From the NCBI GenBank assembly GCA_945865625.1, contig CAMBFD010000006.1:1-57322 (forward strand): 57,322 nucleotides of DNA, written 5' to 3'. A model generated the notes under the pieces. It saw only the letters and a program-made list of their open reading frames with translations. It was not told the origin of the DNA and made no database searches. Within the stretch, counting starts at the first letter, position 1, and each line of letters starts with the position of its first letter. The translations under genes were made by a program, and so were the position numbers. Shown here in pieces: positions 1 to 57,322 of this stretch. The DNA comes from Chitinophaga pinensis. Lineage in GTDB: Bacteria; Bacteroidota; Bacteroidia; NS11-12g; UBA955.

Positions 1-231
1 TTCATAAATTTTATTTTCTTTTTTTAGAAGAACTTTTGTGGCTTTGAAATTTTCACCAGGATTGTATATGTCAAATGAAATCTCCTGCAATGAATTTGAT
101 TTAATTTTATAAGTATTGACACCTGTAATACCCGTTTTCAATGGCAAAAACAACCCACCAATGAGTACATATAGTACAAGGAGAACGCCTCCAATTTTCA
201 TTAATAGGTATTTTTTTGAATTATGATTCAT
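1..231 (-). CDS. partial CDS, hypothetical protein with an N-terminal transmembrane segment (continues past the window edge)
   Basis: Open minus-strand frame from an ATG at 231 reading MNHNSKKYLLMKIGGVLLVLYVLIGGLFLPLKTGITG..., with no stop before position 1. It overlaps the proline dehydrogenase stop. Confidence 0.6.
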   Translation of the reverse strand, partial: MNHNSKKYLLMKIGGVLLVLYVLIGGLFLPLKTGITGVNTYKIKSNSLQEISFDIYNPGENFKATKVLLKKENKIYE

Positions 232-1390
232 TTCTTCTACGTTTAATCTCGGTGTCAATCAATCCCAACTCGCGCCCCATTTGACCAGCGACACTGCTAT
301 TTTCTTGGGCCCTTCTTGTGAGGTATGGAATAACAGCATTCACCGGACCATAAGGAACATATTTCGCAACATTGTATTTAGAATGAGATAAATTGAAACT
401 AATATGATCGCTCATTCCAAGCAATTGAGAAAAATAAACCCTTGTATCGGTTTTATCCAATCCCTTTTCTGTCATCAATTGAACACCTAACATTGAACTA
501 TTTTCATTATGTGTTCCAACACAAATACTTACTTTATCGGAATTCTCGATACAAAACTTCAATGCCTCATTATAATCGCTATCAGTACTTTCTTTGTTTG
601 GTTGAATTGGATCTTGATAACCAAATTCAATGGCTCTGGCCCTTTCCTTTTCCATATAAGCCCCACGCACCAATTTAAATCCTAGAAATGCACTTGTCGT
701 TTTAATTTGATCTTTCAAATAAGCAAATCTATCGTGGCGATACAATTGCACTGTATTATAAATCAAAGCTTTAGTAGTATTGACTTCGCCCATGGCTTGT
801 TCAGCAAGTTGGTCAATGGCCAACTGAATCCATGATTCTTCTGCATCAATAAATAAACGCACATCATTTTTTTGAGCATGATAACAGATATCAAAAAATC
901 TTGCTTTACCATTGTCCCACAATGTTTGCTCAGATTCACTTAATTCAATGTTCGATGAAACCTTTTCAAGGACATGAGAGTCAATGATACCTGTTACTTT
1001 AAAAACTGCGAAAGGAATCGAAGCATTGCCATGTGCCATGTCAATCGTTTTTATAATTTCCGCAGCAGTAGATACAAATACGAGTTCGCTTTCTTCACCC
1101 TCAACTGAATAATCGAGAATTGTGCCAATGCCAGATTTTGCAAGCTGTTGAATAGCGTGAATGCATTCTTGGATGTTTTCACCACCACAAAATTGCTTGA
1201 AAATCGTGTCTTTAATCACAAATTTAAATCCCAAAGAAACTGCAATTTTCGCTAATCCTGGCCCCCATTTTAGCAAAATCGGATAATCGAATGAACGAAA
1301 AAGTAAACGAGCCCTACCTAAATCCTTATCGGTTTTATGTGCAAAAGCTGTTGCAGTATCCTGAAAAGAGATGTTTGAATTCACCTGCAT
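221..1390 (-). CDS. proline dehydrogenase
   Basis: Proline dehydrogenase fold motifs, including KLVRGAYMEKERARA, CVGTHNENS and YVPYGPVNAVIPYLTRRAQENSS. Confidence 0.9.
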   Translation of the reverse strand: MQVNSNISFQDTATAFAHKTDKDLGRARLLFRSFDYPILLKWGPGLAKIAVSLGFKFVIKDTIFKQFCGGENIQECIHAIQQLAKSGIGTILDYSVEGEESELVFVSTAAEIIKTIDMAHGNASIPFAVFKVTGIIDSHVLEKVSSNIELSESEQTLWDNGKARFFDICYHAQKNDVRLFIDAEESWIQLAIDQLAEQAMGEVNTTKALIYNTVQLYRHDRFAYLKDQIKTTSAFLGFKLVRGAYMEKERARAIEFGYQDPIQPNKESTDSDYNEALKFCIENSDKVSICVGTHNENSSMLGVQLMTEKGLDKTDTRVYFSQLLGMSDHISFNLSHSKYNVAKYVPYGPVNAVIPYLTRRAQENSSVAGQMGRELGLIDTEIKRRRNES

Positions 1391-1485
1391 AATCCTTTCT
1401 ACAAAGAAACATCAAAAGGTCGATAGCAGAAAGAAAAATCTTCGAAAAGTGCGAAAAATATTGGGGAAACGAATCCGCAATTGTG

Positions 1486-3186
1486 TTAAATCAATCTCAA
1501 ATGCAATTTTTCAATAACCGTCGACAAATCCTTGTGCTTTTTTAAGAAATAATCGAGCTTTTCCTTGTCGGTGTATGGTCTTTTTTCAGTTTCTTCAACC
1601 GCACCCATCACTACAAGAACATTGTTAATGGTACTTCTTGATTTTTTAATCAAAAATTGCAACATCTGAATACGAATGTCTTCCATTGCCAATTCTTGCG
1701 CTTTGCTTGAAACAGTAAAAACAACTTGTTGTCCCTCCAAATGAAACAAAATCGACTTAATCAAGCCACTCACTCTCGAACTTTGCGACAGAGAGAATTC
1801 TTCCATCATTTGGTGAATGCTCGGTATAATAACATCTGCATTCATTGAAAGGGCAACCTCTTCCGAAGGTTTAGTGTCTAAGTTTTGAATCTCAGAATTT
1901 GAATCTACTTGAGCACTAATTTCCTTCTCTAACTTCTTTTGCTTGAATGTATTTCGGTCGAGTTTCCCCAGCCTGGTGGAGGTAATCTTTTCTTCAATAT
2001 GTTCTTTGATTGTTGGAACGGCCCTATCTTTTGAAACCACAGTATTTACTGTTGTCTTGGGGGGGGAGCTAAAATTAGGATTGGCTAATTTTTTTTTTAT
2101 ATCCTCCAAAGTGGGGATTTCCGAAATAAATTGCGCTAAATGTGCCAACTTTATGAGCATGAGCTCTATGAGAAGCCTCGGATTCCGACTAAACTTATAT
2201 TTTTCGTCGGTTTCATTGGTTAAATTCAAAGCATTGATAATTAGCCCCAAATCGAGCATTTTGGTTTGTTCAAGGTATTTCAATTTGAACGCTTGTGATA
2301 CATCTAACAATCGAAGTGTACTTTCGTCTTTACAAACCATTAAGTTTCTAAAATGTTGAGCCATGCCTGAAATAAACAATGAACCATCAAAACCTTTATT
2401 GAGAACATTATCGAAAATTAACAAAGCTTCAGCAATGTTTTGATGAATCAAAGTCTCTGTTACATCAAAGAAAGTATCAACATCGAGAATATTTAAGATT
2501 TCTACTGCCTTTTCATAGGTTACGTCACCTCTTGAGAAACTCACCAATTGATCGAACAAACTTAAAGCATCGCGCAATCCTCCATCTGCCTTTCTCGCAA
2601 TTAGGTGCAAAGCGTCATCAGAAGCCACAATATTCTCATTTTGAGCGATCATTTTAAGGTGCTCAACCATGTCTGAAGCTTCAATACGGTTGAAGTTGAA
2701 AACTTGGCAACGACTTAAGATAGTTGGAAGAATTTTATGTTTTTCAGTAGTCGCTAAAATAAAAATAGCATACGATGGTGGTTCTTCTAATGTTTTAAGG
2801 AAAGCATTAAAAGCGGCTGTCGACAACATGTGAACCTCGTCTATAATATAGACTTTATACTTTCCTACTTGAGGTGGTATTCTCACTTGATCTATTAAGT
2901 GACGAATGTCATCGACTGAATTATTTGAAGCGGCATCCAATTCAAAGATATTGAAAGCAAAATCCTGATTGGGATCTATGTTTTCATCTTGAATGTTAAT
3001 GACTTTAGCCAGGATTCTGGCGCATGTTGTTTTACCAACACCTCTCGGACCAGTAAACAAAAAAGCTTGAGCCAATTTGTTTCCGGTAATTTCGTGCATT
3101 AAAGTTTCGGCAACATGTTTTTGACCCACTACATCAGCAAATGTAGAAGGACGGTATTTACGGGCTGAAACGATGAATTGCTGCAC
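1486..3186 (-). CDS. dnaX: DNA polymerase III subunit gamma/tau
   Basis: QQFIVSARKYRPSTFADVVGQKHVAETL, Walker A GPRGVGKTTCARILAKV, and DEVHMLSTAAFNAFLKTLEEPP. The ORF track starts at a TTG at 3234; the GTG at 3186 (MQQFIVSARKYRP) fits the usual DnaX N-terminus better. Confidence 0.93.
   Translation of the reverse strand: MQQFIVSARKYRPSTFADVVGQKHVAETLMHEITGNKLAQAFLFTGPRGVGKTTCARILAKVINIQDENIDPNQDFAFNIFELDAASNNSVDDIRHLIDQVRIPPQVGKYKVYIIDEVHMLSTAAFNAFLKTLEEPPSYAIFILATTEKHKILPTILSRCQVFNFNRIEASDMVEHLKMIAQNENIVASDDALHLIARKADGGLRDALSLFDQLVSFSRGDVTYEKAVEILNILDVDTFFDVTETLIHQNIAEALLIFDNVLNKGFDGSLFISGMAQHFRNLMVCKDESTLRLLDVSQAFKLKYLEQTKMLDLGLIINALNLTNETDEKYKFSRNPRLLIELMLIKLAHLAQFISEIPTLEDIKKKLANPNFSSPPKTTVNTVVSKDRAVPTIKEHIEEKITSTRLGKLDRNTFKQKKLEKEISAQVDSNSEIQNLDTKPSEEVALSMNADVIIPSIHQMMEEFSLSQSSRVSGLIKSILFHLEGQQVVFTVSSKAQELAMEDIRIQMLQFLIKKSRSTINNVLVVMGAVEETEKRPYTDKEKLDYFLKKHKDLSTVIEKLHLRLI
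2089..2111 (-). promoter_or_regulatory. candidate dnaX slippage/frameshift signal: GGAGG followed by an A10 run
   Basis: Minus strand reads TTTGGAGGATATAAAAAAAAAATTAGCCAATCCTAA. The A10 run is at 2098-2089 in phase ATA AAA AAA AAA TTA. Either neighbouring frame terminates at once (ATT AGC CAA TCC TAA, or AAT TAG). Confidence 0.5.
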
Positions 3187-3299
3187 AGTGCAAAATAACT
3201 CTAATATTTTGTTCTGTACAACAGAACTTTTCAACGCTTTCTAACTTTAATCAACATTTTTAGATATTCTTTCCATTTTCCCATTATTTTGCATTTGTT

Positions 3300-3824
3300 A
3301 TGAATATTGGAGATATTTTAAAGCCTTTTCAACTGAAGAGCACCAAAAATGAAATGGTAAGTTCTTATGATTTTTCAGATAAATATGCTTTCCTAGTTCT
3401 TGTAACCTCAAATCATTGCCCATATTCCCAAGCATACTGGCCTAGAATGATAAAATTGGCTCACACATTTGAAGAAGATAACCTCGGTTTTGTAGCAATC
3501 TGCGGAAATGATCCCTCAGTTCAACCTCAAGATAGTTTCGACAACATGAAACAATTGGCAACCCAATTTAGACTGCCATTCCCCTATTTACATGATGAAA
3601 ATCAAAATGTTATGAGAAACTTGGGTGCTCAAAAAACTCCAGAAGTTTTCTTATTTAATCAAAAGAGAGAATTGGTTTACAAAGGTGCAATTGACGATAG
3701 CTGGGAAAATGAAGCCACCGTTATGAGTGTTCATCTTGAAGATGCAATTGAATATACCTTAGATGGCATTGATATCGATTACCCAGAAGTTGATGCCGTA
3801 GGTTGCAGTATCAAATGGAAATAA
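3300..3824 (+). CDS. thioredoxin-like (AhpC/TSA-type redoxin) protein
   Basis: Redoxin-like fold with NHCPYSQAYWPRM near the N-terminus, and RNLGAQKTPEVFLFNQKRELVYKGAIDD. Confidence 0.8.
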   Translation: MNIGDILKPFQLKSTKNEMVSSYDFSDKYAFLVLVTSNHCPYSQAYWPRMIKLAHTFEEDNLGFVAICGNDPSVQPQDSFDNMKQLATQFRLPFPYLHDENQNVMRNLGAQKTPEVFLFNQKRELVYKGAIDDSWENEATVMSVHLEDAIEYTLDGIDIDYPEVDAVGCSIKWK

Positions 3825-4631
3825 ATGACAAAAGTAGCCATCATTACTGGAGCAAGCAGCGGCATTGGCCGTTCTCTGGCACTCAAAGGTGCTGAACTAG
3901 GCTATCATTTGTCGCTATTCGCCAGAAATATGGCCGCACTTGAATCCCTCAAAAGTGAGATTCAACAATTTTCTTCCGTAGAAGTATTATTGGTAAAAGG
4001 CGATGTAAGCATACATGATGACTGTGCTCGTCTTATAGACCAAACGGTTGAGAAATTTCATCATATTGACATTCTCATCAACAACGCAGGCATTAGTATG
4101 CGTTCATTATTTAAGGATGTGGATTTGAAGGTTATTGAATCTTTAATGAATACAAATTTCTGGGGTACAGTTTACTGTACGAAATTTGCACTTCCGCACC
4201 TACTCAATAGAAAAGGTACTGTAGTTGGTGTTTCTTCGATTGCTGGATTCAAAGGTTTACCCGCAAGAACGGGTTATTCAGCAAGTAAATTTGCAATGCA
4301 TGGATTTCTTGAAAGTTTGAGGGTTGAAAATCTCAAAACCGGACTAAATGTATTGATTGCTTGTCCGGGTTATACAAATTCAAACATTCGAAACACCGCA
4401 CTAAATAAAGATGGATTCGCTCAAGGCGACACCCCATTGAATGAAAGTAAACTTATGTCTTCAGAAAAGGTTGCCATGGAAATTTGGAACGCCATTGAAA
4501 AGCACAAACGATATTTAATTCTTACGCTTCAAGGAAAATTAGCTGTATTTTTAAATAAGGTTTCAACCAGACTCACCGATATTTTAACGTATAATGTCAT
4601 TAAAAAAGAACCAGATTCACCATTTAAATAA
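3825..4631 (+). CDS. SDR-family NAD(P)-dependent oxidoreductase
   Basis: TGASSGIGRSLA, NNAGISMRS and GYSASKFAMHGF motifs. The ATG directly follows the previous stop codon. Confidence 0.9.
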   Translation: MTKVAIITGASSGIGRSLALKGAELGYHLSLFARNMAALESLKSEIQQFSSVEVLLVKGDVSIHDDCARLIDQTVEKFHHIDILINNAGISMRSLFKDVDLKVIESLMNTNFWGTVYCTKFALPHLLNRKGTVVGVSSIAGFKGLPARTGYSASKFAMHGFLESLRVENLKTGLNVLIACPGYTNSNIRNTALNKDGFAQGDTPLNESKLMSSEKVAMEIWNAIEKHKRYLILTLQGKLAVFLNKVSTRLTDILTYNVIKKEPDSPFK

Positions 4632-4632
4632 A

Positions 4633-4741
4633 TTTAAAGTTTAATGTTTAGCGTTTAAAGTTATTGATATTGATTTAGTTTCAAAAATTATATCAAAACG
4701 CAAAACCAACATTAAACTTTAATCAATAAACTTTAAACTCC
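4633..4741. repeat. intergenic GTTTA-type inverted repeat, element A
   Basis: TAAAGTTTAATGTT (4635-4648) has an exact reverse complement at 4708-4721. GTTTAGCGTTTAAAG (4646-4660) recurs inverted at 37914-37928. Confidence 0.6.
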
Positions 4742-4747
4742 AAATAA

Positions 4748-5305
4748 ATGAATATCAACGAAGTTATAACCGTATTTTTTACACTTTTTGCTGTAATTGA
4801 CATGTTAGGATCAATTCCTATTTTGGTATCATTGAAAGAAAAAATTCCAGATATTAATCCTACAAAAGTCACTTTGGCGTCTGCGGCCTTAATGATTGGT
4901 TTTTTATATGTTGGAGATTATTTCTTGAAATATTTGGGTATCGACATTAAGTCGTTTGCCCTTGCCGGAAGCATTGTGATGTTCATTTTAGCATTGGAAA
5001 TGGTTTTGGGAATCGATATATTCAGAACTGATCCCAATACTCCAAGCGGCAGTATTGTGCCAGTTGCATTTCCTATCATAGCGGGTTCAGGAACATTAAC
5101 AACGATTTTATCTTTAAAGGCTATTTACGATAAAAGCACTATTTTAATGGGAATTTTGCCAAATATATTGTTGATTTTCATTGTTTTGAATACAACAGGG
5201 TTCATTGAAAAGAAAATTGGAAAAGCCGGAATGATTACAATCCGTAAATTTTTCGGAGTGATATTGCTTGCAATCGCTGTAAAGTTGTTTAAGGGGAATA
5301 TTTAA
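4748..5305 (+). CDS. MarC family membrane protein
   Basis: Polytopic MarC/UPF0056-like sequence: FFTLFAVIDMLGSIPILVSL, PVAFPIIAGSGTLTTILSL. Confidence 0.85.
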   Translation: MNINEVITVFFTLFAVIDMLGSIPILVSLKEKIPDINPTKVTLASAALMIGFLYVGDYFLKYLGIDIKSFALAGSIVMFILALEMVLGIDIFRTDPNTPSGSIVPVAFPIIAGSGTLTTILSLKAIYDKSTILMGILPNILLIFIVLNTTGFIEKKIGKAGMITIRKFFGVILLAIAVKLFKGNI

Positions 5306-6354
5306 CCCAAATACAACACTGTCATTTGATCCATAATTCTTTTGGAATCAATTTTATTTAATAATATCGAGCGTTTTTGCAATTGTTGAATTCGAGTGTC
5401 ATCGTTGGTTAATAGCACCAACTGCGAAGCCAGTTCTCGTTCGTCATTTGGATGAAAATACAACGCTGAATCCCCTGCCAATTCTGTAAAAATGGCATTC
5501 CTCGAAACTGCCATGGGTAATCCCACTGCGGCAGCTTCCGCCAATGGAATTCCAAATCCCTCAAGTAAACTTGGATACACAAATGCCGATGCGTTTTTCA
5601 TCAATTCGAACATTTGATCTTGCTGAACATTCAAAATTATTTCTACCCTATCTTGAAGTCCTAACTGATTGATTTGATTCTGAATAAACCCTGCCATTTC
5701 ACCATCTAATCCAGCCAATTTTAAATTCCAATTGTGTTGTTTTTTCGACAATTCAAAAGCTTGAATGAGGGTTAAATGATTCTTGCGTTTTGTGAAACTC
5801 GAAGTGTAAATGAAGTATTTTTCATCATTTAAAAAATGAGCCTTGTGATTATAATATTCTGAATCTACAGCTTGATATACAACCTCAATCTTTCCTTCTT
5901 TAACTTTATAGTATTTTTGAATCTCACTTGCTGTGGCTTCACTTGTGGCAATCACTTTGTCGGATTTCACCAATGCAAAACTTGTTTTTAAATGATAGAT
6001 TTTCCGATCAAAAAATGGGTAATAATCTGGAAATTGCTTAAAAATGACATCGTGAATGGTCACCACTTTTCTAATTTTTTGAGGGATATCAAATGGCAAT
6101 TCGTTCGATAACCCATGAAACACCTCGATTTTCTCCTTGGAAATGGATTTACCCATGCCCCAAGTTCTCCATAGCTTCGAATTTGATGTAGGGTAAACAA
6201 TTGATTCACTGGTATTTTCAATCAATTTGGGAACAAAAAGTTTCAATTCCCAACTCGGATGAAATTGATGTAAATCGGCAATCAACTTTCTAGAATAGTT
6301 TCCCAAACCAGAAGCATTTTGATAAAACCGTTTTGCATCAAATCCAATACGCAT
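5302..6354 (-). CDS. glycosyltransferase family 4 (group 1)
   Basis: TIHDVIFKQFPDYYP and ASAFVYPSLLEGFGIPLAEAAAVGLPM (GT-B donor-binding motif). Confidence 0.9.
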   Translation of the reverse strand: MRIGFDAKRFYQNASGLGNYSRKLIADLHQFHPSWELKLFVPKLIENTSESIVYPTSNSKLWRTWGMGKSISKEKIEVFHGLSNELPFDIPQKIRKVVTIHDVIFKQFPDYYPFFDRKIYHLKTSFALVKSDKVIATSEATASEIQKYYKVKEGKIEVVYQAVDSEYYNHKAHFLNDEKYFIYTSSFTKRKNHLTLIQAFELSKKQHNWNLKLAGLDGEMAGFIQNQINQLGLQDRVEIILNVQQDQMFELMKNASAFVYPSLLEGFGIPLAEAAAVGLPMAVSRNAIFTELAGDSALYFHPNDERELASQLVLLTNDDTRIQQLQKRSILLNKIDSKRIMDQMTVLYLG

Positions 6355-7169
6355 TATACCGCTACGTTAAAGTCCCTCAGTGCCTGATTTAAGGAGGTTT
6401 TTGTATCTGTACTTTCTTTTCTTTGACCAATGATCAAAGCGGCAGGAACATAAAATTCACCACCTGTAAATTCTTTTTTAATGCTACCTGGAATCACCAC
6501 ACTTCTCGGAGGTATATATCCTCTAGGCAACTCTTCACCCGTATTTACATCAAACACTTTGGTACTCATTGTTAGTGTTAAGCCAGCGCCTAAAACTGCT
6601 TCTTTACCCACATGAACACCTTCAACCACAATGCATCTACTTCCTACAAAACAATCGTCTTCAATAATCACTGGAGCCGCTTGAACTGGCTCTAATACTC
6701 CGCCAATTCCAACGCCACCGCTTAAATGAACGTTTTTACCTATTTGAGCGCAGCTTCCAACCGTTGCCCAAGTATCGACCATGGTTCCGGCATCAACAAA
6801 AGCGCCAATATTCACATAAGATGGCATTAATATTACCCCAGGGGAAATGTATGCCCCATGACGCGCCACTGCATGCGGTACAACCCGAATGCCTAATTCT
6901 TTATAATTCTTTTTCAACGGCATTTTATCATAAAATTCCATTGGACCAGCGTTAGAAACCGACATTTCACGCGTTGGAAAATATAAAATCACCGCCTTTT
7001 TCACCCAATCATTGACTGACCAAGTGCCATCAGAATTGGGCTGAGCCACCCTTAATCGACCTTTATCTAACTCTTCAATGATGTCTTCAATGATTTTAAC
7101 ATTTTCAACATTTTTCAACAATTCGCGATTATTCCAAATTTCTTCAATAATTTGCTGATGATTTTGCAT
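6354..7169 (-). CDS. dapD: 2,3,4,5-tetrahydropyridine-2,6-dicarboxylate N-succinyltransferase
   Basis: Hexapeptide-repeat left-handed beta-helix: MPSYVNIGAFVDAGTMVDTWATVGSCAQIGKNVHLSGGVGIGGVLEP. Confidence 0.95.
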   Translation of the reverse strand: MQNHQQIIEEIWNNRELLKNVENVKIIEDIIEELDKGRLRVAQPNSDGTWSVNDWVKKAVILYFPTREMSVSNAGPMEFYDKMPLKKNYKELGIRVVPHAVARHGAYISPGVILMPSYVNIGAFVDAGTMVDTWATVGSCAQIGKNVHLSGGVGIGGVLEPVQAAPVIIEDDCFVGSRCIVVEGVHVGKEAVLGAGLTLTMSTKVFDVNTGEELPRGYIPPRSVVIPGSIKKEFTGGEFYVPAALIIGQRKESTDTKTSLNQALRDFNVAV

Positions 7170-7217
7170 GTTTTTATTATTTATGCAAATTTGCGAAAGA
7201 AAATTGGTAAACCCTCA

Positions 7218-9575
7218 ATGAAAACATATAAATTATTCTCTGCATTGGCAATCTTGAGCGTATTTAGCGCCGGAAAGTCTCAAATTCAAACAGATGTATC
7301 TCCAATATTGGCTGCAGACAAAGCTCCAGACAAGAAATTTGAGATCACAGATTGTTTCAACCGTAAATATTACCCAACTACTCCAAAAATGTTTCAATGG
7401 ATTCCGGGAACAGAATATTATACCTTATTAGAAGACAATGTTTTAAACGTATACAACGCAAAAACGAAGACCAAAGCCAATTTTAATATTGGAAGTAAAT
7501 CTGAATTAGTTGATTTGTTTCAGGGATTTATTAAGTTAAATCCTACCGCAACATATAATGATGCAAAAATCTCAGGAATTCCAATGTTCAAATGGTTAAC
7601 TGCAACAGTGCAACCAAATTCAATCAAAATGCCAGCCTATTTCCAAGTAAAAAACGATATTTTTATGTTTATTTTAAATATCGAAGGAGATAAAGTTAGC
7701 CGATACATTGCACATTATGCAACCTTGCCAGAAAATATGGAAGCTCAGGAAATCACTGAATATATTGGCGCAAGAGTAATTGTAGATATCCCAATTAAAA
7801 ATACAGGCTTGAATTTGGCTTATGTAAGCAACAACAATATTTATGTGGATGGTTATTCAGACACCATTAAAATCACTTCTGATGGAGGAAAAGGCATTGT
7901 TTACGGACAATCTGTTCATAGAAATGAGTTTGGCATCTCTAAGGGCTTATTTTGGTCTAAATACGGATCAAAATTGGCATTTTATAGAATGGATGAACGC
8001 AGGGTTACCGACTACCCTCTTTTTTCTATCGCTGAAAGACCCGCTAAGCCTTCTACCATTAAATATCCAATGGCCGGTGATAGCAGCCATACTGTTACAA
8101 TTGGCGTATATAACTTACTTTTAAATAAAACTATTTATTTAAACACTGCAGGTCAATACGATCAATACCTTACAAACGTAACTTGGTCTCCAGATGAAAG
8201 TTCAATTTATGTTGCCATTGTAAACCGCGAACAAAATGAAATGAAATTGAACCAATATTCAGCGGAAGATGGTTCTCTGATCAAAACACTTTTTACGCAC
8301 AAACATCCCAAATACATTGAACCTGAAAATGGACCTTTATTCATTCCAAATTCAAATACCGATTTCATTTGGCAAAGTGAACTTGATGGGTTTAATCACC
8401 TATATTTATATTCTAAGGGACAATTATCTCAAATTACATCAGGAAAATGGGAAATTACAGATATCTATGGATTTGACAAATCGGGTCAATATTTAATCGT
8501 GAATTCAACTAGAAGCAACAAAGCTGAACTGTATACTGAAGAACCAATAAGCCGCTGCCCACTTGCAATTCAGTGGTCGAAACCAAAAAATGCACCGATT
8601 GTTTTATTTCCAAACCTTACTGGCACACACAACATTATTTCAAATTGCGAATCTGGATTTATCGGAAGTTTATTCTCAAATTCAACAACGCCTGGAATGA
8701 CTATATCGCTTAATATCGATGAAAGAATCAAGGAAACAATTTCCCATAAAATAAGTGATAAGTCGGAACAGAGAATATACGTTTCACAAAATCCGATCGA
8801 AGATTTTATTTTAGGTGAGGTTTCACTGTCACAATTGAACCACAATGGCATAACATTGCACACACGTACTTTCTTCCCTCCAAATTTTGACCAAACAAAG
8901 AAATATCCTGTTGTGGTTTATTTATATGGCGGACCGCATGCACAAATGGTAACCAATTCTTGGTTAGGTGGAGGTCAATTATGGATGCATTACATGGCTC
9001 AAAAGGGATATATTGTATTTACTGTTGACAATAGAGGTTCATCTCATAGAGGATTAGAATTTGAAAATGCAACGCATCGTCAATTGGGAACCGTAGAAAT
9101 GGAAGATCAATTGTTTGCATTGAACTATCTCAAGACGCAGCAATATGTAGATTCTAACAGAGTTGGTGTGCACGGATGGAGTTTTGGTGGATTCATGACA
9201 ACCTCATTGATGACAAGAAAACCAGGCGCTTACAAAGTGGGTGTTGCAGGCGGACCGGTAATCGATTGGTCTCTCTATGAAATCATGTACACCGAACGTT
9301 ATATGGATAAGCCTTCTGAAAATCCTGAGGGATATGCTGCCAACAACTTATTAAACCATGCAGGTAATTTAAAAGGCCGTTTGCTCATGATTCACGGTGC
9401 CGACGACGATGTTGTTGTTTGGCAGCACAGTTTAAAGTTTGTACAAAAATCTGTTGGGGCTATAAACACAAACTTAGACTATTACGTTTATCCTGGACAC
9501 AAACACAACGTTGTAGGACCAGACAGAGCGCATTTATATAAAAAGATTACACAATATTTCTTTGATTTTTTATAG
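7218..9575 (+). CDS. S9 family peptidase / dipeptidyl peptidase IV
   Basis: Signal peptide MKTYKLFSALAILSVFSAG, beta-propeller DPPIV N-domain, catalytic GWSFGGFMT, D in GADDDVV, H in PGHKHNV. The start is set at the ATG at 7218, not the track start at 7152. Confidence 0.92.
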   Translation: MKTYKLFSALAILSVFSAGKSQIQTDVSPILAADKAPDKKFEITDCFNRKYYPTTPKMFQWIPGTEYYTLLEDNVLNVYNAKTKTKANFNIGSKSELVDLFQGFIKLNPTATYNDAKISGIPMFKWLTATVQPNSIKMPAYFQVKNDIFMFILNIEGDKVSRYIAHYATLPENMEAQEITEYIGARVIVDIPIKNTGLNLAYVSNNNIYVDGYSDTIKITSDGGKGIVYGQSVHRNEFGISKGLFWSKYGSKLAFYRMDERRVTDYPLFSIAERPAKPSTIKYPMAGDSSHTVTIGVYNLLLNKTIYLNTAGQYDQYLTNVTWSPDESSIYVAIVNREQNEMKLNQYSAEDGSLIKTLFTHKHPKYIEPENGPLFIPNSNTDFIWQSELDGFNHLYLYSKGQLSQITSGKWEITDIYGFDKSGQYLIVNSTRSNKAELYTEEPISRCPLAIQWSKPKNAPIVLFPNLTGTHNIISNCESGFIGSLFSNSTTPGMTISLNIDERIKETISHKISDKSEQRIYVSQNPIEDFILGEVSLSQLNHNGITLHTRTFFPPNFDQTKKYPVVVYLYGGPHAQMVTNSWLGGGQLWMHYMAQKGYIVFTVDNRGSSHRGLEFENATHRQLGTVEMEDQLFALNYLKTQQYVDSNRVGVHGWSFGGFMTTSLMTRKPGAYKVGVAGGPVIDWSLYEIMYTERYMDKPSENPEGYAANNLLNHAGNLKGRLLMIHGADDDVVVWQHSLKFVQKSVGAINTNLDYYVYPGHKHNVVGPDRAHLYKKITQYFFDFL

Positions 9576-9599
9576 CGCTAAACGCCAAAAATAGTTAAA

Positions 9600-9627
9600 G
9601 GACGCAATAAATTGCGTCCTTTTTTTT
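9600..9627 (+). terminator. intrinsic terminator after the S9 peptidase gene
   Basis: Perfect 9-bp stem GGACGCAAT-AA-ATTGCGTCC followed by T8. Confidence 0.9.
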
Positions 9628-9629
9628 CT

Positions 9630-9637
9630 TATATTTG
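9630..9637 (+). promoter_or_regulatory. Bacteroidota -7 element for the HMG-CoA lyase gene
   Basis: TATATTTG matches TAnnTTTG and sits directly after the terminator T-tract, 43 nt before the likely GTG start. Confidence 0.45.
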
Positions 9638-9680
9638 TGTAAATCCAAATTTAGGGGGAAAAGGAAAATCTATAAAACAA

Positions 9681-10550
9681 GTGAAGCAGAGAGATTTTAC
9701 AATTGTTGAATGCCCCCGAGATGCCATGCAAGGCATTTCACACTTCATCCCAACTGAAAAGAAGATTGAATATCTAAAAGCATTGTTAAAGTGCAATTTT
9801 GAGGTATTGGATTGTGGGAGTTTTGTAAATCCCGAGTCGGTACCCCAGATGGCAGATACAAATGAAGTAATCAATGCCATTTCTGAGATTGATACACCCA
9901 CAAAGTTATTGGTTATTGTTGCCAATGAGCGTGGCGCATTGAAGGCTGTAATTCATCCTAAGATTAAGTATTTAGGGTACCCATTTTCACTGAGTGAAAC
10001 CTTTCAAAGAAGAAATACAAATTCAACCCAACAAGATTCATTTATACGTCTTGCCAAAATTCAAGAAATTGCAGTTTCATCTGGAAAAGAAGTTGTGGCA
10101 TATATCAGCATGGCTTTTGGCAATCCATACGGCGATGAATACCATGCAGAGTTGGCTATGCAATGGGCCGATAAAATTGGCAGCATTGGCGTTAGAATCA
10201 TTAGTTTAGCCGATACCACAGGATTGGCAAATGTGAACGACATTCAAAAGATATATTCTAATTTAATTCCTCATTTCCCCCATATTGACTTTGGAGCTCA
10301 CTTCCATGCGAAGGCCTTTGATTGGGAAAATAAAATACAAGCTGCATTAGACGCTGGATGCAAACGATTTGATGGTGCTTTATTGGGCTTTGGAGGTTGC
10401 CCATTTGCAAAAGATGATCTCACCGGGAATATTCCGATGGAGCAGTTGATTCCATATTTAAACGAAAACGGTTATATTCAAAAAAAATATGGCATTGATA
10501 GCGAGTTACTTGACTTAGCTTCAACCGTTTTTGCAAAAGGGGAAATTTAG
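9681..10550 (+). CDS. hydroxymethylglutaryl-CoA lyase
   Basis: VECPRDAMQGI, GAHFHAKAFDWENKIQAALDAGCKRFDGALLGFGGCPFAKDDLTGN. The GTG start at 9681 is preferred to the track TTG at 9612, which lies inside the terminator stem. Confidence 0.88.
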   Translation: MKQRDFTIVECPRDAMQGISHFIPTEKKIEYLKALLKCNFEVLDCGSFVNPESVPQMADTNEVINAISEIDTPTKLLVIVANERGALKAVIHPKIKYLGYPFSLSETFQRRNTNSTQQDSFIRLAKIQEIAVSSGKEVVAYISMAFGNPYGDEYHAELAMQWADKIGSIGVRIISLADTTGLANVNDIQKIYSNLIPHFPHIDFGAHFHAKAFDWENKIQAALDAGCKRFDGALLGFGGCPFAKDDLTGNIPMEQLIPYLNENGYIQKKYGIDSELLDLASTVFAKGEI

Positions 10551-10606
10551 GGTTTAGGGTTTAGAGTTTTGGTTTAACGATTTCATAAACCTTTATAAAC
10601 CCTAAA
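10546..10606. repeat. intergenic GTTTA-type inverted repeat, element B
   Basis: TTTAGGGTTTA (10546-10556) pairs with TAAACCCTAAA (10596-10606). GGGTTTAGGGTTTAG (10550-10564) is identical to 37871-37885. Confidence 0.6.
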
Positions 10607-10610
10607 AAAC

Positions 10611-10637
10611 AAAAAAAAAGCCACCAAAAGGCGACTT
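10611..10637 (-). terminator. probable intrinsic terminator for the minus-strand HTH gene
   Basis: Minus strand GTCGCC-TTTT-GGTGGC (6 bp including two G-U pairs) followed by T9. Confidence 0.55.
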
Positions 10638-10764
10638 CGAAATAAATGAACTATATTTTTAGTTGACTAAAAATTACTTTCACTATTTAGGCATAAGATT
10701 AAAATACGCAATAATACTGCTACAAATTTCAATGGCTAATTGGAATTTTTATTAGTAGTTCTCT

Positions 10765-11082
10765 TTACATAATTTTTTGCAATCTTAATAATTCAATAAT
10801 AATATCCAGCTTTTGAAGCAAGGCATCATTATTTTCTGAAGTTCTAGCTGGAATAATAATGGCAGATGGATTAAAATCTCCATTCTCATTTTCAAAAAGA
10901 TCTCTTGGGTTTACGCCCAATGTCACACAAATTTTTTCCAATGTGTCTACACGCATTGTTTGCTTTTTAAGCATGTAGTGAAACCCTTGTTCACTCAAAT
11001 CGCACAACCTCGCCAATTCTTTAATTGGCATTCTCTTAGAGGCAGCAAGATTTTTGATCTTGTTGTAATCTAACCTACTCAC
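10765..11082 (-). CDS. XRE-like helix-turn-helix transcriptional regulator
   Basis: MPIKELARLCDLSEQGFHYMLKKQTMRVDTLEKICVTLGVNPRDLF is a Cro/C1-type HTH, with a short amphipathic C-terminal tail. Confidence 0.85.
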   Translation of the reverse strand: MSRLDYNKIKNLAASKRMPIKELARLCDLSEQGFHYMLKKQTMRVDTLEKICVTLGVNPRDLFENENGDFNPSAIIIPARTSENNDALLQKLDIIIELLRLQKIM

Positions 11083-11388
11083 GTCTTTTTCTGTTTAGTT
11101 TTAGTTTAAGTAATTCCGAAAATACAGAATAACTCAATACTATAAACTTGGTTTAAGTGCATTTATTTTATCTGTTTGAACAAAGTTTCATATAAAATAA
11201 CAAAAACCATTATGAAAATCCGTCTAAATAATTGAATTTCAAATGCTTAATAGATTGCTTGCAGTTTATAATTTGACCTATTTGTGACTCATATTATAGT
11301 AATTCATAATAAATTAAATTAATCTATAATTAAATTATCATTTACATTACAAAAAAAACCTAAAATAATTGATTTTTTTAACAGAACA

Positions 11389-12120
11389 TTAAAATTTCTT
11401 TTTTGACAATAGGTTTGAAATAGGATCTTTATAATTTTTACCAATTGGAACTTCAATATCGCCCTCCAAAATAATGGCATTATTTTGAATTGACTTTATT
11501 TTATCAATGGCAATGATAAAACTTCTGTGAACTCGCACAAAATTAGTTTGTGGTAAACCCGCTTCCATGTTTCTCATTGTTTGCAAGGTTACGATTCGCT
11601 TCGTAGGAGAAATCCATATTTTCACATAATCGGCAAACGCCTCAATATAATATATGTCTTTGAACAATATTTTCTGATGTTCGCCGTCTACTTTTACGTA
11701 AACATAATCTTCAATAGTAGAAGCCACTTCTGTAGCGTCGTTACGGTATTCTATATATTCTTCTAGTCTCTTGATCGCTTTTCCTAATCGGTCGGGGGAA
11801 ATGGGCTTTAAAAGGTAATCTAAGGCCTCATATTCAAACGCATCAGCCGCAAAATTTGGATGAGCCGTTGTGAAAATAACTGCAAATGGTGATGGATATT
11901 GCGATTGAATAAAATCCAATCCCGATTGCCCGGGCATTTGAATGTCGGTAAAAACTACAGCTGGGTTTAACTCTTTCAAAGCAGGCAACGCTTCCGAGGG
12001 GTTATTAAATTTACCAACTATTTCTATTTGAGGAAAACTCATCAAAAGTCCCTCCAAAACATCTAAAGCCAGAGGCTCGTCATCAATTAATACAGTTCTA
12101 ATTTTGTTCATGTTAGTCAT
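11389..12120 (-). CDS. LytTR-family response regulator
   Basis: Receiver domain (VLIDDEPLALDVLEGLL, VFTDIQMPGQSG) plus a LytTR domain (YIEAFADYVKIW, FVRVHRSFII). Confidence 0.92.
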   Translation of the reverse strand: MTNMNKIRTVLIDDEPLALDVLEGLLMSFPQIEIVGKFNNPSEALPALKELNPAVVFTDIQMPGQSGLDFIQSQYPSPFAVIFTTAHPNFAADAFEYEALDYLLKPISPDRLGKAIKRLEEYIEYRNDATEVASTIEDYVYVKVDGEHQKILFKDIYYIEAFADYVKIWISPTKRIVTLQTMRNMEAGLPQTNFVRVHRSFIIAIDKIKSIQNNAIILEGDIEVPIGKNYKDPISNLLSKKKF

Positions 12121-13156
12121 TTATTATTAAATCAACCTGATAAACATTTTCCGATATGCTCGAATTCAATTCATGTTTACCTGGATATGTTAAAGATAAT
12201 CTTTTTTTAATATTCTGCAGCCCTATGCCACCCATTTCTTTACTTTTCTTCGATGGATCGAAAGAATTTTCGATAAGAAAACGAAATCCGTGTTCCAATG
12301 CCACAATATGTATTTTAACAAATCTATCAGCGACCATTACATTTTCGCTATGTTTAAATGCGTTTTCAACCAATGTTAAAAGCAACATAGGCTCAATATT
12401 TTGATCTTTGATATTTTCATCGACATTGACTTCAATGATAACTGCATTCCCCAATCTTAATTTTTCAATTTCAACATAATCTAGGATGTGTTTAATTTCT
12501 TTTAATATAGAAACATGCCCTTGATTACTCTCATAAAGCACATACCTCAAAATATCTGATAAACGAAGCACAACTGTAGGTGCTAAGTCCGATTTTTTTA
12601 AAGTTAACGCGTATAAATTGTTGAGAGAATTGAATAAAAAGTGGGGGTTAATTTGGGCCTTTAAAAATTTAAGTTCGGTTTGCAACTGAATTTGCTGCAA
12701 TTCTTTTTGCGATTTTTGGTCTTTGTACCATTGTTTGGTGAATTTCAAAACCATTGTCATAACCACTGAAAATAAAACACTAAGCGACAAAAAGAAGAGA
12801 AAAGCACTCGACCAAACCAAACTTTGTAAATCTTCATTGCTGATAACCAAATGTGCTACAATTGCCAACGGAAAGCAAATGGAAATGATTGATAAAATTA
12901 AAGTAAACAAATAAGACAAATAACTTTTTGTAAACAAATATCTTGGAACTAAATAATAAAGGTTGAAATACGAAACGAGTGCGTGTAATGAAAGTAAAAT
13001 AACGGAATCTAGGAGTCCATCGAGCCAACTTTCTGCCCAACGAAAAGAAAACGAATAAACAGATGCGTAAACAATCCAAAATAATGCATGATCTAGTTTG
13101 AAATTTAATGCAAACCTTTCAAATTTTGACAAATATAGCGTAGCGCTTTTTTGCAA
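12113..13156 (-). CDS. LytS/YehU-type membrane sensor histidine kinase
   Basis: Several TM segments, then ELKFLKAQINPHFLFNSLNNLYAL and a GGIGLQNIKKRL ATPase motif. It overlaps the response regulator by 8 bp. Confidence 0.92.
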   Translation of the reverse strand: MQKSATLYLSKFERFALNFKLDHALFWIVYASVYSFSFRWAESWLDGLLDSVILLSLHALVSYFNLYYLVPRYLFTKSYLSYLFTLILSIISICFPLAIVAHLVISNEDLQSLVWSSAFLFFLSLSVLFSVVMTMVLKFTKQWYKDQKSQKELQQIQLQTELKFLKAQINPHFLFNSLNNLYALTLKKSDLAPTVVLRLSDILRYVLYESNQGHVSILKEIKHILDYVEIEKLRLGNAVIIEVNVDENIKDQNIEPMLLLTLVENAFKHSENVMVADRFVKIHIVALEHGFRFLIENSFDPSKKSKEMGGIGLQNIKKRLSLTYPGKHELNSSISENVYQVDLIIND

Positions 13157-13167
13157 ATCCAGGGATA

Positions 13168-13389
13168 TTACTTTCCTATGTTTTGGAGTAAATCTAAACC
13201 GAATTCTAAAAATTTAGATGGGCTGATCATCTCAGGACTAGACTGAGTGAATTTTTTCAACAAACCAGAAGGTATTTCTTCAGTTGTATTGTGTAATGAA
13301 AAATAATAACGAGCTGAGGTAAAACCAACGGCATTGATTAAAATCAATGCAGCAATGATATACAGTTTCTTTTTTGCTTTGTTATTCAT
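13168..13389 (-). CDS. small single-TM protein of unknown function upstream of the histidine kinase
   Basis: 73-aa ORF with an ATG, a Lys-rich N-terminus, one hydrophobic helix, and an 11-bp gap to the kinase. Confidence 0.6.
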   Translation of the reverse strand: MNNKAKKKLYIIAALILINAVGFTSARYYFSLHNTTEEIPSGLLKKFTQSSPEMISPSKFLEFGLDLLQNIGK

Positions 13390-13464
13390 TTTTTATTTTA
13401 TTAGTTTATTCAAAAAGAATGCCAACTTTATGATAGACGTATGAAGGAGTGAAAATGTTTCAAT

Positions 13465-15330
13465 TTATTTTAAAAAATCCACAATTATTTTCGACTGAAT
13501 GCTCAATAGAAGACTGTCGGCCCTATTCCATTGACGTTTGCGCGAAATTGACATTTTGTCAGTTTGCAAGTATCTATATGACAGAGAGTCGAAATATATG
13601 GTTGAACCAGTTAAATTAGATATTGCATTTTTAGGATGTTCAGGTCTAAAAAAGGACCTTGAAAAGACTGCGTTATTATCTGTAGTTTGAAGCACTAAGT
13701 CAACTAAAGATTGATAAATATCGGCTTGAGAAACCACACTTCTATTCACTTTTCCTTGCATTTCCTTTGGTAAACAACGTCCATAAAACAACAAAGGAAT
13801 GTGAAAGAAATTTCGTGAAGCCAGAGCCGTATTCTCCGTATTTAGCTCTTTTCCATGATCGGCGGTCACCACAAATAGCGTATTGTTAAAATGAGGAGAC
13901 GATTGCATTTTACCAATAAACGACTTCAATGCTCTGTCTGTATATCTCATACAAAATGCCATCTTTTCTTTGACCGATTTGCAAGATTTGGGTGCTAAAT
14001 CATAAGGTTCATGTGTGCTTAAAGTTAAAATGGATGCAAAATATGGACCTTGATTCCCAATCAGCTGTTTTGCGGCAAATTGGAGCATCATAGAATCTTG
14101 AATCCCCCACTTTCCTGTAGATTCAGTAAATTGTTTCATTTGGTTCAAGCCATACAAGCTTTTAAAACCGCAAGATTTCAAATAAAATTCCATGTTGGCA
14201 AAGTTCAAATCTCCACCATAAAAAAACTTAGAATCATATCCCTTTGTGTTGAATTGCTTAACCAAAGAAGGTAGCTTATTGAATTTTGAGGGATGATTGA
14301 TCATGTTTTGCCATGACTGTCCTGGCCAAGCACTAAATAAACTAAGCAATCCTTTATCTGTTCTATCGCCAGAGGCAAAAGCTTGCGTAAATGCATATCC
14401 GTTTTTTGCCAGTTCATCTATATATGGCATTTCATTGCCATCATGTCCCTCGAAATAAGAAGACATTTCAGCTGAAAATCCTTCCAAAACAATGAGTACA
14501 ACATTTGGATATTGATTCCAATAAACTAAGTTAAAACGATTGTTTTCTGAATATAAATATGATTTATTTAGGTCAACATTATTGAATTTCCCATTTGTAA
14601 AATGTTCAATTTCTGCCAATCCCCCAGCTTCGGTCAATTGATAGAAAAAATTCCAGCATGAATTTGTAGAAAGCATATTCAATTCTCGTTTTTCCGAAAA
14701 AGATGCATCTGATATAAGCACCGGCATGATGCCAAATCCTCCCCTCACCCCAATAAACAGAAACGCAAAAACAAGAATGCTATTTTTTGTAGAAATCACA
14801 AAAGTTGATTCTATTTTATTTTGAAAAAATCGCAAAAATATTTTTCTGATGACTATAAAAATGAATGCGATACCAATAATTGAAAAAAACCAAAACTGCA
14901 CCGACATTGTATTCAGGACTTCCTTGGGAAATTTCAAATAAAAGAACAGTTGCAAATCGACTTTCCGATTCCAAAAATGAATGAGTTGAATGTCGAGCAA
15001 TGTTAATACAACCACAAACATGGATAAGCCTATCAAAATAAAAAGCGTAACAGATTTAAACATCTTTGATTTGCTGAAATGACAAAGCATTAATAAAACC
15101 AGCGACACAGCTGCAAGATAAGACGACATAGAAACATCTTGCTTAAAGCCATGTAATGCGCCTAATAAGCACTCAAAAGCGCTCAAATGATTCGAAAGTG
15201 CAAAAAAGAAAATTGCAATTCTTGAAAGGAATTGTAAAGATAAAAACCACAGAAAAAGTGAAAGTATAAACGAAAAAAAACCGTTAAATAACGGTTTTTT
15301 TTCTAGAAATATATTTTTAAAATTTATCAA
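13465..15330 (-). CDS. LTA synthase/sulfatase-family membrane protein
   Basis: N-terminal TM helices, then VVLIVLEGFSAEMSSYF, SGDRTDKGLLSLFSAWPGQS and FVVTADHGKE (alkaline phosphatase-like metal sites). The TTG start overlaps the upstream TGA stop. Confidence 0.88.
   Translation of the reverse strand: MINFKNIFLEKKPLFNGFFSFILSLFLWFLSLQFLSRIAIFFFALSNHLSAFECLLGALHGFKQDVSMSSYLAAVSLVLLMLCHFSKSKMFKSVTLFILIGLSMFVVVLTLLDIQLIHFWNRKVDLQLFFYLKFPKEVLNTMSVQFWFFSIIGIAFIFIVIRKIFLRFFQNKIESTFVISTKNSILVFAFLFIGVRGGFGIMPVLISDASFSEKRELNMLSTNSCWNFFYQLTEAGGLAEIEHFTNGKFNNVDLNKSYLYSENNRFNLVYWNQYPNVVLIVLEGFSAEMSSYFEGHDGNEMPYIDELAKNGYAFTQAFASGDRTDKGLLSLFSAWPGQSWQNMINHPSKFNKLPSLVKQFNTKGYDSKFFYGGDLNFANMEFYLKSCGFKSLYGLNQMKQFTESTGKWGIQDSMMLQFAAKQLIGNQGPYFASILTLSTHEPYDLAPKSCKSVKEKMAFCMRYTDRALKSFIGKMQSSPHFNNTLFVVTADHGKELNTENTALASRNFFHIPLLFYGRCLPKEMQGKVNRSVVSQADIYQSLVDLVLQTTDNNAVFSRSFFRPEHPKNAISNLTGSTIYFDSLSYRYLQTDKMSISRKRQWNRADSLLLSIQSKIIVDFLK
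15273..15302 (-). terminator. intrinsic-terminator-like palindrome within the 5' end of the sulfatase ORF
   Basis: Minus strand GAAAAAAAACCGTTATTTAACGGTTTTTTTTCG: a near-perfect palindrome with a GC-containing core and a T8 tract. Confidence 0.65.
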
Positions 15331-17174
15331 TTTTCTAAAATGAACTTCCCAAGTTTACAAATTTCTCCATGATTATCGATGCTCAAGAAATAGATACCTC
15401 TTGCCAATTGTGAAACATCAATTTGATTGTTTTCACGTACGTTCAATGTGGTTGATTTACCAGTAATATCTGTAAATCGGATTGATTCGTATTCATTTAT
15501 ACCATGAACAACTAAAGTATTATGGGCTGGGTTTGGGTAGATTGAAATATTTTGACCGATAACCTGTTTTGTGCCGTTCACGGATACATTGATGAAATTT
15601 GTTTTTGTAAGTGTTCCATTTCCGTTTCCGTTTGTTGCATCTAACTTAATTGTATAATAACCTAATTTCACAAACTTAACAGTCGGATTTCTATCCGTTT
15701 GAGTAGAAGTTCCAGTAAATTGAAAATCAGAAGGTGTAATTATCCATTTGTAAGAAGTTGCGTTGTTAGAAGTCATATCAATGAGTGTAACCACTTGATT
15801 CAAAGAAGGTGTTGCTGAAGAAGCTGTAAAATCTACAGCAGGTAAACCTGCTGAATTTGTTGATACACTAATGTAGTTGGTTTTTGTTAATACATCATTT
15901 GATGAAATATTTTTTGCATTCAATGAAACGCTATAAGAACCAACATTATTGAAAGAAACATAGACTATTTTATCAGTCAACAAAGTTCCAGCTTGTAAAG
16001 TATAAGAATTTGGAGTGATTGTCCATGTTTGAGAAGTGTTGTTAAATGAATTAGAAGTAAGTTTAATCGTTTGGTTCACAATTGGTGAAGTAACGTTTGC
16101 TACAAAGTCGGCAACTGCGTTGTCGGTTAAAGGCACTTTACGAATTACATTATTTCCATTGTCAACAACATAAACTGATTTATCGGCTTTTCGATAATAA
16201 ATATGCGAAATATTTCTAAAAAGAGCTTTAGAAACTTCATCGTCTAAATAACCACCGGTACTTTGATTTCCTGCAAATACAGTGGTTGTGCTACCATCAT
16301 AGATTTTCAAGCAAGTAGCCTCAGCAATTACAATTTTTGCTCCAACAACACAAATATCGAGAGGGAAATTTAGATCTTTAACAACAGTAGTTACCGCTTT
16401 GGTTGTTAAATTAATTCTACGAACCATTCCGTTATTTCTATCTGCTACGAGCAATGAATTGCTATTTTCTAAACAAATTCCTGTTGGTCTGTCGAATCTT
16501 GCAAAAGTATCATTGCCGTCTTTATAACCAGCGTCGAAATTTCCATTTCCGCCCAATGTAGTCACCAAGCCATTATTAATTTGACGAATACAATTGTTTG
16601 CATTGTCGCAAATATAGAAAATACCGGCATCAGAAATTTCAATATCTTCAGGGGTATTAAATTCGGCAACGCCAACCAAACCATTTACATATCCACCCAC
16701 GAAGTTATCTTTACCTGTGAGGGTACTCCATGAGGTTTCGTTAGATGAATTCACAAATTTAGAACCTTTACGGATGAGGTTGTTGTTTCTGTCGCAAACA
16801 TATACATCGTTCGATTTAGGATGTACTGCAACCCCTGTTGGAGTTGAAAACCGAGCCACCAAACCTGTACCATTAGAACTACCTAAAGACAAAGTTGAAG
16901 TTGGATCACCACGAAAACCGCCCCTATTTCGAGAGGTAGCACCATCAATAAGCATTACATTGTGCTCATCAGTCACATACATTCTATTGTTTGTATCGCA
17001 ATAAATTGATTGTGGGCGACTGTAAAGTTCGCTTAAAATTGGATTGGTAGCAGTACCATTAAATTTACCAGAGTCGGCATACTGCACTCCAGCGTAGGTT
17101 GAGGTTTTAACCTGTGCTCTCGCATTAATGCTTAAAGCACTAACCATTAAAAACATGATATGTTTCATTTTCAT
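15327..17174 (-). CDS. secreted NHL/beta-propeller protein with PKD-like domains and a T9SS sorting domain
   Basis: Signal peptide, NHL-like repeats (PTGVAVHPKSNDVYVCDRNNNLIRK and others), PKD-like segments, C-terminal IYPNPAHNTLVVHG...LARGIYFLSI. Confidence 0.85.
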   Translation of the reverse strand: MKMKHIMFLMVSALSINARAQVKTSTYAGVQYADSGKFNGTATNPILSELYSRPQSIYCDTNNRMYVTDEHNVMLIDGATSRNRGGFRGDPTSTLSLGSSNGTGLVARFSTPTGVAVHPKSNDVYVCDRNNNLIRKGSKFVNSSNETSWSTLTGKDNFVGGYVNGLVGVAEFNTPEDIEISDAGIFYICDNANNCIRQINNGLVTTLGGNGNFDAGYKDGNDTFARFDRPTGICLENSNSLLVADRNNGMVRRINLTTKAVTTVVKDLNFPLDICVVGAKIVIAEATCLKIYDGSTTTVFAGNQSTGGYLDDEVSKALFRNISHIYYRKADKSVYVVDNGNNVIRKVPLTDNAVADFVANVTSPIVNQTIKLTSNSFNNTSQTWTITPNSYTLQAGTLLTDKIVYVSFNNVGSYSVSLNAKNISSNDVLTKTNYISVSTNSAGLPAVDFTASSATPSLNQVVTLIDMTSNNATSYKWIITPSDFQFTGTSTQTDRNPTVKFVKLGYYTIKLDATNGNGNGTLTKTNFINVSVNGTKQVIGQNISIYPNPAHNTLVVHGINEYESIRFTDITGKSTTLNVRENNQIDVSQLARGIYFLSIDNHGEICKLGKFILEN

Positions 17175-17190
17175 AACAATTACAAATATC

Positions 17191-18141
17191 TTAAAATAAA
17201 TCTAATGCATTATTCACACGGTTTTCAATAGTGTCCAAAATATTGTCATAATTACGTTTTACAATATCTGAGCCTATCATGGCGCTGAATAATTCTTGGT
17301 AACGATTCGATATATTGTTCACGAACTCATCGGGCATATCGGGAACAATTTGTCCCTCAAGACCTTGGAAATTATTTTCCATAAGCCATTCGCGCACAAA
17401 TTCTTTACTTAATTGACGCTGTGGTTTGCCTTCATTTTGCAATTTATGGTATGAATCGGCGTAGAAGAATCTTGAGCTGTCTGGGGTATGAATTTCGTCA
17501 ATTAAAGTAGCTTCGTTGTTAAACAATCCAAATTCATATTTTGTATCAACCAAAATAAGATTCTTTGAAAGTGCATATTGCGTTCCCAATTTAAACAATG
17601 CCATAGCTTTATCGCAAAGTTCATCAAGTCTCTCTTTGGAAAGAATTCCTTGTTCAATAATTTCATTATAACTGATATCTTCATCGTGACCACTCTTTGC
17701 TTTTGTAGCGGGTGTAATGATTGGTGTGATAAGTTTATCATTTTCATTTAAGCCATCGGGTAATTTGTTGCCACAAATTGTTCTACCACCCTCTTTGTAA
17801 ACACGCCAGGCATGGCCCGTAAGATAATTTCTCACAACAAATTCAATTGGAATTGCATCACAGCGTTTCCCAATTGTTACTTGTTCATCGGGAGTAGAAA
17901 TTTTCCAATTTGGAATAATTCCTTGAGTTTGTTCTAAAAACATACTTGCTACAGCGTTGAGCACTTGTCCTTTGAAAGGAATACTTCTAGGCAAAACATG
18001 GTCAAATGCAGAAATCCTATCGCATGCAACAATGACCAAAATGTCGTTGCTAATTGTATATACATCGCGAACTTTTCCTCTATAAAAAGCTGTTTGATTT
18101 TTGAAGTAATAATTTGTTGAGGTTAATGCTTGTAATTCCAT
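17191..18141 (-). CDS. purC: phosphoribosylaminoimidazole-succinocarboxamide synthase
   Basis: YRGKVRDVYTI, CDRISAFDHVLPRSIPFKGQVLN, RNYLTGHAWRVYKEGG. The start is set at the ATG at 18141 (MELQALTSTNYYF) rather than the track start at 18171. Confidence 0.93.
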   Translation of the reverse strand: MELQALTSTNYYFKNQTAFYRGKVRDVYTISNDILVIVACDRISAFDHVLPRSIPFKGQVLNAVASMFLEQTQGIIPNWKISTPDEQVTIGKRCDAIPIEFVVRNYLTGHAWRVYKEGGRTICGNKLPDGLNENDKLITPIITPATKAKSGHDEDISYNEIIEQGILSKERLDELCDKAMALFKLGTQYALSKNLILVDTKYEFGLFNNEATLIDEIHTPDSSRFFYADSYHKLQNEGKPQRQLSKEFVREWLMENNFQGLEGQIVPDMPDEFVNNISNRYQELFSAMIGSDIVKRNYDNILDTIENRVNNALDLF

Positions 18142-18145
18142 AATT

Positions 18146-19105
18146 TTATATTTGTTCATCGGCTTTATCATAAGCCTTAATAATTTCTTTTACCAATTTA
18201 TGTCGAACCACATCTTGTGTGTCTAATTCAACAATAGAAATTCCGTCAATATTACGTAAAATTTTCAAAGCACGGAACAAACCACTCATTTGTTTTTTAG
18301 GCAAATCTACCTGTGTTAAATCACCGGTAATGATTAATTTGGCGTTGGGACCCATTCTTGTCAAGAACATTTTCAATTGTAAGTCGGTACTATTTTGAGC
18401 TTCATCTAAAATCACGTAGCAATTATCGAGGGTTCTCCCTCTCATGAATGCCAAAGGTGCAATTTCAACAGTTCTGCTTTCAATCATACTTTTTAATTTA
18501 TCGGAGGGAATCATGTCTTCCAAAGCATCGTAAAGTGGACGCAAGTAAGGATCAATTTTCTCCTTTAGATCGCCAGGCAAGAATCCTAAGTTCTCACCTG
18601 CTTCTACGGCAGGGCGGGTTAAAATAATTCTTCGAATTTCTCTTTCCTTCAAAGCAACAACAGCCAAAGCAACGGCAGTATATGTTTTACCAGTACCCGC
18701 AGGTCCAATTGCAAAAAGAATGTCATTTTGTTTCGCAGATTCCACCATTTTTCGTTGGTTGATTGTGCGAGCCTTGATTTTTTGCCCCCTTGTGCCAATG
18801 AGCATTACATCTTCAATTGCAGTGGTTACATTTTCTGAATCAGTATCAGTATATCCAATTTGTAAAGCTTCGTGAATGATATGCTCATTTAACTCCCCTT
18901 TTTTAATGTATAATTTTTCTAACACTTGCATACCAGTGGCAAAATCATTCATACTTAATTCATCGCCAAACACCTTTATTTCCTCGCCTCGAGCCACAAA
19001 TTGCAATTTGGGAAATTTCGATTTAATTAAGTTTAGGTGTGCGTTATTTGGCCCATAGAATAACTGTGGGTTGATAATTTCTAATGTGTAAATGCGCTCT
19101 GTCAA
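18146..19105 (-). CDS. PhoH family protein (ATPase)
   Basis: FAIGPAGTGKTYTAVALAV, RPAVEAGENLGFLPGDLKEKIDPYLRPLYDAL, VILDEAQNST. Apparent TTG start. Confidence 0.93.
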   Translation of the reverse strand: MTERIYTLEIINPQLFYGPNNAHLNLIKSKFPKLQFVARGEEIKVFGDELSMNDFATGMQVLEKLYIKKGELNEHIIHEALQIGYTDTDSENVTTAIEDVMLIGTRGQKIKARTINQRKMVESAKQNDILFAIGPAGTGKTYTAVALAVVALKEREIRRIILTRPAVEAGENLGFLPGDLKEKIDPYLRPLYDALEDMIPSDKLKSMIESRTVEIAPLAFMRGRTLDNCYVILDEAQNSTDLQLKMFLTRMGPNAKLIITGDLTQVDLPKKQMSGLFRALKILRNIDGISIVELDTQDVVRHKLVKEIIKAYDKADEQI

Positions 19106-19108
19106 TCG

Positions 19109-19116
19109 TATATTTG
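19109..19116 (+). promoter_or_regulatory. candidate -7 element for the SAM hydrolase-like gene
   Basis: TATATTTG (TAnnTTTG), 17 nt before the ATG at 19133. Confidence 0.4.
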
Positions 19117-19124
19117 ATATTTTT

Positions 19125-19132
19125 ACAAATAT
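19125..19132 (-). promoter_or_regulatory. candidate -7 element for phoH
   Basis: TATATTTG on the minus strand, 20 nt before the phoH TTG start. Confidence 0.4.
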
Positions 19133-19927
19133 ATGGAATCCCTTTCAGCGAATAATCAACTTATTTTCCATTATTGGATAGATTTTGGAACTGAATCTAT
19201 TGACTATTCCATAGGTCAAGCTCAAATTTATTCCGCTTTCCCTCATGTAAAAACGATTGTTAGTCCTTCAAAATTAAAAAAAGGACATATACTTCCGCAA
19301 TCGGTACATTTGAAATTATTCAAAGACGAATTCCCTCGTAATACCATACATATATGCCATTTATCGTTTATGAGCAATCAACCAAAAAGGTTCATCATAA
19401 CAAAATATAAAGATCAATATTTTTTAGGCCCCGACAATGGTGTTTTTTACATGGCTTTTGAAAAAGACAATGTTCAATATTTTATTTTGCCTGTGGACAA
19501 ATTTAAATATAACGCATTAAAAGAGGTGTATTTGCCGGGGATAGAAATGCTCATTGATTCACAATTTGACATAGAAAAAGTGTTTAAGCCCAAAGAAACA
19601 CTTATGAAAATGAATACCATACAGCCAACCATTTCAAATCACATAATGCGGCTTACAGCTTTGTATGTAGATTCTTATGGAAATGTATATTTCAATTTAG
19701 ACCGTGAGAATTTTGAAGGTTTCACACAAGGCAAACCATTCGCATTCAAATCACATTCATTTAGAATTGATATAATTTCAAATGATTACGACGATGTACC
19801 AGAGGGCGAAATCTTAGCCCTTTTTAGTTATGGAAATTTGCTACAAATTGCTGGAAATGCCAGTAATGCATCCGAAAAATTAGCGCTAAAAGAAGATTCA
19901 ATGATCTTATTAGAAGCATCTAGATGA
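19133..19927 (+). CDS. SAM hydrolase/SAM-dependent halogenase family protein (DUF62)
   Basis: DFG motif near the N-terminus (IDFGTESIDYSIGQAQI), GPDNGVFYMAF, ALYVDSYGNVYFNL. Confidence 0.85.
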   Translation: MESLSANNQLIFHYWIDFGTESIDYSIGQAQIYSAFPHVKTIVSPSKLKKGHILPQSVHLKLFKDEFPRNTIHICHLSFMSNQPKRFIITKYKDQYFLGPDNGVFYMAFEKDNVQYFILPVDKFKYNALKEVYLPGIEMLIDSQFDIEKVFKPKETLMKMNTIQPTISNHIMRLTALYVDSYGNVYFNLDRENFEGFTQGKPFAFKSHSFRIDIISNDYDDVPEGEILALFSYGNLLQIAGNASNASEKLALKEDSMILLEASR

Positions 19928-20223
19928 AAATACATAGATACGTAAAAATGACATTTAACCCAGAAGAAGTTGGGTCATTCTTAGAAGTTTTCAATGCTTC
20001 CAAAGATAAAATTAGAGATTTTAATGGCTGTTTATCGCTGCAACTAATATCAAATATCGAAGAGCCCAATATTCTCTGCACATCGAGTATTTGGAGGGAT
20101 GAAGAAAGCTTGGAAAACTACAGAAACAGTGAATTGTTTGCAGAAACCTGGAAAAAAACAAAAATTTTATTTGCGGATAAAGCCAAAGCTCAATCTTACA
20201 AATTAGTTGATTGGTTGCCTTGA
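19924..20223 (+). CDS. antibiotic biosynthesis monooxygenase-like (ABM-domain) protein
   Basis: Small alpha/beta barrel-type protein with FNASKDKIRDFNGCLSLQL and SIWRDEESLENYRNSELF. ATGA overlap with the previous gene. Confidence 0.75.
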   Translation: MKIHRYVKMTFNPEEVGSFLEVFNASKDKIRDFNGCLSLQLISNIEEPNILCTSSIWRDEESLENYRNSELFAETWKKTKILFADKAKAQSYKLVDWLP

Positions 20224-21606
20224 TTCAATCCATTTTCCGGGATTAAGTAAATTTTGCGGATCAAAAACAGTTTTAATACCTTGCATTAGACGCCAGTGAT
20301 CTGGGGTAAACACAACATCTAAATATGGTTTTTGGACGAAACCTACGCCATGTTCGCCGCTGATGGTGCCGCCAAGTTTTTTACAAAGTTCAAAGATTTC
20401 TGTAATTCCCTTTGGAATTTCAATCTCCCATTTTTCATCTGAAAGTTGATCTTTTAAGATATTTACGTGCAAGTTGCCGTCTCCAGCATGACCGTAACAA
20501 ACTGTTCGAAAACCATATTTTGCTCCAATTTCTTTTACCCCCGTTAAAAGTTGCGGCAAATGTGCTCTAGGAACAACGGTATCTTCTTCTTTATAAATAC
20601 TTTGTTGTTTTACCGTTTCACCAATTGAACGTCTTACTTTCCACCAATCCTCAGCCATTTGAGCATTGTTAGGCATGAGCACCTCAAAAGCTCCATTTTC
20701 ATCTAAAATTGGAAAAATTTGTTCTGCTTGAAGCATGAGTTCGTCGAGTACATTGCCATCGAGAATGATTAAAAGATAAAATTCGACGTTACTTGGTATT
20801 GGAAAATTAGTTTTGGTTGCATCTGCGGCAATTTTAACGCCACTGACTTCCATAAGTTCAAGCCCAGTTGGAAGCATCCCGCTTAATAAAACCTTGTTTA
20901 CGGCAACGGCAGCATCTTCAGCTTTCTCAAACATTGCCAACATGAGCAATTCATGTTGGGTTTTAGGCACCAGTTTGACCACTATTTTAGTAATGATACC
21001 CAATAGTCCCTCACTGCCAATAAAAAGATGTGTTAAAGAGAATCCCGTTGAATTTTTCAATGTATTGGCACCGGTCCAAATAATTTCGCCATTGGGCAAA
21101 ACCACTTCTAGGTTGAGAATATAGTCTCGGGTAGTGCCGTATTTAACAGCTTTAGGACCACCTGCACCATGGGCAACATTTCCACCAATAGTAGATGAAC
21201 CAAAACTTGCTGGATCAGGAGGATAAGTTAGTTCATAAGGTTCCAAGGCTTGTTTCAAGTGAATATTGATTAAACCAGGCTCAACGGTTGCCATCATATT
21301 TTGAATATCAATTTCAAGAATGCGATTCATTTTTTTTGTACTCAACACAAGTCCGCCTTTCACTGGTAAACAAGCGCCTGAAAGTCCAGTGCCTGCTCCT
21401 CTTGTATAAATTGGAACATTGAATTGAGAGCACAACTTTACACACTCGGAAACTTGTATGGAATTTTCTGGAAAGATTAAAATTTCAGGCAAAAAAGAGA
21501 GGTCTTCAGTATAGTCGTGTGAAACATCTTGCAAATCTTCTTTATTTTGGGTTACATTTGTTTGACCGAGAATAGCGATGAGTGATTCAAAAAATTCTTT
21601 TTCCAT
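20203..21606 (-). CDS. FAD-binding oxidase, GlcD/D-lactate dehydrogenase-like
   Basis: IYTRGAGTGLSGACLPVKGGLVLS, FGSSTIGGNVAHGAGG, YGHAGDGNLHVNIL, GEHGVGFVQKPYL. Confidence 0.9.
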   Translation of the reverse strand: MEKEFFESLIAILGQTNVTQNKEDLQDVSHDYTEDLSFLPEILIFPENSIQVSECVKLCSQFNVPIYTRGAGTGLSGACLPVKGGLVLSTKKMNRILEIDIQNMMATVEPGLINIHLKQALEPYELTYPPDPASFGSSTIGGNVAHGAGGPKAVKYGTTRDYILNLEVVLPNGEIIWTGANTLKNSTGFSLTHLFIGSEGLLGIITKIVVKLVPKTQHELLMLAMFEKAEDAAVAVNKVLLSGMLPTGLELMEVSGVKIAADATKTNFPIPSNVEFYLLIILDGNVLDELMLQAEQIFPILDENGAFEVLMPNNAQMAEDWWKVRRSIGETVKQQSIYKEEDTVVPRAHLPQLLTGVKEIGAKYGFRTVCYGHAGDGNLHVNILKDQLSDEKWEIEIPKGITEIFELCKKLGGTISGEHGVGFVQKPYLDVVFTPDHWRLMQGIKTVFDPQNLLNPGKWIESRQPIN

Positions 21607-21656
21607 TTTAATGTTCGAATTACAAAAGTAATATTCTTGCGAAAGATAGTTTCAAT

Positions 21657-22817
21657 ATGCTCAAAAATAGATTAAAACTAATTATTGTCATTTTTTTTAC
21701 AATTTCATACATGCTTTGTGCCATATTATGGTGGACCATTGCCCTCACAAAACTGCAAACTAATGAATTTTCAAAAGATGTTGAAATTACAAAACTAAAA
21801 AAATCTTTAGTCGTTAATGATATAATACTTAGCGCTAAAAGAATTGAATTGATTTCAAAAGTTAAAGTGTTATTATTTATTGAAAATCAATTACTTAACA
21901 TAGATACTACTTTATTAAATAAAGAACTTTTAGGTGAAAGAAATAATTTTGTATTTTTTTACGGATACAGTAGGCAACATAAATGTTTAGAACTTCGTCT
22001 AAAAGAAAAAGATGACATTCATCTGAAACTTCTAACAAAATTAGAGAGCAAAAATAAAGCTTGGATTTTGGAAGGTTTAACGATGGGAATCATCACAATT
22101 ATCATTGGAATTGCAATGTTTGTTTATCTAGATAGGGTTGTGCGTTTGAATCAACAGCAAAATAACTTTTTGTTGGCTGTTACGCATGAACTAAAAACAC
22201 CCATTGCTGCATCCAATTTAGCGCTGCAAACAGCAGTCAAAAGGCCAGATCCGCTCATTGTTTCAAAAATGATTTCAATGGCTCAATCGAATATATCTAG
22301 ATTATCTCAAATGGTTGAACAAATACTTATGGCCACTCGTTTTGAGAACAAATTTACAGACCCTCAAAAAATATCCATTAACCTAAATGAATTTACAAAT
22401 AAAACCCTCAAATCTATAGAATTATCCGATGTAGATTTTGAAAGAATTGAAATCAACATCGATCCATCTATTCACATGAATGCCGATGAGCAAATGATCA
22501 GCACAGTGATTGTAAATTTAGTCAATAATGCCATTAAATATTCCGATGGCGAAGGTAAAATAACGGTTTGTGCGTTCCAAAATGACAATAATTTGACAAT
22601 CGAATTTTCTGATAACGGTATAGGAATTCCAGACAACGAAAAGAAAAATGTTTTTCAAAAATTCTATAGAGTTGGTGAAGAAAAAACAAGAACAAAACCA
22701 GGATCTGGATTAGGGCTTTTCTTGGTTAAGCGAATAACTGAAATTCACGGCGGAAAAGTAGCAATAGAAAATAACACGCCTAAAGGCACAAAATTCACAC
22801 TCACTTTTCAAGCATAA
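21657..22817 (+). CDS. sensor histidine kinase
   Basis: Two TM segments, THELKTPIAASNLALQ, VNLVNNAIKYSD, GSGLGLFLVKRITEIHGG. Confidence 0.93.
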   Translation: MLKNRLKLIIVIFFTISYMLCAILWWTIALTKLQTNEFSKDVEITKLKKSLVVNDIILSAKRIELISKVKVLLFIENQLLNIDTTLLNKELLGERNNFVFFYGYSRQHKCLELRLKEKDDIHLKLLTKLESKNKAWILEGLTMGIITIIIGIAMFVYLDRVVRLNQQQNNFLLAVTHELKTPIAASNLALQTAVKRPDPLIVSKMISMAQSNISRLSQMVEQILMATRFENKFTDPQKISINLNEFTNKTLKSIELSDVDFERIEINIDPSIHMNADEQMISTVIVNLVNNAIKYSDGEGKITVCAFQNDNNLTIEFSDNGIGIPDNEKKNVFQKFYRVGEEKTRTKPGSGLGLFLVKRITEIHGGKVAIENNTPKGTKFTLTFQA

Positions 22818-22827
22818 GATAGCACAT

Positions 22828-23532
22828 TTGATGAAGACATACAGGATATTGCTCGTAGAAGACGAAATTGATTTGGCGGAACTAATTCGCATTAATTTAG
22901 AAATTGAAGGTTATAAAGTATCAATAGCAGCTCATGGTGCAATCGCAATTCAAAAACTTAAATCAGAGAGTTTTGATTTGGTAATTATGGACATTATGAT
23001 GCCAAGCATGGATGGCATCACTGCAACACAACACATTCGTTTATCGAATAACGATATTCCAATCATGATTTTATCGGCAAGCAATAGTAGCAGAGATAGA
23101 ATTAATGGATTGCGCTCTGGAGCTGATGATTATATGAGCAAACCTTTTGAATTAGAAGAGCTATTACTTCGTGTCCAAAAATTAATTCGTAGAACCCAAC
23201 AGCACCTGCCTCGCCTTACATTGACCGAGTATACTTTTGGGGAGAATTATATTGACTTTAACTCGTTTAAAGCAATAGGTAAAAATGGAGAATTTAAACT
23301 CACCAAAAAAGAAACACAATTGTTAAAATTGTTAATTGAAAAGAAAAATCAAGTCGTTACCCGAGAAGAAATACTTAAAACAGTTTGGGGCTATACCGTT
23401 TTTCCAAGTACAAGAACCATTGACAACTTTATTTTAGCATTTCGTAAATATTTCGAAGACGACGCAAAAAATCCCTTTTACTTTTTGTCGTTAAGAGGTG
23501 TAGGTTACAAATACACCGAAACTGGGAGTTAA
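22828..23532 (+). CDS. OmpR/PhoB-family response regulator
   Basis: ILLVEDEIDLAELIRINLE, LVIMDIMMPSMDG, and a winged-helix C-terminus, RTIDNFILAFRKYFE...RGVGYKY. Confidence 0.93.
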   Translation: MMKTYRILLVEDEIDLAELIRINLEIEGYKVSIAAHGAIAIQKLKSESFDLVIMDIMMPSMDGITATQHIRLSNNDIPIMILSASNSSRDRINGLRSGADDYMSKPFELEELLLRVQKLIRRTQQHLPRLTLTEYTFGENYIDFNSFKAIGKNGEFKLTKKETQLLKLLIEKKNQVVTREEILKTVWGYTVFPSTRTIDNFILAFRKYFEDDAKNPFYFLSLRGVGYKYTETGS

Positions 23533-23544
23533 AACAACTTCAAT

Positions 23545-24771
23545 TTATAATTTACTTGCAATTGAATTTGCCGCAAACCATGCAGTTGTCCAGGCTGATT
23601 GAAAATTGAATCCTCCAGTTACACCGTCAATATTTAACATCTCACCGGCTACATAAATTGTCGGATATTTTTTCAAGTTCATCTCATTTTCATCAATATC
23701 TTTGAGCGAAATTCCCCCAGCCGTTACAAATTCTTCTTTAAAGGTTGTTTTGCCGATAACTGTAAATGGCATTCTGATTAAATTCTCAAGCAACTTATTA
23801 ATTTCAGCTTTCTTTAAATCGATACATTTCTTTGTTTCATCTATTTTTGATTCAGCCAAAATGAAAAGCCACAAACGTTGAGGCAAATCAAATAAATACA
23901 AATTATTCATTTGCTTTTTAGGTGACTCCAAAAGTATCTCTGTCAATTCTTGATATCCTTCCTCTTCAGTTGAATAATCAATCCAAGAAATTAAAGTATC
24001 AAAATGATATCCTTTTTCATTGAGTTCAGAGGCAAACCACGAACTTGTTTTAAGCACTGCAGGTCCACTCAACCCCCAATGCGTAACTAGGATTGGGCCA
24101 CTGTAACTCTTTTTAAGTCCTACAATTTTCACTTTCCCATTTTTCACGGAAATACCAGAGAGCGCATTTAATTCTGAATTACGAATGTTAAAGGTGAACA
24201 AAGATGGAACTGATTTTTCAAACTGTATGTCGAAATTCTTCAGGTAATTTGCTGAATCGTGTTTGTTGAGTCCACCAGAAGCCAAAACCACAAATTTAGA
24301 CTCAATTGATTCGTTGTCAGATAAGTGCAAAGTATGTTTTTCATTGTTTTCCAATGAAATTTCGACAACACCGGTTTTTGTCCAAACTTCAATCCCAACT
24401 TTCTGGGCAAGCGATTCAAACAAATGAACAATTGTTTCAGAAGTATTTGAAGCAGGAAACATTCTTCCGTCATCTTCAGTTTTTAGTTCTACGTTATGTT
24501 CTTTGAACCATTGAATTGTTTCAGCAACACCAAATTTCCTAAAAAGGCTTTTCAAAAATTTGCCACCACGTGGGTAATTTTCAGAAAGTTTAGTAGGATC
24601 AATTTCGTTGTGGGTTACATTGCAACGACCACCACCGCTGACTTCAACTTTAGAAAGTGTTTTAGTTGTTTTTTCAAGGATGACAATTTTTGCATCCGGT
24701 GCAATTAATTTTATATTGATAGCCGCAAAATAACCTGCTGCTCCTGCTCCTACTATGGCTACATCAAACAT
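23545..24771 (-). CDS. NAD(P)/FAD-dependent oxidoreductase (HI0933/BaiN-like)
   Basis: DVAIVGAGAAGYFAAI, KVEVSGGGRCNVTH, NIDGVTGGFNFQSAWTTAWFAA. Confidence 0.9.
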   Translation of the reverse strand: MFDVAIVGAGAAGYFAAINIKLIAPDAKIVILEKTTKTLSKVEVSGGGRCNVTHNEIDPTKLSENYPRGGKFLKSLFRKFGVAETIQWFKEHNVELKTEDDGRMFPASNTSETIVHLFESLAQKVGIEVWTKTGVVEISLENNEKHTLHLSDNESIESKFVVLASGGLNKHDSANYLKNFDIQFEKSVPSLFTFNIRNSELNALSGISVKNGKVKIVGLKKSYSGPILVTHWGLSGPAVLKTSSWFASELNEKGYHFDTLISWIDYSTEEEGYQELTEILLESPKKQMNNLYLFDLPQRLWLFILAESKIDETKKCIDLKKAEINKLLENLIRMPFTVIGKTTFKEEFVTAGGISLKDIDENEMNLKKYPTIYVAGEMLNIDGVTGGFNFQSAWTTAWFAANSIASKL

Positions 24772-25647
24772 TTATTTAATTTTATGATAGTTTTTATATT
24801 CTCCAACTCTCCAACCAAATTTCTTCTCAATCCAATATAACAATCTGGCCTTTAGTCCGAAATTCTTTGATATGGGATTGAAATTGAATTTCCAATTTAC
24901 AGACTCAATTCTATCTTTCATCACATCGGGGTGCGTTCTATCAAATGGAACAAGTGAGTCGATGCTAGAATAGTCAAATTCATCGGAAATATTGACATTT
25001 TTCTGAATGAAAGCATCGTCGTGCCACAATCTATGAAATTGCATTTGTTTCACCTGCTGATGCTTGGGATGTTTTACCCAGCCATAATGAAAGATCCTAG
25101 ACTGGCAGTGAGCAACATTAATTTTAGTATCATTTTGATGTCTAAAACCTTGCGCATCTTTCCAACTTTTTATTCCCTTATTGTTGCGGATAATTCTAAT
25201 TTCTTGTTTATACCAACGTCGAGAATCTCCTAAAAAATCATATGATCCATAAAAATGCAAATAATCGAAAAGCAATCCATCAATATTGGGATCATTCAAA
25301 CAAATTTCCATGGTGTTTTTAATTTTAACAATATCATCTTCATGAACGCATTCATCGGCTTGTATGTAAAATAGCCAATCGCTATCGGGAGATACTGCTG
25401 CCAATGCTTTATTGGTTTCATCGGCAAGAACCGCTCCCCCTTCCCTCAAATTATCGTCCCAAACAGTATCAATAATTTTTAAATGAGGGATATTTAATCC
25501 TTCAATATAATCACGGGTATTGTCTTGACTTTTACCTACGGCAACAATAATTTCGTCGCATAGTGGAGCAATAGACAACAAAGCTTCTTTAATTGGATAG
25601 TCGGCTTGAATCACATTTCTTGCGATTGCAAAACCGGAAATTTTCAT
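24772..25647 (-). CDS. glycosyltransferase family 2-like protein
   Basis: MKISGFAIARNVIQADYPIKEALLSIAPLCDEIIVAVG and DWLFYIQADECVHEDD. The ATG at 25647 lies 1 nt after the dnaE stop; the track start at 25737 lies inside dnaE. Confidence 0.85.
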   Translation of the reverse strand: MKISGFAIARNVIQADYPIKEALLSIAPLCDEIIVAVGKSQDNTRDYIEGLNIPHLKIIDTVWDDNLREGGAVLADETNKALAAVSPDSDWLFYIQADECVHEDDIVKIKNTMEICLNDPNIDGLLFDYLHFYGSYDFLGDSRRWYKQEIRIIRNNKGIKSWKDAQGFRHQNDTKINVAHCQSRIFHYGWVKHPKHQQVKQMQFHRLWHDDAFIQKNVNISDEFDYSSIDSLVPFDRTHPDVMKDRIESVNWKFNFNPISKNFGLKARLLYWIEKKFGWRVGEYKNYHKIK

Positions 25648-25648
25648 T

Positions 25649-28600
25649 TTAAGCCCAGCGTTCATCGGTAATTGGTGTAAAGTAGACTTCCATTTCTTTA
25701 AGCATTTCAACAACATCAGAATTAAACTGAATGCCATATTTTGAAACCATTGTAACGCTCATATTTTCTTCGATATCGCTAAAGTTAAAGATAACAGAAC
25801 AAGTTCCTGGAAATTGTTCTATCATGTGTTGAACCACTTGGTATTTACCTTTTTCAATTTCTAAAGGTGTCATTTCAACTTTCAAAGATTTTACGAGTGA
25901 TTTTTCGTTTACTTCAGAAGCGAGGGTAATTGAATTAAAATTAACACGGGCATCATTCCGTTCTAAATTTGGTTCAGTGGTACCTGAAATAATTACAATG
26001 TAATCTTTCGATAACAAATTTTTATGGGTCATGTATGGTTTTGCGAAAATATTGAGTTCAATACTTCCTGAATAATCTAGAATTGCAAATCGACCATAAG
26101 GATTTCCTTTTTGAGAAATGACTTCACGGGCACTTGTGATGATACCCATGATTCTAAAGTCTGATTTTTCATTATTCTCAATAGCCGATGAAAATTCTTT
26201 TACAGAAGTTTTAGCAACCATAGAGTACACAAATTTAATGTCATCTAATGGATGTTTACTTAAAAAAACTCCCACCAATTCTTCTTCAATTTTTAACTCT
26301 TGATGTAAAGAAAATGGCTCAACGTTTGGAAGTTTTGGTTCCTGCGGAATAGTTGATTCCCCTCCTCCACCAAACAAGGAAGTTTGACCACTAATTTTAT
26401 CGGATTGTACATTTTGCCCATGCTTGATGGCCAATTCAATACCAATTCTACCATCCGAATCTGGCAAAACATATTGTGCTCTGTGATAACGGGTATCAAA
26501 ATCAAAAACGCCTGATTTTGCCATGTTTTCAAGATTCCTTTTATTCACCGCTCTCAAGTTAACCCTTGATGTCAAATCGAATATGGAATCAAATGGTCCA
26601 TTTTTATCTCTATCTGCCAAGATTTCCAAAACAGCTCCTTCCCCAATACCTTTTACGGCATTCATACCAAATCGAATTTCATTATTTTTGGTTACCGTAA
26701 ATGCCGAATTACTTTCATTTAAATCGGGGCCTAAAACTTTCATATCCATACGGCGACATTCTTCCATATAGAAGGTTATTTTTTTAATGTCGCCCATATT
26801 GCTTTTTAAAACTGCAGCCATATATTGAGCAGGAAAATTGGCCTTTAAATATGCAGTTTGAAAAGCAATTACAGCATAGCAAGTAGAATGAGATTTATTA
26901 AATGCATATTGCGCAAACTCTTCCCAATCGCTATAAATTTTCTCCAATATATTATCTGGGTACCCTTTTTCTCGGGCTCCATCCATAAAATCAGACTTCA
27001 AATCATCGATCAGCTTCTTATCCTTTTTACCCATGGCTTTTCGAAGGACATCGGCTTTACCTTTAGAGAAGCCCGCCAATTTCTGACTTAATAGCATTAC
27101 TTGTTCTTGGTAAACTGTAATTCCATATGTTTCTTTGAGGTATTCTTCCATTTCTGGCAAATCATATTCTACGGGTTTTCTTCCATGTTTACGATCTACG
27201 AAATCCGGTATGTACTTCATTGGACCTGGTCTGTAAAGTGCATTCATCGCAATGAGATCACCAAATTGTGTAGGTTTAAGATCTCTCATATGCTTTTGCA
27301 TGCCTGGACTTTCAAACTGAAATATTCCGTTGGTTTCACCCTTTTGGAACAATTCATAAGTTTTAAGGTCATCTAATGGAATGCTATCCAAATCTATCTC
27401 AACGCCTACAGTTTCTTTAACTAAGGTTATTGCATCCTTCATAATTGACAAGGTACTTAAACCTAAAAAGTCCATCTTCAGCAACCCGGCTTTTTCAATT
27501 TGGGTAACATCATATTGAACTTGCATCCATGGCGAATCTTTACTTTTTGCAACAGGCACAACTTCATCAATATCTCTTGGAGCAATGATAATTCCACAGG
27601 CATGAACACCGGTATTTCGGACGCTGCCTTCCAATTTTTCTGCGTCTCTCAAAACTTGTGCTGCAGGTTCATTGCTGTTGTAAATTCTTTGAAGTTCTTT
27701 TAAATTATCAATTTCCTCAACTTTCAAATTTTTAGATTCGTCTTTAGCCAATTCAGCCAAATTGCTATGCAGCATGGTTTTAAAGTTCAAATTCCCCGGG
27801 ACTAATTTTGCCAGCCTATCTGTTTGAGGGAGAGGATATTGCAACACCCTGCCAACGTCTCTAATGGCACTTTTTGCAGCCATTGTGCCATAAGTTACAA
27901 TTTGAGCAATTCTTCGTTCTCCATATTTTTTCGCAACATATTCTATGACACGGTCTCTACCAATATCATCAAAATCGATATCCACGTCGGGCATGCTCAC
28001 CCTTTCTGGATTCAGAAAACGCTCAAAAAGCAAATCGTATTTTACGGGATCCACATTTGTAATTCCCAGGCAATAAGCCACCAAGCTTCCAGCAGCAGAG
28101 CCCCTACCGGGACCTACCCAAACGCCCATATCTCTGGCGGCTGTTGTGAAGTCTTGAACAATTAAGAAGTAACCTGCAAATCCAGATTGTCGAATGGTAT
28201 TCAATTCAAAATTCAAACGTTCTTCAACATTTCCTGGAATAGATCCACCGTAGCGCTTTTTACATCCCTCAACGGCTAGATGAGTGATATAATCGTTTTG
28301 CGATTCAAATCCATCTGGAATGATATAATGCGGCAACACAATATCTCTCGCCAATTTAGGCGGTTCAATTGAATCTATGAGTTTATTGGTATTGTCGAGT
28401 GCTTCAGGAATATCTTTGAATAACTCAGCCATTTCAGCTTGAGTTTTAAAGAAAAATTGCTCGTTTGGAAAACCAAATCGATATCCTTTACCACTTTCTT
28501 CGTTGGTGGCCTTAGGAGTAGACTGAAATTCAGAAGTATTGATACAAAGCAGGATATCATGAGCATTTGCATCAGATTCATCAATATAATGAGAATCATT

Positions 28601-29236
28601 TGTAGCAATGATTGAAACATTATATTTTCTAGCAAATTTTATAAGCACTTGATTGACATCTTCTTGTGACTTTCCGGTATTGTCTATATTCTTTAAATTA
28701 TGTCGTTGCAATTCAACATAAAAATCATCGCCAAAAAGTTCATGCCATTCTACGAAAAGTTTTTCTGCTTCTTCTTCTGTTTTAAAAAGAATTGCTTGAG
28801 GGATTTCAGCACCAATACAACAAGAGGTTGCAATTAATCCTTCTGAATATTGTTTTATGAGGGCTTTATCGACCCTTGGATATTTGCTATAAAATCCCTC
28901 CAAATAGCCTAGTGAGCAAAGTTTTGCGAGGTTTTCATATCCTTTTTGATTTTTAGCCAATAAAAGCTGATGGTATCTTTTATCTTTTTTCCCTTGACCA
29001 AAGGCTTTAACAAACCGGTCTTCAACCATGTAAAACTCACAGCCAATTACGGGTAAAATTCCTTCTGACTTGGCAGCTTGATAAAACTCAAAAGCACCGA
29101 ACATGTTGCCATGGTCAGTAATTGCAACAGCAGGCATGCCATCTGCTTTTGCTTTTTTCATTAGCTTTTTAATATCCGCTGCACCATCAAGTAGCGAATA
29201 TTGTGTGTGAACATGTAAATGAGAAAATGTGGGCAT
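25649..29236 (-). CDS. dnaE: DNA polymerase III subunit alpha
   Basis: PHP domain FSHLHVHTQYSLLDGAADI, GPGRGSAAGSLVAYCLGIT, PDVDIDFDD, and an OB region near the C-terminus. Confidence 0.97.
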   Translation of the reverse strand: MPTFSHLHVHTQYSLLDGAADIKKLMKKAKADGMPAVAITDHGNMFGAFEFYQAAKSEGILPVIGCEFYMVEDRFVKAFGQGKKDKRYHQLLLAKNQKGYENLAKLCSLGYLEGFYSKYPRVDKALIKQYSEGLIATSCCIGAEIPQAILFKTEEEAEKLFVEWHELFGDDFYVELQRHNLKNIDNTGKSQEDVNQVLIKFARKYNVSIIATNDSHYIDESDANAHDILLCINTSEFQSTPKATNEESGKGYRFGFPNEQFFFKTQAEMAELFKDIPEALDNTNKLIDSIEPPKLARDIVLPHYIIPDGFESQNDYITHLAVEGCKKRYGGSIPGNVEERLNFELNTIRQSGFAGYFLIVQDFTTAARDMGVWVGPGRGSAAGSLVAYCLGITNVDPVKYDLLFERFLNPERVSMPDVDIDFDDIGRDRVIEYVAKKYGERRIAQIVTYGTMAAKSAIRDVGRVLQYPLPQTDRLAKLVPGNLNFKTMLHSNLAELAKDESKNLKVEEIDNLKELQRIYNSNEPAAQVLRDAEKLEGSVRNTGVHACGIIIAPRDIDEVVPVAKSKDSPWMQVQYDVTQIEKAGLLKMDFLGLSTLSIMKDAITLVKETVGVEIDLDSIPLDDLKTYELFQKGETNGIFQFESPGMQKHMRDLKPTQFGDLIAMNALYRPGPMKYIPDFVDRKHGRKPVEYDLPEMEEYLKETYGITVYQEQVMLLSQKLAGFSKGKADVLRKAMGKKDKKLIDDLKSDFMDGAREKGYPDNILEKIYSDWEEFAQYAFNKSHSTCYAVIAFQTAYLKANFPAQYMAAVLKSNMGDIKKITFYMEECRRMDMKVLGPDLNESNSAFTVTKNNEIRFGMNAVKGIGEGAVLEILADRDKNGPFDSIFDLTSRVNLRAVNKRNLENMAKSGVFDFDTRYHRAQYVLPDSDGRIGIELAIKHGQNVQSDKISGQTSLFGGGGESTIPQEPKLPNVEPFSLHQELKIEEELVGVFLSKHPLDDIKFVYSMVAKTSVKEFSSAIENNEKSDFRIMGIITSAREVISQKGNPYGRFAILDYSGSIELNIFAKPYMTHKNLLSKDYIVIISGTTEPNLERNDARVNFNSITLASEVNEKSLVKSLKVEMTPLEIEKGKYQVVQHMIEQFPGTCSVIFNFSDIEENMSVTMVSKYGIQFNSDVVEMLKEMEVYFTPITDERWA

Positions 29237-29329
29237 AAATTGAGCTATCGAAATTACGATTTACGAGGCTCAAATTTTGTAGATGTGGACAAATTTCGAA
29301 CAATAATTTTTTTGCAAAAAACGCAAAAA

Positions 29330-29836
29330 TTATTCTACCAATTGGTAAAAAATTGTGTCGCCGGCAACTCTATCTCGGGTAAACGGCAGCATCCAAAGTA
29401 ATTGATCATTTTTATACATCCCTCTTTCTTTAATTTCACCTTGATCATAATATACTTCATAGAATCCATCGGCATAAGCCAATCCCGTTCTATTATCACC
29501 ATTTTTTGAGTAATGGGCCATTCTTTGACCGCTTGGATAAAAATTTTCTTGCCATAACATCAACCCTTTCCCGTTGTATTTACAAACGGTTTCAAGTTCA
29601 TTAAATTTATTAAATTCAAGGGTATAGCTTGCAGTATCTGCTAAAAAGTATCTTTTGATTTGAGGTTTCCCTTCTGCATTCAATGTCTGGTTCATAATGG
29701 CTTCTTCTTCCTCAACTAAACTATCTAAGGTTGCTATCGGAAATTTGTAAGGTTTAGCATCTCTATTGTCTTTTTCAGCACATGAAAAAACCAAGACACT
29801 CACAACAAGCAAAGAATAAACGATTAAATTTTTCAC
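29330..29836 (-). CDS. small lipoprotein with YwqK/MORN-like repeats
   Basis: Lipobox VLVFSC; repeats such as ENFYPSGQRMAHYSKNGDN and EVYYDQGEIKERGMYKN. Confidence 0.65.
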   Translation of the reverse strand: MKNLIVYSLLVVSVLVFSCAEKDNRDAKPYKFPIATLDSLVEEEEAIMNQTLNAEGKPQIKRYFLADTASYTLEFNKFNELETVCKYNGKGLMLWQENFYPSGQRMAHYSKNGDNRTGLAYADGFYEVYYDQGEIKERGMYKNDQLLWMLPFTRDRVAGDTIFYQLVE

Positions 29837-29887
29837 ATTGCAATTTTACAACTTTAATTGAAGTATACCAATGTTAAATTTTAAGCT

Positions 29888-29895
29888 TAATTTTG
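29888..29895 (+). promoter_or_regulatory. candidate -7 element of recF
   Basis: TAATTTTG (TAnnTTTG), ending 5 nt before the GTG start. No convincing -33 element seen. Confidence 0.4.
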
Positions 29896-29899
29896 CCTT

Positions 29900-30973
29900 G
29901 TGTTTCTAAAAGAACTTCAACTGTTTCATTTCAAAAATCACGAATCTTCGAAATTTGTGTTTTCCGAAAAAATCAATGCCATTACTGGAAAAAATGGAGC
30001 AGGTAAAACCAATATTTTAGATGCAATTTACTTCTTGGCAAATGCCAAAAGTTATTTCAATAATATTGACAACCAACTCATTCAATTTGATAAAGATTTC
30101 TACACCATTACTGGCAAGTTTGAGGATGAAAACCCTTTCGACATTGCCATTAATTTTGGCAAAAATACCAAAAAAACAATCAAGAAAAACGGAAAATTAT
30201 TCAAACGAATTTTAGATCATATAGGTCAGATTCAAACCGTATTTATAACACCAAATGACATTGCACTCATTTATGAGGGAAGCGAGGAACGGAGAAAATT
30301 CATTGATTTTACAATTTGCCAGCTAGACACTACCTATTTAAAAAATTTGATTGAATACAGGAAAGTTATCGAGCAAAGAAATAGTTTTTTAAAAACGGTT
30401 GAAGGTCGTTTTGTCGACGAAATTCTCCTTGAAAGTTACAACCACAAACTCATTCCTTTGAATCATGAAATTTACGAAACAAGAAAAAAATTCCTAGCAG
30501 AATTCATCCCTCAATTTAATAAAACATATAGTGATTTGTCGGGTTCATCTGAAAAATGTGATATACACTATAAGAGTTGTCTCAACGATAAAACAATGAC
30601 TTCAATTTTTGAATCAAACTACAAAATTGACATTGCAAGTCAAAGAACAACTGAAGGAATCCACAAAGACGATTTAGAATTCAATATCCATGAAATAACG
30701 ATAAAGAAATATGGAAGTCAGGGACAAATAAAATCGTTTATAGTTGCATTAAAAATTGCACAATACGAATATTTAAAATCGAAAACAGGCAAAAAACCCA
30801 TTTTACTATTGGATGATATTTTTGAAAAAATTGATGATCAAAGATCCAGGCACTTAATGAAAATGGTGTGTTCTGATCATTTCGGTCAAATTTTTGTATC
30901 TGACACAAACTTACAGAGGGTACAAGAACATTTTGAAGACCAAAAAATGCAATGCACATTCATTGAGATTTAA
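29900..30973 (+). CDS. recF: DNA replication/repair protein RecF
   Basis: MFLKELQLFHFKNHESSKFVF...AITGKNGAGKTNILDAIYFLANAKSY, SQGQIKSFIVALKIAQ, PILLLDDIFEKID. GTG start. Confidence 0.95.
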   Translation: MFLKELQLFHFKNHESSKFVFSEKINAITGKNGAGKTNILDAIYFLANAKSYFNNIDNQLIQFDKDFYTITGKFEDENPFDIAINFGKNTKKTIKKNGKLFKRILDHIGQIQTVFITPNDIALIYEGSEERRKFIDFTICQLDTTYLKNLIEYRKVIEQRNSFLKTVEGRFVDEILLESYNHKLIPLNHEIYETRKKFLAEFIPQFNKTYSDLSGSSEKCDIHYKSCLNDKTMTSIFESNYKIDIASQRTTEGIHKDDLEFNIHEITIKKYGSQGQIKSFIVALKIAQYEYLKSKTGKKPILLLDDIFEKIDDQRSRHLMKMVCSDHFGQIFVSDTNLQRVQEHFEDQKMQCTFIEI

Positions 30974-30974
30974 A

Positions 30975-32189
30975 TTACATGAACATACCAATCATAAGAT
31001 CAATATCGTGGTATTTTATAGCAAACTTATCTGCAAGACTTTTATTTGTTAAATTGCCTTTATACAAATAAGTTCCTTTTCTTATTCCGGGTTTAAGACG
31101 CAAGAAATCAGAAAATCCACCGCTTTGAGCCATTTCGTCGAGCATTGGAGTAAACACGTTACTCAATGCATAACTTGCTGTTCTACTAACCCTTGAAGCA
31201 ATGTTTGGAACACAATAATGGATAATATCGTGTTTTTTAAACACTGGTTTTTCGTGATTTGTAACTTCGGATGTTTCAAAATTCCCGCCTCTATCAATTG
31301 CAACATCAATGAGAATGCTATTTGAACGCATGGCCATGACCATATCTTCGGTAACCACAACAGGACAACGGGTTGTATTTCCAGCGAGGGCTCCAATAAC
31401 AACATCAGCGCGTTCAAGGGCTGACTTTAAAACCAACGGTTGAATTGTACTCGTGTACAAATGGAATCCAAATGATTTCTGAATTCTTCGCAATCGATAC
31501 ATATTATTGTCGAAAATTTTGACATTCGCTCCTAAGCCCAAAGCCGCTTTAGTAGCAAACTCACCAACAGCACCTGCGCCAATGACAACTACTTGGGTTG
31601 GCGGAACACCTGCAAAACCGCCTAGAAGTTCACCTTTTCCGATGTGTGTATTGTTTAGATATTCTGCAGCGATTAAAATTGAGGCAGTACCCGCAATTTC
31701 GCTCATTGCACGGATAATTGGCAAGGCTCCTGAATCGTCTTGTAAAAACTCATAAGCCATTGCATTGATTTTTTTATCCATCAATTTCTTTAAAAGAACT
31801 GAATCTAGTTGATTAATTTGCAGCGCGGAAATCAACAATTGCCCTGATTTCATCATCTCAATTTCTTTCAAAGTAGGTGGATCAATTTTGAGAATGGTGT
31901 CGCATTGAAAAACGGCAAAAGTATCATTTGAAATTTCTGCACCAGCTTCACTATATTGGTGATCCGAAAAATTGGCGCTATGTCCCGCAGCGCTTTCAAT
32001 CAAAATTCTATGCCCATTAGACGTAAAAAACTTAACAGCGGCAGGAGTGAGTGGCACTCTATTTTCTTGAAAAGTAGATTCTTTAGGAATTCCGATTGAC
32101 ATTCCACCGCCACTTAATTTAATTGCCAAGGCTTTTGCCAAAGTTTGCGGAGCGGTTTCTTGAATACTTCCAAATATTTGATTCGACAT
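30975..32189 (-). CDS. ald: alanine dehydrogenase
   Basis: IGIPKESTFQENRVPLTPAAVKF, VVIGAGAVGEFATKAALGLGANVKIFD, VDVAIDRGGNFE-like segment. Confidence 0.88.
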   Translation of the reverse strand: MSNQIFGSIQETAPQTLAKALAIKLSGGGMSIGIPKESTFQENRVPLTPAAVKFFTSNGHRILIESAAGHSANFSDHQYSEAGAEISNDTFAVFQCDTILKIDPPTLKEIEMMKSGQLLISALQINQLDSVLLKKLMDKKINAMAYEFLQDDSGALPIIRAMSEIAGTASILIAAEYLNNTHIGKGELLGGFAGVPPTQVVVIGAGAVGEFATKAALGLGANVKIFDNNMYRLRRIQKSFGFHLYTSTIQPLVLKSALERADVVIGALAGNTTRCPVVVTEDMVMAMRSNSILIDVAIDRGGNFETSEVTNHEKPVFKKHDIIHYCVPNIASRVSRTASYALSNVFTPMLDEMAQSGGFSDFLRLKPGIRKGTYLYKGNLTNKSLADKFAIKYHDIDLMIGMFM

Positions 32190-32389
32190 TTATACAGGTT
32201 TGGGGATTTAATTGGATTAAAGTTGGTATTTTGTATTTTATTTGGGACAAAACACAATTAAATTGATACAATTTACGTTTCTTTTCCACAAATATAACAT
32301 AAATTCAAGACACTAAGATTGCCCATTTTGTTGAGTTTTCGAAAATTATTCGTAAATTGTGCAAGTTTTAGAATAACGATCCTGAGATA

Positions 32390-33685
32390 ATGATATTGAA
32401 AAAAACCTTTTTATTTTGTGCTACCGCTTTAGGCTTAGGGCTTGCTTTCGGACAAGCGCCTATTAATCCAGTTAATGACTTCAACAACATTAATAGAATT
32501 GATAGTATGACTCAAGAACTCTTAAGTTCAATTCCAAGTCATACACCAGTTTCTAAATCCCCGATATCTTATTTTAGTCGTGCTCGCTTTGAAGCCGATG
32601 TGAAAATGATGGGTACAACCATTCCAATGGATTATCATTCTATGGTTGAACAACAAATTCGCTCTCTTCTTGGATATGGTCAAAACTATTTCAACATGAT
32701 ACACGAAAGAATGAATCTCTACTTTCCAATTTTTGAAGAAATATTAGACAGGAATTCTTTACCCGTTGAATTAAAATACGTTTCAGTCATTGAATCTAAT
32801 TTAAATCCTAATGCCGTTTCATGGTGCGGCGCAACTGGTCTATGGCAATTTATGCCTTACACTGGTAAATCAATGGGAATGAAAATCAATTACAATCTCG
32901 ACGAGAGAAAAAGCATTCTCATGAGCACTCAAAAAGCAAGTGAATATTTTAAAAATTCATATTTCTTATTCGATGATTGGTTGATGAGTATTGCTTCCTA
33001 CAACTGTGGACCAGGAAATGTAAATAAAGCCATTCGAAGAGCCGGTGGAGGTAAGAAATCATTTTGGCAAATATTACCATATTTACCAAAAGAAACTCAA
33101 GCTTATGTTCCGAAATTTATTGCAATGGCTTACGTATTGAACTTCACTGAACATGCTTACAATGAAACTCACAATGGTTCTAGTTCAATTTTAGTGCCAA
33201 CAAAAATTGATACCACTTTACATTTGGGCAGAGTTTGTACTTTTTTAGGACAAGATCAAGACGAAATCATGCATTGCAACAGAGATTTACTAACTCAGAA
33301 TACTGGTGTAGCTACGAACAATACTGTTCTCATGCCTTATAGAGCGAGTATGAATTTTATTGACAATTTAGATAGCGCAACTGAATATGCGGCAATTGAT
33401 TACCCAACTAATAATTACTCTCAATACGATAATGTTACTCCAAATTCACACAGAAGACTTAAGCGTAAGGGCTCAAAAGCAAAAGCAGGTCTAAGGTCAA
33501 GCGCTCGTTCATCTCATCAAGTTGTGCGTAAAGGACAAACTTTGAGTTCAATTGCCAGAGAAAATGGAGTGAGTGTAAATCAAATTAAAGAGTGGAACAA
33601 CTTGAACTCGAATTCAATTAGTTCTGGAACTAAATTGAAAGTCCACAAAGGCAAGAAATATCGCCACAGGAAAAACTACAGATAA
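32390..33685 (+). CDS. membrane-bound lytic murein transglycosylase (MltD-like) with C-terminal LysM
   Basis: SLT domain ELKYVSVIESNLNPNAVSWCGATGLWQFMP, IASYNCGPGNVNKAI; LysM VRKGQTLSSIARENGVSVNQIKEWNNL. Confidence 0.92.
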   Translation: MILKKTFLFCATALGLGLAFGQAPINPVNDFNNINRIDSMTQELLSSIPSHTPVSKSPISYFSRARFEADVKMMGTTIPMDYHSMVEQQIRSLLGYGQNYFNMIHERMNLYFPIFEEILDRNSLPVELKYVSVIESNLNPNAVSWCGATGLWQFMPYTGKSMGMKINYNLDERKSILMSTQKASEYFKNSYFLFDDWLMSIASYNCGPGNVNKAIRRAGGGKKSFWQILPYLPKETQAYVPKFIAMAYVLNFTEHAYNETHNGSSSILVPTKIDTTLHLGRVCTFLGQDQDEIMHCNRDLLTQNTGVATNNTVLMPYRASMNFIDNLDSATEYAAIDYPTNNYSQYDNVTPNSHRRLKRKGSKAKAGLRSSARSSHQVVRKGQTLSSIARENGVSVNQIKEWNNLNSNSISSGTKLKVHKGKKYRHRKNYR

Positions 33686-33700
33686 TGTAATTGCAACATC

Positions 33701-34843
33701 ATGAGTTCTCCATTATCCAAAATCAAATCATTCTACCCTTTCCTCTTTATTTTTGTACTCGCTTTTGGGGGATGTAAACCAAAACAAGAAAAACTAGAAA
33801 CGCTCGAAACAGATGTTTCCTCAGTTGCCATTATTGGCAATGAAATTTACGGTGAAGGACTTATTGATGTCTTTACCAATAAAAACGATACGAGTAATGT
33901 TTGCAAGCATCTTCCTTTGGAAATGTCTATAACTGGTTACGAATCAATTTTCAACTATATCATCATCAATTCAAAAGAAGAACATGCAATGGCAAAATCC
34001 AATCGCATTGTGGTCCTTTTTGATGAAATTTCAAACAATTTAGAATCAGATATTAACTCAGATCCAATAAAAAAAGGAGATGTTAAGTTTCAAAACACTA
34101 AAATTGGTGTGTATAGCATTTACAAAGACATTTGGGCAATAAGTCAATGCGTTGTTAAAGTTGAACTTAATGAAAATTTGCTCGCAACGATCAAAGGTTC
34201 AACAAACTCAGATCCACTGAGAGGTTCAAATTTGATTCAAATTTCTTCAGGCATTCAACAAATTGTACAGGAGTGCCATCAATTGCTTCAATTGAAAGGC
34301 AGCATTGGTTATTATGATGCAAATTCACCAGAACTCAAATATTCTGACAGTGTAATGAAATTGTTGAGTTCTAACTATGGATTTAATTTCTTTGTTCCGA
34401 ATTCTTTTAGAATTGTTCAGGCCGATTCAACTTTTGTTTGGCTTCTCAATATCAAAAGCGCAGGTGGATATGAAGCCATCATGGTGAATATCAATCAAAC
34501 GCCAATAGATGTTTCAAACCTAAGATCCCTCATTGAAAACAGAAACCTATTTACTTCTAAGTACCTTCACAACGATGAAGGCACGAAGATTGTAGTGAGC
34601 GAAAGTGGTGCATACAATCCATTTTTAGGAAAACCAGGGCTCGCAAACAAACAACCTTACAATTTGTTATATGGATGGTTTACAGAATTCGGAACTTACA
34701 GAAGAGGTCCTTTTGGCCGTTATATCTTTAACAATGGAAAAAAACAAGTGGCCATCGATTGGTTTGCTGGAGGTGCTGAACGATACAATTCAATCAAATC
34801 ACATTTGGATTTAATTTCGCAATCTTTCAAATTTACCCGATGA
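33701..34843 (+). CDS. DUF4837-like lipoprotein
   Basis: Lipobox FGGC near the N-terminus; overall arrangement resembles the Bacteroidota DUF4837 family. Family call made by eye. Confidence 0.6.
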   Translation: MSSPLSKIKSFYPFLFIFVLAFGGCKPKQEKLETLETDVSSVAIIGNEIYGEGLIDVFTNKNDTSNVCKHLPLEMSITGYESIFNYIIINSKEEHAMAKSNRIVVLFDEISNNLESDINSDPIKKGDVKFQNTKIGVYSIYKDIWAISQCVVKVELNENLLATIKGSTNSDPLRGSNLIQISSGIQQIVQECHQLLQLKGSIGYYDANSPELKYSDSVMKLLSSNYGFNFFVPNSFRIVQADSTFVWLLNIKSAGGYEAIMVNINQTPIDVSNLRSLIENRNLFTSKYLHNDEGTKIVVSESGAYNPFLGKPGLANKQPYNLLYGWFTEFGTYRRGPFGRYIFNNGKKQVAIDWFAGGAERYNSIKSHLDLISQSFKFTR

Positions 34844-35400
34844 AAAAGATTGTGATTTTTGCTTCCGGAAGTGGAAGCAATGCAGAAAACATCTACCATC
34901 AACTTCATTCCACGGTTGAAATACAATGTATATTTTGCAACAACTCAAAAGCTGGTGTGATTGAGAGGGCTGAACGATTGAATATTCCGCTTGTAATCTT
35001 CAATAGAAGTGAATGGACTGATTCACAAACAATTGAGAATCAAATTTCCGAATTAAATCCCGATTTAATTGTGTTGGCTGGATTTTTATGGAAAGTTCCA
35101 GAATCATTCGTGGCGCGTTTCCCTCAGAAAATCATTAACATACACCCTGCCTTGCTCCCAAATTATGGAGGAAAAGGAATGTATGGCCAACATGTGCACG
35201 AAGCGGTTATTGCTGCTAAAGAACCAAAATCAGGCATTACAATCCATTATGTGAATGAACATTACGACGAAGGTGAGTATATTTTAAAAGCCGAATGCGA
35301 ATTAACTTCGCTCGATACTCCTGACACCTTGGCGCAAAAAATTCACGAATTAGAATTTCAATATTTCCCATTAACCATTCAAAAATTATTAACCGCCTAA
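34840..35400 (+). CDS. purN: phosphoribosylglycinamide formyltransferase
   Basis: IVIFASGSGSNAENI, IVLAGFLWKVPESFVARFPQKIINIHPALLPNYGGKGMYG. ATGA overlap with the upstream gene. Confidence 0.95.
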   Translation: MKKIVIFASGSGSNAENIYHQLHSTVEIQCIFCNNSKAGVIERAERLNIPLVIFNRSEWTDSQTIENQISELNPDLIVLAGFLWKVPESFVARFPQKIINIHPALLPNYGGKGMYGQHVHEAVIAAKEPKSGITIHYVNEHYDEGEYILKAECELTSLDTPDTLAQKIHELEFQYFPLTIQKLLTA

Positions 35401-35402
35401 TT

Positions 35403-36557
35403 ATGCGATACAAAAATATTGAAACCAACGTTTTGCATGCTGGTATTGAACCAGATCCAACAACTGGAGCCATTATGACTCCTATTTTCCAAACAAGTAC
35501 TTATGTTCAAGCTGCTCCTGGAGATCATAAAGGATATGAATATGCGAGAACGCAAAATCCCACACGCAAAGTACTTCAAAACAATCTTGCCGCTTTAGAA
35601 GGCATGAATTATGGCATGTGCTTTAGCACCGGAATGGGTGCCGTTGATGCTTGTATCAAATTATTGAGCCCCGGCGATGAAGTGGTTTCTACAAACGATT
35701 TATACGGCGGATCTTACCGCATTTTTACCAAGATTTTCGCAAATTATGGCATCGTTTTCAAGTTTGTCGATATGTCTGACATCGAAGCTGTGAAAGCTGC
35801 GGTGAATGAAAAAACCAAAATGGTTTGGGTTGAAACCCCTACCAATCCTTTGTTGAGAATCATTGACATTGAAGTAATGTGCCAAATTGGTCATTCAGTT
35901 GGTGCAATTGTGGTGGTTGACAATACCTTCTCATCTCCATACTTACAAAATCCTTCAAATTTTGGTGCCGATATTGTGATGCATTCAGCTACAAAATACA
36001 TCAATGGTCATAGCGACGTTGTGATGGGTGTATTGTGCATTAACGACACGGAGCTCAACGAAAAATTGGCATTTATACAGAATTCATGCGGTGCAACGCC
36101 TGGTCCTCAAGATTGTTTCTTGGTACTTCGTGGCATTAAAACCTTACACATTCGCATGCAACGCCATTGCGAAAATGGAAAAGTTGCGGCAAATTATCTT
36201 GCAAACCATCCTAAAGTTGGTGAAGTATACTGGCCTGGTTTTGTGTCGCACAAAAATCACGAAGTTGCTAAAAAACAAATGAAAGATTTTGGAGGGATGA
36301 TTTCTTTCACTCTAAAATCAGACGCCATTGAAAGTGCATTGACTTTCTTGAAATCAACAACAGTCTTTTCGTTGGCTGAGAGTTTGGGAGGTGTTGAAAG
36401 TTTGGTAGGACATCCTGCAACCATGACGCATGCAAGTATTCCGAAGGCTGAACGCGAAGCGAATGGTTTGAAAGACAGTTTGATTCGTTTGAGTGTTGGC
36501 ATTGAACATATCGACGATATCATTGCCGATTTGGAAGCTGCCTTGGCAAAAGTTTAA
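35403..36557 (+). CDS. cystathionine gamma-synthase/lyase-type PLP enzyme
   Basis: ETNVLHAGIEPDPTTGAIMTPIFQTSTY, DIVMHSATKYINGHSDVVMGV (PLP lysine), SLGGVESLVGHPATMTHASIP. Confidence 0.92.
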   Translation: MRYKNIETNVLHAGIEPDPTTGAIMTPIFQTSTYVQAAPGDHKGYEYARTQNPTRKVLQNNLAALEGMNYGMCFSTGMGAVDACIKLLSPGDEVVSTNDLYGGSYRIFTKIFANYGIVFKFVDMSDIEAVKAAVNEKTKMVWVETPTNPLLRIIDIEVMCQIGHSVGAIVVVDNTFSSPYLQNPSNFGADIVMHSATKYINGHSDVVMGVLCINDTELNEKLAFIQNSCGATPGPQDCFLVLRGIKTLHIRMQRHCENGKVAANYLANHPKVGEVYWPGFVSHKNHEVAKKQMKDFGGMISFTLKSDAIESALTFLKSTTVFSLAESLGGVESLVGHPATMTHASIPKAEREANGLKDSLIRLSVGIEHIDDIIADLEAALAKV

Positions 36558-36579
36558 TCAATATATTTAACCGATATAA

Positions 36580-36617
36580 AGGCAACTGAATGACAAGAAT
36601 TCGGTTGCCTTTTTTTA
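36580..36617 (+). terminator. intrinsic terminator after the cystathionine gamma-synthase-type gene
   Basis: AGGCAACTGAAT / ATTCGGTTGCCT 12-bp stem with one G-U pair, then a T-tract. Confidence 0.88.
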
Positions 36618-36632
36618 TTCAACATTCAAACT

Positions 36633-37433
36633 ATGTCTGACAATATCATTGCCCCTGAAATTCAAGAATTACTTTGGGAACGAGTGAAACAATACAACCG
36701 AAGCACATTTATTGATGATGACCCAATTTCAATTCCTCATCGTTTTTTGCAAAAAAAAGATATAGAAATTTCTGCATTTTTCGCGGCAACATTGGCTTGG
36801 GGACAACGAAAGTCTATCATACAGAGCTGCAACAAGTTGATGAATATTTTCGACAATTCGCCTTATGATTTCATTGCGAATGTCACAGAATCGGAGCTCG
36901 AAAGCATGCCACATTTTGTGCATCGAACCTTCAATATTGAAGATTTGAAATTTTTCATTCGGTTTTTAAAACAGCATTATGCGATTCATGAAAGTTTGGA
37001 AACGGCCTTTTTCCCTCATGAAAACAAGGAAATTGATGCTGTAAGAAACGGATTGATTCATTTTCACAATTCATTTTTTGAGGGATATTTGGTGTGTAGA
37101 ACCAAGAAGCATGTTTCAACACCTCAGAAGAACAGTGCGTGCAAGCGATTGAACATGTTTTTAAGGTGGATGGTTAGACCAAACGACGGGGTTGATTTTG
37201 GCCTTTGGAACAACATCGATGCTAGTCAATTGATGATCCCGTTGGATGTACATGTGCAGAGAGTTGCCATTAACTTAGGCTTGATTGACTCTGAAAAGAG
37301 CAATTGGGCTACCTGTGAGCAGTTAACGGAGCAATTACGCAATCTACACCCATCAGACCCTACGATCTTCGATTACGCCTTATTTGGCTTCGGGGTTGAG
37401 GAACGGAAAATTTCGAAGGAAATTAAGCCGTAA
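36633..37433 (+). CDS. TIGR02757 family protein
   Basis: HRFLQKKDIEISAFFAATLAWGQRKSII...LFLRWMVRPNDGVDFGLW, characteristic of this conserved Bacteroidota family. Confidence 0.8.
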   Translation: MSDNIIAPEIQELLWERVKQYNRSTFIDDDPISIPHRFLQKKDIEISAFFAATLAWGQRKSIIQSCNKLMNIFDNSPYDFIANVTESELESMPHFVHRTFNIEDLKFFIRFLKQHYAIHESLETAFFPHENKEIDAVRNGLIHFHNSFFEGYLVCRTKKHVSTPQKNSACKRLNMFLRWMVRPNDGVDFGLWNNIDASQLMIPLDVHVQRVAINLGLIDSEKSNWATCEQLTEQLRNLHPSDPTIFDYALFGFGVEERKISKEIKP

Positions 37434-37492
37434 TTGTATCCCATTAATCGAAATTACAGGAATCTAATTTGTACGATGCAATTCTTTTGTTG

Positions 37493-37500
37493 TAACTTTG
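37493..37500 (+). promoter_or_regulatory. candidate -7 element of trxA
   Basis: TAACTTTG (TAnnTTTG), with TTTG at 37468-37471 separated by 21 bp, and the ATG 21 nt downstream. Confidence 0.5.
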
Positions 37501-37520
37501 TGTAAAATAAAAATAAGAAT

Positions 37521-37838
37521 ATGGCAGTTAGTTTCTCAACCAGCAATTTTCAAGAAGTAGTCTTGAATTCAGATAAACCAGTTTTGGTAGATTTTTGGGC
37601 AGAATGGTGTGGTCCTTGCAAAATGATTGGTCCATTGATCGAAGAATTGGCAACAGAATATGATGGAAAAGCAGTGATCGGTAAATTAAACGTTGACGAA
37701 AATCCAGACATCGCTTCAACGTACGGAATCCGCAGCATTCCTACCCTTTTGGTCTTCAAAGGTGGTGAAATTGTTGACCGCATTGTGGGTGCTGTTCCAA
37801 AAGCAAACATTGCACAAAAAATTGATAACCAACTATAA
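37521..37838 (+). CDS. trxA: thioredoxin
   Basis: VLVDFWAEWCGPCKMIGPLIEELA, IRSIPTLLVFKGGE. Confidence 0.97.
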   Translation: MAVSFSTSNFQEVVLNSDKPVLVDFWAEWCGPCKMIGPLIEELATEYDGKAVIGKLNVDENPDIASTYGIRSIPTLLVFKGGEIVDRIVGAVPKANIAQKIDNQL

Positions 37839-37868
37839 AGAAAGCCCGTTAGGGCTTTTTTTATAGTT
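37831..37868. terminator. long, potentially bidirectional terminator overlapping the trxA stop codon
   Basis: AACTATAAAGAAAGCCC-GTTA-GGGCTTTTTTTATAGTT: 17-bp stem with a single G-U pair. Confidence 0.85.
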
Positions 37869-37870
37869 GA

Positions 37871-37940
37871 GGGTTTAGGGTTTAGTGTTTAGTGTTATTT
37901 CGATACAGTCCCTCTTTAAACGCTAAACTTTAAACATCAA
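37871..37940. repeat. intergenic GTTTA-type inverted repeat, element C
   Basis: GGGTTTAGGGTTTAGTGTTTAG... pairs imperfectly with CTTTAAACGCTAAACTTTAAAC. It shares exact 15-mers with elements A and B. Confidence 0.6.
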
Positions 37941-37951
37941 ATTTCCCCATC

Positions 37952-38857
37952 GTGTTACTCTCAGAAGTTATCCAATATAAAAACCTTCCACTCATTGCTC
38001 AAAAAGCGATGGAAGGATTTATTACGGGGCTTCACAACAGTCCGTTTCATGGATTTTCTGTGGAGTTTTCTGAACATAGGTCCTACAATGTTGGGGAAAG
38101 TGTCAGGAATTTGGATTGGAAATTGTTGGCAAAAACCGATAAGAAATACATCAAACAATTCAATGAAGAAACAAATTTGAAATGTCATTTATGGGTCGAC
38201 GTTTCAAAAAGTATGCATTATCCATCACCTGCTCACGACAAATTAAAGTTTGCCATTTTAGCATCGAGCAGCATTGCCTACATCTGCACCAATCAACGTG
38301 ACGCATTTTCATTTTCATTGATGGCAGAATCTGATATCGTTTGGAAATCAGAAATGAAATCAACCCAAACACATTTCCGGAATTGCCTTGCAAATATTGA
38401 ACCTCTGTGGGAAAATCAGCCACTCTTTGTAGAAACCAAAATGGCTTCAACAGAGCTTTCGGCAACTGTAAAACGAAGAAATTTAGTTGTCATTTTCAGT
38501 GATTTATTGTGGGATGAAAATCAAAATGAACAAGAAAAAACCTTCTGGGAAACTTTATCCATTTTAAGGTTCCAAAAATGTGAAGTTTTGGTGATACAAA
38601 TTGCGCACATTCCTACTGAAATCAATTTAGATTTAGGTGAAGCGCCGGTAAAATTCGTAGATTTGGAGACCAATGAAGTTTTAAAATTACAGCCTCACGA
38701 AATCCAACAAGTCTATTCCGACCACCAAAATGAGGCACGTAAAGAATTAGAAAACAAATGCTTACAAATGGGCATTTCATACTTTTTTGCCGACATTAGC
38801 GAGCCAATTCAAGAGGTTCTTCTTGAATTTTACGTAAAACGCAGCAAGATTCTTTAG
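37952..38857 (+). CDS. DUF58 domain-containing protein
   Basis: FSEHRSYNVGESVRNLDWKLLAKTDKKYIKQFNEETNLKCHLWVDVSKSM is the characteristic DUF58 motif series. Confidence 0.88.
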   Translation: MLLSEVIQYKNLPLIAQKAMEGFITGLHNSPFHGFSVEFSEHRSYNVGESVRNLDWKLLAKTDKKYIKQFNEETNLKCHLWVDVSKSMHYPSPAHDKLKFAILASSSIAYICTNQRDAFSFSLMAESDIVWKSEMKSTQTHFRNCLANIEPLWENQPLFVETKMASTELSATVKRRNLVVIFSDLLWDENQNEQEKTFWETLSILRFQKCEVLVIQIAHIPTEINLDLGEAPVKFVDLETNEVLKLQPHEIQQVYSDHQNEARKELENKCLQMGISYFFADISEPIQEVLLEFYVKRSKIL

Positions 38858-40191
38858 TTTCTATCGAACATCAATCGTTGAGCATTGTGCTCCAATTCTT
38901 GATTGTTACTTAGACTCAAGGTTCCATTTACCCAAACTTTATCGATGGCATGATTGAATGTGGTGCCTTCAAGCGGCGACCATGCACATTTGTATTGAAT
39001 GGTTTCTTTATTGACAGGTGATTTTCCATTTGGATCGATGAGCACAAGATCAGCAAAATATCCCTCACGAATGAAACCACGGTTATGGATTTGGAAGCAA
39101 ATTGCTGGGGCATGACACATTTTCTCAACCATTTTTTCGATGGTTAGTCGACCCTCATGAACTTTTTGGAGCATCAACAATAATGTGTGTTGTACGAGTG
39201 GTAATCCAGCGTGACAATTTAAATAATTTTCATCAAATTTCTCTGAAATTGCATGAGGAGCGTGATCTGTGGCAATAATATCTAAGCGATCATCGAGCAA
39301 AGCTTCCCACAAAGCATCATTGTCTTTTTGCGTTTTGATGGCAGGATTGCATTTGATTTGATGTTTCAAAGTTGTATAATCTGAATCTGTAAAATGCAAA
39401 TGATGGACACAAACTTCAGAGGTAATTGATTTTTGAGCCAATGGAACAACGTTGTGGAACAAATGTGTTTCTGCGGCAGAAGTGATGTGTAAAATATGCA
39501 ATCGAGTACCATATTTATTGGCCAAATCAATGGCTAAGGATGATGAAAGGTAACATGCAATTTCATCGCGAATGATGGGATGGTTTTCTGCAGGTATTCC
39601 TTTAGGAAATTGATTTTTTGCATATTCCAATCTTTCTTTAACCCTTGTTTCACACTCACAATGCGTTGCAAGCAATGTAGGAACGCTTCTAAAAATCTCA
39701 TTGAGCACTTGGGTGTCGTCGACGAGCATATCACCCGTACTGCTTCCCATGAATATTTTAACCCCGCAGGTGGTTTTTGGATTGATCTTTTTTAATTCTT
39801 CAACGTTGGTATTTGTCCCTCCTAAGAAGAAAGAATAATTCACGGCACTATGCGTTGCTGCAATTGCCATTTTTTCTTCCAGAAGTTCAATTGTTGTTGT
39901 TTGAGGAATCACATTAGGCATTTCCATGTAGGAAGTGACCCCTCCGAAAAGAGCAGCTCGACTTTCAGTTTGTATATCAGCTTTATGTGTTAGTCCAGGC
40001 TCTCTAAAATGTACTTGATCATCGATTACTCCTGGAATTAAAATTTTACCAGATCCATCAATTTCTGTGACGTTGTAATTGAGGGAAATATTGCGATCTA
40101 TGCGCTTAACGATTTGATTTTCAATAAGTACATCGGTTACGATAGATTGACCATCATTTACAACGGTTACATTTTTGATTAAGTATGACAT
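38854..40191 (-). CDS. dihydroorotase/amidohydrolase
   Basis: LIPGVIDDQVHFREPGLTHKADI, CEVCVHHL-like region, IIATDHAPHAISEK. Confidence 0.9.
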   Translation of the reverse strand: MSYLIKNVTVVNDGQSIVTDVLIENQIVKRIDRNISLNYNVTEIDGSGKILIPGVIDDQVHFREPGLTHKADIQTESRAALFGGVTSYMEMPNVIPQTTTIELLEEKMAIAATHSAVNYSFFLGGTNTNVEELKKINPKTTCGVKIFMGSSTGDMLVDDTQVLNEIFRSVPTLLATHCECETRVKERLEYAKNQFPKGIPAENHPIIRDEIACYLSSSLAIDLANKYGTRLHILHITSAAETHLFHNVVPLAQKSITSEVCVHHLHFTDSDYTTLKHQIKCNPAIKTQKDNDALWEALLDDRLDIIATDHAPHAISEKFDENYLNCHAGLPLVQHTLLLMLQKVHEGRLTIEKMVEKMCHAPAICFQIHNRGFIREGYFADLVLIDPNGKSPVNKETIQYKCAWSPLEGTTFNHAIDKVWVNGTLSLSNNQELEHNAQRLMFDRN

Positions 40192-40361
40192 ATTGTATGA
40201 AATGAGACGTAAAATTACAAAAAATGATATGAAAATTCAATAAATAAATCGGTTAGTTCACTTAACATTCGTTGCAAGATTAAATTATTTGTAAGATTTT
40301 TGTAACCCCGAAGTTAATCATACATAAAATGAGCAACAGGAAGAAGCTTGAAAAATATTAA

Positions 40362-42857
40362 TTAACGCAATAGCGTAAAATCACCTGTGAGTGTTCGCAT
40401 GTAATTATCGCAACCTATCCAATTTACCGAGTAAACATAAACACCTTCCGGCGCTTGGATGCCGTTGATAGTACCATCCCAATTCATATCTGGACTGGTA
40501 TAATCTGCTAATTTCTCTCCCCAGCGGTTGTATAATTTTACCGTATATAAACTACCTTTTACTTTGAAATGAATCATAGGATATAAATCATTTAATCCAT
40601 CATCATTTGGAGTAAACGCATTTGGCATAAAAATATCTGAAGGAAATAAATTTTTCTTTTTGTTTATTAATACTGAATCTCTGCTTTTACAACCAATCCA
40701 ATCTTTTACCTCAACCCAATGCAAACCAGAATCTCTTGCAATTAAAGTTTGCTCTCTACTTCCATTGTGCCACAAATAACTTTGCATACCCGCACCAGCA
40801 TCTAAAATTGGTTTTTCTGAAACACAAAGTGCAGTATCTCTGCCTAAATTTAAATTAGGATTGGGAAACAATTGAACAACAATAGAATCCGATTCTGGGC
40901 AGTTTTTGGAATTTAGCCATGATGCCTTAACAATACCTGGTGCTGTTAAACGAAAAGTTGAAGCACTAATTTCATTGTTCCACACAACATTTTTTGTACC
41001 CGGAAAATTTACGGTTAAGAATGTGTCGATTTTATTGCAATAACGCAAATCTTTTCCCAAATAATATTCACGAGGGAAATTCGTTAATGTAAATGTATCA
41101 GATTTAGAACAAAAACCAATTTTAACATTCACAAAATATTTCTGAGGGACATTTGTGATCATAGTTTTACCAACAACTCCATTGCTCCATTTGATGGTTG
41201 CCGAAGGATCGGCAATCTTAGAATCGAAGAAGGCATTATTATTCAAACAAACGGTTGTGTCTGAAATCAATACAATTACAGGAGAACTTTGAGCTATCAA
41301 AACAGAATCAGTTGATTTACAACCGTTTTCCGTTGTGCCAAAAACGTAATATTTTTTGGCTTTTGCAACGACAATATCGGCAGTAGATTCAAATGTGCTC
41401 CATAAATACCGAGAGTTTAATGTTAATGTGGCACTTATTTTTCTTGAAAACAAATCATCGGAACAGTAAATTGTATCGCCATTAGCTTGAATGATAGCCC
41501 TATCGTAGGTTACCTTCATAGTGTCGTACCACGTGCAACCATTCACTGTAATTCCCAACCAATAAGATCCATCTTTCGTAATTGTTAATGAATCGGTTTG
41601 AAGACCTGTACTCCAGGAATAAGCATCCGCTTTTAAGTTGGATTTTACTTTATATTTATCTCCAGGACAAAGAATTGTATCGTTGGGTAGTTTTACAATG
41701 GCTGGCTCAACAACTTCTATTTCTGCCAGAAAACTATCTAAACATTTGTTCTTATATGCAATAAGTTTCACTTTGTATTTACCCGCTTTAGGATAAGTGA
41801 ATATAGGTTTTGATATGTTAGAAGTGTCAGTATTGGAGTTAGTTACGCCAAAATCCCAATGATATCTTTGGGCACCACTACTTTGATTGACAAATTGATA
41901 TTTAAAACCGCAAATGATTTTGGGCACAAAGTAAGAAGCAACAACATCGATGACACAAGATTGCACATTGAATTGGTAATCGCGAATGGTTTGAGAAACC
42001 AGCTTTCCCTTTCTATATTCTTTAACCACAATTCCAACAACAAATTGACCCACTTTAGTTGGTACAACTGTTAGAAAACCAGTTTTGGGATCAATTGTCA
42101 TTTGTGGACTACCGTTGATAGGATTTGATGCGGAATAACCTGTATTCCAAGTAATTTGACTAAAAGGAGGTGTTTGTAAGAAACCGTTGGTATTTGTGTT
42201 ATTGGGTCTAGGATTTACATCATCACCACCTGTGTAAGGAGTTATTAACTCATAAACCAGGCTATCACCATCGGCATCTTTTGCGCTATGATCGAATTTT
42301 AATGGAGTATTGGTGCACAAAAAGTTAGGAGGCAATTCAGTGAATACTGCTGATGAATTTTCTTTGCCAAACAACCGAGAATCTGGAATAAATGCCCAAT
42401 AATTCGCTCCTGCTAGTCCAGGATTTACAATGTTTGAAATTGTACCATTTCTACAACAGCGCTGAAATGACACATAATAACCATCTAACGTTGGAGGCAA
42501 TGTCACATTTGTTTCATACCAATAATGATCAACACAGGCATTGGGAGCTACAGCAATACAGTTATAATTTGTTTTTTGTACTCTAAGTGGTCCTTTTCTT
42601 GAAACACTAATTGGATAACCACTCAAGATTTTTTTAGTATTTCCATTGAAAATACCAAAAATTGCTGTGGCGTCTGAAGCAATTGCTTGAGAATTACCGT
42701 TCAAACAATCAATATATAAATCCAATCGGATTTTATAAGTATTGGTTCCAGTTCTTTGATAAGTCATCTCACCACCTACAATATGGGTAGCACTTAGCTT
42801 AGATGTCCCTACGGAAAATAGACAAAAAAGTAAATATTTGAGTGCACACTTATACAT
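40362..42857 (-). CDS. secreted PKD-domain protein with gliding motility-associated (T9SS type B) C-terminal domain
   Basis: N-terminal SATHIVGGEMTYQ module, PKD segment, C-terminal FMPNAFTPNDDGLNDLYP...YNRWGEKLADY...WDGTINGIQAPEGVYVYSV. Confidence 0.92.
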   Translation of the reverse strand: MYKCALKYLLFCLFSVGTSKLSATHIVGGEMTYQRTGTNTYKIRLDLYIDCLNGNSQAIASDATAIFGIFNGNTKKILSGYPISVSRKGPLRVQKTNYNCIAVAPNACVDHYWYETNVTLPPTLDGYYVSFQRCCRNGTISNIVNPGLAGANYWAFIPDSRLFGKENSSAVFTELPPNFLCTNTPLKFDHSAKDADGDSLVYELITPYTGGDDVNPRPNNTNTNGFLQTPPFSQITWNTGYSASNPINGSPQMTIDPKTGFLTVVPTKVGQFVVGIVVKEYRKGKLVSQTIRDYQFNVQSCVIDVVASYFVPKIICGFKYQFVNQSSGAQRYHWDFGVTNSNTDTSNISKPIFTYPKAGKYKVKLIAYKNKCLDSFLAEIEVVEPAIVKLPNDTILCPGDKYKVKSNLKADAYSWSTGLQTDSLTITKDGSYWLGITVNGCTWYDTMKVTYDRAIIQANGDTIYCSDDLFSRKISATLTLNSRYLWSTFESTADIVVAKAKKYYVFGTTENGCKSTDSVLIAQSSPVIVLISDTTVCLNNNAFFDSKIADPSATIKWSNGVVGKTMITNVPQKYFVNVKIGFCSKSDTFTLTNFPREYYLGKDLRYCNKIDTFLTVNFPGTKNVVWNNEISASTFRLTAPGIVKASWLNSKNCPESDSIVVQLFPNPNLNLGRDTALCVSEKPILDAGAGMQSYLWHNGSREQTLIARDSGLHWVEVKDWIGCKSRDSVLINKKKNLFPSDIFMPNAFTPNDDGLNDLYPMIHFKVKGSLYTVKLYNRWGEKLADYTSPDMNWDGTINGIQAPEGVYVYSVNWIGCDNYMRTLTGDFTLLR

Positions 42858-42914
42858 GAAAGCTAACTTTCACCAAAAGTACAAAAAAAATCAATCAATT
42901 AATTGTGACTTTTG

Positions 42915-44006
42915 TCAGAATTTCGACAGAATATCACAAACATGATGAATTTCGGCATCTGTCATTTCTGGAAACAAGGGTAATGAAACACAATGACTAG
43001 CCAAATATTCAGAGTTTGGGAAATCGCCAATTTTATAATTCAAATGAGCATAGGCCTTTTGCAAATGGCAAGGCACAGGATAATGAAATGCATATCCAAC
43101 CCCATTTTCATCTAAATATTTCAAAAATGCATCCTTATCTTCGGTTGTAACAACACATAAATGATGCACCGCTGTTGCTTTTGGTTCAAGAGATTGAAAC
43201 TTTAATTTACTGCTAGCCAAAGATTTATATTGATCAACAATTGATCTACGTTTGTTATTCCAACCATCGATATAGTTTAATTTTAAATTTAAGACAGCAC
43301 CTTGAATGCCTTCCATTCTCATGTTATAACCAATCATTTCATGATGGTATCGCACTGAACAACCATGATTTTTAAGAATTTGAATATGCTTATGGTAATC
43401 TTCGTTATTTGTAAAAACAGCACCGGCTTCTCCAAAAGAACCTAAATTTTTTCCTGGATAAAAACTGGTAAAACTCATTGCTCCAAATTGACCAACAATT
43501 TTACCGTTGTAAGTAGCGCCAATTGCTTGTGCATTGTCTTCCAAAAATGCAATTTTATGACGGTTACATATTTCCAATAAATCATCAATATTGCAAGGTT
43601 GACCATATAAATGAACCCCCATGATTGCTTTGGTATTTTTGGTGATGGCATTTTCAGCAGCTTTAACATCAATGTTCCACGTATTGGGATCAACATCTAC
43701 AAAAACAGGTGTTGCACCCACATAAGAAACGCCCCAAGCAGAAGCAATGAACGTGTTTGCGGGCACTATTACTTCATCACCCGGGCCAATATTTAAAGCG
43801 AGTAACCCCAAATGAATGGCATTGGTACCGTTATTTACAGCAGCAGCAAATTTTGTATGATTGTATTTTGCCAAATTCTCTTCGAATTCGGCAACAAATT
43901 GCCCCCCACTAAAAGCAGTATTTTCAAGTACTTTTTCAATAAGAGGTAACGCCTCCCCCTTTAATTGGTTGTATTGTCTTTTTAAATCGAAAAAAGGAAC
44001 ATTCAT
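42915..44006 (-). CDS. DegT/DnrJ/EryC1/StrS-family aminotransferase
   Basis: VPFFDLKRQYNQLK, FLEDNAQAIGATYNGK, SFTSFYPGKNLGSFGEAGAVFTN. Confidence 0.92.
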   Translation of the reverse strand: MNVPFFDLKRQYNQLKGEALPLIEKVLENTAFSGGQFVAEFEENLAKYNHTKFAAAVNNGTNAIHLGLLALNIGPGDEVIVPANTFIASAWGVSYVGATPVFVDVDPNTWNIDVKAAENAITKNTKAIMGVHLYGQPCNIDDLLEICNRHKIAFLEDNAQAIGATYNGKIVGQFGAMSFTSFYPGKNLGSFGEAGAVFTNNEDYHKHIQILKNHGCSVRYHHEMIGYNMRMEGIQGAVLNLKLNYIDGWNNKRRSIVDQYKSLASSKLKFQSLEPKATAVHHLCVVTTEDKDAFLKYLDENGVGYAFHYPVPCHLQKAYAHLNYKIGDFPNSEYLASHCVSLPLFPEMTDAEIHHVCDILSKF

Positions 44007-44012
44007 AATGGA

Positions 44013-44555
44013 TTATGCTAAATAAATTTGTAATTGAGTTGAGTTTGAATTGTCGAAATATACGTGATCTTTAAGGGTTGTTGCAATTGAAAGTCCAACA
44101 TAGTTAGCCAACACTGGATAATTTAAATGTTCCCGCTTCGCAAAAAAAGCAGTTTCAATTTGCTTACATCCCATTTCAAAGAAATGAGCAATTGATTTCA
44201 TGGCAGTAAATCCACTATTAACCACATCGTCAACAATAATGATTGCACTATTTTCTAGGTCAGAAATTTCATTTGCTGGAATGAAATGATTGTTTTGAAT
44301 ATCCATTTGCATCGACTTAATCTTGGTATTCAATAAAATTACAGTTAATTCGCTACACAGTGCATTTGCGAGAAAAAAACCTCGATCATTTAAACCAATG
44401 AAATAAATTTGCTTGGTTTCAACATGATTTTCAGCAATTTCAATAGCTATTCTTTTGATTACCAAAAGTATATCGCCATGATTTCGGATAATTTGTTTTT
44501 CTAACATAAGAATTCTCTTCGAATTTACATTACTAAAATTATATTTCTTCGACAC
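44013..44555 (-). CDS. phosphoribosyltransferase-domain protein
   Basis: PRPP motif IIIVDDVVNSGFTAMKSI. The true start may be the ATG at 44507 (MLEKQIIRNHGDIL). Confidence 0.85.
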   Translation of the reverse strand: MSKKYNFSNVNSKRILMLEKQIIRNHGDILLVIKRIAIEIAENHVETKQIYFIGLNDRGFFLANALCSELTVILLNTKIKSMQMDIQNNHFIPANEISDLENSAIIIVDDVVNSGFTAMKSIAHFFEMGCKQIETAFFAKREHLNYPVLANYVGLSIATTLKDHVYFDNSNSTQLQIYLA

Positions 44556-45051
44556 CGTCGAAATTTTTTCTCAATCGAGACCAATATTTATACTTTTGAT
44601 ATAAAACAATGTGTTGATTCCAAAATTGATCATCTTTTGAAGAATCATTTTTTTGAAAAGAATCCCACAAAACAGCAAGTTGATCAAAGTTTTGATCTAA
44701 GTCTGATTTCAAAAGATCTAAGGTTGACAGCGCCAATTTTGTTGCTGCTTCATCACCAGATTTCGACTCATTGATAAGGTCGTTCAACTCCATCATTTCC
44801 ATCAGAAAATCAGGCGGCAAAACATTATCATTCAGATGCTTATTGGAGAATGTTTCCAATAAAATTTGAATTCTATAAATTGGATTTTTTAATTTCTCAT
44901 AATATTGATTCGCCAATTCAGAATCCGTTGCATCATTTCCGCCAAAATCGGGATGTGAACTTTTTTGAATTTCAAGAAACTTCATACGCAATTGTTTTAA
45001 ATCAATTGCCAACGAGGTTTTAATTCCAAAAAATTCGAACGGATTATTCAT
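44539..45051 (-). CDS. hscB: Fe-S cluster assembly co-chaperone HscB-like (J-domain) protein
   Basis: NPFEFFGIKTSLAID...SSHPDFGGNDATDSELANQYYEKLKNPIYRIQILLE, HscB architecture. Confidence 0.82.
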   Translation of the reverse strand: MNNPFEFFGIKTSLAIDLKQLRMKFLEIQKSSHPDFGGNDATDSELANQYYEKLKNPIYRIQILLETFSNKHLNDNVLPPDFLMEMMELNDLINESKSGDEAATKLALSTLDLLKSDLDQNFDQLAVLWDSFQKNDSSKDDQFWNQHIVLYQKYKYWSRLRKNFDGVEEI

Positions 45052-46412
45052 TAGAAACCTAAGACTCTGGCGATATCTACCCAGAAAATAAAGGCAATTA
45101 GGCTGAATAAAATTACCATACCAACAATCTGACCAATGTAAAGTACCTTTTCATTGACAGGTCTACGGGTGATAATTTCATACATCAAGAACATTACGTG
45201 TCCACCATCTAAAGCAGGAATCGGTAAAATATTCATAAATGCCAAAGCCAAACTCAACATTGCAGTTAACGACCAGAAGTTCAACCAATCCCAAGTACTT
45301 CCATACATTTGAGCGATACCAATTGGACCTGCCAAAGAGTTTTTAGCATTTGTTTTACCTGAAACAACTTTCCCAAGTCCTTTTGCATTGGCCGAAATTA
45401 AAGTAAATGATTTTTCTACCCCTTTCACAACTGACTCACCTAAACCGTAATTGATTTTCTTCTCAAGTCCCTCAAAACCAATAAATTTAGGTTGAAATCC
45501 TATGGTTCCTTCTTCAGAGATAGTGATATATTTTTTCGAGCGAGAACCATCTTTTGAAACGATTTCGAAGCTTGCTGTTCTCCCCGCTTTTTTAGTTAGA
45601 ATTTCCTTAAATTCAAAGAATGAACCAACAGGAAGGCTATCGATTGCAATCATTTTATCTCCCTCAGCAACACCAGCCTTAAAGGCAGAACCACCGCTCA
45701 CTGCTGTTTTCACTTCAAACTGATAGCGAGGCGCAAAAAATGGCATATCGCCTTTTAACGATTTAGAAATAATTTCTTCGAAATTATTGGGAAGAACAAT
45801 CACTGTATCTTTTGAAGAAACAGCAACAATTCTAGATACCGTAACAGCTTTTTTATCGGCAACCAAAAAATTTGGATTTCCAAATTCCCCTAACAAATCT
45901 ACCACTGGTTTCCCGTTTAAAGCTACAATTTTATCACCTGTTAAAAATCCTACTTGACGTGCAGCAGGACCTGCATAAATGCCTCCTTTTTGATTGATTG
46001 CATCGTTTGGGATATATGAATCACCTTGGGTGTATGTTAGACCTGTAATAATGACAATACCAAGTAGAAGGTTCACTAGAACCCCACCAACCATTACAAT
46101 TAAACGTTGCCAAGCAGGTTTGGATCTAAATTCCCAAGCTTCTGGCTCAGATTTTAATTGATTGGTATCTAAGCTTTCATCGACCATTCCGGCAATTTTC
46201 ACATAACCACCAAGTGGCAACCATCCAATCCCATATTCGGTATCACCCTTTTTGAATTTAAACAGTTTAATGCCCCAAGCATCGAAAAATAAATAAAATT
46301 TTTCAACTTTAATTCCGAAAGCTCTTGCCGCCAAAAAGTGTCCTAATTCATGTAAAGTAACTAAAATTCCTAAAGCAAGAATAAACTGTAAAATTGTGAT
46401 GATTGTATTCAT
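45051..46412 (-). CDS. rseP: RIP metalloprotease RseP
   Basis: VTLHELGHFLAARAFGIKVEKF, PDZ segments, NILPIPALDGGHVMFLMYE. Confidence 0.95.
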   Translation of the reverse strand: MNTIITILQFILALGILVTLHELGHFLAARAFGIKVEKFYLFFDAWGIKLFKFKKGDTEYGIGWLPLGGYVKIAGMVDESLDTNQLKSEPEAWEFRSKPAWQRLIVMVGGVLVNLLLGIVIITGLTYTQGDSYIPNDAINQKGGIYAGPAARQVGFLTGDKIVALNGKPVVDLLGEFGNPNFLVADKKAVTVSRIVAVSSKDTVIVLPNNFEEIISKSLKGDMPFFAPRYQFEVKTAVSGGSAFKAGVAEGDKMIAIDSLPVGSFFEFKEILTKKAGRTASFEIVSKDGSRSKKYITISEEGTIGFQPKFIGFEGLEKKINYGLGESVVKGVEKSFTLISANAKGLGKVVSGKTNAKNSLAGPIGIAQMYGSTWDWLNFWSLTAMLSLALAFMNILPIPALDGGHVMFLMYEIITRRPVNEKVLYIGQIVGMVILFSLIAFIFWVDIARVLGF

Positions 46413-46525
46413 ATAAGATCACAAATATAAGAAACTGCGATGAATTCAGCTTTAATTTTCGAAGAAAGTAGTTGATTAGGGCACAGAAGTCACTTTAAAC
46501 AGTGAATTTCATCAAAATCAGCCAT

Positions 46526-46966
46526 TTAAAGGCTTTTGATCATTTTATAATGAGGGATATTGACTTCCAAAAATTCATCCCCAACAATTTGATAATCAAG
46601 CGATAAATAAAAAGTAACTGCCGATTTTCGGGCGTTGAGCTCTATTTTATTAAAGTTTCGACTTGTAGCGAATGACTCACAAAATTGAACCATTTTTTTT
46701 CCAATTCCATTTTGTTGAAAAGGCGCATCAACTGCAACTTGTCTCATTTTGTAAACAAGTGATTTATCGGAAATTTCCGATAAGACTAAGCATCCAATAT
46801 TCCTATGATCAACAAAGGCAGCAATGTGTATATCGCTGCCCTCTTTTTTTAAATCGTTTGTATTAAAATGGATGGACAACGGTCGTCGAAGCACTTCATA
46901 TCTCAATCCTAAAGTTTGAAAATATTCTTTAGTTTGAAAATCAATTTGCTTGACGGTTATTTTCAT
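46526..46966 (-). CDS. GNAT family N-acetyltransferase
   Basis: MRQVAVDAPFQQNGIGKKMVQFCESFA (acetyl-CoA loop), ELNARKSAVTFYLSLDYQIVGDEF. Confidence 0.9.
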   Translation of the reverse strand: MKITVKQIDFQTKEYFQTLGLRYEVLRRPLSIHFNTNDLKKEGSDIHIAAFVDHRNIGCLVLSEISDKSLVYKMRQVAVDAPFQQNGIGKKMVQFCESFATSRNFNKIELNARKSAVTFYLSLDYQIVGDEFLEVNIPHYKMIKSL

Positions 46967-49227
46967 TTCAATTTATCTTGAGCTTCACAAACACCAAGCG
47001 CCACCATGTTCAAAATTTCACGAACATTTGAGCTATGGTGTAAAATATGAACTGACTTGTTGAATCCTAACAAAACAGGACCAATTGCATCAATTCCACC
47101 CATTGTTCTCATTAATTGATAAGCTGCGTTTCCACTGCTTAAATCGGCGAAGATGTATGTATTTGCTGCGCCCTTGCCTAATTTGTTAAACGGATAAATT
47201 GATTGACGCAATTCACCATTTACTGCGTATACGGGTTGCATTTCACCATCGACTATAATTTCTGGACGTTCAGCATGCAATCGAGCCACAACCCTTCTCA
47301 TCATATCTGGGGAGTTTCCTTTATTAGAACCAAAATTAGAATATGAAATCAAGGCAATTCTTGGTTCAATTTGAAAGGTCTTTACGCGGTGATAAACATT
47401 GGTAACCATCGTATACAACTCGTTTTCAGTATATGAAACGTTAACTGTAGTATCGGCAAAGAACATTGGACCAGATTTAGACATCATGATATGCATTCCT
47501 GATATTTTCGATGAATTTTCATTCATCGTAATACAACTCATTGCCGGTTTTAATGCCAATGGGTAACTTCTTGTTAACCCTGAAATAAAAACATCAGCAT
47601 CACCGCTTTCAACCATCATTGAACCGAAATAATTTCGATTTCTCATTTGGTATTCAGCTTCGTAATACGATACACCCTTGCGACTGCGTTTATCGAATAG
47701 CATTTTTCCATATTTCGCGCGTTGTTCATCTTCTCTTCGAGGATCAATAATGGTTACATTTGGAATTTCGATGCTATTTTCTTCCAATAAACGTTGAATC
47801 ACTTCAGGCTTTCCTAATAAAATAGGCTTTGCAATATTTTCAGATATGCAAGCTTGAGCCGCTCTCAAAATTCTTACGTTATCGGCTTCAGCAAAAACAA
47901 CACGCTTTGGATCGCGCTTTGCTTTTGTCATTAATCTATTCACAAAATCGTTATCGATGCCCAAACGCTTTCTCAGGTAATCTCTGTATGCATCCCAATC
48001 GGTAATTGGTGCTTTAGCCACACCGCTATCCATTGCCGCTTTTGCAACTGCTGGAGCAACGGTTGTTAACAAACGAGGGTCCATTGGTTTTGGAATGATA
48101 TAATTTCTACCAAAGGCCATATTTCCCTCATTATAAGCCATCATAACCACTTCCGGAACTGGCTCTAAAGCCAAATCTGCAATGGCTCTAACAGCAGCCA
48201 ATTTCATTTCTTCATTAATCGTAGTGGCGCGAACATCCAGAGCACCTCTAAAAATGAATGGAAATCCCAAAACGTTGTTTACTTGGTTCGGAAAATCACT
48301 TCTTCCGGTAGCCATCACTAAATCTGGACGGGTTTGAATTGCCAAATTATAATCAATTTCAGGATCAGGATTTGCCATTGCAAAAACGATTGGATCGTTT
48401 GCCATTGACAAAATCATATCTGGGGTTAAAATATTCCCTTTACTCAATCCCACAAAAACATCAGCATCTTTCAATGCATCTTCGAGGGTGTAAATATCTC
48501 TGTTTGATGCAAATTGAATTTTATATTTATCAAGATCATCTCTATCGGTTCGCAATACTCCTTTAGAATCGAGCATCACTAAATTTTCTTTTTTAATTCC
48601 GAGGGATACAAAAAGCTTAGTGCAGGCTATTGCAGAAGCACCCGCGCCGTTCACAACAAGTCGAACTTCTTCAATTTTCTTTTCAATAATTTTCAATGCA
48701 TTTAACAAACCAGCACCAGAAATGATTGCGGTACCATGCTGATCATCGTGCATAATTGGAATTTTCAATTCGGCTTTTAAACGCTCTTCGATTTCGAAAC
48801 TTTCAGGGGCTTTAATGTCTTCTAGGTTAATGCCACCAAAAGTTGGCTCCATGGCTTTAACTGTATTTACAAAGTCGTCGATACTTTTACAGTTTAACTC
48901 AATATCAAACACATCGATATCGGCAAAAATCTTGAACAAGATACCTTTCCCTTCCATCACTGGCTTTGAGGCTTCTGGTCCAATATCTCCAAGTCCTAAA
49001 ACCGCAGTACCATTGGAAATAACAGCCACCAAATTTCCTTTGGCGGTGTATTTGTAAACATCTTCTACATTTTCTGCAATTCTTAAGCAAGGTTCGGCAA
49101 CTCCAGGTGAATATGCCAATGCTAAATCGAATTGCGTTTGCGTAGGTTTGGTAGAAACAACTTCAATCTTGCCCGGTCTACCATCTGCATGATAGCTCAA
49201 TGCATCTAAAAACTTCTTATCTGCCAT
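46963..49227 (-). CDS. maeB: NADP-dependent malic enzyme with C-terminal phosphotransacetylase-like domain
   Basis: [60 protein letters not shown]; the C-terminal half is PTA-like. The ATG at 49227 ([10 protein letters not shown]) is preferred to the track start at 49275. Confidence 0.95.
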
Positions 49228-49236
49228 ATTTAATTG

Positions 49237-49244
49237 CAAATATA
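49237..49244 (-). promoter_or_regulatory. candidate -7 element of maeB
   Basis: TATATTTG on the minus strand, ending 9 nt before the ATG, inside the over-extended track ORF. Confidence 0.45.
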
Positions 49245-49372
49245 GGATTATTTCGCTGGGGTTAGTAAATGTCATATTAACACTAACAAGATTTCACCAA
49301 GTAAAAATAAGTTTGAAAATCCCATTTACCTTTTGTTTAGATACGATATTAACCCTCATAAAATCAATCGTT

Positions 49373-51367
49373 ATGAAAAATACACTGACAGCAATTGCAC
49401 TTGGAACAATGGGAATTGTTACATTTATTCAATCAAATGACTCAAATTCCTTTAAAAATTTTAACAAAAAAATAATTCACAAAGATTCAATTAAAGTTTG
49501 GGCATTAGATAGCCAAGGAAACACAATCGATTCTGGATTTTTAAATCAATCGAATGAATTCACATTTCCACATTTAAAACCAGGTGTTTACAATGTAAAA
49601 ACAAAGAACTTTAAGACCAAAGAAGTGTATGCTTATCAATCTATAGACATTGCTTATCCAAATAAATTGATGAAGCTAAATGCGCAATTTAAAAATATCG
49701 CAAAACGGATCGTCCCAACGAACAAAGTTGTTACAGACACTGCTAGCATAAAAGGCGAATTGATCTATTCATGGGATTTTGGCGATAAAACTTCCGAAAA
49801 AATGATCAGAACAAAAGATGCAGAATATGACAAATCCTATTCTGTGGCTCCAAGTTTAGAAATGTCGGCACCTGTTACTTCTGGTATGTCGACCCGAAAA
49901 ATGGCAACTTCCGATGGCAAAATCACTTCGCCAAAAACTTCAGGTAGAGTTTCAAAAACAGCTGATAGACATGACATTGGCGCCGATTATAAAAAACCGG
50001 CTGCAACTGAAGGTTCTGCAAGGGTTTTAACCGCTGGAATCTGGAATGATTTAGAACATTGGGATAAATTCGAAAAAACGCATGCCGATATAAATGTGCA
50101 AACTGTACAAAATACTTGGGGAATTTATTTAATGAACCACCGGTATGGGGTTGAAATTTATGACCAAAGCAATAAACCTGTGATTGGCGAAAAAGTGTCC
50201 CTAAAAAATAAAGAAGGTCAGTTAATTTGGGAAGCGCAAACCGACAATCGCGGGAAGGCCGAACTTTGGTACAATCCGAATGAAAAAGCAATGCCAATGG
50301 ATGCATTCATGAAAATTTCAATCGTCATTGACGGTAAAATAATCAATTTGGGCAAAATCAAGCCTACAGGCATGGGATACGATCGATTTAACTTAAGTGA
50401 AAAAGCGGTTGTAAAGTCAGAAGTTGATGTTTGTTTTGTGGTAGATGCTACAGGGTCAATGGGCGATGAAATCAATTATTTAAAGGAAGAATTGATGGAT
50501 GTAATGATGCAATTTCAACAATCTGCACCCTGCTCTCCGATTCGTTTGAGTTCTGTTTTTTATAAAGATTATGGCGATGATTATGTAACCCGCAAAATGC
50601 CATTTGTGAATCGCATTGACGATGTTGTATCGTTTGTAAGTGAGCAATACGCTGGTGGCGGAGGTGATTTCCCTGAAGCCGTTCAAACAGGATTGGATGT
50701 TGCAATCAATGAAATGGATTGGAACGAAAAAGCATTGACAAAAATTATCTTTTTAATTTTGGATGCACCTCCTCACGATCAAAATGCAAAAGACATTCAA
50801 GTATTGCTTAAAAAGGCAAGTGCTAAAGGCATTAAAATCATTCCGATTACTGCGAGTGGCATCAATCAATCGACTGAATTTTGCATGAAGTATTTGTCTG
50901 CCGGAACCGGTGGTGATTATATCTATATCACAGATCATTCTGGCGTAGGTGGAAGCCATATCAAGCCAACCGGCGTGAAAGAAGATGTAGATCTTCTCAA
51001 TACTCAAATTTTAAAAACATTGAAGAAATATAGCCAATGGGAAGGCTGTAAAAAAGACAATGAAATGAACCAACCTACTGAACCAAGAGTTGATATATTT
51101 GGCAACAATCAATTGCAAATCACAGCGTTCCCCAATCCAGCTACAAATTATATTCAAGTTAAAACCAACGTAAAGGCGAGTCAAATTACGATTACTGCAA
51201 TGAATGGAAAACTCATTTCTGAAATCAAAGCGACGAATGATCTAGAAAACACGATAAACCTAGGCAGCATTTCAGATGGTTTGTATATTTTGACCGTAAT
51301 TTTGGAGGGACAAGCCTTTAGTAATAAATTTTTCGTAAGTCATTCTCAACAAGCACAATTGGATTAA
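49373..51367 (+). CDS. secreted VWA-domain protein with a T9SS C-terminal sorting domain
   Basis: Signal-like N-terminus at the ATG at 49373, MIDAS motif VDVCFVVDATGSMGDE, C-terminal AFPNPATNYIQVKTN...SDGLYILTV. Confidence 0.85.
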   Translation: MKNTLTAIALGTMGIVTFIQSNDSNSFKNFNKKIIHKDSIKVWALDSQGNTIDSGFLNQSNEFTFPHLKPGVYNVKTKNFKTKEVYAYQSIDIAYPNKLMKLNAQFKNIAKRIVPTNKVVTDTASIKGELIYSWDFGDKTSEKMIRTKDAEYDKSYSVAPSLEMSAPVTSGMSTRKMATSDGKITSPKTSGRVSKTADRHDIGADYKKPAATEGSARVLTAGIWNDLEHWDKFEKTHADINVQTVQNTWGIYLMNHRYGVEIYDQSNKPVIGEKVSLKNKEGQLIWEAQTDNRGKAELWYNPNEKAMPMDAFMKISIVIDGKIINLGKIKPTGMGYDRFNLSEKAVVKSEVDVCFVVDATGSMGDEINYLKEELMDVMMQFQQSAPCSPIRLSSVFYKDYGDDYVTRKMPFVNRIDDVVSFVSEQYAGGGGDFPEAVQTGLDVAINEMDWNEKALTKIIFLILDAPPHDQNAKDIQVLLKKASAKGIKIIPITASGINQSTEFCMKYLSAGTGGDYIYITDHSGVGGSHIKPTGVKEDVDLLNTQILKTLKKYSQWEGCKKDNEMNQPTEPRVDIFGNNQLQITAFPNPATNYIQVKTNVKASQITITAMNGKLISEIKATNDLENTINLGSISDGLYILTVILEGQAFSNKFFVSHSQQAQLD

Positions 51368-51428
51368 ATCGGGTTAAAAAGGTGCACAACTTTTATTGTT
51401 TTGAGTGAATATTTTGACTGCCGGAGAT

Positions 51429-51436
51429 TATTTTTG
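51429..51436 (+). promoter_or_regulatory. candidate -7 element of fumC
   Basis: TATTTTTG (TAnnTTTG), 8 nt before the ATG at 51445. Confidence 0.4.
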
Positions 51437-51444
51437 CAAGAGTT

Positions 51445-52857
51445 ATGACACAATACCGCATTGAACACGATACCATGGGCGAGGTAAAAGTACCTGCTAA
51501 TGCCTATTGGGGAGCCCAAACTGAACGCAGTCGCAATAATTTTAAAATTGGACCTGAAGGCAGCATGCCAATTGAGATTATCCGTGCATTTGGAGTCCTC
51601 AAAAAATGTGCTGCTGATGCAAATTTCAAATTGGGAGTTTTATCGGAAGAAAAGTATAAACTGATTGCCGACGCTTGCGATGAAATCATTGAAGGTAAAT
51701 TAGACAAAGAATTTCCTTTGGTAATTTGGCAAACTGGCTCAGGAACTCAAAGCAACATGAATGTAAATGAAGTGGTTGCAAACAGAGCCCATGTAAAACA
51801 AGGTGGTAATTTAACAGATGAAAACAAAGTCCTTCATCCGAATGACGATGTGAATAAGAGCCAAAGTAGTAACGACACCTTCCCTACAGCCATGAGCATC
51901 GCTGTATTTAAACAGGTTGTTGATTATACTTTACCTGGTTTACAAGCGTTAAAAACAACTTTAAAGCATAAAGCAAGAGAATATAAAGACATTGTAAAAA
52001 TTGGCCGTACGCATTTTATGGATGCTACTCCTTTAACATTAGGTCAAGAATTCAGCGGATACGTAACTCAATTAGACAATGGCATTGCTGCAATCAACAG
52101 AGCAATGTTGCCTGCGTCCGAATTGGCTTTAGGTGGCACTGCTGTAGGAACAGGATTGAACACCCCGAAAGGCTATTCTGAATTGGTTGCGCAATTAATT
52201 GCGAAAGAAACTGGATTGCCATTGGTCACTGCTGAAAATAAATTTGAAGCACTTGCTGCTCATGATGCAATGGTTGAACTTCACGGTGCTTTGAAACGCG
52301 CTGCAATGAGTTGCTTTAAAATTGCAAACGACATCAGAATGCTAAGTTCTGGCCCAAGAAGCGGAATTGGTGAAATCAATATCCCAGAAAACGAGCCAGG
52401 TTCTTCGATCATGCCAGGAAAAGTAAATCCTACCCAACCCGAAGCTTTAACCATGGTTTGTGCTCAAGTCTTAGGCAACGATGTTACTGTTTCTTTTGCT
52501 GCGTCGCAAGGTCATTTTGAGTTAAATGTTTTCAAGCCAGTAATTGCCGTAAATATGTTGCAAAGTGCTCGTTTATTGGGACAGGCTTGCTTAAGTTTCA
52601 ACGATAACTGTGCAGTTGGAATTGAACCAAACCACGATAATATTAAACGCTTAGTTGATCAAAGTTTGATGCTCGTAACGGCTTTAAATACCCATATTGG
52701 TTATGAAAACGCGGCTAAAATTGCTAAAAAAGCACACAAAGAAGGCACTACATTAAAAGAAGCTGCCATCGCTTTAAACTTACTCACCGATGAGCAATTT
52801 AACGAATGGGTAAGACCTGAGAATATGGTTGGCAATCCTGACGAAACAATAAAATAG
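51445..52857 (+). CDS. fumC: class II fumarate hydratase
   Basis: [43 protein letters not shown], signature [11 protein letters not shown]. Confidence 0.97.
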
Positions 52858-52880
52858 TTTTAAATATAACAATCATTTAA

Positions 52881-52903
52881 GGGAGTGGCAACGCTCCCTT
52901 TTT
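52881..52903 (+). terminator. intrinsic terminator after fumC
   Basis: GGGAGTG-GCAA-CGCTCCC stem with a GNRA-type tetraloop followed by T5. Confidence 0.88.
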
Positions 52904-52912
52904 CATTCAAAT

Positions 52913-53749
52913 ATGTTTACACTTCAGTCAAAAGGAAAATTACTTTCACTCGATTCGCCGGTTGTGATGGGAATTGTGAATCTCACGAGTGATTCATTTT
53001 ATGCAGAAAGTAGATCGCAATCTGTTTCAGAAGCATTGACTCATATTGAATCGATGATTTGCGATGGAGTTAGCATTATAGATCTTGGGGCTCAAAGCAC
53101 TCGACCTGGAGCAACGCTCCTTTCCGATTCACATGAGCTCAACCAGTTAATTCCGGTGATAGAAGCCGTGCGAGAAAAATTCCCTGATATTTGGATAAGC
53201 ATCGATACATTTTATGCTAAAGTTGCAGATGAATGTATTTTAGCTGGTGCCCATATCATTAACGATATTTCTGCTGGAGAATTCGAACCACAAATGTTAG
53301 ACGTTGTTGCAAAACATAAGGTTCCATTCATTGCAATGCATAAAAAAGGGAATCCTCAAAACATGCATTTGAATCCTGAATATGAAAATGTGACCCAAGA
53401 AGTATTGAACTATTTTGTTACCAAAAAGAATCTATTCGAGAAAATGGGTATATACGATTGGATTTTAGATTTGGGTTTTGGTTTTGGGAAAACAGTTTCA
53501 CACAATTTCCAACTTTTAAATGATTCCGAAGTTTTTTCTGTGATAGGTAGACCAGTTTTAACGGGTATTTCAAGAAAAAGTATGATTTACAAACCACTGA
53601 ATATAAGCCAAAGTGAAGCCTTAAATGGCACAACTGCTTTAAATATGATTGCTTTAGACCATGGGAGCCATATTCTTAGGGTTCACGATGTGAAAGAAGC
53701 CTTTGAATGCATTGAATTGTATTGTCTTTTAAAAAATAAAAAGAGATAG
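52913..53749 (+). CDS. folP: dihydropteroate synthase
   Basis: VMGIVNLTSDSFYAESR, IIDLGAQSTRPGA, ISIDTFYAKVADECILAGAHIINDISAG. Confidence 0.93.
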   Translation: MFTLQSKGKLLSLDSPVVMGIVNLTSDSFYAESRSQSVSEALTHIESMICDGVSIIDLGAQSTRPGATLLSDSHELNQLIPVIEAVREKFPDIWISIDTFYAKVADECILAGAHIINDISAGEFEPQMLDVVAKHKVPFIAMHKKGNPQNMHLNPEYENVTQEVLNYFVTKKNLFEKMGIYDWILDLGFGFGKTVSHNFQLLNDSEVFSVIGRPVLTGISRKSMIYKPLNISQSEALNGTTALNMIALDHGSHILRVHDVKEAFECIELYCLLKNKKR

Positions 53750-53771
53750 ATTGAAATCCATTTCAATTGAG

Positions 53772-53779
53772 TAATTTTG
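53772..53779 (+). promoter_or_regulatory. candidate -7 element of rpe
   Basis: TAATTTTG (TAnnTTTG), ending 5 nt before the ATG, with TTG at 53751-53753 (18-bp spacer). Confidence 0.45.
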
Positions 53780-53783
53780 TATC

Positions 53784-54440
53784 ATGTCTGCTATCATCGC
53801 ACCGTCGATTTTATCTGCCAATTTTGGCAAACTTTACGAAGAAATAGAAATGATTAACAACAGTGAGGCTGGTTGGTTTCACGTTGATGTTATGGATGGA
53901 GTATTTGTTCCAAACATTTCTTTTGGATTTCCTTTAATGAAACCACTCAAAGAAAAGGCAGTGAAAACGTTGGATGTTCATTTAATGATTGTTGATCCCG
54001 ACCGTTATATCAAAACGTTTGCCGAAGCTGGTGCCCATGTACTTACAGTTCATTATGAGGCATGCACCCACCTTCACCGTACTCTGAGCGAAATTAAAAA
54101 TCAAGGCATGAAAGCTGGAGTTGCATTAAATCCACACACTCCTGTTTCATTATTGAGGGACGTTTTACCGCTTTGTGATTTGGTTTGCTTAATGAGTGTA
54201 AATCCAGGCTTTGGTGGTCAAAAATTCATTGAAAATACATACAATAAGATTATCGAACTCAAAGCAATGATTTTAGAATTGGGCTTGAATACCCTCATTG
54301 AAATTGATGGCGGCGTTGCTTTAAACAATGCTCTGCTACTCACAAAAGCGGGTGCAGATGTTTTGGTTGCTGGCAATACAGTTTTTGGTTCTGAAAACCC
54401 TACCAAAACCATCGCCGAATTGGTGGAACTCACAAAATAA
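53784..54440 (+). CDS. rpe: ribulose-phosphate 3-epimerase
   Basis: IIAPSILSANFGKLYEEIEMI, FHVDVMDGVFVPNISFG, VNPGFGGQKFIENTYNKI, IEIDGGV. Confidence 0.97.
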   Translation: MSAIIAPSILSANFGKLYEEIEMINNSEAGWFHVDVMDGVFVPNISFGFPLMKPLKEKAVKTLDVHLMIVDPDRYIKTFAEAGAHVLTVHYEACTHLHRTLSEIKNQGMKAGVALNPHTPVSLLRDVLPLCDLVCLMSVNPGFGGQKFIENTYNKIIELKAMILELGLNTLIEIDGGVALNNALLLTKAGADVLVAGNTVFGSENPTKTIAELVELTK

Positions 54441-54466
54441 ATAAACGTTTTTGGCGTTTAAATACA

Positions 54467-56905
54467 GTGAAACATCTCATTATCCTTTTTTTTGCAGCTT
54501 TTTGCTTTGGCTTAAACGCCCAAACTAAATTATCTGCCATTGTATTGGATAAAAAAAACAAACCTGTTAAAGGCGTTGAAATCTATTATTCTGAAGATTT
54601 AATTACAACAACCAATGAATTGGGATATTTCGAATTCAATGCGAAGTTCTTCCCTGTAATCATTCATGGATATCTTGGCAAGGACATTGTATTCGGATAT
54701 AAATTTACCTTGCAAAATTCTATCAATCGTGCTGATACAATTCATTTTGGAGATGGTGATGATTTGCTTTTGGCCGTCGAAATTATTAAAGGCGATAAAG
54801 GTACTTTTATAGATGAGGTTAAAACAAAAGAACTAAGGGCAAATCCTGCAATTGGATCTGGGATAGAATCACTCATTCAAACTTTGGGCGGTGTGAGTTC
54901 TGGAAATGAAATGTCGTCGCAGTTTGCAGTTAGAGGCGGCAATTTCGATGAAAACTTAATTTATGTAAACGATATTGAGATCATTCGTCCACAATTAATT
55001 CAAAGTGGACAACAAGAAGGATTGAGTTTTATCAATCCCGACTTGGTACAATCCGTAAAATTCAGTGCCGGAGGTTTTGAATCGCAATACGGCGATAAAA
55101 TGAGTTCTGTATTGGATGTAGAGTACATTAAACCCGATACTTTTAGATCACAAGTGAACTTAGGAACCATGATGAATTCTGCATCTGTTGAAGGATCTAA
55201 TAAAAAGGTGGCGGGACTTTTAAGTTTCAGACATTTTTCGAACTCATTGTTAACTGGAACATTAAATACAGCGGGTACTTATGCCATGAATTTTATGGAT
55301 GTACAAACATATTTAGAATGGAAACCTAGCATTCGATGGAACATTAACTTTTTAGGGAATTTTGCAACCAACGCCTTTCAGTTGTTACCTGAATCTAGAA
55401 CAACTGAATTTGGAACCGTTCAACAGGCCTATCAGCTCAATGTATTAATGGGTGGTCAAGAAAACATGAACTATAGATATGGATTGGGCGCATTGACGGT
55501 GAATTACCAAAGGAATTTAAACAACAGCTTCAAGTGGATATTGAGCATTACCGATATTAATGAACAAGAATATTTTGATATTGAAGGTGCTTACCAATTG
55601 AATGAACTTGACAGAGACATGAGCTCAAAATCTTACGGTAAACCACTAAGAACATTAGGTTATGGATATTATTTAAACCATGGAAGAAATCAACTTCGTT
55701 CACAAATATTGAATTTTTCTCACTTGGGTAATTTAGGGAAATCAACCTCTAAAATATCCATCAAATATGGAATTAGAATCAATCGAGAAACCGTAAAAGA
55801 TCGATTTCTACAGTGGTTGTATAACGACAGTGCAGATTATAACAGTGCAACGTTTAGTTACAGCCAAGATTCGATCATGCTCGACGATTATGTTCGAGCC
55901 TCTAACTCAATTCAATCATTCAGATATAGCGGCTTTATTCAATCAAAGATTGCGCTCAATAAAGCGAAAGGTCTTTGGATGACGTTTGGTGTGAGATCAA
56001 ATTATTGGAGCCTAAATAACGAGTTAATTGTGATGCCTCGTTTGAGTATAAAGTTTGAACCCAACAAACTATATAACTCAAAAGTTGACGACTCTTTAAA
56101 ACGAAAAGACATTGCATGGAAACTCTCAATTGGTGCTTATCACCAACCTCCATTCTACAGAGAGTTAAGAGATTTTGATGGAAATTTAAATACGGATGTG
56201 AAGTCTCAGAAATCATTCCATTTGGTTTTGGGAATGGACAGATATTTAACACTTTGGAATCGCAGATTTAAATATACTATTGAGGGATATTACAAATACA
56301 TGACCGACCTTGTACCCTATTTATTTGACAACATACGCATTCGTTATTATGCCAACAACAATTCAACAGGATATGCCTGGGGCGTTGATAATAGAATTTA
56401 TGGACAATTTAATAAGGGACTCGAAAGTTGGTTCACTGTGAGCATATTGGAAACCAAAGAACGCATCAATTATTTGAATAAAAACAATGAAATGGTACAA
56501 AGCGATTGGCTTCGTAGACCAACCGATAAACGCTTAAATTTTGCAATTGTTTTCCAAGATAGATTGGTGAAATACCCTTCAGTTAGAGTAAATTTAAGAC
56601 TTGTTGTTGGCACGGGAATGCCTTATTTCTTAGATGGAATGGCAAGGTATACAACAACGCCCAATGTAATTCCTCCTTATCGTAGGGTTGATATTGGATT
56701 TTCTAAAGTTTTAATTCAATCGAAATCGGGGAAATCTTTCCATGGCATCAATGAAGCTTGGTTTTCATTAGATATTTTCAATTTGTTAGACATTAATAAT
56801 GTGATTGCTTATAGCTGGGTTAAAGATCTTAATAACAATCGTTATGGTGTGCCTGAATATCTCACAGGCCGCAGAATTAATGCACGACTTTATTTTGTGT
56901 TTTAA
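54467..56905 (+). CDS. TonB-dependent receptor with N-terminal carboxypeptidase-regulatory-like domain
   Basis: Signal peptide, CarboxypepD_reg-like domain, plug region SSQFAVRGGNFDENLIYVNDIEI, C-terminal beta-barrel strand ending RLYFVF. GTG start. Confidence 0.88.
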   Translation: MKHLIILFFAAFCFGLNAQTKLSAIVLDKKNKPVKGVEIYYSEDLITTTNELGYFEFNAKFFPVIIHGYLGKDIVFGYKFTLQNSINRADTIHFGDGDDLLLAVEIIKGDKGTFIDEVKTKELRANPAIGSGIESLIQTLGGVSSGNEMSSQFAVRGGNFDENLIYVNDIEIIRPQLIQSGQQEGLSFINPDLVQSVKFSAGGFESQYGDKMSSVLDVEYIKPDTFRSQVNLGTMMNSASVEGSNKKVAGLLSFRHFSNSLLTGTLNTAGTYAMNFMDVQTYLEWKPSIRWNINFLGNFATNAFQLLPESRTTEFGTVQQAYQLNVLMGGQENMNYRYGLGALTVNYQRNLNNSFKWILSITDINEQEYFDIEGAYQLNELDRDMSSKSYGKPLRTLGYGYYLNHGRNQLRSQILNFSHLGNLGKSTSKISIKYGIRINRETVKDRFLQWLYNDSADYNSATFSYSQDSIMLDDYVRASNSIQSFRYSGFIQSKIALNKAKGLWMTFGVRSNYWSLNNELIVMPRLSIKFEPNKLYNSKVDDSLKRKDIAWKLSIGAYHQPPFYRELRDFDGNLNTDVKSQKSFHLVLGMDRYLTLWNRRFKYTIEGYYKYMTDLVPYLFDNIRIRYYANNNSTGYAWGVDNRIYGQFNKGLESWFTVSILETKERINYLNKNNEMVQSDWLRRPTDKRLNFAIVFQDRLVKYPSVRVNLRLVVGTGMPYFLDGMARYTTTPNVIPPYRRVDIGFSKVLIQSKSGKSFHGINEAWFSLDIFNLLDINNVIAYSWVKDLNNNRYGVPEYLTGRRINARLYFVF

Positions 56906-56907
56906 TG

Positions 56908-57322
56908 TTAATTGCCACCGCTTGGAGCCTCTGGAGCAGCAGGTGGATTTAAAGTATCATTACATTTCTTTAAATCAGTTTGCAAAGTTGTAACTTGTGA
57001 TTTCAATTTGGCAATTTCAGTATCTTTAGATTTGATGATGGCTCCTAATTGACCCATTTCCTCATCCATTCGAATGATTTGTTTTCTGAGTGCCGCATCA
57101 TCTCCTTTGAGCATTTCCAATTCTTTTTGGCAATCTTCATTTTTAGTTTTCAAATCTTCCAAATCTTTAGTGCATAAACCTAAATCAGAACTGAGTTTAG
57201 AAATTTTATCATTTTTACCAGCCAATTCTGATTTTAATTGATTCACCAAAGTTTGCAATTCATCACAATTTGTTAAGCTAGATGCTTTCAATTTGGCTTC
57301 CAAATCAGTAATTTTAGCATTT
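56908..57322 (-). CDS. partial CDS, coiled-coil protein (continues past the window edge)
   Basis: Long heptad-like sequence ELQTLVNQLKSELAGKNDKISKLSSDL... with a Pro/Ala-rich C-terminus. The frame stays open to 57322 (NAKITDLEAKLKASS), so the TTG 'start' at 57303 is not credible. Confidence 0.7.
   Translation of the reverse strand, partial: NAKITDLEAKLKASSLTNCDELQTLVNQLKSELAGKNDKISKLSSDLGLCTKDLEDLKTKNEDCQKELEMLKGDDAALRKQIIRMDEEMGQLGAIIKSKDTEIAKLKSQVTTLQTDLKKCNDTLNPPAAPEAPSGGN

Follow-up and report, generated by a model that had tools for sequence, protein, structure and literature searches.

A degenerate GTTTA heptamer array between an SDR gene and marC as a probable locus of a lineage-specific intergenic repeat family in Bacteroidota

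Results

The gap between the SDR and marC-like genes of the window (the whole 57,322-nt stretch of DNA that was analysed) carries element A, a degenerate array of 7-nt units that faces its own inverse. We regard this element as one locus of a lineage-specific family of heptameric tandem repeats, the main cause of which would be slippage combined with a positional filter, and we assign this reading a probability of about 0.65.

The SDR gene (3825-4631, PF00106) and the marC gene (4748-5305, PF01914) enclose, upstream and downstream, a gap of 116 nt (4632-4747) that forms an imperfect inverted repeat. Its left arm (4632-4662, + strand) starts directly 3' of the SDR stop codon (4629-4631) and comprises the units ATTTAAA, GTTTAAT, GTTTAGC and GTTTAAA followed by GTT. 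A spacer of 45 nt (4663-4707), unrelated to the spacers of other elements, separates it from the right arm (4708-4738), which reads GTTTAAAGTTTATTG... on the - strand, ends 9 nt before the marC ATG and is missing from the sister species G006, G010 and G013. Both sequence matches listed in the original prediction were recovered: TAAAGTTTAATGTT at 4635-4648 has an exact reverse complement at 4708-4721, within a perfect inverted stretch of 15 nt (4634-4648/4708-4722), and GTTTAGCGTTTAAAG at 4646-4660 has an exact inverted copy at 37914-37928. The inverted-repeat layout that it described for the gap also stands, but a degenerate 7-nt tandem array facing its own inverse is a better description than a single long palindromic unit. 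Folded as RNA, the gap reaches -22.9 kcal/mol (z -5.5).

Two further elements lie in the window. The left arm of element B (37873-37896, + strand; GTTTAGG, GTTTAGT, GTTTAGT, GTT) is located 3' of an intrinsic terminator, and its right arm (37914-37942, - strand) just upstream of a DUF58 gene (37952-38857). The left arm of element C (10545-10568, + strand; ATTTAGG, GTTTAGG, GTTTAGA, GTT) overlaps the ORF at 9612-10550, whose TAG stop codon (10548-10550) is part of the arm's first unit. The right arm of this element (ATAAACCTTTATAAACCC; 10585-10602, - strand) is of a longer-period family; element C as a whole (10545-10602) is a GTTTARN arm facing a longer-period TAAACC arm, i.e. two arms from different families.

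Repeat family and copy number

A search of the whole genome from which the window derives (G000; 2.22 Mb, 153 contigs, 96% complete) with three GTTTANN units (GTTTANNGTTTANNGTTTA) returned 96 matches, compared to 0 for the reversed control. Almost all are intergenic, which confirms the predicted dispersed, intergenic and inverted repeat family and places its copy number above background. Runs of at least three GTTTA units with period 7 are found 42 times in intergenic and 2 times in coding DNA of a 592-kb sample, and period-7 runs of the wider core G.TTA do not occur (0) in shuffled intergenic DNA. These degenerate heptad arrays follow the consensus ATTTARN(GTTTARN)nGTT (R, A or G). Most of the free dinucleotides are AT, GC, AA, GG, GT, AC or GA, i.e. 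RN. Arms start with ATTTA in 29 of 54 cases in G000 and 21 of 36 in G004, and commonly end with GTT.

Families with a GNTTA core and a period of 9 nt (GATTAGAAG, GTTTATAAG) or 8 nt (GCTTATNN) occupy the same gaps in the same inward orientation as the 7-mers (L062, L066, L067, L069, L073, L075, L076, L077), and periods 7, 8 and 9 are interchangeable within one gap. A distinct intergenic repeat of 14 nt, of the GACGCTTCGCTGTT / CAACAGCGAAGCGT type, adjoins heptad arrays at L072:5144-5280 and L070:26-140, and also in G004. Contigs L079, L083 and L085 start in or near arrays, and the element B locus is where contig C59 of G004 stops. It may be that the arrays interrupt short-read assembly and that the true copy numbers are higher. 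Each GTTTAR unit holds a stop codon. A function as 'stop codons in all frames' was considered and rejected as not general, because the corresponding strand of the GTTTAC[AG] dialect of G015 has no stop and units of 9 nt close a single frame only.

Orientation at gene borders

Gene context and orientation were analysed in stretches of G000 totalling 1.29 Mb of the 2.22 Mb. Arrays begin at the edges of coding sequences, mostly directly 3' of stop codons, and the GTTTA strand points away from the gene. With coding-sequence edges taken from a simple ORF finder, whose apparent gene ends could be moved by a few nucleotides by the stop-codon-rich arrays, the median distances to the coding sequence behind and ahead of the array are 28 versus 91 nt in G000 (p=0.0005), 16 versus 75 nt in G004 (p=0.0015), 31 versus 133 nt in G011 (p=0.04) and 15.5 versus 103 nt in a scan of GTDB species (p=2e-5); G015 follows the same direction without significance (79 versus 169, p=0.08). 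Arrays at most 15 nt from a coding sequence have it behind rather than ahead in ratios of 19:0 (G000, mostly at stop codons), 13:1 (G004), 4:0 (G011) and 55:23 (GTDB scan). Base-composition bias at gene edges was rejected as the cause of this polarity, as neither the array-free G006 nor G000 has a matching skew.

Since arms are bound to edges and point outwards, two arms in one gap would be expected to face inwards. In the analysed 1.29 Mb, 28 gaps contain both orientations; all but one (27/28) begin with '+', and none has the order '-+'. The arm orders are '+-' in 19 gaps, '+-+-' in six, '+-+' in two and '-+-' in one. The inward order holds for convergent, codirectional and divergent genes, as well as for pairs of a 7-mer and a 9-mer arm. 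Among gaps of at least 50 nt in G000, arrays are present in 19 of 77 convergent, 17 of 226 codirectional and 3 of 106 divergent ones (convergent versus divergent, p=1e-5).

Hairpin formation

When the free dinucleotides of 25 arm pairs from G000 and G004 were compared, 23 matches were observed versus 22.3 for re-paired arms (p=0.46), and covariation in the arms is thus absent. A selected stem would give matching dinucleotides within a locus; since the arms match no better than re-paired ones, the arrays are not a conserved hairpin. Arm pairs of the same period fold better than shuffled sequences (z -1.3 to -5.5) because the core is common to both arms, and the element A hairpin would likewise be a by-product of two inward arms that have the GTTTA core in common. 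In seven pairs that combine arms of different periods, no folding is seen (z +0.4 to -2.5) although the order is unchanged; on this evidence and that of the re-pairing test, selection for a hairpin was rejected. The original prediction had also raised a regulatory RNA. This idea was abandoned: arms do not covary, no Rfam family is matched at the gathering score anywhere in the window, the hairpin is missing from the orthologous gap of G006, G010 and G013, and the non-folding cross-period pairs retain their orientation.

The best of the competing explanations, which we nevertheless consider unlikely, is a bidirectional terminator or mRNA 3'-end hairpin, in which inward arms would fold in RNA transcribed from either side, ending transcripts or stabilising them, hence the preference for convergent gaps. 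The folding of same-period pairs, including element A (z -5.5), and the enrichment of arrays in convergent gaps agree with it, and classical terminators occur in 8 of 19 array-bearing versus 36 of 58 other convergent gaps. This last difference is a trend only (p=0.18), and a role of arrays as substitutes for classical terminators was rejected on this account; many array gaps, such as that of element B, also have a classical terminator. The lack of arm covariation and the preserved orientation of cross-period pairs argue against such a function, as does the location of the element A hairpin between formerly abutting genes, where the sister species do not have it.

Orthologous loci and distribution

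In distant genus-mates (G001, G002, G003, G007, G009, G011 and G012), the distance from the SDR stop to the marC start is only -4 to 9 nt. The close relatives G006, G010 and G013, with MarC proteins 95-96% identical to that of G000, have (GTTTAGG)2-5 at the SDR stop codon, in two or five units and without an inverse arm, while in G000 the units are diversified and the inverse arm is present. This series indicates that element A grew stepwise. The net outcome would be a tight SDR-marC gene pair that is now split by a 116-nt leader. In G010 and G013, the array in this gap is followed by TAAGTTTG, a sequence similar to TAnnTTTG, the -7 element of Bacteroidota; a promoter of its own may have arisen there for the separated marC.

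Element B has no counterpart in any genus-mate for which the orthologous gap was recovered, and in close relatives the DUF58 start follows almost directly after the thioredoxin terminator. Relatives show no intermediate state of element B, and a one-step insertion is therefore possible at this locus, at which no target-site duplication is evident.

Between orthologous arrays of G000 and G004, flanks and termini are kept and the number and type of units differ. An array on the Lake Erken contig L175, which is 93.7% identical to G000 over 3.7 kb, reads [GC,GA,AT,GA,AT] compared to [GC,GC,GA,AT] in G000, a unit-level change consistent with a two-unit slip. These comparisons show that orthologous loci differ by the gain, loss and replacement of whole 7-nt units, as would occur in replication slippage or unequal exchange. 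Array counts within the genus range from 0 to 135. Of 297 species sampled from the phylum, 24 have four-unit arrays, and 21 of these 24 belong to the window's own class. Among the matches listed, those with a name come chiefly from Bacteroidales, Flavobacteriales and Saprospiraceae, and a few from other phyla. Dialects differ by species (GTTTACR, GTTTATG, GTTTAAG).

Discussion

We propose that slippage makes the arrays and that a positional filter decides where they stay. Arrays would survive where they interrupt no promoter and where they leave the leader immediately 5' of a start codon rich in A and poor in G. Bacteroidota ribosomes prefer A-rich, weakly structured leaders (PMC6847099). The filter at starts could be such a leader, as the inverse arm, (NYTAAAC)n, is rich in A and contains little G. 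Two features are not accounted for by slippage alone, namely the outward polarity at stop codons and the use of ATTTA as the exact start of half of the arms in G000 and G004.

An alternative is that the arrays are bound by a heptad-reading protein, DNA- or RNA-binding (e.g. cold-shock-like or a translational regulator), which acts at gene ends. A fixed 5-nt core with free dinucleotides, the defined ATTTA terminus in G000 and G004 and the strict polarity are in line with this idea, and TAACTGA repeats located 5' of starts have been proposed to act in translation (PMC4679880). We find it improbable, however, given that the core and the NN dialect vary between species, that periods 7, 8 and 9 can replace each other within a gap, and that the majority of genus-mates, and of species in the phylum, lack arrays.

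The REP/MITE-like origin suggested as one option by the original prediction, i.e. a non-autonomous mobile element with terminal inverted repeats that is moved in trans by a transposase, has in its favour the inverted arms with ATTTA...TAAAT ends and the absence of element B from the orthologous gap of all relatives examined, but it is very improbable, since neither PF01797 (Y1/RAYT), the associated transposase gene that had been suggested as a check, nor PF00872 was found in the 96%-complete genome in searches that included positive controls, the length is variable, the spacers are unrelated, single-armed intermediates attest to stepwise growth at element A in relatives, and arms of different families and periods are combined. 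REP/RAYT and MITE families are likewise dispersed, intergenic and inverted. A REP/RAYT assignment was rejected for want of a Y1 HUH transposase and of a conserved short palindrome of fixed form, and a MITE assignment as copies are not near-identical and element B has no evident target-site duplication; unlike both, the GTTTARN family has none of the transposases tested for and no fixed unit, grows stepwise and mixes arms of different families.

The GTTTARN arrays resemble intergenic heptamers that Rehm et al. (2015) reported in Xanthomonas and Nostoc (GGGAATC / GGGGA(C/T)T; PMC4692102). Those repeats lie closer to their 5' neighbouring ORF, irrespective of its strand, overlap stop codons, are few in divergent gaps and form convergent inverted pairs (70 and 75 cases); their length varies between close species, and no link to mobile elements was seen (PMC4692102). 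The GTTTARN family shares the 7-nt unit with variable position, the over-representation in non-coding DNA, the variation of unit number between close relatives (G000/G004, G000/L175), the proximity of the G-strand array to the 5'-side ORF, the overlap with stop codons, the convergent inverted pairs, the avoidance of divergent gaps and the lack of a link to mobile elements. It differs in being AT-rich with two free positions, in having no quadruplex G-tracts except in pure GTTTAGG arrays, in its enrichment in convergent rather than aligned gaps, and in the combination of arms of periods 7, 8 and 9 in G000. The G4 subtype of this class (G-tracts, preference for four units) was rejected, most NN types being AT, GC or AA without GGG; apart from quadruplex capacity, the architecture agrees with that of the class point by point. 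The family is thus an AT-rich, mostly non-quadruplex Bacteroidota member of the Xanthomonas/Nostoc-type heptamer class.

TAACTGA direct repeats are known from Beggiatoaceae, Cyanobacteria and some Bacteroidetes (MacGregor 2015; PMC4679880), in a paper that does not describe the GTTTA family. Both are intergenic heptamers at gene edges with the A/C-bearing strand upstream of starts, both have shorter, repeat-free gaps in relatives, and a set 3' of a stop codon lies in reverse orientation; the TAACTGA unit, in contrast, is nearly invariant, is located mainly upstream of starts and almost never forms inverted pairs (PMC4679880). No earlier description of a GTTTA family in Bacteroidota was found in the literature searched, although one may exist elsewhere. 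The STRR heptamers of heterocystous cyanobacteria are short tandem heptanucleotide repeats between genes; they have another sequence and belong to another phylum.

Bacteria have been said to contain more heptameric repeats than expected, for which no explanation is generally accepted. The AT-rich GTTTARN family, with two of seven positions free and differing between genus-mates, keeps the polarity of the G-quadruplex heptamers and thereby separates polarity from quadruplex formation. We tentatively raise the possibility, to which we lean less than to its opposite, that one rule applies to heptamer families that are unrelated and come from three phyla or more (GTTTARN, GGGNATC, TAACTGA): both at starts and at stops, the G-bearing strand would point outwards from the gene. 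Were this rule general, such repeats would be shaped at gene borders by some shared process or constraint that has no name yet, and quadruplex formation would not be its cause. For the GTTTARN family, closely related species are at hand in which the birth of arrays can be traced gap by gap. Heptads of the reversed control pattern, ATTTGNN, also form repeats in G018, G226, G379 and other genomes of the phylum, and other heptad families therefore exist within it.
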